Shown here one piece after another: positions 1 through 24,033 of a DNA stretch of 24,033 nucleotides. The notes beneath the pieces were generated by a model that saw nothing but the letters and a program-made list of their open reading frames with translations, searched no databases and was not told where the DNA came from. The translations under genes and the position numbers were made by a program. Where the stretch lies: positions 1 to 24,033 of IMG/VR virus record IMGVR_UViG_3300025810_000083; one strand, given 5' to 3'. Source of the DNA: a virus. Every line of letters begins with the position of its first letter. Positions within the stretch are counted from its first letter, which is position 1.

Positions 1-296
1 TCTACCGCGACGGATCGGTACACCAAGGAAGAGGTGTAGACAAGATAGGTGCGCATACAGCTAGTCAAAACAAAACATCTATTGGGGTCTGCTATGTTGG
101 TGGTATTTCGGCAAAGACACAAAAGCCAGCCGATACAATGACTGCTGAACAAGAAATGGGTTGGCTAGAGCTTTGGCACTCGCTGAATGTATGTTTTGGT
201 AAATTAGAATTGTATGGTCACAACGACTTTGCGCGTAAAGCGTGTCCATGCTTTGATGTAAAAGAGAAGTATAAATTTTTAATAGAAGAGAAATGA
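1..296 (+). CDS. N-acetylmuramoyl-L-alanine amidase, T7-lysozyme type (5' end missing)
   Basis: C-terminal part of a peptidoglycan amidase that cuts the bond between N-acetylmuramic acid and L-alanine during host lysis. The window starts inside the gene; the first full codon is at base 3. The visible protein follows the T7 lysozyme (Amidase_2/PGRP) pattern: YRDGSVHQGR, then GAHT, NKTSIGVCYVGG, and near the end GHND and KACPCFDV. By analogy with T7 lysozyme the zinc ligands are the His of GHND (219-221) and the first Cys of KACPC (243-245), and the Lys before it (237-239) is the catalytic lysine. The first zinc His would lie upstream of the window. It shares an ATGA overlap with the next small gene, which suggests a lysis cassette. 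Family call is confident; activity is inferred from the kept residues. Confidence 0.9.
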   Translation, partial: YRDGSVHQGRGVDKIGAHTASQNKTSIGVCYVGGISAKTQKPADTMTAEQEMGWLELWHSLNVCFGKLELYGHNDFARKACPCFDVKEKYKFLIEEK

Positions 297-454
297 TTTT
301 TTTAACTGAATACTGGAGTGAAATTCTGAATGCTGTGCTTGTAGCAGCAGGGACGCTAACAGCTTTGACCGAAACAAAAAAAGACGATCGTATCGTAAAT
401 ATTTTGACACGCATTTTAAACGCGGTAGTGCTTGGTAAGAATCGCAAGAAATAG
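293..454 (+). CDS. Small lysis-cassette protein, 53 aa, unknown
   Basis: Starts with ATG inside the stop region of the amidase gene (ATGA overlap), so it is probably translated by coupling. It encodes 53 residues with two moderately hydrophobic stretches (about residues 11-24, ILNAVLVAAGTLTA, and 37-50, VNILTRILNAVVLG) separated by a charged ETKKDDR turn, and a basic tail KNRKK. Small proteins with a KDD-R-IV pattern next to the amidase are common in phages of Bacteroidota as I recall them. Position and composition fit a holin or holin-like helper, but neither stretch is a clear 20-residue membrane helix, so the function is left open. Confidence 0.6.
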   Translation: MIFLTEYWSEILNAVLVAAGTLTALTETKKDDRIVNILTRILNAVVLGKNRKK

Positions 455-473
455 TAAATTGCTGTATGAAAAT

Positions 474-492
474 ATGACAGTAGTGATGTCAT
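474..492. promoter_or_regulatory. Short inverted repeat, possible operator
   Basis: Perfect 6-bp inverted repeat ATGACA / TGTCAT separated by 7 bases, in the gap after the lysis genes and upstream of the early promoter. It is not followed by a T run, so it is not a terminator. It could bind a dimeric regulator or be chance; evidence is weak. Confidence 0.25.
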
Positions 493-494
493 TG

Positions 495-520
495 TAGGTT
501 TTCCCTTACCTAGTTTTTTT
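495..520 (+). terminator. Weak intrinsic terminator candidate
   Basis: Five-base stem TAGGT / ACCTA with an 8-base pyrimidine-rich loop, followed one base later by seven T (514-520). The stem is short, but the T run and the position after the lysis genes fit a first terminator in a tandem pair with the one at 532-559. Confidence 0.45.
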
Positions 521-531
521 CATGTTGATTG

Positions 532-559
532 GCCCCTGCCTAACGAGGTGGGGGTTTTT
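532..559 (+). terminator. Intrinsic terminator after lysis genes
   Basis: Stem CCCC-CCT paired with AGG-GGGG (small bulge), AACG loop, then five T (555-559). It lies after the amidase and 53-aa genes and before the promoter at 577-608, so it separates the lysis block from the early block. Confidence 0.75.
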
Positions 560-576
560 CATGCACATATATTTGA

Positions 577-608
577 TTTGGAGCATCCAATAATTTTGTG
601 TATATTTG
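577..608 (+). promoter_or_regulatory. Bacteroidota-type promoter for the early/replication block
   Basis: TTTG at 577-580, 20-base gap, TATATTTG at 601-608. This matches the known Bacteroidota sigma-ABfr promoter pattern (TTTG / TAnnTTTG, about 19-21 bases apart). Transcription should start near 615, giving a leader of roughly 15 bases before the ATG at 629. It argues that the early genes are read by host RNA polymerase with its primary sigma factor, and gives the best host clue in the window. Confidence 0.8.
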
Positions 609-628
609 CATCAAATCAATATAAAACC

Positions 629-955
629 ATGAAGATAAACAGGACAAAGGACAAGGTAATCTACTTGCTTAAGCGGTATCCATCACTACGTGATGACGAT
701 AGCAAACTCATTGCAAACTATTGGAATTCAGAATTGCAGGCAAAAGGCACGAACACGGCAAAAGGCAAGATGTACGAGTTGTTGCAAATGATAGCTGCGA
801 AAGAGTTGGCCACACCTGAAAGCATTGTTCGTATGCGTCGCAAAGTTCAAGAAGACATGACCGAGCTGCGAGGCGTGCAATACAATCGTCGCCATAAAGA
901 ACAGAAGCAGGTACAACAGGACTTAGGTTATAACACACAATCTTACGCAAAATGA
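629..955 (+). CDS. Conserved phage early protein, 108 aa
   Basis: I place the start at the ATG at 629, just after the promoter, not at the in-frame ATG at 548, which lies inside the terminator. The protein is helical and charged: it opens MKINRTKDKVIYLLKRYPSL, continues with RDDDSKLIANYWNSEL, and has ATPESIVRMRRKVQEDMTELRG and a Glu/Lys/Gln-rich tail. The pattern (RDDD..LIA..W, then a helix and PESI.R.RR..QE..PELRG-like segment) recalls a family found in the early region of many Bacteroidota phages; I know no function for it. It overlaps the next gene by 4 bases (ATGA), so it is the first gene of a translationally coupled operon. Confidence 0.8.
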   Translation: MKINRTKDKVIYLLKRYPSLRDDDSKLIANYWNSELQAKGTNTAKGKMYELLQMIAAKELATPESIVRMRRKVQEDMTELRGVQYNRRHKEQKQVQQDLGYNTQSYAK

Positions 956-1233
956 ATCACAGTCAAGAAGAGAATTGGGTCACGGGTAAGACCCATACCC
1001 GAAGCGCATCCGCTTATCGCAAGTCCATTTGGACACCCGTTGACGAATACGATTTCTATAAGAATCGAGAGAAGTATATCGAGGCGGGATGGAAGTCGTA
1101 TTGCTGGACAAAGGGTGCGGAGGGATACGACAAGTATTTCTTATCTAAGCTACCGAAGGACGACTTCGAACACCTCTTAATGGTCGAAAAGAAGTACGGA
1201 TATTTCACTTTATTTTACGACATCAATGAATAA
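952..1233 (+). CDS. Hypothetical early protein, 93 aa
   Basis: Unrecognised. Starts at an ATGA overlap with the gene before it and ends 8 bases inside the next. Rich in aromatic residues, Lys and Asp/Glu (for example YDFYKNREKYIEAGWKSYCW and EKKYGYFTLFYDINE at the end), with no signal peptide, membrane segment or metal motif. The compact, soluble, highly aromatic composition is typical of small phage early proteins that bind a host protein, but nothing here identifies a partner. Confidence 0.7.
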   Translation: MNHSQEENWVTGKTHTRSASAYRKSIWTPVDEYDFYKNREKYIEAGWKSYCWTKGAEGYDKYFLSKLPKDDFEHLLMVEKKYGYFTLFYDINE

Positions 1234-1426
1234 TCAAGAGATGAAAATGTGGTTGCAGTGGCGTAAAGAAATGGGTTTCAAGCCTGTACGACAAAGCATT
1301 CTCAACAATTTACTACGTGACAATGTAGTGTTGGAAATTAGAACTGAGCCTAAAATTAGAATTTACAAGATTAAAACCTACCTATGGGGTTTAATCAAAA
1401 TCTATAAACCTTTAAACATCAAGTAA
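1226..1426 (+). CDS. Hypothetical basic protein, 66 aa
   Basis: Unrecognised. The ATG at 1226 lies 8 bases inside the end of the upstream gene. It begins MNNQEMKMWLQWRKEMGFKP and is clearly basic, with a C-terminal part made of alternating Lys/Ile and aromatic residues (residues about 42-66), which suggests beta strands or an amphipathic surface. No motif found. One base separates its stop from the next ATG, so it is a member of the same operon. Confidence 0.6.
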   Translation: MNNQEMKMWLQWRKEMGFKPVRQSILNNLLRDNVVLEIRTEPKIRIYKIKTYLWGLIKIYKPLNIK

Positions 1427-1427
1427 G

Positions 1428-1880
1428 ATGAAAACAAAATCAGTTATTAAATCAGTTAAGCGCACCGATGATAATCCTTGGAATAAGGACGGTAAGACAT
1501 TCTATCCATACTTCGTAGAAATGGAAGACGGTGTTGCAGGCAAGGCCAATAGCACAGGTGCGGATAAAACTCCGTATAGCGTAGGAGACGAAGTAGAATA
1601 CACAAAGACGGAAAACACATATGGTGTTAGTTTGCGTATCTCTAAGGTCAATAAAGAGCAGGAGGACAAGCAGCGGTACTGGGAGGAGAAAGACGCAAGG
1701 ATTAGCAACCAATGGGCTATTACAACGGCTTTAGAGTATTTAAAAATGACTGCTAATTCAGCTAATCAATTAACAGAGGATCAGATAAAAATTGAGGCTA
1801 AGAACATGTTGCACATGCGCGACAACTTGAACACGGTTGATACCCCTACATTTAGTCAGGATGAAAAATACCCGTACTAA
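1428..1880 (+). CDS. Possible OB-fold single-strand DNA-binding protein, 150 aa
   Basis: N-terminal half (residues about 1-75) reads as a small beta barrel: IKSVKRTDDNPWNKDGKTFY, then YFVEMEDGVAGKANS, YSVGDEVEYTKTE, and YGVSLRISKVN. This 'short strand, aromatic, GxAxxK, VGDxVEY, xxxLxIxKV' order is like OB-fold proteins that many phages of this group carry in the early region. The C-terminal half is helical (WAITTALEYLKMTANSANQL) with an acidic end DEKYPY; acidic C-terminal tails occur in SSB proteins. The replication-region setting supports DNA binding. I have no catalytic motif and cannot exclude another role. Last base of its stop codon is the first base of the next ATG (TAATG). Confidence 0.55.
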   Translation: MKTKSVIKSVKRTDDNPWNKDGKTFYPYFVEMEDGVAGKANSTGADKTPYSVGDEVEYTKTENTYGVSLRISKVNKEQEDKQRYWEEKDARISNQWAITTALEYLKMTANSANQLTEDQIKIEAKNMLHMRDNLNTVDTPTFSQDEKYPY

Positions 1881-2158
1881 TGAACGAATTTATCACAAGA
1901 CCTACGTCCGAGGACGAGTACAATGACATCATACATAACTTCTTTGCATGGTTAAAGCGTCAACCACAGATGCAAAAGCACATGAACAAGGACAATGTAT
2001 CAACGTTGGTGTTTCAACTGGGTTATAGCCTTTTAGATGGTGAACATGGACAAAAGTTTTTGTATCCAACTAAGACAGGGTACAGGCATGACCCTGATCA
2101 CAAAGTTTATTGGGAAGAATACTTACCAAGTAAGAAATCTAAAAAGAAGAAAAAATGA
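1880..2158 (+). CDS. Hypothetical protein with poly-lysine tail, 92 aa
   Basis: Unrecognised. TAATG overlap with the gene before it. Mostly helical N-terminal part with FFAWLKRQPQMQKHMNKD and a Gly/Asp-containing loop; the last twelve residues are KKSKKKKK-like, a strongly basic tail that could bind nucleic acid. No fold recognised. It overlaps the next gene by 4 bases. Confidence 0.65.
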   Translation: MNEFITRPTSEDEYNDIIHNFFAWLKRQPQMQKHMNKDNVSTLVFQLGYSLLDGEHGQKFLYPTKTGYRHDPDHKVYWEEYLPSKKSKKKKK

Positions 2159-2400
2159 CATTACGCACATTTATCGAAATGCACTACAAGTCATTCTCCA
2201 AAATGGATAGGGAAATGAATTGGACAAACATGACTGCCAACAGGTACTATAACAATACACCACACATGTTTCTGTACAAGATGGAAGACATTAAACATCA
2301 CACAGGTGTCCATATTATCAGCTTAACCAAAATGATTGTAGATCGGATAGTAGAGCTACAAGAAGTTAAAAAGCATAAAACTGTACCCGATGGATTATGA
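2155..2400 (+). CDS. Small putative helix-turn-helix protein, 81 aa
   Basis: ATGA overlap with the preceding gene. The sequence has four short helices: RTFIEMHYKSFSKMDREM, WTNMTANRYYNNTP, MFLYKMEDIKHHTGV and ISLTKMIVDRIVELQ. The order 'Phe-Ile-Glu..., Ser-x-x-x-Met/Ala..., W/V-T-x-x-Thr-x-x-x-Trp/Tyr, then LY-K-M-E-D-I...' resembles Cro/XRE-like small regulators seen in Bacteroidota phages. The second helix (residues about 24-31) would be the recognition helix. This is a by-eye fold guess; it could equally be a protein-binding helical bundle. Confidence 0.55.
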   Translation: MTLRTFIEMHYKSFSKMDREMNWTNMTANRYYNNTPHMFLYKMEDIKHHTGVHIISLTKMIVDRIVELQEVKKHKTVPDGL

Positions 2401-2569
2401 CGCAGATTGGTTTCACGAGAGAAGTATAATTGAGCTGCGACGTTATCGCAGACTGCTTTTTAGTTTAATTGCATCTATGCCTGCATGTAGCAAACGTGAG
2501 AAGTTAGAGCATACGCTTGACAGATGTAGGTTCGAATTAAATTTTAAAACAGGAGAAACCAAATACTGA
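2390..2569 (+). CDS. Hypothetical protein, 59 aa
   Basis: Short gene whose ATG at 2390 lies 11 bases inside the end of the preceding gene and whose stop (TGA at 2567) overlaps the next ATG (TGATG). It encodes a mainly helical, basic protein: MDYDADWFHERSIIELRRYR, then LLFSLIASMPACSKREKLEH and a tail FKTGETKY. Two cysteines are far apart and no motif is visible. Support comes from the tight coupling on both sides; the function is unknown. Confidence 0.5.
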   Translation: MDYDADWFHERSIIELRRYRRLLFSLIASMPACSKREKLEHTLDRCRFELNFKTGETKY

Positions 2570-2697
2570 TGGAACGTTACATTTATGCCTATTTGGATGA
2601 GGAGGGATTGTTGCAGTGGACGGCAGATGTAACTGAAGCAGAAGAATTTTCAATAACTACTTTCTATCAAATTGAAGTAATTTATGAGGCAGTTTAA
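2569..2697 (+). CDS. Hypothetical acidic protein, 42 aa
   Basis: Very short gene starting with ATG at 2569 (overlapping TGA of the gene before) and ending 14 bases inside the replication initiator gene. It encodes an acidic peptide beginning MERYIYAYLDEEGLLQW with likely beta-strand character. Support is position and coupling only. It could also be non-coding sequence that happens to be open, but it fills the gap neatly and keeps the operon overlap pattern. Confidence 0.4.
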   Translation: MERYIYAYLDEEGLLQWTADVTEAEEFSITTFYQIEVIYEAV

Positions 2698-3325
2698 AGG
2701 GATCTGGATACCAAGGGTAATTCTTGAAAACAAGAAATTAGAGCCAATCGACAAAATATTGTGGGCTGATATCGATTCGTTTAATTGGGATAATCACACG
2801 TTCTTCAAATCGAACACATTGATTTCTGAAGACTATGGTGTTAGTGAGCGCACAATTAGCCGAAGCATCAAACGATTGCACGAGGCAAAGTTAATTAAGA
2901 TAAAGACCGATGGACGTAAGAGGACAATATGTCCAGCCAGCATAGACAATTTGTCTACCCAGCCTCGCCAATATGTCGATGCAGCCTCGCCAATATGTCT
3001 ACAGAATAATAACAATATATCTAAACAATCTAAAAAAACAAGTTATAGTGGGAAAAACCCAAATTCGTTTGAAGAGGTAGAGAAATACTTTGCAGAGATA
3101 CTACCTTCGACAGCAAACAGTGAGTTAGCCAAAGAGAGCTTGAGCTTTTACGATTACTACACGGCTAATGGTTGGGTGCAAGGCAAAGGCAAACCCTTAA
3201 AGGATTGGAAAGCTGCTGCTCGTAATTGGATACGCAACACGAAACAATGGAAAAAATCAAATCATGGATTTAAAGGAGAAAACTTTAGCGTTGAGGCCGC
3301 AAACGAATTTATTACTCAAGGGTGA
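2684..3325 (+). CDS. Replication initiator / replisome organiser, winged-helix type
   Basis: 213 aa. Residues 1-85 look like the N-terminal DNA-binding domain of phage replication initiators: KGIWIPRVILENKKLEPIDK, then a helix-turn-helix with SEDYGVSERTISRSIKRLHE and a wing ending KIKTDGRKRTIC. Residues about 86-120 are a polar, Gln/Asn/Ser-rich linker. Residues about 125-195 form a helical C-terminal domain with FYDYYTANGWVQGKGK and KDWKAAARNWIRN, a pattern common in phage replisome organisers that recruit the helicase or its loader. The linker region of the gene carries five repeats at a 22-bp period (see that feature), just as lambda gene O carries its origin. Inference: it opens the phage origin for host DnaB. 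Overlaps the gene upstream by 14 and the gene downstream by 62 bases. Confidence 0.8.
   Translation: MRQFKGIWIPRVILENKKLEPIDKILWADIDSFNWDNHTFFKSNTLISEDYGVSERTISRSIKRLHEAKLIKIKTDGRKRTICPASIDNLSTQPRQYVDAASPICLQNNNNISKQSKKTSYSGKNPNSFEEVEKYFAEILPSTANSELAKESLSFYDYYTANGWVQGKGKPLKDWKAAARNWIRNTKQWKKSNHGFKGENFSVEAANEFITQG
2925..3021 (+). repeat. Five iterons at 22-bp period: candidate phage replication origin
   Basis: The 9-mer CAATATGTC occurs at 2925-2933, 2969-2977 and 2991-2999, with one-base variants CAATTTGTC at 2947-2955 and CAATATATC at 3013-3021. Starts are exactly 22 bases apart, about two helical turns, so all five face the same side of DNA. The middle units share a longer match, CAGCCTCGCCAATATGTC, at 2960-2977 and 2982-2999. 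Unit 1 sits in the near-palindrome GGACA-ATA-TGTCC and unit 2 in TAGACA-ATT-TGTCTA. Because 22 is not a multiple of 3, the protein does not repeat, so the repeats act as DNA. An A-rich stretch follows (3022-3045), as a melting zone would. Confidence 0.75.
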
Positions 3326-3830
3326 TTTACATTTGATCAAGCCAAACGACGCATGGAATGAAGGCACCAACATACAAAAGGCTGTAAAGGTCATGCCCGA
3401 TTTATGTCGCGGTTGGATTTACTCACAGGTAGCTCAGTTGTGCAAGGATATGAACTGCACTAAAACATTAAGCACAGATGAGGAGTTGCAGTTTACTTGC
3501 CGCGCAATATTGCAAGAGCATCCAACACTCAAGTTGGAAGAACTTAAGGTGTGTTTTGACATGATACGCATGGGTAAGTTTGGTAAACTATTTGAGCGTT
3601 TAAAGTCCGCAGAGATTCTAGAATTTTTAAGACGCTACGAAGGTGAGGTTAGAGCAGAAGTGTTAGAACAGAATCACCAGAAAAGTCAGCAAGAGGAATC
3701 AGAACGCATGGCCGATAAAATTGAACCACTGACATTAAAGCAATTTATTAGCGACAAAAAAGTTAAACTTAGACCCGAAGGAATCGGCACGCGATTAGCA
3801 AAGAAAAACGGATGGGATAAAGAATTATGA
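3264..3830 (+). CDS. Conserved phage replication-region protein, possible helicase loader
   Basis: Up to 188 aa. The ATG at 3264 gives a 62-base overlap with the initiator; a start inside the first 25 codons is possible, since the conserved part begins near residue 44 (MPDLCRGWIYSQVAQLCKDM). It continues with LSTDEELQFTCRAIL, LKLEELKVCFDMIRMGKFGK, LFERLKSAEILEFLRRYEGE and a charged, Gln/Glu-rich tail. The 'EELKVCFD-x5-GKFGKLFERL-x3-ILEFL-x-Y' pattern is one I associate with small helical proteins next to initiators in Bacteroidota phages. By position it matches lambda P, which loads DnaB at the origin; that role is inference. No ATP-binding motif is present, so an AAA+ loader such as DnaC is excluded. 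Confidence 0.65.
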   Translation: MDLKEKTLALRPQTNLLLKGDLHLIKPNDAWNEGTNIQKAVKVMPDLCRGWIYSQVAQLCKDMNCTKTLSTDEELQFTCRAILQEHPTLKLEELKVCFDMIRMGKFGKLFERLKSAEILEFLRRYEGEVRAEVLEQNHQKSQQEESERMADKIEPLTLKQFISDKKVKLRPEGIGTRLAKKNGWDKEL

Positions 3831-3865
3831 TTATATTGTCATCGGTTTACTGGTTATAGCTAGAG

Positions 3866-3895
3866 AGGGGGGACTACTCGGAGCGTTCCCCCTTT
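3866..3895 (+). terminator. Possible terminator after replication block
   Basis: AGGGGG (3866-3871) pairs with CCCCCT (3888-3893) across a 16-base interval, followed by a short T-rich stretch TTCGTT. It lies in the only intergenic gap between 629 and 15744 that exceeds 20 bases. The weak T run makes full termination uncertain; it may instead attenuate. Confidence 0.45.
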
Positions 3896-3911
3896 CGTTA
3901 TATTAGATAAC

Positions 3912-4328
3912 GTGAGCGAACGAACTAGAGCAGTAGCAAATTTAGACGCAGCGTATTCTATATACGTCCGAAGACGGTATGCCGACACAACAGGCTACGT
4001 ATCATGCTGGACTTGTGGCAAGAAGAAGTTTTGGGAGAAGGACGGTATGCAAGCTGGACACTTTCAAACTAGAACGAAGTACAGCACAAGGTGGCATCTC
4101 GAAGAAATTGACGGTAAGTTAGAAACCTTGAATTGCATGCCACAATGCGCACATTGCAATATGGGTAATGGCGGTAGACAATTTGAGTTTGGCCGTAAAC
4201 TAGACGCAGTTTATGGTGAAGGCACTTGTGATCGTTTGATACAGAAAAGCAATAGTACAATGAAGTTCACAACGGTTGAGTTAAAAGAGTTAACCAGCCA
4301 CTTTAAACAACTAACTAAAGACTTGTGA
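3912..4328 (+). CDS. ninG: NinG-like zinc/HNH recombination protein
   Basis: 138 aa, starting with GTG at 3912. It follows the lambda NinG pattern: LDAAYSIYVRRRYAD, GYVSCWTCGKKKFWEKDGMQ, AGHF (49-52), STRW, then MPQCAHCNMGNGGRQFEFGR. Two CxxC pairs (Cys32/Cys35 and Cys79/Cys82) should bind a structural zinc, and His50 in GHF lies where the HNH-type nuclease core begins. NinG proteins are Holliday-junction or recombination-related nucleases (rap-like region of lambda). The gene overlaps the next by four bases (GTGA). Family assignment is good; nuclease activity is inferred. Confidence 0.8.
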   Translation: MSERTRAVANLDAAYSIYVRRRYADTTGYVSCWTCGKKKFWEKDGMQAGHFQTRTKYSTRWHLEEIDGKLETLNCMPQCAHCNMGNGGRQFEFGRKLDAVYGEGTCDRLIQKSNSTMKFTTVELKELTSHFKQLTKDL

Positions 4329-4852
4329 CCTGTATTGAAGAGTTTTTTAATGACCACTATGACGAATTAAAACAAATAGCCAATATTTGCACGGGCGAAA
4401 AGTACGGCAATGATTTGGTTAATGACGTGGCAGTCAGTATCTTAGAGAGAGAGGACGACAAATACATTAATATGTGTGAGCGAGGTGAGTTGCTCTGGTA
4501 CGTACTGCGATGGCTTAAAATATGCTCGTTTTCAAAGACTACACGGTTTTACTACAAGTACAAAAAATGGACGGAGAACGTGACGTTTGAATATCCAATG
4601 GGAGCGGTGGGTAACATGTCAGACAGCTACGCAGACATGAACCACAAGGAACAGTTGCAAGTGATCGACTCATTACTCGATGATTTAAACTGGTTCGAAG
4701 CCGAGATATTTAGAGTTTATTACATTCACAATCACAGTATAAATACGCTAACCAATGCAACAGGAATCGGAAGAAAAACAATCCAAGAAAGTCTCAAAAA
4801 AGCCAAAGACCACATCCAAAAAAACAAGGAAAAAATCCAAGGGGCTGGGTGA
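4325..4852 (+). CDS. Phage sigma-70-like transcription factor
   Basis: 175 aa, GTG start in a GTGA overlap with ninG. N-terminal helices (residues about 5-65: FFNDHYDELKQIANICTG, YGNDLVNDVAVSILERE) match the sigma region 2 core layout, where a long helix is followed by an 'L-V-x-D-V' helix. The C-terminal part (residues about 110-165) is region-4-like: IDSLLDDLNWFEAEIFRVYY, then a helix-turn-helix HSINTLTNATGIGRKTIQES and a basic helix. Between them a YKYKKW basic patch. This resembles ECF-type or phage late sigma factors. Sitting just before the packaging and virion genes, it may switch on late transcription. Key region-2 aromatic residues are not clear, so it might be a regulator that acts without core polymerase. 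Confidence 0.65.
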   Translation: MTCIEEFFNDHYDELKQIANICTGEKYGNDLVNDVAVSILEREDDKYINMCERGELLWYVLRWLKICSFSKTTRFYYKYKKWTENVTFEYPMGAVGNMSDSYADMNHKEQLQVIDSLLDDLNWFEAEIFRVYYIHNHSINTLTNATGIGRKTIQESLKKAKDHIQKNKEKIQGAG

Positions 4853-5180
4853 TACGGTAGAAAAAATTACAGAGGCTACAGGTATTAAGAAGGTCGTCGA
4901 AGCAGTAACAGACGATTGCGGATGCACAGCTCGTAAGGATAAGTGGAACAAGTTATTCCCGTATGGCAAAACAATGACGGCAGACCAAAAAACCGTTTGG
5001 GAAGAACAAATCAAAGACCAATGGGGGAAAGGAACGCTAGATGCAAACGCACAAAAGGCAGCAAACACACTGTATCGAGACATCTATAGACTTAAAGCAC
5101 GGTTCACTCGGTGTGGTGGATGCCTTAAGGAAAGGCTTAAGAAGTTGGAACACGCATACGATGCGGCATGCGAATCTTAA
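4755..5180 (+). CDS. Conserved phage protein with Lys-rich N-terminus and paired cysteines, 141 aa
   Basis: The first 32 codons lie inside the end of the sigma-like gene in the +1 frame (98-base overlap). Residues 8-30 are almost all Lys, Ser and Thr, like a disordered nucleic-acid-binding tail. Then comes a conserved-looking block GLGDTVEKITEATGIKKVVE, DDCGC (about residues 53-57), RKDKWNKLFPYGK, and a helical C-terminus with a second cysteine pair CGGC (about residue 121). The GLGDT-x-EK-x-TEATGIK...DCGC...NKLFPY pattern is one I recall from many flavobacterial phages, without known function. The CxC plus CxxC arrangement could hold one zinc. The true start may be a few codons further in. 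Confidence 0.7.
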   Translation: MQQESEEKQSKKVSKKPKTTSKKTRKKSKGLGDTVEKITEATGIKKVVEAVTDDCGCTARKDKWNKLFPYGKTMTADQKTVWEEQIKDQWGKGTLDANAQKAANTLYRDIYRLKARFTRCGGCLKERLKKLEHAYDAACES

Positions 5181-5527
5181 CGCAAGCAATGCTTGACGGA
5201 TACCAAAGAAGGAAAGACCGATCGGTAAGCGTTAGGTTCATAACACAAGAGAAGACCAGCACGGAAGTGATGGCAATAGATGAGCTAGTCGATACGTTTG
5301 GAGTGTTGTACTTTCGAGCTGCCGAAGAGATGAATCAGGATGAGGTAGACGAACTAGACAACCTAGAGCTAGACATCTACGATAAGCCAAAGACACAAAG
5401 CCAAAGACTGCGAGGTGTATTGTTTAAGCTATGGGAGTCACAAGGCAAGAAGGGTGAGTTTAAATCATTCTACAAGCAGAAGACTGAATCAGTAATCGAA
5501 CACTTTAAGCAACAGATAGACATTTAA
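5168..5527 (+). CDS. Conserved phage protein, 119 aa, unknown
   Basis: ATG at 5168, 13 bases inside the end of the preceding gene. Pattern: LDGYQRRKDRSVSVRFITQE, an acidic middle FRAAEEMNQDEVDELDNLEL, then TQSQRLRGVLFKLWESQGK and FKSFYKQKTESVIEHFKQQI. This order (short beta region with 'S-V-x-V/I-x-F-x-T-Q-E', acidic linker, helix with 'S-Q-R-L-R-x-V-L', helix with 'FY-x-x-K-T-E') fits a family widespread in Bacteroidota phages near the terminase genes; I know no function for it. It is probably a small DNA-associated or packaging-region protein. Confidence 0.7.
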   Translation: MRILTQAMLDGYQRRKDRSVSVRFITQEKTSTEVMAIDELVDTFGVLYFRAAEEMNQDEVDELDNLELDIYDKPKTQSQRLRGVLFKLWESQGKKGEFKSFYKQKTESVIEHFKQQIDI

Positions 5528-5533
5528 GCAACT

Positions 5534-6406
5534 ATGAATCATGGCAGTTTATTCTCAGGGATTGGAGGCTTTGATTTAGCCGCTGAATGGGCGGGATTTA
5601 CAAACCTCTTTAATTGCGAGTGGGAAGAGTTCCCTCGCAAAGTCCTCAAACACCATTTCCCCAATGCAGAACAATTCGAAGACATCAAAGACTTTAACGC
5701 GACAGCTTACTCTGGAAGACTTGATATACTCTCAGGAGGGTTTCCCTGCCAACCGTTCAGCGTTGCAGGAAAACGAAAAGGCTCAGAAGATGAACGCCAC
5801 TTGTGGCCAGAGATGCTTAGAGTTGTCGGAGAGTGTAAGCCCCGTTGGGTCGTGGGCGAGAACGTTCGCGGGCTTGTTAATTGGTCGGACGGATTGGTTT
5901 TCGAAACGTGTTGCGCTGACTTGGAAGCTATCGGGTACTCCGTCCAATCGTTTATTATTCCTGCTTGTGCCACAGGCGCGCCCCACCGAAGGGACAGAGT
6001 TTGGATTGTTGCTCACTCCGACAACTTCGGAACCCGTTCACGACTTGGAGAAATTCAAAGCGAGGATGGAGAAATACCCGAACGGAACAACGATGCCCAA
6101 CCTTGCAACACAAGTTCACGGAATGCTCCCGACACCAGTCAAGAGCGACCATCAAAACCGATGGAAGACAGAGAACTGGGACGGGACAAGCGATTTACCG
6201 AGCGTTATAAACACTGCGCTTGGAACGGGTTCCCAACTGTCCCCCCTATTTGTGGAGGAGATGATGGGCTTCCCAAAGAACTGGACGGTATTACCTTTCC
6301 AAAATGGAGAAGAGAATCAATCAAAGGATACGGAAACGCCATAGTGCCGCAAGTGGCTTACAGGATATTTCAAAGCATACAGGATTACGAAGCCATGTTA
6401 AAATAA
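5534..6406 (+). CDS. dcm: DNA cytosine-5 methyltransferase
   Basis: 290 aa. Transfers a methyl group from S-adenosylmethionine to C5 of cytosine in a specific DNA site. Motif I is FSGIGGFD (7-14, SAM binding), motif IV is GGFPCQPFS (68-76) with catalytic Cys72, motif VI ENVRGL (109-114), motif VIII RRDRVWIVA (152-160), motif IX region GLPKELDG (245-252), motif X GYGNAIVPQVAYRIF (265-279). Residues 161-235, where the target-recognition part should be, are hydrophilic and low in hydrophobic residues, and are read in another frame as well (5664-6344). No cognate endonuclease is nearby, so it is an orphan enzyme, probably protecting phage DNA from host restriction. G+C looks higher than in the neighbours, hinting at transfer. 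Confidence 0.92.
   Translation: MNHGSLFSGIGGFDLAAEWAGFTNLFNCEWEEFPRKVLKHHFPNAEQFEDIKDFNATAYSGRLDILSGGFPCQPFSVAGKRKGSEDERHLWPEMLRVVGECKPRWVVGENVRGLVNWSDGLVFETCCADLEAIGYSVQSFIIPACATGAPHRRDRVWIVAHSDNFGTRSRLGEIQSEDGEIPERNNDAQPCNTSSRNAPDTSQERPSKPMEDRELGRDKRFTERYKHCAWNGFPTVPPICGGDDGLPKELDGITFPKWRRESIKGYGNAIVPQVAYRIFQSIQDYEAMLK
5664..6344 (+). CDS. Overprinted protein inside the methyltransferase gene, 226 aa
   Basis: Open reading frame of 226 codons wholly inside the methyltransferase gene, one base out of phase (+1). Its translation looks like a real protein, not a shadow: LEDLIYSQEGFPANRSALQE, CGQRCLELSESVSPVGSW, WKLSGTPSNRLLFLLVPQ, a repeated LLTPT / MLPTPV motif, and LSPLFVEEMMGFPKNWT near the end. 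I recall the same 'LLPTP...QL-P-F-V-E-E-M-M-G-F-P-x-x-W-T' series in other phages, also overlapping dcm genes. In the same stretch the methyltransferase frame is low in hydrophobic residues. The ATG at 5664 is the likely start, but entry by frameshift from the methyltransferase frame is possible. Function unknown; perhaps a partner or the target-recognition unit of the enzyme. Confidence 0.6.
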   Translation: MQNNSKTSKTLTRQLTLEDLIYSQEGFPANRSALQENEKAQKMNATCGQRCLELSESVSPVGSWARTFAGLLIGRTDWFSKRVALTWKLSGTPSNRLLFLLVPQARPTEGTEFGLLLTPTTSEPVHDLEKFKARMEKYPNGTTMPNLATQVHGMLPTPVKSDHQNRWKTENWDGTSDLPSVINTALGTGSQLSPLFVEEMMGFPKNWTVLPFQNGEENQSKDTETP

Positions 6407-6422
6407 CATAGAATAACATACA

Positions 6423-6734
6423 ATGCCGTTTAAAAAAGGAAACACACAGGGTAAAGGAAGGCCCAAAGGAAAGAGTAACAAGGTTACAGAGGAGGCACGA
6501 TCAATTTTCTCTGAAGTCATGGAGGGTGAGATGGAAAACATCAAAGACTCACTTCAAGTGCTGCGTGAAAACAGTGATGAGAAATACCTTAAAGCCCTTA
6601 GTAGTTTGATGCCATACTTTATGCCTAAACAAACAGAGACAGAGGTGACGGTTAATGAGACCATGAGCGAACCGAGTTGGTTTAAGGAGGTGCTTGACCA
6701 TACCGATCAGACAGAAACAAAACTCACAGAATGA
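6423..6734 (+). CDS. terS: Terminase small subunit (putative)
   Basis: 103 aa. Opens with MPFKKGNTQGKGRPKGKSNK, a Lys/Gly-rich DNA-contact motif usual at the start of small terminases of this group, then a helical core (TEEARSIFSEVMEGEMENIK, YLKALSSLMPYFMPKQTETE) and an acidic tail with many Thr and Glu. The small subunit recognises the packaging site and feeds DNA to the large subunit. Placement one small gene before the large subunit supports the call. No typical full winged-helix is clear, so it belongs to the short class. Confidence 0.75.
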   Translation: MPFKKGNTQGKGRPKGKSNKVTEEARSIFSEVMEGEMENIKDSLQVLRENSDEKYLKALSSLMPYFMPKQTETEVTVNETMSEPSWFKEVLDHTDQTETKLTE

Positions 6735-6928
6735 ATAAAGCAGACTGCAATAGGTCTAAGCGCGTGTTAGAGCAAATGCTAAACGCTGCTAATGTTGTTT
6801 ACAGCAATCCTGCTTCAGGAGCGTATCGTATTGGGGACATTGTTTACTTTTACAAGAAACGGGGTTATCAAAAAGGTGATAATTGGTTTCTGTTCAATAG
6901 TCACAGAGAGTTTTTAAATAGCTTGTGA
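6731..6928 (+). CDS. Hypothetical protein between terminase subunits, 65 aa
   Basis: ATGA overlap with terS and GTGA overlap with terL, so it is tightly coupled to both. Begins MNKADCNRSKRVLEQMLNAA and ends with a Tyr/Lys/Phe-rich strand region (IVYFYKKRGYQKGDNWFLFN). I do not recognise it. The position suggests a role in packaging, or a small accessory gene tolerated there. Confidence 0.6.
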   Translation: MNKADCNRSKRVLEQMLNAANVVYSNPASGAYRIGDIVYFYKKRGYQKGDNWFLFNSHREFLNSL

Positions 6929-8091
6929 AACAACCTAAAACGTATTACGACCTAATCAACTGCAAAACAAGGATAGCAGTTTTTCAAGGTGGCACCCGTA
7001 GTGGCAAGACGTTCTCAATCATCACGGTGTTATGTCAGTGGTGCTACGAGAACCAAAACGCTGGTTACCTCATCACCATAGTTCGTAAGAGTTTTCCATC
7101 ACTTCGTGCTTCGGTCATGCGTGACTTCCTGTTTATCTTAGACAGGGAGGGGTGGTACGACGAACGCAACCACAACAAGACAGAAAACACTTATGCTCTA
7201 TTTGGTAACACTATAGAGTTTATTTCAATTGACCAGCCACAAAAAATTCGTGGGGCTACTCGACAATTTTTCTTTGCAAACGAGGCGAACGAGCTGGATT
7301 TGGAGACGTATCGACAACTGGCACTAAGAACATCAAACAAGCTAGAAGGCCCAAGCATCATACTAGACTACAACCCCAGTGATGAATACTCTTACATATA
7401 TGATGACATCATACCTAGAGAAGATGCTACGTTTTACAAGTCTACCTACCTTGATAATCCGTTCTTAAACAAAGAGACAATTGATGAAATCGAACGGCTA
7501 AAAGAAACCGACGAATATTACTGGACGGTTTACGGTTTAGGTGAGCGAGGTGTAAGCAGGCAGACTATTTTCCGAAGTGACATTTATACAGAGCTTCCAG
7601 AGCATGCTAAGTTCTTAGCGTGGGGTTTAGACTGGGGCTTTGCCAACGATCCTACAGCCTTAGTAAAGGTTTATGAGTATGACAACGCCATATATATTGA
7701 GCAGTTCCTATACAGTGGTGGATTGACTAACGGTGATATTGCAGAGAAGATGCAGGAGCTGGGTATCACACGTCATGAAGAGATAATAGCAGACAGCAGT
7801 GAGCCGAAAAGTATTGAGGAGATTCACAGGATGAATTTCAATATTAAACCTGCTAAGAAAGGCCCAGACTCTGTACGTATTGGCATAGATTTGATGAGGC
7901 GTAAGAAGATATATGTAAAGGAAACTAGCCTCGACGCACAAAAGGAATTCCGCAACTACAAGTGGATGACGGATAAAAACGGAAAGGTGCTAAATACTCC
8001 ACGAGATGATTGGAATCACTGTGTCGATGCTGTTAGATATGTATGCCTAAACAAGCTATTAAGACGAACTGGTAAATACTTTGTGCAATGA
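6925..8091 (+). CDS. terL: Terminase large subunit (ATPase-nuclease)
   Basis: 388 aa, GTG start in a GTGA overlap. It packages phage DNA: the N-terminal ATPase drives translocation and the C-terminal nuclease cuts the concatemer. Walker A is GGTRSGKT (22-29); Walker B-like strand FFFANEAN (115-122) with Glu120; motif III LDYNP (147-151). The nuclease domain starts at WGLDWGFANDPTAL with Asp236, followed by IIADSSEPK with Asp290 and DDWNHCVDAVRY with Asp361/362, His365 and Asp368, all as expected for the RNase-H-like fold. Length and motif spacing fit the PBSX/Terminase_3 class. It overlaps the tail chaperone gene by four bases. Confidence 0.95.
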   Translation: MKQPKTYYDLINCKTRIAVFQGGTRSGKTFSIITVLCQWCYENQNAGYLITIVRKSFPSLRASVMRDFLFILDREGWYDERNHNKTENTYALFGNTIEFISIDQPQKIRGATRQFFFANEANELDLETYRQLALRTSNKLEGPSIILDYNPSDEYSYIYDDIIPREDATFYKSTYLDNPFLNKETIDEIERLKETDEYYWTVYGLGERGVSRQTIFRSDIYTELPEHAKFLAWGLDWGFANDPTALVKVYEYDNAIYIEQFLYSGGLTNGDIAEKMQELGITRHEEIIADSSEPKSIEEIHRMNFNIKPAKKGPDSVRIGIDLMRRKKIYVKETSLDAQKEFRNYKWMTDKNGKVLNTPRDDWNHCVDAVRYVCLNKLLRRTGKYFVQ

Positions 8092-8663
8092 AAATCAAAC
8101 TCACAATTCCCGAAAGCTATGCAGACATTACGGTGTCGCAGTACAAAAAGATGCTGGACACATGGGAAGACAATAAAGGATCAGAAGCCGTACAAAAGGT
8201 GTTAGAGGTCTTCTGCGGAGCTGAAGAAGGTTTAGTGAACCGAATACATGTCGAAGAGCTTAATAAGATAACACGCGAGCTTACATGGCTTTTTCGTGAA
8301 CCACAACTAACAGACTTCCATTTGCATCAGTCGTTCGTCATGGATGGGGTTGAGTATGGTTTTATTCCAAACATGCAAGAATTAACCGTTGGAGAGTTTG
8401 CAGACATGGAGACATACATGGAAAAAGGAATGTACGAAAACATGCAAGAAATGCTCTCGTTACTGTACAGGCCAATTGTCAGAAAGAAGATGAAGCTGTA
8501 TGAAATCGAGACATACAACCCTAGTCAAATTAAAGTAGATGCAATGGGTGAGTGCAAGATGGATGTAGCAATTGGTGCGGTGGTTTTTTTTTATCGTATC
8601 GCAGGTCAATTAGCGCAAAGTTTGCAGCACTCTTCACCAGTAGTGGCAGCACAGACAAAGTAG
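8088..8663 (+). CDS. Tail assembly chaperone, short form (lambda G-like)
   Basis: 191 aa in the normal frame. Long-tailed phages make a short chaperone and a frameshifted longer form that together guide tape measure and tail tube assembly. The sequence fits the Bacteroidota-phage version I know: MKIKLTIPESYADITVSQYK, then GVEYGFIPNMQELTVGEFAD, LLYRPIVRKKMKLYEIETYN, and a hydrophobic FFYRIA near the end. The T9 run at 8584-8592 encodes the VVFF-Y part and is the likely slip site (see next). ATGA overlap with terL. The direct position after terL is unusual, since a portal would be expected there. Confidence 0.75.
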   Translation: MKIKLTIPESYADITVSQYKKMLDTWEDNKGSEAVQKVLEVFCGAEEGLVNRIHVEELNKITRELTWLFREPQLTDFHLHQSFVMDGVEYGFIPNMQELTVGEFADMETYMEKGMYENMQEMLSLLYRPIVRKKMKLYEIETYNPSQIKVDAMGECKMDVAIGAVVFFYRIAGQLAQSLQHSSPVVAAQTK

Positions 8664-8830
8664 CGCAGAAGTGGGGATGGTATGCTATCATGTATCAATT
8701 GGCTGATGGCGACATATTAAGAATGGAAAGCATTTCGCGTATATTAATAGAAGAGGCATTTACATTTTTAGCCTACGAAAAGGATCAAAACATGGCTAAC
8801 AAAATTAAAATCAATGCAGACAGTAAGTGA
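8552..8830 (+). CDS. Tail assembly chaperone extension (lambda T-like), read by -1 frameshift
   Basis: Frame -1 relative to the chaperone gene, open from 8552 and overlapping it by 112 bases. Translation after the slip is SISAKFAALFTSS, KVAQKWGWYAIMYQLADGDI, then an amphipathic helix ISRILIEEAFTFLAYEKDQN and a Lys/Asn/Ile-rich tail. The WGWY...LA.GD...FLAYEK pattern is one I know from the second chaperone reading frame in related phages, where it is also fused or overlapping. I expect it to be made mostly as the C-terminal part of the fusion, not from the ATG at 8552, which lies before the slip site. Confidence 0.7.
   Translation: MQDGCSNWCGGFFLSYRRSISAKFAALFTSSGSTDKVAQKWGWYAIMYQLADGDILRMESISRILIEEAFTFLAYEKDQNMANKIKINADSK
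8585..8591 (+). other. -1 ribosomal frameshift site T_TTT_TTT
   Basis: In the frame of the gene at 8088 the codons read GTT-TTT-TTT-TAT, so the heptamer T_TTT_TTT at 8585-8591 is in the right phase for a -1 slip (X_XXY_YYZ). Nine T in a row (8584-8592) make slippage easy. After the slip reading continues TTA-TCG-TAT and stays open to the stop at 8828, giving a 247-residue fusion (168 + 79). The arrangement equals lambda G/GT. A homopolymer sequencing error is the main alternative. Confidence 0.7.
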
Positions 8831-9275
8831 TATAAACGATGTGTTTGAGTCTATTGCAGACAACCACGAACAGCTCAAGTCATTCTACACACACTCAATT
8901 GATGAGGTAGATATAGATAAGTTGACTATCGATAAGTTCCCGCTGCTGTATGCTCAAGTGACAGAGGCAAACATCCTAGGTACTCACACGGAATATACAT
9001 ACGAGGTATTTGTGGCAACCGTCGTCTTTGAGGTGCAGCACGATTTTGTAACGCAGGTTTATACAGACACGTTTGGTATTATGCAGGATGTCATCGCAGC
9101 GTTTCACCTAGCGCAATCGAACGTCAACAATTTTGTGCCGCCCGAATGGTCTTTTGAGATGCCTGTGTCGTGTGAACCATTTGCAGCACGAATGACTAAC
9201 AGCCTAACAGGATGGTCAGCATCATTTACCATTAAGTTACCTAGCTCAACCAATTTGTGTAATGCCCTCTATTAA
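8814..9275 (+). CDS. Putative tail completion / neck protein, 153 aa
   Basis: ATG at 8814, 17 bases inside the chaperone extension. Sequence pattern: DVFESIADNHEQLKSFYTHS, KLTIDKFPLLYAQVTEA, a strand FVATVVFEVQ, TDTFGIMQDVIAAFHLAQ, CEPFAARMTNSLTGWSASF and a closing NLCNALY. I recall the 'PQLKSFY...I..KYPLLY...D.F..MQDV...L.PF..RF...LTGW' series in the tail module of flavobacterial phages. It is probably a tail terminator or tail-completion protein joining tail to head. No catalytic motif. Confidence 0.65.
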   Translation: MQTVSDINDVFESIADNHEQLKSFYTHSIDEVDIDKLTIDKFPLLYAQVTEANILGTHTEYTYEVFVATVVFEVQHDFVTQVYTDTFGIMQDVIAAFHLAQSNVNNFVPPEWSFEMPVSCEPFAARMTNSLTGWSASFTIKLPSSTNLCNALY

Positions 9276-9867
9276 ATACACGATAGAGATAGGTGGTAAA
9301 CTGCATAAGCTAGACCTGTACAGAACGCAAAAATCCTTTGATAAATATGCAAAGGCAGTCATAAAACGAGCGCGTGCAATCCTTGATGCAGAAGGGAAAA
9401 ACGCTTCGGGGAATTTACGCAACTCAATGAATTATGAGTACGCAACAAAAAAGAATCAATTCTCACTGACGTTTACATTTGAAGGGGCTGACTATTGGGA
9501 CATCGTAGAGCAAGGTGTGCAGGGTGCGGTAAACAATAAGAAAGCGCCAGTCAGCCCATTTAAGTTTGGATCAGGCACTGGCCCGAAAGGAAAGCTAATT
9601 CCAGCTATTGATAAGTGGGTTGTAGTGAAACCAATCAAAGACGCACGAGATGCCAAAGGCAGGTTTATTCCGCGTAAAAGTTTGGTACGCGCCATATCCA
9701 CTAATATTTACAAATACGGAATTGAGCCAACCCCATTCATACGTCCACCAATGCGTATATTGTTTGATAAGCACAGAGACAAAATAGCTAGAGCATTTGC
9801 TTCTGATGTGTACCACTTTTTTAAAAAAAGCCTACCGCTTAAGTTTAATATCGAATTAGAACTTTAA
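9262..9867 (+). CDS. HK97 gp10-like neck/tail component, 201 aa
   Basis: Starts with ATG at 9262, 14 bases inside the gene before it. Pattern typical of gp10-type proteins: ASGNLRNSMNYEY, a beta strand FEGADYWDIVEQGVQG, the KAPVSPFKFG and IDKWVVVKP blocks, ARDAKGRFIPRKSLVRAIS, and PTPFIRPPMRILFDKHRDKI. In related phages these bind the head-tail interface or complete the tail tube. The protein is strongly basic. Last base of its stop is the first base of the next ATG. Confidence 0.75.
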   Translation: MPSIKYTIEIGGKLHKLDLYRTQKSFDKYAKAVIKRARAILDAEGKNASGNLRNSMNYEYATKKNQFSLTFTFEGADYWDIVEQGVQGAVNNKKAPVSPFKFGSGTGPKGKLIPAIDKWVVVKPIKDARDAKGRFIPRKSLVRAISTNIYKYGIEPTPFIRPPMRILFDKHRDKIARAFASDVYHFFKKSLPLKFNIELEL

Positions 9868-11135
9868 TGGCAATCTCAATAACACAAGAGCCAACACCAA
9901 CTTTGCTAGGCACAGCCGATCAAATTGTTTACGTTGTAACAGAGGACACGAATACATCGCAACCTAAGTTTAGGTATATATGTCAAGTGATTCGCAACTC
10001 AGTTACAGTCGCGACATTAAAGCAACTGCCTAATGGTTCTGATTCTGGCGTTTTTAACGTCTCACGCATTTTGCAGTCGTATGTCTCGCAAGACCATAAT
10101 AAACACGCAATAGGGTCAATAACTACAGCTCCAAATTCAATGGATGCTTTTACCTTAAAGTTCTTTTATGAGTACGCAGCAACTGCAAATGACGAACCAA
10201 CCCAGTACCCAGCGGCAGCGGTGACAACAACAGACTATGTGGTCAACGGCACGTTCACACCAGTGTTTAATGACTATGACACAACGAACGCGAGTAATTA
10301 CATTCTTGATTCGAATACCTCAAAGTTGCTGTCAGTCTACAATCCACAGAAACTAGTTGCACAGCCAACTGATGAAGGAATTATAGCATTTATCAATGGA
10401 ACGACTAATGCGCCTTGGAATTCCAATCCAGCATACATCCATGTAGCGTACTATGAGAGTGACGGAACAGCTTTGCACAGCGGTTACTTTACAACCAGCC
10501 CTTCGCCATCTTCAGCCAGCTCAGCGTTTGAGTTCTTTTTGTATTTTGGTATCTATCCAGCTAACCTAGAGACGCAAAGCGCAGACGCAAACTTAAAACC
10601 TTCTGCAAACACAGGGTGGTCATACTATACGGTACAAACTGCAAGCAGCACAACGCTAAGCGGCAATGAAACCAGCGCACAATACAAGATTACACGGAAA
10701 GGGGCGTGCAAATACACTCCTATTCGTTTAGCATGGTGGAATGAATTAGGGGGTTGGGACTACTATACTTTTTATTCACGCAACGTACACAAACAGCGAA
10801 TACAAAGATCGGACTATCGCGAGGTTACAGGTAATTCGTATAACGCAAACGGAACAGGTATAGACTATGCGGCCAAACCATACGAAGGGGGTTTGAAGGT
10901 AAGCAATGTAAAAACTACGAACACATGGCAGTTAAACACCGACGCAGAGGATGAGGAGTTTAATAGAGTTATTGATAGTTTAATGAGCAGTCCGACAGTG
11001 CTATGGTATTATGATAGTGCTTGGCGAGGATGTGTAGTGACAGACACAGGCATTGATTTTCAGACTAGCGTTAACGACAAGGGTATTGTCTACACAGTGA
11101 ACATTGAAGAGTCACGTTATAAGCCTACGATATGA
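9867..11135 (+). CDS. Tail structural protein, 422 aa (distal tail-like candidate)
   Basis: TAATG overlap with the previous gene. Beta-rich and Thr/Ser/Asn-rich, no signal peptide. Landmarks: FRYICQVIRNSVTVATLKQL, SGVFNVSRILQSYVSQD, a CKYTPIRLAWWNELGGWDYY block, the FYSRNVHKQRIQ strand, and near the end VIDSLMSSPTVLWYYDSAWR and GIVYTVNIEESRYKP. The 'GVFDISRIL..YVS', 'R-x-x-W-x-N-x-x-G-G-x-D-Y-x-T-F' and 'SP-x-V-x-x' order is one I recall from the tail module of many Bacteroidota phages. It lies between the neck proteins and the large tail protein, so a baseplate/distal-tail role is likely. Confidence 0.6.
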   Translation: MAISITQEPTPTLLGTADQIVYVVTEDTNTSQPKFRYICQVIRNSVTVATLKQLPNGSDSGVFNVSRILQSYVSQDHNKHAIGSITTAPNSMDAFTLKFFYEYAATANDEPTQYPAAAVTTTDYVVNGTFTPVFNDYDTTNASNYILDSNTSKLLSVYNPQKLVAQPTDEGIIAFINGTTNAPWNSNPAYIHVAYYESDGTALHSGYFTTSPSPSSASSAFEFFLYFGIYPANLETQSADANLKPSANTGWSYYTVQTASSTTLSGNETSAQYKITRKGACKYTPIRLAWWNELGGWDYYTFYSRNVHKQRIQRSDYREVTGNSYNANGTGIDYAAKPYEGGLKVSNVKTTNTWQLNTDAEDEEFNRVIDSLMSSPTVLWYYDSAWRGCVVTDTGIDFQTSVNDKGIVYTVNIEESRYKPTI

Positions 11136-13969
11136 CAGAAGTATTAGCTAAATCTCAAGACGGAGCAGATACGGTCAGCCTTGATTTAAAAGACCCGCGA
11201 GTTGAGTTAAACTTTGAGATACAGAACAACACTAAACTATCAGAACGGAGCAGTCCGCATAGTTTGAGTTTTAAGTTGCCACGTACTAAAAAAAACAACA
11301 AGTTCTTTAATCATTACCACGAAGTTAATATTGCAGAAGGCACATGGTCTGCATATAGCGAGACAACAGTAGAGGTTTTTGATGAAGGCATTGTAGTTTT
11401 AGTCGGTATCCTACAACTGAACAACGTAAACAAAGACCAGTACAACGTCAATGTATTAGGCACAACTGCTGACTTTTTTCGTGCTATACGCGGTAAGTCA
11501 TTTGATGATTTATTCGCCTACCTCGGTGTTGATTTAGACCATGCACTTACAGTCGGTAACGTCAAAGATTCGTGGGATGTCAATAATGACATAACTAACG
11601 GATCGGTGGGTAATGGCACAATCGTTTACCCTTTTGTTGATTACGGCAATTATCCGTTTGGCTGGTATCTATCTGGGTCAAGCGGTTATTTTACTGGGCT
11701 AAATTCTAACGGGAACATTAAAGTAGCTCACTTAAAGCCTGCAATTAGGGTGCAATTCTTAATGAATGCAATCTTAAAGTTTGCAGGGTACACTGCTGAA
11801 TATTGTGCTGAATTAACAAGCACAAGATTTACTGAGTTGTACATGTTCTTGGCAACTGAGCAAAACGTAGTTTCAACAAGACCACTGTATGGAGCAAAGG
11901 TTGGGTTTACGTCGAATGTCACGTTACCAGCAGCAACACCACAAGCTCTTGTTACGCTATTACCGAGCAACGAATCAGCACCGTTTTTTGACCCTGACAA
12001 TTTATTTACTACAGGTGTCTTTATAGCTCCGTTCGAAGGGACGTTTGTATTCTCTGTGCAGCTTGTTTTGTCTACAGCACAGACCAATGATTACTATTTT
12101 TCTTTCAATGTAAGTAGCAATACGCAGTCATTTAGCGACCAAGTTCTAATACCAGCAGCTAGTAACGCAGGATACGTTTACACAGGAACGTTTCAAATGA
12201 CATGCACTGCTTCGCAGCAAGTTAACTTCCAAGCGGGGGCAGAAGCGACTAGCGATATAATTATCAATACGTCAATCAGTGGCGACAACTCATTTATTAG
12301 CGTTCCCTTATACGACACAGAAAATCCAACGGGTGCTGTAGTTGATATGGCAACTAACATGCCTGAGCTTACTCTAGATGAGTGGTTTAAAGCGATGGTA
12401 GACAAGTTTAATATTATTATAGAGCCTGACATCGACTCACCTAAAGTTTTAAAAGTTGAAACGGCTGTGGAATATTTTAACGGGGGAGTAAAAAAGGATT
12501 GGACAAAAAAACTAGATGTCAGTCAAGCCAAGGTGATTGAGCCAACAACCAGTTTACAAAAGAAACGGATCATCTACTCAGACGCAGAAGGTAAAGACCA
12601 CAAAAACGAGTGGTGGCAACGTAACTGGAATTGGGTAAAGGGTAAATTTATTTATGAAAACGCGAACGACTTTGCAGTTGAGGATGAAGAAATTGGAGAT
12701 GTGTTTGTCCCACTAAGGACACAGGCAATTCGTAAAACCTCACAGACAGAAGAATCACTTGTGCCTAATGTCTTAGTAAGCCGACAATGGATTAACAGCG
12801 AAAATGGTGCAAAAAAAATCACCAATAAACCAATCCTAGCTTACTACCATAGACTGCAAGACATTGGCAATGGGTATAATTTTGATATAGAGGGCGACAC
12901 AATTACGCAGTACCCCTATTTTTCAGCATACAGCGCGACACCAATAGCGGCAGATACAGTAAGTTTAAATTGGGGTTATGACTACCCTGATGATGACACG
13001 CACCCATTAGTTAATGGCGTGCCGTTCTTTTTTATGTTTCGTAAATACTGGGCTAGTTACATTGATAACATATACAATGCGGACGCACGTTTAATGAACT
13101 GCTCTGTATTCCTAAGCCCTCAAGACGTAAGGGATTTACGGTTTAATGATAAAATCTGGATTGATGACAGCTACTGGCGTGTATTAAGTGTAAGCAATTA
13201 CGTTGTTAGTGGTAACACACCGTGTAAAGTTAAGCTGCTCAAAGTCATTGATCAGGGAGACTGGGATTGCACGCAACGACCAGACACATACAATTCCGAC
13301 GGAACAGTTGATTTTGTGTCAGTCACAGACGGAACAGCGGTCATAGTAAACAGAGAGTGTTGCGAACGCTTTGGGTACAAATACGACAGCGTAGATAGAG
13401 ATTGCTTTTACAAATCGGTCAGCCCAACTATAGGGGGAAATCCAACTGTACCATCGTTTGAGACGGCTTATACCTTGAATGGAGGAGCAACGCCTACACC
13501 CAGTCCAATCGTTGACAGCTTTAATAAGAGTTTTTCTGCTTCAGATTACACCGTAAATGTGATGGAGTTTGGTATGGAAAAAACCACCACTGGCAACAAA
13601 GCAGTTAGCATGAATTTATTAAGTGGAGGCACCGATATAGAGATAGCACCCAATATGATTTATGCAGCCGAAATTGACATTGTTGCAATGCAAACAGGCG
13701 GTACATCGGGAACGGTTGGTGATGTAGACACTATGAAACTAACAGGTACAGTGAAAACATTTCGAGGAGGAGGAGGTGAGGTAGGTAGTTTTCATACAAT
13801 TAGTCACCAATCCGATCACACTAACGTTCACGGTGTTTCTTGGCAAATTGTTGTAGGCGCAAATAGACCTGCTGTTTTGAATTTAAGAATTACGGGTCAG
13901 GCTAATCATATCATTCGCTTTTTTGCACATGTACGCTTAACGGCAATGAGTGTCATTAAATTTATCTAA
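11132..13969 (+). CDS. Large tail hub / baseplate protein with fibre-like C-terminal part, 945 aa
   Basis: ATGA overlap. Residues 1-120: LDLKDPRVELNFEIQNNTKL, SLSFKLPRTKKNNKFFNHYH, VFDEGIVVLVGILQLNNV, the start I know from tail hub proteins of this phage group. Middle part is beta-rich with a DEWFKAMVDKFNIIIEPD block and many Trp/Tyr strands. Around residues 747-766 lies a Cys cluster CCERFGYKYDSVDRDC, seen in tail proteins. The last 150 residues (GTVGDVDTMKLTG, FRGGGGEVGSFHTIS, GVSWQIVVGANR, and IRFFAHVRLTAMSV) look like a C-terminal host-contact domain shared with tail fibres. So it probably joins the hub to a receptor-contact tip. Assignment by pattern and position only. Confidence 0.6.
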   Translation: MTEVLAKSQDGADTVSLDLKDPRVELNFEIQNNTKLSERSSPHSLSFKLPRTKKNNKFFNHYHEVNIAEGTWSAYSETTVEVFDEGIVVLVGILQLNNVNKDQYNVNVLGTTADFFRAIRGKSFDDLFAYLGVDLDHALTVGNVKDSWDVNNDITNGSVGNGTIVYPFVDYGNYPFGWYLSGSSGYFTGLNSNGNIKVAHLKPAIRVQFLMNAILKFAGYTAEYCAELTSTRFTELYMFLATEQNVVSTRPLYGAKVGFTSNVTLPAATPQALVTLLPSNESAPFFDPDNLFTTGVFIAPFEGTFVFSVQLVLSTAQTNDYYFSFNVSSNTQSFSDQVLIPAASNAGYVYTGTFQMTCTASQQVNFQAGAEATSDIIINTSISGDNSFISVPLYDTENPTGAVVDMATNMPELTLDEWFKAMVDKFNIIIEPDIDSPKVLKVETAVEYFNGGVKKDWTKKLDVSQAKVIEPTTSLQKKRIIYSDAEGKDHKNEWWQRNWNWVKGKFIYENANDFAVEDEEIGDVFVPLRTQAIRKTSQTEESLVPNVLVSRQWINSENGAKKITNKPILAYYHRLQDIGNGYNFDIEGDTITQYPYFSAYSATPIAADTVSLNWGYDYPDDDTHPLVNGVPFFFMFRKYWASYIDNIYNADARLMNCSVFLSPQDVRDLRFNDKIWIDDSYWRVLSVSNYVVSGNTPCKVKLLKVIDQGDWDCTQRPDTYNSDGTVDFVSVTDGTAVIVNRECCERFGYKYDSVDRDCFYKSVSPTIGGNPTVPSFETAYTLNGGATPTPSPIVDSFNKSFSASDYTVNVMEFGMEKTTTGNKAVSMNLLSGGTDIEIAPNMIYAAEIDIVAMQTGGTSGTVGDVDTMKLTGTVKTFRGGGGEVGSFHTISHQSDHTNVHGVSWQIVVGANRPAVLNLRITGQANHIIRFFAHVRLTAMSVIKFI

Positions 13970-13970
13970 C

Positions 13971-14135
13971 GTGAAAGATTTTATAAATAACGTAGGTCGA
14001 GGAGTTGTACCCACTATCGATTTAATGAATCAGCGTATATATAAGGGTAGCCCACTGTACAAACAATGGTATGGTCGCTATTCATTAGACGGCAAGCTGT
14101 GGCGCAAAATTAAACTGACACTAGAAAATGGCTAA
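13971..14135 (+). CDS. Small protein between tail hub and tape measure, 54 aa
   Basis: I use the GTG at 13971, one base after the stop of the tail hub gene; an in-frame GTG at 13950 would add seven residues and a 20-base overlap. The protein is basic with VKDFINNVGRGVVPTIDLMN and a Tyr/Lys/Trp-rich C-terminus (YKQWYGRYSLDGKLWRKIKL). No match recognised. It overlaps the tape measure gene by 8 bases, so it is coupled to it. Possibly a small tail component. Confidence 0.5.
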   Translation: MKDFINNVGRGVVPTIDLMNQRIYKGSPLYKQWYGRYSLDGKLWRKIKLTLENG

Positions 14136-15744
14136 ACCGATAAACGTAGAAGCGAAAGTTGTCGCAGAAGTTGAGGACGCAAAACAGAACATCAAAGAAG
14201 TAGGTGATGAGGTAGATGCGTTAAAAGAAAAAGCACGGGGCGCAGCAAAAGCCAGCTCTAAGGAATTCGGAAACTTTGCCAACCTGTTTAGTGGATTGTT
14301 GCCTCGCAACATTCAGATGATGATTCGTAAGTTTCAGTCTACTCAACGGGCGGTGGGACGCTTAGGCCGTAGCTTAAAATTTCTCAAGGGTGCATTTGCT
14401 GGACTCGGTATCGGTTTGTTAATTCTAGCCTTAGAAGCACTAATTGAGAACTGGGAAAAAATTAGCAACCTGCTGACTGGCGTTGACGAAAAACAAGAAG
14501 CCTACAACAAACGAATTGAGGCAGGTACAAAAGCAGTAAATTCTTATGTCACAGCCAATCAGCAATATATTGACACGGTTAATGACAGTACAGCTAGTGC
14601 CGATTTACGCAATCAGGCTTTGGCAACAATGGGAGCGCGGCTGCGGGAAGTGCAGAATCTAGACATTACCACAGCAGAAGGTCTTGAACGTTTCAATTTA
14701 GCAATTGAACGGCAGTTAAGACTGGAGGATTTACAGGCCCAGCAACGTGACGTACTACAATCAATTGATGCGCAAAGAAACGAAGACGCACAAGACGCTA
14801 TTAAATGGTACGATTTTTTAGCAAATAGTAAGTTTCGTTCGCAAAAGGTAGACGAGGCACAAACAGGTATTGATGAAAAAATAAATACTTTAAAATCAGA
14901 ATTTAACGCTCTTATTTTAGAGCAACTCGCAATCGAAACGGAGCGCACTTTAGAAATTGAGCGACAAAATGAAGCCGCTCGAATTCAGAGAGAGCTAGAG
15001 GCTAGACGGCTTAAGTACGGAGAAGAATTTGTACGTCAATTAGAACGAGAACAAGAGGCAGAATTATGGGAGGATGACGGCTCTGACCTTATGGCTCAAT
15101 TTGAATACGATCAAGCTCTAGAGCAACAAAAACGAGACAGCTACGAACAGCAGCTAGAAGACTTTGAAGCGTTTTTGGAGGAGCGGACACAAATGATGCT
15201 AGACGCTAGTGACGCTGAAGTCGCAGCTAATGAAAAAGCAACTAGAGACACAATAACAGGTATTCAGCTACAAGGTGCTGCAAGACAAGCACAATTTAGG
15301 GCTGCGGAAGATATTAGTAGCGGATTAGAAAGGTTGGCCGCTGAAGGTTCTAATGCTCAAAAAGCATTTGCCATTACAAGTATCTTGTTGTCTCAAGCGC
15401 AAGCTGTACAAAGTGCAATTACTGCAGCGTTAAAAGCAGCGGAACAAACGGGCGCAGCAGCACCGTTTACAGCACCGTTGTTTATTGCGCAAATGATTGG
15501 TGTAGCTCTTAGTTCGTTTGCGCAAGTTAAAAGCATACTTGATCAGGCAGGAGCAGGGGGAGGTTCGGTTGGTCGTGGAGGAGGCGGTGGTCGAGGCGGT
15601 ATGACAAAGGCATTAGTACCTCAAGGTGTAGGTGACCGTCAGTTGTCATTGCCTCAATCAAATCAGGCATTTATTGTACAGAGTGAATTGCAGGGTCAAA
15701 TGCAGTCACAGGGTGCGCTCGAAAAAAGGTTACACCTACAGTGA
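14128..15744 (+). CDS. Tape measure protein, 538 aa
   Basis: Sets tail length. Residues 1-60: charged coiled-coil start (VEAKVVAEVEDAKQNIKEVG). A hydrophobic segment at about residues 88-108 (GAFAGLGIGLLILALEALIE) matches the membrane-like helix common in tape measures. Then a long Gln/Glu/Ala/Arg-rich helical region with EIERQNEAARIQRELEARRL and, at about 400-470, Ala-rich helices (AFAITSILLSQAQAVQSAIT). A Gly-rich hinge GGGSVGRGGGGGRGG lies near 483-497. At about 1.5 angstroms per residue this length would give a tail of roughly 80 nm, so the virion is long-tailed; no tail sheath gene is seen, which favours a siphovirus. Confidence 0.85.
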   Translation: MAKPINVEAKVVAEVEDAKQNIKEVGDEVDALKEKARGAAKASSKEFGNFANLFSGLLPRNIQMMIRKFQSTQRAVGRLGRSLKFLKGAFAGLGIGLLILALEALIENWEKISNLLTGVDEKQEAYNKRIEAGTKAVNSYVTANQQYIDTVNDSTASADLRNQALATMGARLREVQNLDITTAEGLERFNLAIERQLRLEDLQAQQRDVLQSIDAQRNEDAQDAIKWYDFLANSKFRSQKVDEAQTGIDEKINTLKSEFNALILEQLAIETERTLEIERQNEAARIQRELEARRLKYGEEFVRQLEREQEAELWEDDGSDLMAQFEYDQALEQQKRDSYEQQLEDFEAFLEERTQMMLDASDAEVAANEKATRDTITGIQLQGAARQAQFRAAEDISSGLERLAAEGSNAQKAFAITSILLSQAQAVQSAITAALKAAEQTGAAAPFTAPLFIAQMIGVALSSFAQVKSILDQAGAGGGSVGRGGGGGRGGMTKALVPQGVGDRQLSLPQSNQAFIVQSELQGQMQSQGALEKRLHLQ

Positions 15745-15790
15745 TAGGTATATTTATAAGTAGAGGGTTTTGTGAATGCAGCTTATTTGC

Positions 15791-15822
15791 TTGTATATAT
15801 GTATAAATTTATGTATATTTTG
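15791..15822 (+). promoter_or_regulatory. Candidate Bacteroidota-type promoter for the small-gene array
   Basis: TTG at 15791-15793 followed after 20 bases by TATATTTTG at 15814-15822, one base off the TAnnTTTG consensus. The stretch 15745-15838 is A+T-rich and holds no gene. Transcription would start near 15829, and the leader TAAACATAAAGAA precedes the ATG at 15839, which resembles the linker TAAACAACAGAGAT used between the array genes. Confidence 0.55.
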
Positions 15823-15838
15823 CTATAAACATAAAGAA

Positions 15839-16030
15839 ATGGATATTTTAGTACACGAACACTGGCGCGACGTAGAGCATGTATTGAAGCTGCACGATCT
15901 TGACGTGTATGTTTTGCACTACAGAAGCAAAGGCATGATGGCATGTGTTGTAGAGGCTGATAGTATTATGGCAGCTCAAGACATTCTAGAGGTTATGCAC
16001 GCAAACGGATTTGACGCAACACAAGTTTAA
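15839..16030 (+). CDS. Array gene 1: small acidic protein, 63 aa
   Basis: First of seven small genes. I place the start at the ATG at 15839, after the candidate promoter, not at 15776. By eye it has alpha (DVEHVLKLHD), beta (LDVYVLHYRSKG), beta (MMACVVEAD), alpha (SIMAAQDILEVMHANG) and beta (FDATQV) elements, with net charge near -7. No family recognised. Its stop begins the first identical linker. A single Cys, no metal motif, no signal peptide. Function unknown; the setting suggests a host-takeover or counter-defence role. Confidence 0.65.
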   Translation: MDILVHEHWRDVEHVLKLHDLDVYVLHYRSKGMMACVVEADSIMAAQDILEVMHANGFDATQV

Positions 16031-16041
16031 ACAACAGAGAT

Positions 16042-16284
16042 ATGAGAAGCACACCATTAGCAGAATTGGAATACTACGACGAGGGCGCAACGATTCTAAC
16101 CGATTGGGAGGCTGAGGAATTTGTCATGGACGAATTCAGTTACGAGATGAGCAACGACATTCAAATCGTTTTTATCAGCGGAATCAGCAGCGCAATCTAC
16201 GTAGGAGAAAAAGCGTACGACGCAAACCAGCCTATGTGGGACGCGTACGAATACGCAAAGCAATATGACGACAGCAAAGTATAA
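16042..16284 (+). CDS. Array gene 2: small acidic protein, 80 aa
   Basis: Starts directly after the linker TAAACAACAGAGAT. Very acidic, net charge about -14 by count, with DWEAEEFVMDEFSYEMSND and a hydrophobic strand IQIVFISGISSAIYVG, then an aromatic helix PMWDAYEYAKQYDDS. I recognise no family. It is the least like the other members in layout (long acidic N-terminus before the strand). The charge and aromatic pattern are like a DNA-mimic protein, which is a guess. Confidence 0.65.
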   Translation: MRSTPLAELEYYDEGATILTDWEAEEFVMDEFSYEMSNDIQIVFISGISSAIYVGEKAYDANQPMWDAYEYAKQYDDSKV

Positions 16285-16295
16285 ACAACAGAGAT

Positions 16296-16565
16296 ATGGC
16301 ATTCAATTACAATCAATATATGGCAGACGTTGACGAGTTTATTAGCTTGGTTGAGTCTGAAGGTTACAGATTAGGTTATCATGACGAAAGAGATTCTATG
16401 ATTAACTTCTCACCTGATGACCCTTTGGATATGCGAGGATCATTTGAACACGAGGATATCATTGAAGAAATTGCTGACGAAGTTTTCCCTGTTAAGTGGA
16501 TTACAGAAATTAAGACAATAGGACGAGGAGAAATTATTGTTAAGTACACTGACCTTTATATCTAA
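16296..16565 (+). CDS. Array gene 3: small acidic protein, 89 aa
   Basis: Starts after an identical linker. By eye: helix DVDEFISLVESEG, strand YRLGYHDERD, strand SMINFSPDD, acidic turn, helix HEDIIEEIADEVF, strand PVKWITEIKTIGRG and strand EIIVKYTDLY. Net charge about -14. No known family recognised. The alpha-beta-beta-(loop)-alpha-beta-beta order matches genes 4, 5 and 7. Confidence 0.65.
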   Translation: MAFNYNQYMADVDEFISLVESEGYRLGYHDERDSMINFSPDDPLDMRGSFEHEDIIEEIADEVFPVKWITEIKTIGRGEIIVKYTDLYI

Positions 16566-16576
16566 ACAACAGAGAT

Positions 16577-16825
16577 ATGTACGAAGAAGTATTTGGTTTT
16601 TTACAGGAAGTTTTTCCAAGAGTCATTGAAGATGGTGACGGAACTTTTCGCGTTTCAGGCGAAGACCCTAGTGCAAAATACAATGGGCGCAGAGCCTTGG
16701 ATTATTATGCTACAAGTAGTGATTACGACTTAGGCGTTTATTTGCCGTTCTTAGACGAACTAGAAGACATGGGTTACTTTGTCGAATGGTGGGATGCAGG
16801 AACTGCGATTGTCGCACCACTTTAA
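16577..16825 (+). CDS. Array gene 4: small acidic protein, 82 aa
   Basis: Starts after an identical linker. Helix MYEEVFGFLQEVFP, strand RVIEDGDG, strand TFRVSGED, a Tyr/Ser-rich loop, helix LPFLDELEDMG, strand YFVEWWDAG and strand TAIVAPL. Net charge about -12. The motif 'helix-D-M-G-Y-x-V-E' is shared with gene 6 (FVDMGYEVENIGY). No known family recognised. Confidence 0.65.
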   Translation: MYEEVFGFLQEVFPRVIEDGDGTFRVSGEDPSAKYNGRRALDYYATSSDYDLGVYLPFLDELEDMGYFVEWWDAGTAIVAPL

Positions 16826-16836
16826 ACAACAGAGAT

Positions 16837-17064
16837 ATGAGAGAAATATTTATTAAAGCAATAGAAGCGTTTGGTGTACCGTATACAATTACGTATGACC
16901 AAGGAAATATGATTCTTGCTCAAGTTGATTTTAGCGATATTTTTTTTGGTCAAAATGATGTAGATGATTTGCAAGATTGGATGGCGCATGAAGTCGGCAT
17001 ACCAATTTATGATCTTATTCTAGAGGAAAATCGAGATGGCGTACAAGTAGGAATAGACTACTAA
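16837..17064 (+). CDS. Array gene 5: small acidic protein, 75 aa
   Basis: Start set at the ATG right after the linker (16837), not at an upstream in-frame ATG at 16786 that lies inside gene 4. Helix MREIFIKAIEAFG, strand VPYTITYDQGN, strand MILAQVDFSD, loop, helix DVDDLQDWMAHEVG, strand IPIYDLILEENRD and strand GVQVGIDY. Net charge about -12. No known family recognised, same layout as genes 3, 4 and 7. Confidence 0.65.
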   Translation: MREIFIKAIEAFGVPYTITYDQGNMILAQVDFSDIFFGQNDVDDLQDWMAHEVGIPIYDLILEENRDGVQVGIDY

Positions 17065-17075
17065 ACAACAGAGAT

Positions 17076-17357
17076 ATGATTGCTTACCGTATCTATGACA
17101 TAAAGAAAGACGAAGTGTATGATGCTATTTATGAAGGCTATCTAACAACGCCTTTGTTTGATGTGTCTAGAGGTGAAGCAAACAATTTGATGGATGGGTT
17201 AGAAATCACGCATAAGAGAAAAGGAAACTATACAGATGTCGCATTGTACGGTTCGGGATATGCTACAGTGCAAAGTAAGTTAGTAGAAGAAGAATTTTTA
17301 TTGACTATTGAGGCATTTGTAGACATGGGATACGAGGTAGAAAATATTGGATACTAA
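17076..17357 (+). CDS. Array gene 6: small acidic protein, 93 aa
   Basis: Starts after an identical linker. Opens with a strand-like MIAYRIYDIKKDEVYDAIYE, then LFDVSRGEANNLMDGLEI, a charged turn HKRKGNY, a strand DVALYGSGYATV, and helix KLVEEEFLLTIEAFVDMGYE. It is the least acidic large member (about -9) and has more Lys. The closing helix plus 'DMGYEVE' repeats the pattern of gene 4. Function unknown. Confidence 0.65.
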   Translation: MIAYRIYDIKKDEVYDAIYEGYLTTPLFDVSRGEANNLMDGLEITHKRKGNYTDVALYGSGYATVQSKLVEEEFLLTIEAFVDMGYEVENIGY

Positions 17358-17368
17358 ACAACAGAGAT

Positions 17369-17617
17369 ATGGCAGCTTGGGAAAGACATTACGGAGATTT
17401 TGAAAGCCTAATTGAAGCGCACATTTTTCGACCATCACAACTAGACTCTGGCACAGAGTTAATTGAGTTTTACGATGGCGATTCAAAAAATCCTCCACAC
17501 GCTGTTATCGAGTGTGGCGATAAACAATCAGCTATACATTGGGCAAACGTCTTAGGGGATTGGGGGGCATGGACAGAAGTACAAGGGACAGAAGTGTACG
17601 TAGAACCTTACGCATAA
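17369..17617 (+). CDS. Array gene 7: small acidic protein, 82 aa
   Basis: Last member preceded by the identical linker. Helix DFESLIEAHIF, strand ELIEFYDGDSKNP, strand HAVIECGD, helix KQSAIHWANVLGDWG, strand AWTEVQG, strand TEVYVEPY. Net charge about -11. Same order as genes 3-5. The linker series ends here: its stop is followed by AAAAAAAGAC and the ATG of the prohead protease at 17627. Confidence 0.65.
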   Translation: MAAWERHYGDFESLIEAHIFRPSQLDSGTELIEFYDGDSKNPPHAVIECGDKQSAIHWANVLGDWGAWTEVQGTEVYVEPYA

Positions 17618-17626
17618 AAAAAAGAC

Positions 17627-18574
17627 ATGGAGCGCAAACTAATTGAACTACTTATTGGTGACGAGTCTGAGGTTGCGGTTGAGGCTATCAGTTTAGTAAA
17701 GCACCCAGCCATTGAGGAGAATTTTATCTTCTTTTCCAAGGAGGGTAAGAAAGACAAGTTTGTTTCTTTAGCCAGCGTAGAGGATGAGGAAAAGCGAATG
17801 CTCATTGGCCCTGCTTTAATTCCTGACAAGCACATCCCACGATACGATGAGCTTAAAGACGAAGAGTACGACGTTTACTTTTCTAAGGATACAGTCAAGC
17901 AGGCCGCTGAAATGTACCTCAAGCAGAACCGCACCAACGATCACACCTTTGAGCATCAGGACGCAATCGACAATGTGTCTGTAGTCGAGTCATGGGTTGT
18001 GACCAATCCAGAGATGGATAAATCAAAGCATTATGGACTAAATGTACCTGAAGGCACTTGGATGGTTCGAGTCCACGTTGCCAACGACGAGATGTGGAAG
18101 TTCGTCAAGGAGCAAGAGGTACAAGGCTTCTCGATTGAAGGTTATTTTGTAGACAAAATTGAAAACATGAGCAAACGAGCAAATCCAATTATGGACACCC
18201 TGAACGAGATTAAGAATCTTTTGACAGGCAAGCGCAAGCTATATGCAGAGGCAAAGCTAGAAGACGGTCAGATGTTAGTTACTGACGCGGAAGAACTAGC
18301 TGCTGGCGTTGAGGTCAAGACCATTGACGAAGAAGGCCAGCCAGTAGAAATCCAAAACGGCAAGTACACCACAGAAGCAGGTGTAGAGCTTGAGGTATTT
18401 TCAGGCGTTCTGACGGAGTATAACGGAGAAGTAAAGGCTACGGAAGAGAAGGTAGAAGAAGAGGCAAAGAAGGAGGAGCTAAGCCGCAAGCAGCTCATTA
18501 AAAAGCACAAGCGCGAGCTACACAAGATAGTCGTTAAGAAATACGGATCACTTTACAATTTAAAGAAGCTATGA
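17627..18574 (+). CDS. Prohead maturation protease, XkdF-like, 315 aa
   Basis: Cuts scaffold and capsid proteins during head maturation. Opens as XkdF-type proteins do: MERKLIELLIGDESEVAV, ISLVKHPAIEENFIFF. The protease core includes RMLIGPALIPDKHIPRYDEL, NRTNDHTFEHQD (His106/His110), a VVESWVVTNPEMDKSKHYGL block and GFSIEGYF, where Ser169 is the likely nucleophile. The last 100 residues (EEKVEEEAKKEELSRKQLIK, KHKRELHKIVVKKYGSLY) are charged and helical, as expected for a fused scaffold segment. Usually a portal gene precedes this; here the small-gene array does. It overlaps ArdA by four bases. Confidence 0.85.
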   Translation: MERKLIELLIGDESEVAVEAISLVKHPAIEENFIFFSKEGKKDKFVSLASVEDEEKRMLIGPALIPDKHIPRYDELKDEEYDVYFSKDTVKQAAEMYLKQNRTNDHTFEHQDAIDNVSVVESWVVTNPEMDKSKHYGLNVPEGTWMVRVHVANDEMWKFVKEQEVQGFSIEGYFVDKIENMSKRANPIMDTLNEIKNLLTGKRKLYAEAKLEDGQMLVTDAEELAAGVEVKTIDEEGQPVEIQNGKYTTEAGVELEVFSGVLTEYNGEVKATEEKVEEEAKKEELSRKQLIKKHKRELHKIVVKKYGSLYNLKKL

Positions 18575-19293
18575 AGCTAGAGAAAATATACATTTTTATG
18601 GAGCCGTATGACTACAATTACCGTGGTCAGGGCTTTTACATTTACCCTTGGTCGTACAATTCTTGGGACGCATTCCAGAAAGGAATGGAAGAAAAGAAAG
18701 CCGATTACCCACCAGAGGTAGAAGAGTGGGAGTTTGTAGATTCTGACGGTCTGAATGCTTACGGAGTTGACATGGATGGTATCTCGGAGAAGGACTGGGA
18801 CGGCATCCAAGAGTTAGCCAAGTTTGCTGATCAAATCGGTTTGGATATTTACGACATCGAGAAAGTACGTAGTGATTTGGGCGATGTTGATGTCGACTAT
18901 CTAGAAGAAAGCTACCAAGGAGAGTTTGACAGCCTCTTGGACTATTCTTATGAATTGCTGGACGATATAGGTGTCAGTGACGAGATGGCCGAGCGATATT
19001 TCAGTTTTGACAAGTTCGGTTACGCACTGCGAGTAGGTGGCGATGTAGACGCTATGTTTATGAACGACTGGGAAGACAATTACGATAGCGAAATGGAAGC
19101 TATGGATGCGCTTGAAGAATTTGAGCGACGCAGCGATGCAGAAATCGGAGAATACTACGTCTACGACTTACTAGGTAGTTTAAGTGAGTTGGGTGCAGAA
19201 ACAATGAAAGATTACTTTGACTACAAAGCATTTGCTCGTGACCTCAGTTACGACTACGACGAATACTTTGGTCGCATTTGGTGGAATCACTGA
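18571..19293 (+). CDS. ardA: ArdA-type antirestriction protein (DNA mimic)
   Basis: 240 aa, extremely acidic. ArdA proteins copy the shape and charge of B-form DNA and block type I restriction enzymes. ArdA signature pieces are present: VDYLEESYQGEFDSLLDYSY (residues about 109-128), where 'Y-x-G-E-F/Y-D-S' is the known motif, and YFDYKAFARDLSYDYDEYFG (215-234), matching the 'Y-D-x-E-A-F-A-R-D-L' end motif. A weaker first copy of that motif lies at 143-161 (YFSFDKFGYALRVGGDVDA), so the protein seems to carry a partly duplicated end module and is longer than the usual 165-170 aa. It sits in the head gene operon, overlapping the protease (4 bases) and the next gene (1 base). Confidence 0.8.
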   Translation: MKLEKIYIFMEPYDYNYRGQGFYIYPWSYNSWDAFQKGMEEKKADYPPEVEEWEFVDSDGLNAYGVDMDGISEKDWDGIQELAKFADQIGLDIYDIEKVRSDLGDVDVDYLEESYQGEFDSLLDYSYELLDDIGVSDEMAERYFSFDKFGYALRVGGDVDAMFMNDWEDNYDSEMEAMDALEEFERRSDAEIGEYYVYDLLGSLSELGAETMKDYFDYKAFARDLSYDYDEYFGRIWWNH

Positions 19294-19547
19294 TGTGGGA
19301 TAGAATCTACGATATATGGATTGGTGACGAGGACGCAGAGCTTCGCAATATGATTGACGAGTTTCGAATGGATTATGTTCTTAATCGAAAGTTCATGGTT
19401 GCTTTAGACCTCATCGAGTCGGCTGTAGCCAACTGGGATTACACAGAGGCTGAAACTTTATTTCAGGAGTATGCTCCAGCAGAAATGGACTACTATGACA
19501 AAAGACTTTTTACAACACTTTTAAGAGACGCTAATTATGGCATTTAA
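19293..19547 (+). CDS. Small acidic protein after ArdA, 84 aa
   Basis: I choose the ATG at 19293 (TGATG overlap with ardA); an in-frame GTG at 19278 would add five residues. Helical, net charge about -11 by count, with aromatic residues: MWDRIYDIWIGDEDAELRN, FRMDYVLNRKFMVALDLIES, ANWDYTEAETLFQEYAPAEM. No family recognised. Overlapping coupling to ArdA and acidity make it a possible second DNA mimic or an ArdA partner. It overlaps the next gene by 11 bases. Confidence 0.55.
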   Translation: MWDRIYDIWIGDEDAELRNMIDEFRMDYVLNRKFMVALDLIESAVANWDYTEAETLFQEYAPAEMDYYDKRLFTTLLRDANYGI

Positions 19548-20349
19548 ATTTTTTGACGAATTAACAGTGGCACAGGGCTTTCAAGATTTGCCTGAGCCTA
19601 TGATTCTGCACAACCCAGATACAGCAGCAATTACTTTAACCTTACAGCCTTCGCAAGCAGATTTGTTTAGCAAACTAAAATCAAACGTCGATGTCTTTGG
19701 TGCAATTAATGAATTGCCTACGATGAAAAAAGCAGCGGCGATTGCTTCGTATGCAACGACAACAAGCGGCCGTGGATCAGGTGGTAAAATTAAAGTCACA
19801 GTAACTGATGTACAGGGTGATTTGGTTGATGCTTTCCCCACAGCTACAGGGGTTGTGTTCGGAGTAAATCCTCCAATAGGTGATGGTTTTCAAACGTATC
19901 GACCAACGACAGATGGAGACGGTGAAGGGCTTGAGATTACTATGAAAGTTACAGGAACTGCTGTATCACAAACTGTCGAAGTCACAAATCTTATCAAAGG
20001 AACAGGTTACAAATCGGGTGATGTGTTAACTTTTGAAGACGTTAATGGTGGGGCTGATTTTACTTATACGATACTCGCAGCCGACACGGAAGCATTGTTT
20101 CAACCGTCAGCGGCTATCGTAGATTCTACTGCTTTAGGAGCCAACTACCGTGTTGGTGATTGGTTATATATCACACTAACGGAAACAGTAGAATTAGTAG
20201 AGTACAGTTATCCTTTGCAGTTTCAAATTCCTGCGGCTGCGATTAGTGAGACAGATATAACTTACGTGTTAGGTGTAGGTGAATCAACGCCATTCAGCAA
20301 TATTAGATTTAAAGTAGGAGCAACAACAGATATTTTAGCATTATCATAA
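19537..20349 (+). CDS. Beta-rich virion protein, 270 aa (decoration or head fibre candidate)
   Basis: Starts with MAFKFFDELTVAQGFQDLPE. N-terminal 60 residues contain ITLTLQPSQADLFSKLKSNV; the middle has strands with Thr/Val/Gly. Two matching segments, GTGYKSGDVLTFED (residues about 158-171) and GANYRVGDWLYITL, share the 'G-x-x-Y-x-x-G-D-x-L-x-I/F' pattern that is common in phage fibre and head-decoration domains. It lies between ArdA and the scaffold/capsid genes, so a virion role is likely. I do not recognise the family. Confidence 0.55.
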   Translation: MAFKFFDELTVAQGFQDLPEPMILHNPDTAAITLTLQPSQADLFSKLKSNVDVFGAINELPTMKKAAAIASYATTTSGRGSGGKIKVTVTDVQGDLVDAFPTATGVVFGVNPPIGDGFQTYRPTTDGDGEGLEITMKVTGTAVSQTVEVTNLIKGTGYKSGDVLTFEDVNGGADFTYTILAADTEALFQPSAAIVDSTALGANYRVGDWLYITLTETVELVEYSYPLQFQIPAAAISETDITYVLGVGESTPFSNIRFKVGATTDILALS

Positions 20350-20350
20350 C

Positions 20351-20863
20351 ATGAGACGAAAGTTTGAAGAAGAAACGGTGGAGACTCCCGTAGAAGAAGT
20401 CCAAGAAGAATCTACCCCAGATTCTCATGAGCAGTTTATTAATATTTTAGTCGAGATGGGGTTATCGGCTGAACAAGCAGAAGCAGTACACGAAATGGCT
20501 ATGAATCTAGCACAAGGTTCTTCAGAAGAAACAGTTACTGAAGAAACAAAAGTAGAAGCGTCTCGATCACGACGAGAAGAATTTGCACGTCGCAAGCGTC
20601 GCGGTTATTCACGTCGCAAGATGTCAGAAGAGCGCAGTGAGCGTCGTCCAGCACGACGAACAGAAATGTCACGAGAAGAGATGCGTATGCGTCGATTGTC
20701 ACGACAAAACCGAATGTTGCGTGAGCAGCTTCAAGAACTTGGTCAACAACCTGCGGCCAATCCAGTACGCAATCGCCCACAAGCGAAAGCGGAACAGCCT
20801 ACTATCTCAGCAGAGGGAACGGCAAAAAGCAGGGTATTTGGTTACTTTAAAGATATGATTTAA
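20351..20863 (+). CDS. Scaffold-like protein, 170 aa, Arg-rich
   Basis: Starts one base after the preceding stop and ends one base before the capsid gene. Composition is split: residues 1-65 acidic (EEETVETPVEEVQEEST) with a helix FINILVEMGLSAEQAEAVHE; residues 66-125 strongly Arg-rich and helical (RRKMSEERSERRPARRTEMS, MRRLSRQNRMLREQLQELGQ, a coiled coil); then a Pro/Ala linker and a short conserved-looking end AKSRVFGYFKDM. Acidic-helix plus basic coiled coil just upstream of the capsid gene fits a scaffolding protein. Arginine-rich capsid-interior proteins that bind DNA are an alternative. Confidence 0.6.
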   Translation: MRRKFEEETVETPVEEVQEESTPDSHEQFINILVEMGLSAEQAEAVHEMAMNLAQGSSEETVTEETKVEASRSRREEFARRKRRGYSRRKMSEERSERRPARRTEMSREEMRMRRLSRQNRMLREQLQELGQQPAANPVRNRPQAKAEQPTISAEGTAKSRVFGYFKDMI

Positions 20864-20864
20864 A

Positions 20865-21878
20865 ATGAGTATTTCACGTTATCAGCGTCGCCATCGTGCG
20901 TTCGCAAATCCAGCTCTTGACCCTGATCCAAGCACGTATGCAGGTGAAGCAGCGGATTTTTATGTAGCACCAGCAATTCATGGTGCAGACACAGTAGCAA
21001 ACAACTGGGTCACACAGTTAGACGGAATCCAAAACAAAGCCGTAGTATCAGGAGCGAGTGTTGCAAACGACGTTATTCAATCAGCAGGTTGTGATTTCCA
21101 AGACGGCAACAGCGTTACTGTCGATGAGCGAGTATTGACGCTGACCGATTTGAAAGTTAACGAAGAACTGTGCCGAGGTACTATTTTACCAACATGGCAA
21201 GGCATGACTGGCGCACGTCAATCAATGGATTGGTCGAACGACTCATTCCGTAATTTTGTTTTTGCTACAATCGCAGCTAAAACTGCTGAATCAGTAGAAA
21301 ACAATATTTGGATTGGTGGTAAAACAGTTGGTTTCTTGTCAAACGACGGTGAATTTAATGCTGCTGGTTGGGCTGCTGGGCGTTTGCAGGGTGCTACAGA
21401 ACAAGTAATTGTTGCTATCACCAATACAAATGCGACAGCGGAGTTTAATAAGGTCTACACTAAGATGGCAGAAACAACACCTGCTGTAATTACTAAGCCT
21501 GACACTGCTTTCTATTGCTCGCCTAAGACATACGCTTTGTACTGCCAGCAATTGGCAGGTCTTGGAGTAGGATTGGCATCCAACGCGGGTCAAGGTATTA
21601 ACAACCAAGGTGCAGCTCAGTCATTCACAGGGATGACATTCATGGGTATTCCAATTCACGTTTCAGGAGGTATTCCTAACAACTGTATTGTTATGGCTCA
21701 AGAGTCAAACTTGTACGTAGGTTCTAACTTGCGAACTGACTACACGCAGGCGGCTGTCATTCCCGTATATCAATACGACGGATCAGACAACATCCGAGTG
21801 ACTATGCAGTTTGGATTAGGTACACAAGCTGGGCGTTTGACAGAGATTGTAGTTGGAGCATTAACTAGCATTCTGTAA
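20865..21878 (+). CDS. Major capsid protein, HK97-fold (putative)
   Basis: 337 aa. Forms the head shell. Pattern: SISRYQRRHRAFANPALD at the start, a beta region VDERVLTLTDLKVNEELCRG, a helix SFRNFVFATIAAKTAESVEN, NIWIGGKTVGFLSND, YCSPKTYALYCQQLAG, TFMGIPIHVSGGIPNNCIV, MAQESNLYVGSNLRTD and the end FGLGTQAGRLTEIVVGAL. Order and spacing ('ltdlkvne-lC', 'NNCIVMA..SNLYVGSNL..D') fit capsid proteins in phages of this group, following scaffold and protease as usual. No long N-terminal delta domain is seen, consistent with a separate scaffold. Confidence 0.85.
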   Translation: MSISRYQRRHRAFANPALDPDPSTYAGEAADFYVAPAIHGADTVANNWVTQLDGIQNKAVVSGASVANDVIQSAGCDFQDGNSVTVDERVLTLTDLKVNEELCRGTILPTWQGMTGARQSMDWSNDSFRNFVFATIAAKTAESVENNIWIGGKTVGFLSNDGEFNAAGWAAGRLQGATEQVIVAITNTNATAEFNKVYTKMAETTPAVITKPDTAFYCSPKTYALYCQQLAGLGVGLASNAGQGINNQGAAQSFTGMTFMGIPIHVSGGIPNNCIVMAQESNLYVGSNLRTDYTQAAVIPVYQYDGSDNIRVTMQFGLGTQAGRLTEIVVGALTSIL

Positions 21879-22468
21879 TGCCTATTAGCTGTACATTAGC
21901 AGCAGGTCGGTCTATTGATTGCACTGACGTAGTAGGCGGCTTGAAGGCCGTTTACTTCGCAGCCAGCTTTCAAGATTTGAGCGTAGCAGCCAGCGTTACT
22001 GCTGGAGTTCTTGACGAGCTTCCAGATGACGATGGAGCAGCAACTGGTAACCTTACCATTTACCGCTACGACTTACGGCCTGAGTTGTCAAGCATGACCA
22101 TTAATGTACAAGCCGACACTAATAACGGAACAGTATTCTATGAGCAAACGCTCAGTTTGATGTTCCATAAATTGGCGAGTTCAGATGCAGACAAAATTGT
22201 TTCGTTGGCTAAGAGCCGTCTTAACACATTCGTGTTGGACAACAACGATCAAGTCTATTGTCTAGGTGCTGAAAACGGCTTGGATGTTTCAGGTGGTAAC
22301 TTGACGACAGGTACTAGCTTTGGCGATATGAACGGATTCCAACTTGACTTTAGTGGTCGTGAGTTGTTTCCGATTTATTTCTTGCCATCTCCTACAGTAG
22401 GTGCAGCAGATTTCCCATTCAATGGGACTGACGCTTTAGCTTCTGGTGTTACACTCGTTTTGAGTTAA
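21878..22468 (+). CDS. Major tail tube or virion structural protein, 196 aa
   Basis: TAATG overlap with the capsid gene. Starts PISCTLAAGRSIDCTDVVGG, then LKAVYFAASFQDL, YRYDLRPELSSMTINVQADT, TVFYEQTLSLMFHKLASSDA, and GLDVSGGNLTTGTSFGDMNG, FQLDFSGRELFPIYFLPSP. The 'AGR-x-x-x-C-D-x-V-GG' start and 'DVSGG-x-L-x-T-G-T-x-F-G-D-M-N-G' loop recall a virion protein that follows the capsid gene in flavobacterial phages, which I think is the tail tube. Beta-sandwich character fits a tube subunit. It is the last gene before the strong terminator. Confidence 0.65.
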   Translation: MPISCTLAAGRSIDCTDVVGGLKAVYFAASFQDLSVAASVTAGVLDELPDDDGAATGNLTIYRYDLRPELSSMTINVQADTNNGTVFYEQTLSLMFHKLASSDADKIVSLAKSRLNTFVLDNNDQVYCLGAENGLDVSGGNLTTGTSFGDMNGFQLDFSGRELFPIYFLPSPTVGAADFPFNGTDALASGVTLVLS

Positions 22469-22486
22469 CAGATTAAATGACAAAGG

Positions 22487-22519
22487 AAAAGGGGGTAGGC
22501 TTCGGTTTACCCCTTTTTT
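22487..22519 (+). terminator. Strong intrinsic terminator with UUCG loop
   Basis: Fourteen-pair stem (AAAAGGGGGTAGGC / GTTTACCCC plus T run, including two or three G-T pairs) closed by a TTCG tetraloop at 22501-22504, and six T after the stem (22514-22519). Marks the end of the head/virion transcript. A minor gap of 63 bases separates the stop at 22468 from the next gene. Confidence 0.9.
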
Positions 22520-22531
22520 ATTTTAGGTAGT

Positions 22532-23233
22532 ATGACATACCGCCCAAGACTCAACCCAAAACTGAAGCCAGCAGTAGACCATCTTAGGGAAAAAGAACGA
22601 AGAATTTTAGTCATAGGGGACATCCACGAACCATTTGTTCATCCAAACTATTGGTCACACTGCGTAGAGGCTTATAAAAAGTTTGCTTGCAATCAAGTCA
22701 TATTTATTGGAGATATTATCGACTCACATGCCAGCAGTCGCTGGGAATCAAACCCTGATGGTTATAGCCCAAAGACAGAGTTAGAAATGGCTATAGAGGG
22801 TGTTGTAAAATGGCGTGAAGCATTCCCAGTCGCAGATGTTTTGATTGGAAACCATGATCGGATTGTTGCTCGTAGGGCATTTAGCAATGCGATTCCGAGC
22901 GTTTGGATTAAGAGCTTTAATGAAGTGTTAGGGACAAATTGGAATTGGGTTGAGAGCATAGAATACGATGATGTTTTGTATATTCATGGTGAAGGATCTA
23001 CCGCTAAGACACGAGCAAAAAACGAGATGCAAAGCATTGTTCAGGGGCATCGACATACAGAGATGGAGGTTGTACATTTGACTGGTAGACAAAATATATG
23101 GGGCATGCAAACTGGATCAGGAATTGATGCATCCTCTTATGCTATGGCGTACAGTAAGCATTTTAAAAAACCTGCTTTAGGTTGTGGCATTGTCATTGGT
23201 GGACACACAGCCTTCAATTATGCTATGCAATAA
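22532..23233 (+). CDS. Calcineurin-like metallophosphoesterase, 233 aa
   Basis: Metal-dependent phosphatase or nuclease of the calcineurin fold. Motifs in order: ILVIGDIHEPF (25-35, Asp30 and His32), FIGDIIDSH (58-66, Asp61), IGNHDR (105-110, Asn107 and His108), LYIHGEG (149-155, His152), and GHRHTE (172-177). These should bind two metal ions (often Mn or Fe). The end (SGIDASSYAMAYSKHFKKPA) is typical of the phage version. Its own unit follows the terminator at 22487 and precedes a fibre gene. Substrate unknown; possibilities are nucleotides, phosphoproteins or DNA ends. Confidence 0.85.
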   Translation: MTYRPRLNPKLKPAVDHLREKERRILVIGDIHEPFVHPNYWSHCVEAYKKFACNQVIFIGDIIDSHASSRWESNPDGYSPKTELEMAIEGVVKWREAFPVADVLIGNHDRIVARRAFSNAIPSVWIKSFNEVLGTNWNWVESIEYDDVLYIHGEGSTAKTRAKNEMQSIVQGHRHTEMEVVHLTGRQNIWGMQTGSGIDASSYAMAYSKHFKKPALGCGIVIGGHTAFNYAMQ

Positions 23234-23251
23234 ATCTTATATTATTAAGTG

Positions 23252-24033
23252 ATGATACAGTTAGCTAATTTCGAAGAGAGGGAGTTTTACATTGACCTAG
23301 GCGAACAGATTACAGCTTGTGATTTGACCTTGGTGTATCAAATGACTGAGGAGACTTTCTTGGTGCGGTTAACCGCTGATAAAACCAATGACCGAGCTAC
23401 AAAATTTAGTTATACTGCTACAAATCTACCTGAAGGTCAATATTTAGCTTCGTTTGCTAAGGTTGACGGTACGAAATTGGTAACTGTTGCTGCTTTTGTT
23501 ACGGGCGATCCGATTTTTGCAACCAGCCAGTACAACACGTATAACGACGATGGAACAAGCACTACTTATGTCCCCAGCGACGATCAAGGTTTAGTTCCAA
23601 GTGTGTCACAGCGTCTAAGGGTTAAAACTGACGACGACGCTACCGACGTTTCTTATGTGCGTACCATCAATGTAACTAATGGCACTCTTACCGATGATGG
23701 TAATGGAGCAATTACTTTGAACACAGGCGGCGGCGCGGAGACATTAAACGAACTAACAGACGTAGACATCATCAGCCCCGACCAAGGCGATGTTCTATCG
23801 TACAACTCAGGCGTTCAGAAGTGGATGGTCAACGGGGGTCTTCAAGAGCTTCTCGCACGGTTTAAAGCAAGCGGAGCGGGAGCGCAGATGTATGACACCC
23901 TCAACGACACAACGAAGGGATATATCGACATCCTAGCCAATAGCGCAAAGATGAAAGTCAACCTTTCGGGATTGACAGTGACCGAAGCCTCTCCAGGGGT
24001 TCTTTCGTTCTCGGTTGCAGCGGGTACCGAAGG
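23252..24033 (+). CDS. Tail-fibre-like protein (3' end missing)
   Basis: Open from ATG at 23252 through the end of the window (260 full codons). Residues 1-100 (MIQLANFEEREFYIDLGEQI, TLVYQMTEETFLVRLTADK) are a beta-rich head domain; residues about 100-150 are Asp/Thr/Gly-rich; then the segment LNELTDVDIISPDQGDVLSY followed by 'N-S-G-x-Q-K-W', the well-known 'L-x-D-V-x-x-x-x-P-x-x-G-x-x-L-x-Y' fibre motif. The last third (ASGAGAQMYDTLNDTTKG and LTVTEASPGVLSFSVAAG) is a repeat-like shaft. G+C looks higher after about 23690. Receptor-binding role is inferred. Confidence 0.75.
   Translation, partial: MIQLANFEEREFYIDLGEQITACDLTLVYQMTEETFLVRLTADKTNDRATKFSYTATNLPEGQYLASFAKVDGTKLVTVAAFVTGDPIFATSQYNTYNDDGTSTTYVPSDDQGLVPSVSQRLRVKTDDDATDVSYVRTINVTNGTLTDDGNGAITLNTGGGAETLNELTDVDIISPDQGDVLSYNSGVQKWMVNGGLQELLARFKASGAGAQMYDTLNDTTKGYIDILANSAKMKVNLSGLTVTEASPGVLSFSVAAGTE

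Follow-up and report, generated by a model that had tools for sequence, protein, structure and literature searches.

An array of five iterons at an exact pitch of 22 bp is very probably a replication origin, situated inside the gene for its initiator, where the linker is encoded, and operating by the mechanism outlined below, as judged from sequence comparisons. The sequence studied was the 24,033-nt viral record IMGVR_UViG_3300025810_000083, which is termed "the window" here. A lambda-O-like origin had been proposed in the original prediction, and palindromic in-gene iterons in the linker, an A/T-rich stretch on their 3' side, and then a probable gene for a loader and a homologue of NinG support this proposal. 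The elements of the candidate origin are as follows.

2684 to 3325, plus strand: initiator gene, 213 amino acids, with an HTH_36 winged-helix N-terminal domain, a linker, and a helical C-terminal domain
2921 to 2935, plus strand: iteron 1, weak, AGGAC-AATAT-GTCCA, in the 22-bp register, half-sites off the TMGMC consensus
2943 to 2957, plus strand: iteron 2, TAGAC-AATTT-GTCTA, arms invariant in eight types
2965 to 2979, plus strand: iteron 3, TCGCC-AATAT-GTCGA
2987 to 3001, plus strand: iteron 4, TCGCC-AATAT-GTCTA, arms invariant in eight types
3009 to 3023, plus strand: iteron 5, weak, in the 22-bp register, off the TMGMC consensus
3005 to 3044, no strand: A/T-rich stretch, candidate DNA-unwinding element, 85% A+T, richer in A/T than any other 40-mer in the gene

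Read directly in the window, CAATATGTC starts at positions 2925, 2969, and 2991, CAATTTGTC at 2947, and CAATATATC at 3013. A repeat search returned the same family with spacings of 22, 22, and 22 bp, and both results confirmed the predicted five iterons at exact 22-bp spacing inside the initiator gene. In a period scan, five copies starting at 2925 with a period of 22 gave this gene its best 5-copy score, 43. This score was reached by none of 300 synonymous-codon shuffles, which preserve the protein and the codon usage (maximum 40), and by none of 300 dinucleotide shuffles (maximum 36). When 33 genes of the window were scanned similarly, the initiator gene was the only one at 0/400 for three, four, and five copies.

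Alignment of eight types defined the iteron unit as an imperfect palindrome of 15 bp, TMGMC-N5-GKCKA, with a spacer of 7 bp after it. The centers are A/T-rich, with A or T at 188 of 200 bases over iterons 1 to 5 of the eight types. A fit to TMGMC was found for 46 of the 48 half-sites in iterons 2 to 4 versus 1 of 32 in iterons 1 and 5, which indicates three strong iterons (2 to 4) and two weak ones (1 and 5). Each iteron is an inverted repeat as in lambda-type in-gene origins, clearly so for iterons 2 to 4, and dyad symmetry was at 30/500 or better in 11 of the 13 arrays tested. In the window, exact matches to the degenerate motif are confined to iterons 2 to 4; of the 55 loci examined for it, 47 contained the motif, in each case only as a pair or triplet of sites spaced by 22 or 44 bp. 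The 40-mer at 3005 to 3044 ranks at the 99.9th percentile of the window's 40-mers for A+T, begins between iterons 4 and 5, and extends in the 3' direction. An A-rich stretch had been expected to follow the repeats; it is present on their 3' side but overlaps iteron 5, and this iteron may belong to the A/T-rich element.

Comparison of synonymous codons in seven sequences (21 pairs) indicates that selection is acting on the DNA of the array. Codons for the same amino acid were identical in 441 of 492 cases (90%) inside positions 2921 to 3023 versus 1,049 of 2,026 (52%) outside, and the sliding-window maximum of codon identity fell on the array (start 2930). Column shuffling never matched this contrast (0/100000), a figure to be taken as indicative because the pairs are not independent and the region was chosen by the analyst. 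Alternatively, the constraint may be at the protein level and the repeats may be a by-product of a conserved linker motif, as residues of the linker, RQY and SP among them, show full conservation in type A. This is highly improbable, however. The five copies translate as TICP, DNLS, RQYV, PICL, and NNIS in a shifting reading frame, so that protein repetition is not the explanation of the repeats, as had been argued originally, and the constraint falls on synonymous codons. Moreover, the linker is the part least conserved between the types: in B, D, and L099, its identity to that of the window is 0.14 to 0.21, versus 0.22 to 0.40 for the C-terminal part, whereas the geometry of the array stays.

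The palindromes could also be RNA hairpins in an early transcript, acting in antitermination or translational control. Each iteron could fold into a stem of 5 bp closed by a loop of 5 bases, and lambda-type operons carry RNA hairpin sites elsewhere. Pairing was, however, present in only 72.5% and 60% of cells for iterons 3 and 4, respectively, with no compensatory change in eight sequences; the array folded no better than shuffles (z of −0.47), and the window had no Rfam match. The variation among the TMGMC half-sites preserves the DNA half-site and disrupts RNA pairing. A role as hairpins thus has very little probability.

The initiator is, by its sequence, an HTH_36 initiator outside the Pfam lambda O and RepA_N families. 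It matched HTH_36 (PF13730) with 31.3 bits at a gathering cut-off of 25, and this model was matched by all 13 members of the initiator family with an E value of 0.1 or better. DnaD_N reached 17.2 bits, under its cut-off of 27, and neither the phage replication protein O model nor RepA_N was among the initiator's Pfam matches to an E value of 1. Alignment with lambda O by hhalign gave a probability of 0.1% and no detectable profile similarity. Among the PHROG families, the initiator matched the DnaD-like helicase loader phrog_186 (2.5e-13), several replication initiation families, and, weakly, groups named O-like (phrog_678, 1.1e-5).

An AF2 model of the initiator, of low confidence with a mean pLDDT of 50.5, displayed a winged helix at about residues 11 to 84, a pLDDT under 50 at 87 to 123, and helices after 129. 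Since the array spans codons 80 to 114, it is mostly linker-coding, with iteron 1 falling where the wing ends (codons 80 to 84). The HTH_36 match and this domain layout bear out the predicted location of the repeats between the DNA-binding and C-terminal domains. A structure search with the low-confidence model of the N-terminal domain returned initiator or Rep entries in the best four rows (Z of 8.2 to 9.1 over 85 to 88 residues), which we take to be RepA proteins of pSK41-like plasmids, with Fur close behind (Z of 8.0) and the DnaD N-terminal domain at a Z of 7.2.

Initiators with 61 to 100% identity, plus that of locus L096 with 50%, retained the word and the 22-bp pitch, so that the spacing, whose conservation in related phages had been named as a check, is kept down to 50% protein identity. 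Beyond this level, an array of 22 to 23 bp is at the same place but with other palindromes. Distant loci were anchored on the DUF6633-like gene, independently of the array, and the upstream initiator was scanned in 13 of them. A four-copy array with a pitch of 22 to 23 bp at 3/400 or better was found in 12 of these 13 anchored loci, and the remaining one, L099, gave no significant array. Eight of the 12 array-bearing loci form a closely related group, type B, with CCGTA-type palindromes. L093 contains another word, L096 and L097 that of the window; over the N-terminal part, L096, with the same word, has an identity of 0.55 to the window, and types with other words have 0.49 or less. Counted by eye, type B has six iterons in L085 and L090 and four in L086, L091, and L092, and this difference is a 15-codon block equal to two iterons in frame (23 plus 22 bp).

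The iteron units of L094 read TAATC-AAAAC-GATTA, and its C-terminal part has an identity of 0.22 to that of the window. As a separate observation, the L094 initiator at 3343 to 4041 contains a very regular 22-bp array, with 46/48 in the four-copy score and the same downstream gene. A diverged C-terminal part combined with a fixed origin layout has the appearance of domain shuffling.

For a survey, two further initiator queries plus the eight earlier loci led to 114 loci. Seven without a complete usable open reading frame (ORF) were dropped, and the other 107 formed 55 clusters at 70% identity. An array at 1/300 or better for some copy number was rated as significant, and 120 neighboring-gene clusters, drawn randomly from 137, served as controls. 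Significant arrays were present in 21 of the 55 initiator clusters versus none of the 120 control clusters, and the period was 22 or 23 in 15 of the 21. Eight clusters had been examined before the survey, seven of them being positive; among the 47 fresh clusters, 14 were positive, eight with a period of 22 to 23. The other six fresh positives (period 18 to 25) resemble purine-rich low complexity and are not claimed. The 34 clusters with no significant array mean little, as the scan misses lambda O at this threshold: lambda O, with four known iterons, scores just 34/400 because their spacing is uneven. Among GenBank homologues, a three-copy array at 0/400 was found in four of nine non-lambda genes, three with a period of 22 to 23, and the other five were without such an array.

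The case is evenly balanced for a wider reading of these data, which would be a wide clan of HTH_36 phage initiators with a self-contained origin in linker-coding DNA and an almost constant mid-gene geometry of 22 to 23 bp. In this clan, the palindrome would be rewritten together with the winged helix between subfamilies, the number of iterons would change in in-frame steps of two, and a part of the members would use DUF6633-like proteins as a so far undescribed loader family. If true, the clan is a natural library of co-encoded initiator/iteron pairs, and such paired types would be a way to learn the half-site choice by this winged helix.

Concerning the mechanism, winged-helix dimers of the initiator would bind the half-sites TMGMC-N5-GKCKA of three to five iterons. 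A pitch of 22 bp is about two helical turns, so that the bound dimers would lie along nearly one side of the helix and could assemble into the proposed O-some-like complex. This complex would strain and open the adjacent A/T-rich stretch at 3005 to 3044, and the C-terminal domain plus the DUF6633-like product would then bring the host DnaB helicase. Binding, unwinding, the role of the loader, and use of the host helicase are steps that we infer. Cumulative GC skew, named in the original prediction as a check, gave no support, as it climbed steadily through 3 kb with no turning point.

Binding of the initiator could instead serve transcription control, the sites being operators for autoregulation or a roadblock and the origin being located elsewhere. 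Operators for a winged-helix protein would also look palindromic, and sigma-70-like patterns are present at 3006 to 3049 on both strands. Such promoter patterns were no commoner than in shuffles, however (8 found, 11.7 expected), and the host probably uses other promoters. The exact motif has no further copy upstream of the initiator gene, and regular mid-gene arrays in many initiators but none of the 120 neighbors, with an adjoining A/T-rich stretch, fit an origin better, which makes the operator explanation unlikely. A Bacteroidota-type promoter pattern had a single match in the window, at 577 to 608, and was rejected as being not above chance (1.13 expected).

The order of the genes is initiator, DUF6633-like, NinG/Rap homologue, sigma- or Q-like regulator, C5 methyltransferase, and terminase, with small ORFs between them. 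Those following the initiator gene are as follows.

3264 to 3830, plus strand: DUF6633-like gene, 188 amino acids, whose start overlaps the initiator gene; from comparison of the gene slot, probably a helicase loader
3912 to 4328, plus strand: NinG/Rap-like nuclease gene, Pfam NinG 29.8 bits versus 25.4, phrog_5034 1e-21
4325 to 4852, plus strand: sigma- or Q-like regulator gene, weak, phrog_1740 4.6e-4, phrog_79 0.013

All 12 family members matched DUF6633, with a best E value of 7.8e-6, and the window's own protein was under the gathering score. The DUF6633-like gene is directly downstream of the initiator gene in 44 of the 107 complete loci; some of these were fetched via the DUF6633-like gene itself and at least 11 by the initiator query only. 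Elsewhere, the slot after the initiator is occupied by a DnaB helicase in a cluster of seven loci (PF03796, 2e-76 for the representative), by an IstB/DnaC-like ATPase in a cluster of two (PF01695, 2.5e-23), or by a P-like loader (phrog_109, 3.2e-6), and several other clusters in the slot had no assignment or were, for example, a primase-like protein. The shared slot, a case of guilt by position, indicates that the DUF6633-like protein is probably a helicase loader. It is possible, if somewhat doubtful, that the origin is as described but that the DUF6633-like protein is not the loader; recruitment of the helicase or primase would then fall to the initiator alone, the model put forward for pSK41 Rep. 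PHROG assigns the initiator family itself to the DnaD-like helicase loaders, as mentioned above. The DUF6633-like profile resembles neither a solved structure nor lambda P; a structure search with a model gave nothing, and there was no resemblance to PDB sequences, lambda P, or P of a Psychrobacter phage. Bacteroides/Phocaeicola phages of 71 to 72 kb contain a distant DUF6633-like match (23.5%, E of 0.02) with no annotated initiator before it. The occupancy of the slot, otherwise taken by DnaB, IstB/DnaC-like, and P-like proteins, argues nevertheless for a DUF6633-like loader.

No DnaB_C domain was found in the window record and 19 related virus records, and no IstB/DnaC domain in 11 records, the completeness of these records not being established. 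From the absence of a DnaB domain in 20 possibly incomplete records and the loader-like next gene, we infer dependence on the host helicase. In the open-access papers searched, the name DUF6633 was not found. The DUF6633-like family accompanies these initiators as a conserved partner; it has no described function and is a candidate for a family of helicase loaders, so that the gene next to the initiator points to a possible new family of loaders. In a 10-locus cluster, a DnaA C-terminal DNA-binding domain (PF08299, 1.6e-9) occupies the post-initiator slot (L182, 1132 to 1701), pairing a phage initiator with a DnaA-like binder.

Further downstream, a 226-amino-acid ORF (5664 to 6344, plus strand) is nested in another frame of the C5 methyltransferase gene (5534 to 6406). 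It matched phrog_1008 (3.6e-21) and had 196 relatives in viral contigs and no Pfam match. In 19 relatives, the methyltransferase frame has no stop, the nested frame is open in 16 and has a single stop in 3, and the third frame has 7 to 25 stops; both proteins are 47 to 81% identical among relatives. This looks like an overprinted gene pair. A row of small ORFs with 80 to 93 amino acids and similar size and acidity extends from 16042 to 17617 (plus strand), with starts at 16042, 16296, 16577, 16786, 17076, and 17369; the single one scanned, 16577 to 16825, had no PHROG match.

The host of the phage is probably a member of the Bacteroidota, as the prediction had also stated, and the evidence is indirect. 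Among the 15 terminase matches listed (of 1,232 records), 14 were Phocaeicola phages and one an unlabelled fecal record, with 36 to 37% identity, and the capsid matched only the Nonlabens phages P12024S and P12024L (21% identity, four records). Phocaeicola and Nonlabens belong to the Bacteroidota. Profile searches of bacterial genome contigs with the initiator and the DUF6633-like protein confirmed no relative, so that no prophage names a host. The whole genomes of two cultured Bacteroidota phages had no gene annotated as such an initiator, as judged by annotation only, and the open-access literature, searched by title and start of the abstract, yielded no in-gene origin in a Bacteroidota phage. 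If the interpretation as an origin is right, the origins of many uncultured phages may be readable from sequence alone by a combined test of synonymous constraint and period.

Lambda contains four 18-bp inverted-repeat iterons inside O, bound by O dimers and beside a region of high A/T content (PMC6022878, PMC3985674). In Stx phages, as described in PMC7466680, six iterons come with 13 more residues in O, two iterons being gained in frame, and the type B relatives likewise differ by two in-frame iterons. As in lambda, the array consists of inverted-repeat iterons in the initiator gene between the domains, occupying a similar relative position in the gene and with an A/T-rich region next to it; a loader gene follows (P in lambda, a probable one here), with NinG and Q (here the weakly matched sigma- or Q-like regulator) further on. 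The pitch is exactly 22 bp here but uneven in lambda, with iteron starts 20, 24, and 23 bp apart (mean 22.3), and the next gene is DUF6633-like with no resemblance to lambda P.

RepA_N initiators such as that of pSK41 are similar in having the binding sites in the linker-coding center and a winged-helix N-terminal domain, and the entries presumed to represent them top the structure search with the N-terminal model. In the sections of PMC5703833 drawn on here, pSK41 has four Rep boxes in the middle of rep, in DNA coding for a dispensable linker, and its Rep DnaD-like N- and C-terminal domains, the former with a winged helix; in pPR9, an HTH_36 N-terminal domain with homology to a phage protein differs together with the origin region from pSK41. 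Unlike the phage described here, both are Firmicutes plasmids, and these sections describe no adjacent loader gene (PMC5703833). SPP1, compared by its published description, is similar in that oriL, with direct repeats and an A/T-rich unwinding element, is within the initiator gene 38 (replisome organizer G38P), with gp39 as loader; it differs in encoding its own DnaB-type helicase and in having a second origin, oriR (PMC6316719). Since in-gene origins are known in lambda, SPP1, and pSK41, the kind is known, and the array adds a new and well-supported case, with a pattern that extends across the family. We read it as an origin that would work like those of lambda, SPP1, and pSK41.

Follow-up and report, generated by a model that had tools for sequence, protein, structure and literature searches.

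A reading frame nested in a phage C5-cytosine methyltransferase gene as the probable motif IX and target-recognition subunit of a split enzyme

A second reading frame under selection

Does a long open reading frame inside a phage cytosine methyltransferase gene encode a protein, and what would such a protein do? The question is raised by a viral sequence of 24,033 nucleotides (positions 1 to 24,033 of IMG/VR record IMGVR_UViG_3300025810_000083, hereafter called the window). An initial annotation, made from the letters alone, had pointed to a 226-codon +1 frame at 5664-6344 within the methyltransferase gene and had suggested either an independent partner protein or use of the region through frameshifting. 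The frame is present as claimed; ORF comparison places it entirely within the methyltransferase ORF (alpha), in frame +1 relative to alpha, and its proposed product is termed beta. The elements on which the argument draws are the following:

5534..6406, + strand: alpha, large (catalytic) subunit of a C5-cytosine methyltransferase, 290 aa (PF00145, phrog_363, HhaI match, AF2)
5664..6344, + strand: beta, proposed small-domain subunit, nested +1-frame ORF of 226 aa starting with ATG (phrog_1008, conservation and constraint)
5664..5666, + strand: proposed beta start ATG, alpha codon 44 (alternative-frame ATG at codons 44-55 in homologues)
5735..5761, + strand: alpha motif IV, GGFPCQPFS, with the catalytic Cys72 and the overlying beta PANRSAL (four-fold divergence 0.38 and 0.29)
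5895..5927, + strand: conserved WFSKRVALTWK of beta, first strand of a predicted beta-hairpin (invariant W78/W87, AF2)
6006..6122, + strand: beta module 1, LLLTPTTSEPVHDLEKFKARMEKYPNGTTMPNLATQVHG, 39 aa (module cluster 0, in 59 proteins)
6014..6229, + strand: alpha linker, codons 161-232, of low constraint and predicted to be disordered, where monomeric enzymes have their small domain (divergence, AF2)
6123..6236, + strand: beta module 2, MLPTPVKSDHQNRWKTENWDGTSDLPSVINTALGTGSQ, 38 aa (module cluster 3, found in 20 proteins, not always at the same position)
6237..6287, + strand: beta motif IX, LSPLFVEEMMGFPKNWT, at the C-terminus, with PICGGDDGLPKELD as passenger in the alpha frame (hhalign, divergence)
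6323..6358, + strand: alpha motif X, KGYGNAIVPQVA, where synonymous constraint is back at background

The +1 frame is free of stops over 254 codons, from about 5580. When the codons of alpha were reshuffled synonymously, a +1 frame open over 254 codons or more arose in 1 of 20,000 sequences with the codon usage of the family and in 0 of 20,000 with that of the window, and the longest +1 stretch averaged about 80-87 codons. By this null the frame is beyond chance.

Homologous loci were collected twice, with the nested protein as query and with the methyltransferase alone. A check for homologues in which the +1 frame is full of stops or diverges neutrally returned the opposite: none of the 65 distinct homologues retrieved with alpha as the sole query has lost the frame, which is open and similar in all of them, and their +2 frame holds 4-30 stops; synonymous sites, treated below, are constrained. 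All 83 alpha/beta ORF pairs have the relative frame +1, and so do all 325 viral and bacterial loci (a redundant set), 80 of which are cellular (Bacillota, Bacteroidota, Alphaproteobacteria, Chloroflexota). Further nested loci were found in Pseudomonadota genomes and in Cronobacter, Klebsiella, Edwardsiella, Salmonella, Vibrio, Mycobacterium, Microbacterium and Synechococcus phages, and tblastn with beta gave matches in 70 phage records. The statement, in the initial annotation, that the same motif series overlaps dcm genes in other phages is borne out for many of them. A sequencing frameshift as source of the nested ORF is excluded, since the arrangement recurs in hundreds of loci; the single-stop exceptions (L073, in alpha; L080, in beta) are taken as decay or errors. 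No beta gene standing apart from alpha was seen among the loci examined. The Roseovarius genome G001 carries five near-identical copies of the nested locus (L209-L214), as if by multicopy prophage carriage. Elsewhere in the window (15776-17617), seven small ORFs of 80-93 aa follow one another in a single direction, with no clear mutual similarity.

The nested arrangement is widespread and mostly misannotated. In Cronobacter phage JC01 (L326 1342-2316), GenBank calls the nested beta frame a DNA methyltransferase and misses the catalytic ORF, and in Escherichia phage phiEc4 (L333 1195-2007) the GenBank methyltransferase is the beta frame, the catalytic ORF in the other frame being missed. Beta homologues are already in databases, as a methyltransferase or as a hypothetical protein without stated role: phrog_1008 ("DNA methyltransferase") matches beta with E 3.6e-21, and gp51 of Paenibacillus phage Rani, annotated "g50 internal gene", is a beta homologue. 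We found no description of this wide nested class in the literature that we covered, which is an incomplete part.

Selection was followed at the four-fold degenerate sites of alpha in 37 independent pairs of aligned homologues, the check that the initial annotation had itself named. Divergence is 0.142 inside the overlap versus 0.364 outside, and lower inside in 32 of the 37 pairs (sign p 7e-6). The suppression begins near alpha codons 41-58, ends near codon 257 and is broken at codons 65-82, the catalytic FPCQPFS region. In codons 161-232 and 233-256 it is position 1 of alpha, the wobble position 3 of beta, that diverges fastest; therefore the nested frame is constrained there and the methyltransferase frame is a passenger. 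Amino acid identity over the linker region is 0.49 in the main frame versus 0.64 in the alternative frame, and the conserved-looking GDDGLPKELD of alpha is FVEEMMGFPKNWT read one base out of phase. The stretch is dual coding, and both frames are under purifying selection, as had been proposed. A chance ORF is ruled out by the shuffle and the synonymous-site tests. The motifs first quoted for the nested frame are all present, and the LTPT/LPTP repeats and LFVEEMMGFPKNWT are truly constrained, whereas PANRSAL is little constrained: it is mostly a by-product of the alpha sequence FPCQPFS, because the four-fold sites there (0.38 and 0.29) vary almost as freely as those beyond the overlap.

Motif IX and exchangeable modules outside the catalytic frame

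Alpha is recognized by PF00145 (E 2.3e-47) and phrog_363 (E 1.2e-76) and contains motifs I, IV (PCQ), VI (ENV), VIII and X of C5-cytosine methyltransferases. It lacks an in-frame motif IX and a small domain with a target-recognition domain (TRD). In sequence search only residues 5-164 of alpha match HhaI, at residues 16-174, and Foldseek of the AF2 model of alpha also matched M.HhaI. This model (pTM 0.68) has a mostly confident catalytic domain and a C-terminal helix, with residues 165-225 disordered at a pLDDT of about 30. The suspicion that the methyltransferase frame has no normal target-recognition part in the overlap was therefore well founded, given the missing motif IX, the low pLDDT over 165-225 and the end of the HhaI match at residue 164.

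Motif IX lies in beta, not in alpha. Within it, divergence at alternative-frame positions 1, 2 and 3 is 0.03/0.08/0.19. The C-terminus of beta aligns by hhalign with phage methyltransferases that carry motif IV, FVEWMMG(L/F)P and motif X all in one frame (prob 96.7, E 4.2e-10); the alignment of beta to the canonical motif IX RRLTPxExxRxxGFPDxW is weak taken alone (prob 22%, E 9.6e-4). Beta has no match in Pfam or NCBIfam, and a PDB profile search with it gave nothing meaningful. AF2 predicts the hairpin with a pLDDT of 76-82 over residues 81-100. The model of beta alone is poor overall (pLDDT 59, pTM 0.24), Foldseek with it returned no match, and it neither supports nor excludes that beta may fold on alpha as its partner.

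The distribution of motif IX was followed in an IMG/VR sample of near-complete methyltransferase genes, drawn with a DNA pattern for one spelling of the motif GFPCQPFxxAG. Among the matches listed, 94 of 102 genes contain the nested ORF, and in none of these 94 is a motif IX in frame. The remaining 8, which lack the nested ORF, are monomers of the ordinary kind that do carry motif IX (recognised by pattern in 7, by eye in L477); the nested ORF and the monomeric form exclude each other in this sample. After removal of redundancy at 70% identity, the nested ORF is found in 84 of 92 listed genes. The nested share of 92% is not a census, because it covers the matches listed and a single spelling of the motif.

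The part of beta that lies between the predicted hairpin and motif IX contains 1-5 segments with a median of 39 aa, each beginning near (L/M)xTP. The target-recognising domains of multispecific methyltransferases are near 40 aa each. Module families of beta recur at different positions and across backbones down to 33% identity, and of the 363 protein pairs whose backbones are at least 80% identical (pairs that are not independent of each other), 158 have no module family in common. The modules thus stand in tandem and are exchanged between enzymes, as in the multispecific type. By this analogy, the LPTP modules are probably target-recognition units.

Probable initiation inside alpha and the competing explanations

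An alternative-frame ATG at alpha codons 44-55 occurs in 79 of 79 homologues, versus 63% (maximum 73%) under synonymous shuffling. The codon-44 ATG of the window is shared by 26 of the 79 and an ATG at codon 48 is commoner; the start given above is therefore a candidate. A Shine-Dalgarno sequence of at least 5 nt precedes 21.6% of the start candidates versus 3.3% of internal controls (80 genome loci, mostly Bacillota). Internal initiation fits these observations and frameshifting does not, because constraint starts at a conserved ATG, often with a Shine-Dalgarno sequence in the Bacillota copies.

Programmed frameshifting, in which the ribosome would leave the alpha frame after its N-terminal part, continue in the +1 frame through the C-terminal part and then return for motif X, had been one of the two uses first suggested for the region. 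In-frame fused forms in other phages speak for it, and so does contig L547, where an ORF passes mid-gene from alpha into the beta frame and ends in motif IX, be it by fusion, decay or assembly error. The +1 constraint already begins at codons 44-58, however, far upstream of a useful shift point and next to the conserved ATG. The beta stop also lies 53-107 nt before the alpha end in nearly all loci, with motif X incomplete at that point, so that the ribosome would have to shift a second time to read it. We regard frameshifting as very unlikely. That constraint and codon bias in the methyltransferase frame kept the +1 frame open passively is hardly credible: methyltransferase motifs alone do lengthen +1 ORFs, as the monomers of Streptococcus phages MM1 and 5093 illustrate and as PANRSAL does here, but the shuffle null, the suppressed four-fold divergence and the beta codon-position pattern in codons 161-256, with alpha as passenger, speak against it, and the synonymous-site results refute it.

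Beta could also be a separate protein with a job of its own, for example in anti-restriction or regulation, whose gene simply happens to overlap that of the methyltransferase. In favour of this, beta possesses a start region and a constraint of its own, and nesting alone does not prove that it joins the enzyme. Against such a separate role, motif IX is found in beta exactly where alpha lacks it (94 versus 8, among the matches listed), other phage methyltransferases carry homologues of the beta C-terminus in frame at their own C-termini, and beta was found only together with alpha among the loci examined, which makes this explanation improbable. Most likely, the nested ORF encodes the beta subunit, with target recognition and motif IX, of an obligate heterodimer resembling M.EcoHK31I. 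The notion of a partner protein hence holds, although not that of an independent one; beta would more precisely be the missing motif IX and target-recognition subunit of the same enzyme.

According to this heterodimer model, one DNA stretch would encode a split C5-cytosine methyltransferase. Alpha (5534-6406) would supply the SAM-binding catalytic domain and motif X, and beta (5664-6344), presumably translated by internal initiation inside alpha in the +1 frame, would be the small domain, in which a scaffold and motif IX are joined by exchangeable modules of ~39 aa, one to five in number and two in this case. The two chains would bind each other and both would be needed for the active enzyme, which may methylate the phage DNA, most likely against host restriction.

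Relation to known methyltransferases and significance

A split of this kind has precedents. In M.EcoHK31I, motifs I-VIII and X are on the larger of two chains while the smaller one carries motif IX, and the predicted TRD is placed in alpha, not in beta (PMC3404938). It is a heterodimeric C5-methyltransferase for YGGCCR, and the phage locus likewise puts motif IX on the smaller product: alpha has motifs I-VIII and X minus IX, motif IX is on the small subunit, and the gene of the latter is nested in another frame. The smaller EcoHK31I gene was reportedly described by Lee, Kam and Shaw in 1995 as nested in the larger one in another frame, with both chains needed. That the present system works like M.EcoHK31I would, by this analogy, be the best explanation. 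In contrast to M.EcoHK31I, a single restriction-system enzyme with its TRD predicted in alpha, the present class is found in phages and prophages from several phyla and has recognition-like modular repeats in beta. In M.AquI, too, the catalytic part and the motif IX part are on separate chains (PMC3404938), but the split lies inside the variable region and motif X is on the small subunit. The multispecific Bacillus phage enzymes SPR, H2 and phi-BssHII are described, in the part of PMC8936443 that cites Wilke 1988, as having several tandem target-recognising domains per enzyme; these are single in-frame chains, whereas here the repeats, of putative specificity function, are in a nested +1 subunit.

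Totally overlapping C5-methyltransferase ORFs with two products in different frames have been reported for Streptococcus phages 5093 and MM1 and for Tn5252 (PMC5601072). We rejected the MM1 and 5093 overlap (L578 7480-8637 / 7631-8056; L577 6067-7026) as the same arrangement, since motif IX is still in the main frame there and the +1 ORF is short, covering the first half; it is therefore a different overlap. Some nested-class alphas, at L340 4976-5722 (- strand) and similar IMG/VR loci, are about 249 aa long with CSGIAG as motif I and resemble M.BatI. This Bacillus prophage enzyme is 20-30% smaller, with a CxGxxG motif I, a short TRD and catalysis-independent toxicity (PMC8936443). By analogy we predict that batIM may hide a +1 beta that bears on the odd specificity of M.BatI; the M.BatI gene was looked for in Bacillales genomes without success.

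The arrangement was known earlier from one two-part bacterial enzyme; that it is common in phages is new here. With more reserve than for the single locus, it seems probable that a large part of the phage and prophage C5-methyltransferases are obligate heterodimers in which the catalytic gene also holds, wholly in its +1 frame, the coding sequence of the specificity subunit, and that specificity is changed by swapping 39-aa modules which the catalytic frame tolerates as disordered linker. It is rare for two essential parts of one enzyme to share a large and ancient overlap on the same strand, and here such an overlap would occur in many phages and in several bacterial phyla. Of the two frames, annotation usually retains one, sometimes the wrong one. 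Codon-optimised or mutated phage C5-methyltransferases are predicted to fail, because beta is destroyed, and specificity would have to be read from the hidden frame. For evolution, the family may serve as a test case of how modules are exchanged in one frame while the other stays open.

What the first reader, a model, noticed from the sequence alone, without database searches (positions are those of the whole stretch)
15839..17617. Seven small acidic genes joined by six identical stop-linker-start junctions
Seven proteins of 63-93 aa are separated by exactly TAAACAACAGAGATATG six times, with zero mismatches, while the coding parts differ strongly. Conservation begins at the stop and ends at the start codon. 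This is not explained by ordinary operon overlap, which in the rest of this phage is ATGA or TAATG. The likeliest explanations are a standardised translation signal that gives equal expression, or short homology that lets genes be added, lost and shuffled as cassettes. All proteins are acidic (net about -7 to -14 by count), and the array interrupts the structural operon beside an ArdA gene. It could be a modular set of host-takeover or counter-defence proteins.
Basis: partly seen in the sequence, partly recalled or inferred. Interest (0 to 1): 0.88.

Follow-up and report, generated by a model that had tools for sequence, protein, structure and literature searches.

The report
Phage swap-in gene cassettes with standard joints
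A group of uncultured aquatic phages carries, inside its head-and-tail gene block, a row of tiny acidic-protein genes joined by one standard 17-base joint, and whole genes are swapped one at a time between distantly related phages exactly at that joint, which looks like an interchangeable toolkit, possibly against bacterial defences.

Summary
In detail: six exact copies of TAAACAACAGAGATATG join seven acidic ORFs at 15839-17617. It is not peculiar to this phage: the 17-mer separates small acidic genes in 31 non-redundant arrays of related IMG/VR phages (209 junctions, 122 exact, 86 gene families). The phage backbone is collinear; the array is not. A phage 96% identical to the window on both sides has a completely different array; identity stops at the last base of the first linker and resumes four bases before the head-protease start. 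Of homology ends inside arrays, 155 of 179 lie within 5 nt of a linker edge (4% expected). Single linker-to-linker cassettes are 94-98% identical between phages whose backbone proteins are 28-60% identical. Relatives with another linker (TAAAACAACTTAAAGATG) never share a near-identical cassette with linker-A phages (0/376 pairs against 33/314). Best explanation: an integrase-free cassette array whose linker is both translation start region and the homology at which genes are exchanged. Cassettes and ArdA repeatedly fuse to the head protease, so products may be packaged and injected like T4 internal proteins. Exchange is shown by comparison; recombination mechanism, counter-defence role and injection are inferred. 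No exact precedent was found.

The parts
15839..16030 (+). cassette gene 1 (63 aa); first gene of the array in several relatives
   Evidence: homologues in L110, L111, L091; weak DpnD/PcfM-like match below cut-off
16028..16044 (+). linker 1; homology to L109 ends at its last base
16042..16284 (+). cassette gene 2 (80 aa); homologues in L041 and L091/L020
16282..16298 (+). linker 2; homology to L068 ends here
16296..16565 (+). cassette gene 3 (89 aa); homologues in L143 and in the linker-B array of L118
16563..16579 (+). linker 3
16577..16825 (+). cassette gene 4 (82 aa); 96% identical DNA in L058, homologue fused to the head protease in L146
16823..16839 (+). linker 4
16837..17064 (+). cassette gene 5 (75 aa); homologues in L047 and L182
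17062..17078 (+). linker 5
17076..17357 (+). cassette gene 6 (93 aa); found only in the near-identical L107/L031
17355..17371 (+). linker 6
17369..17617 (+). cassette gene 7 (82 aa); homologue in the linker-B array of L129
17615..17629 (+). non-canonical junction TAAAAAAAAGACATG into the head protease; homology to L109 and L068 resumes at 17623
17627..18574 (+). XkdF-like head maturation protease (Peptidase_S78_2), right border of the array; in relatives its C-terminus is fused to cassettes or ArdA
18571..19293 (+). ArdA antirestriction protein, net charge -44; absent at this place in the otherwise 96-98% identical L109, so also exchangeable
14128..15744 (+). tape-measure-like protein, left border of the array interval in relatives
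   Evidence: name inferred from length and position
3912..4328 (+). NinG (lambda Rap family) gene, candidate recombination function; in 12 of 14 related records

Best explanation
The stretch is an exchangeable gene-cassette array in the structural gene block of a small tailed phage. Each cassette is one small acidic gene. The 17-nt linker is at once the stop codon of one gene, an unstructured SD-less translation start region and the start codon of the next. Because it is identical at every junction it also gives short homology, so recombination between co-infecting phages can add, remove or replace single genes or runs of genes without harming reading frames or translation signals. Phages with the same linker draw on a common pool of cassettes even when their backbones are far diverged; phages with another linker draw on another pool. 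SHOWN by comparison: exchange of whole cassettes with borders at linkers, transfer between distant backbones, and sharing only within one linker type. INFERRED: that exchange is by homologous recombination at the linker (perhaps helped by the NinG/Rap-like protein), that the linker drives translation, and that the products are a variable set of counter-defence or other host-interaction proteins, possibly packaged in the head and injected with the DNA.
For: Exact 17-mer in 66 stretches of IMG/VR, about 40 with several copies at gene spacing, against single chance-like copies in 33 of 34 hits in 257 Gb of GTDB genomes. 31 arrays, 179 cassettes, 86 families, 45 of them in one array only; shared pairs 31 in the same and 19 in opposite order. 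Window vs L109: 96.4% identity up to 16044 = end of linker 1, none to 17622, 96% after; window vs L068: identity up to 16299, one base past linker 2. Ends of homology within 5 nt of a linker edge: 86/100 and 69/79, 4% expected. Single cassettes linker to linker: L065/L033 99.2%, L049/L068 100%, L039/L018 100%. Cassettes 94-98% nt identical with backbone 28-60% aa. Sharing at >=85% nt in pairs with backbone <60%: same linker 33/314, different linker 0/376 (Fisher 2e-12, pairs not independent). Variant linkers cluster within arrays. Linker unstructured, no SD core. Head protease C-terminus fused to three cassette families, a DUF7249-like family or ArdA in six cases, no cassette-cassette fusion seen. 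Same arrays recur in independent assemblies.
Against: Ends of homology at linkers are also expected if gene-level mosaicism arose by other means, since every gene is flanked by a linker. The linker-type effect is confounded with phage lineage, host and habitat. 17 bp is short for RecA-type recombination, and no RecT or ERF annealing protein was found in 14 records. No cassette has a known anti-defence relative, and fold searches found nothing significant. Packaging rests only on gene fusions and position; T4 internal proteins carry an N-terminal packaging signal, and no shared leader peptide is apparent here.
Confidence: 0.78

Rival explanations
1. The linker is purely a standard translation signal for equal expression of small late genes; selection on initiation keeps it identical, and gene swapping happens by ordinary illegitimate recombination that selection trims to gene borders.
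For: It ends at the start codon, is unstructured and has no SD core. Each lineage could have tuned its own signal. Core genes are exchanged or rearranged in the interval without exact linkers.
Against: The upstream stop codon and all 11 spacer bases are conserved too. No other gene of the window uses it. Relatives use other linkers equally uniformly, and two blocks of one phage use two different linkers, which a general ribosome signal does not predict. Cassette sharing follows linker type.
Confidence: 0.2
2. The array grew by tandem duplication of one gene with its linker; the coding parts then diverged beyond recognition while the linkers stayed the same.
For: Two folded families share the same order of secondary structure elements, and many families are of similar length and charge.
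Against: Of 1081 profile pairs among 47 families only one exceeds 90% probability. Only one family has two members in one array. Single cassettes are shared at 94-100% identity between different arrays, so recent change is exchange, not duplication.
Confidence: 0.05
3. A site-specific recombinase moves the cassettes, as in integrons, with the linker as recombination site.
For: One gene per cassette, constant joint, one orientation, open pool.
Against: No tyrosine or serine recombinase in 14 related records (the records may be incomplete). The linker has no inverted repeat and does not fold. It is fully explained by stop, spacer and start.
Confidence: 0.04
4. The arrays are metagenome assembly chimaeras joined at the shared 17-mer.
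For: All sequences are uncultured; short repeats can mislead assembly.
Against: The same array recurs in independent data sets: window and L107 99.94% identical over 4.8 kb, and L020, L068 and L091 from three sources. The 17-mer is shorter than usual assembly k-mers.
Confidence: 0.01

Closest known systems
Start-associated sequences (SAS/ESAS) of Cluster K mycobacteriophages (PMC3203893)
   Same: A short, near-identical, mostly one-orientation repeat directly upstream of start codons of many unrelated phage genes, conserved across diverged phages; a role in translation was proposed.
   Different: SAS is a 13-mer with a Shine-Dalgarno core, 3-7 bp before starts, in the non-structural half. Here the repeat runs exactly from stop to start, has no SD core, sits in the structural block and marks the borders of exchanged cassettes; the passages read report no cassette exchange at SAS.
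T4 internal protein (ip) genes (PMC12373910, PMC9391042)
   Same: Variable non-essential small genes near head genes whose products counter restriction; accessory genes change by recombination at short homologies.
   Different: T4 Ips carry an N-terminal capsid-targeting sequence; no shared leader is apparent here. No standard joint is described between ip genes in the passages read. Injection is untested here.
Mobile regulatory cassettes (early promoter stem-loops) of T4-type phages (from own knowledge; the paper itself was not in the library)
   Same: A repeated regulatory element between small accessory genes that is thought to help modules shuffle.
   Different: There the element is a promoter with a stem-loop; here the linker is unstructured, too short for a promoter, and joins stop to start inside an operon.
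Integron gene cassettes (own knowledge)
   Same: Works alike: arrays of single promoterless genes, a common joint, an open pool, and gain and loss of single genes.
   Different: No integrase and no structured attC site found; exchange seems limited to phages with the same linker.
Relaxed homologous recombination and module borders of temperate phages (PMC3945230, abstract only; lambdoid boundary sequences from own knowledge)
   Same: Mosaic exchange of modules with help of phage recombinases at limited homology.
   Different: There borders are few and modules large; here every gene of an array has the same exact joint.

Membership tests
Start-associated sequences (SAS) | 13-bp GGGATAGGAGCCC with SD core, 3-7 bp upstream of starts | tested here: not met
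   Linker is TAAACAACAGAGATATG without GGAG, AGGA or GAGG; definition from PMC3203893
Start-associated sequences (SAS) | Restricted to the non-structural half of the genome | tested here: not met
   Array lies between tape measure and head protease
Integron cassette array | Integron integrase (tyrosine recombinase) | tested here: not met
   PF00589: 0 of 14 related records, control genomes positive; records may be incomplete
Integron cassette array | attC site with folded inverted repeats | tested here: not met
   Linker alone has no fold, energy 0.0; region less paired than random array sequence
T4-type internal proteins | N-terminal capsid-targeting sequence shared by the products | tested here: inconclusive
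   Conserved DNA ends at the ATG; 84 cassette-type proteins aligned show no shared leader, but the motif itself was not searched for
T4-type internal proteins | Present in the virion and injected | not testable with these tools
   Only indirect: six head-protease fusions
Known anti-defence families (genes 1-7) | Profile match above cut-off to a known family | tested here: not met
   Pfam, PHROGs, PADLOC; 82 of 84 array-type proteins without Pfam match
ArdA (gene at 18571-19293) | Match to PF07275 above gathering cut-off | tested here: met
   47.1 bits, cut-off 27
Cassette exchange at a standard joint (functional kind) | Same joint, different gene sets on near-identical backbones, borders at the joint | tested here: met

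The most novel reading that the evidence does not exclude
An open cassette system of phages without integrase: lineage-specific 16-18 nt stop-to-start linkers act as compatibility tags that define exchange groups, so that single genes of a head-packaged, injected counter-defence repertoire are swapped between distantly related phages in frame and ready for translation.
Probability: 0.33. Interest if true: 0.93.

Novelty: new variant of a known kind. Interest (0 to 1): 0.82.

Why it matters
Phage mosaicism is usually explained by rare illegitimate events plus selection. Here there is a repeated, countable joint at which single genes are exchanged and whose sequence appears to decide which phages can exchange, so the role of short homology in gene shuffling becomes directly testable. 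The arrays also mark more than 80 small acidic gene families, nearly all without any annotated relative and next to ArdA, as prime candidates for new counter-defence proteins, and the head-protease fusions suggest how they might be delivered.

Tried and rejected
Cellular origin: the GTDB scan gave 33 single chance-like hits and one 5-copy contig, itself a piece of this phage group in a MAG bin. Isolated relatives: capsid tblastn finds only Nonlabens phages P12024S/L at 21% identity; 19 cassette-type proteins (the window's seven and 12 others) have no match in 50,697 phage records. One protein superfamily: hhalign of 47 families, nearly all unrelated. Function by fold: AF2 of one family is confident (pLDDT 92.5), alpha-beta-beta-alpha-beta-beta, but without significant PDB or viral match; window gene 4 folds with low confidence (64) in the same order of elements. 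Recombinases: RecT, ERF, tyrosine and serine recombinases not found; NinG found in 12 of 14. Linker variants travelling with a cassette family: rather array-specific. Assembly chimaera: rejected by recurrence in independent data sets. Literature searches for a described equivalent found none in the open library.

Full report
OBSERVATION. The six 17-mers are present exactly as stated and the seven ORFs between them are intact. The window is an IMG/VR virus record of 24,033 bases. The pattern occurs nowhere else in it, even with three mismatches. All seven proteins are acidic, whereas most other small ORFs of this phage are not. The junctions into gene 1 and into the protease are not copies of the linker in this phage.

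THE SAME JOINT IN OTHER PHAGES. The exact 17-mer is found in 66 stretches of other viral contigs, often 3-7 times at gene spacing. In 257 Gb of bacterial and archaeal genomes it gives 33 single copies, as chance would, and one 5-copy contig that is 93-97% identical to this phage outside the array. After removing duplicates there are 31 arrays with 209 linkers, 122 of them exact. Information content is 1.4-2.0 bits at each of the 17 positions and at most 0.42 on both sides. The arrays hold 179 cassettes of 44-112 aa in 86 families; 45 families occur in one array only, so the pool is open. Mean net charge is -11.5 and none is above -3.

POSITION. The head-protease search brought 71 loci. In the loci tabulated, the order terminase - tail genes - tape measure - [interval] - scaffold-like gene - major capsid is kept (some names inferred from position). 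Cassettes, protease, ArdA and one larger gene (the 19537-20349 homologue) change places only within this interval. More distant relatives (31-49% protease identity; L155, L162, L165) have no cassettes between tape measure and protease.

EXCHANGE AT LINKERS. L109 (same contig as L049) is 96.4% identical to the window from 8632 to 16044, the last base of linker 1; no gene matches until 17623, then 96% identity resumes. L109 has 11 linker positions there instead of 6, with other genes, and lacks ArdA at the equivalent place. L068 shares genes 1 and 2 and diverges at the end of linker 2. L018 and L065 differ by insertion of one cassette. Over all array pairs, 155 of 179 ends of high-identity segments inside arrays lie within 5 nt of a linker edge, against 4% expected. 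Single cassettes are 94-98% identical in DNA between phages whose backbone proteins are 28-60% identical. They have therefore moved between distant phages recently, singly or in short runs. The window's array is also found 99.94% identical in an independent data set (L107), so arrays are stable on a short scale and are not assembly artefacts.

LINKER TYPES. Relatives with about 60-66% identical protease carry other uniform linkers: TAAAACAACTTAAAGATG mostly just before the protease, and TAATAAAAAGAATATG in the block between protease and capsid. L133 carries a uniform variant of linker A. Near-identical cassettes are shared only within one linker type: for pairs with backbone below 60%, 33 of 314 same-type pairs against 0 of 376 different-type pairs (Fisher p 2e-12, pairs not independent). 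Linker type is confounded with lineage and perhaps host, so gating is suggested, not proven. Variant linkers cluster within arrays (17 identical pairs against 2.9 expected), as homogenisation would give.

HOW IT PROBABLY WORKS. The linker is unstructured and has no Shine-Dalgarno core, which fits initiation in Bacteroidota (established knowledge; the host group is inferred from the nearest isolates, flavobacterial Nonlabens phages). At the same time it offers identical 17-bp homology at every joint. T4 changes its accessory genes by recombination between microhomologies of typically 6-10 bp (PMC9391042), so 17 bp may be enough if a phage recombination function exists. NinG, the family of the lambda recombination nuclease Rap (established knowledge), is present in the window and in 12 of 14 records checked, the window included. 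RecT, ERF and site-specific recombinases were not found. Homology-directed exchange is therefore the best inference, not a demonstrated mechanism. The main caveat is that any gene-level exchange in an array would end at linkers, because every gene is flanked by one; only the linker-type effect and the exact identity of the linkers argue for the homology itself.

WHAT THE GENES DO. Nearly all families lack annotated relatives. Hints: uniform strong acidity, as in DNA-mimicking antirestriction proteins; ArdA is part of the same exchangeable interval; the open, fast-changing pool is what an arms race would give. In addition, the C-terminus of the head protease is fused in six separate cases to an array-type product: three cassette families, a DUF7249-like family, and ArdA in two lineages (L109, L118, L146, L137, L124, L127/L128/L147), while no cassette-cassette fusion was seen (denominators there are approximate). 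A fusion to the protease would carry the product into the prohead. Late expression of antirestriction proteins makes sense if they are packaged and injected, as T4 internal proteins are (PMC12373910). This is an inference with moderate support.

NOVELTY. The nearest described sequence feature is the start-associated sequence of Cluster K mycobacteriophages (PMC3203893), which differs in sequence, position and, in the passages read, the lack of reported exchange. Module borders and relaxed phage recombination (PMC3945230) are known in principle. A standard stop-to-start joint repeated at every gene of an array, with single-gene exchange and linker-specific exchange groups, was not found in the literature at hand, which lacks most subscription journals.

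Noticed in passing
L109:10001-11200, L118:9992-11221, L124:9992-11623, L137:279-1475, L146:10001-11230, L147:10430-11638: Head maturation protease fused at its C-terminus to array cassettes, a DUF7249-like protein or ArdA; six separate cases.
   Followed up: yes
L129, L134, L171, L200: One phage can carry two blocks of small genes, each with its own uniform linker (TAAAACAACTTAAAGATG and TAATAAAAAGAATATG).
   Followed up: partly
window 19537-20349: Homologues of this 270-aa protein sit inside cassette arrays in L011, L036, L038, L042 and L047, preceded by the linker or a variant, so larger genes can move as cassettes too.
   Followed up: partly
window 5534-6406 and 5664-6344: C5 cytosine methylase gene with a 226-aa open frame overlapping it in another frame on the same strand.
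   Followed up: no
L013, L017, L034, L035, L053, L063, L064, L071: The 17-mer stands once before a conserved 284-aa gene of another phage group, perhaps chance kept by descent.
   Followed up: no
L091 (JAFMIA010000163.1): A 4,977-bp contig of this phage group sits in a GTDB Pseudomonadales MAG named DEBay; probably mis-binned, so no evidence of host.
   Followed up: partly
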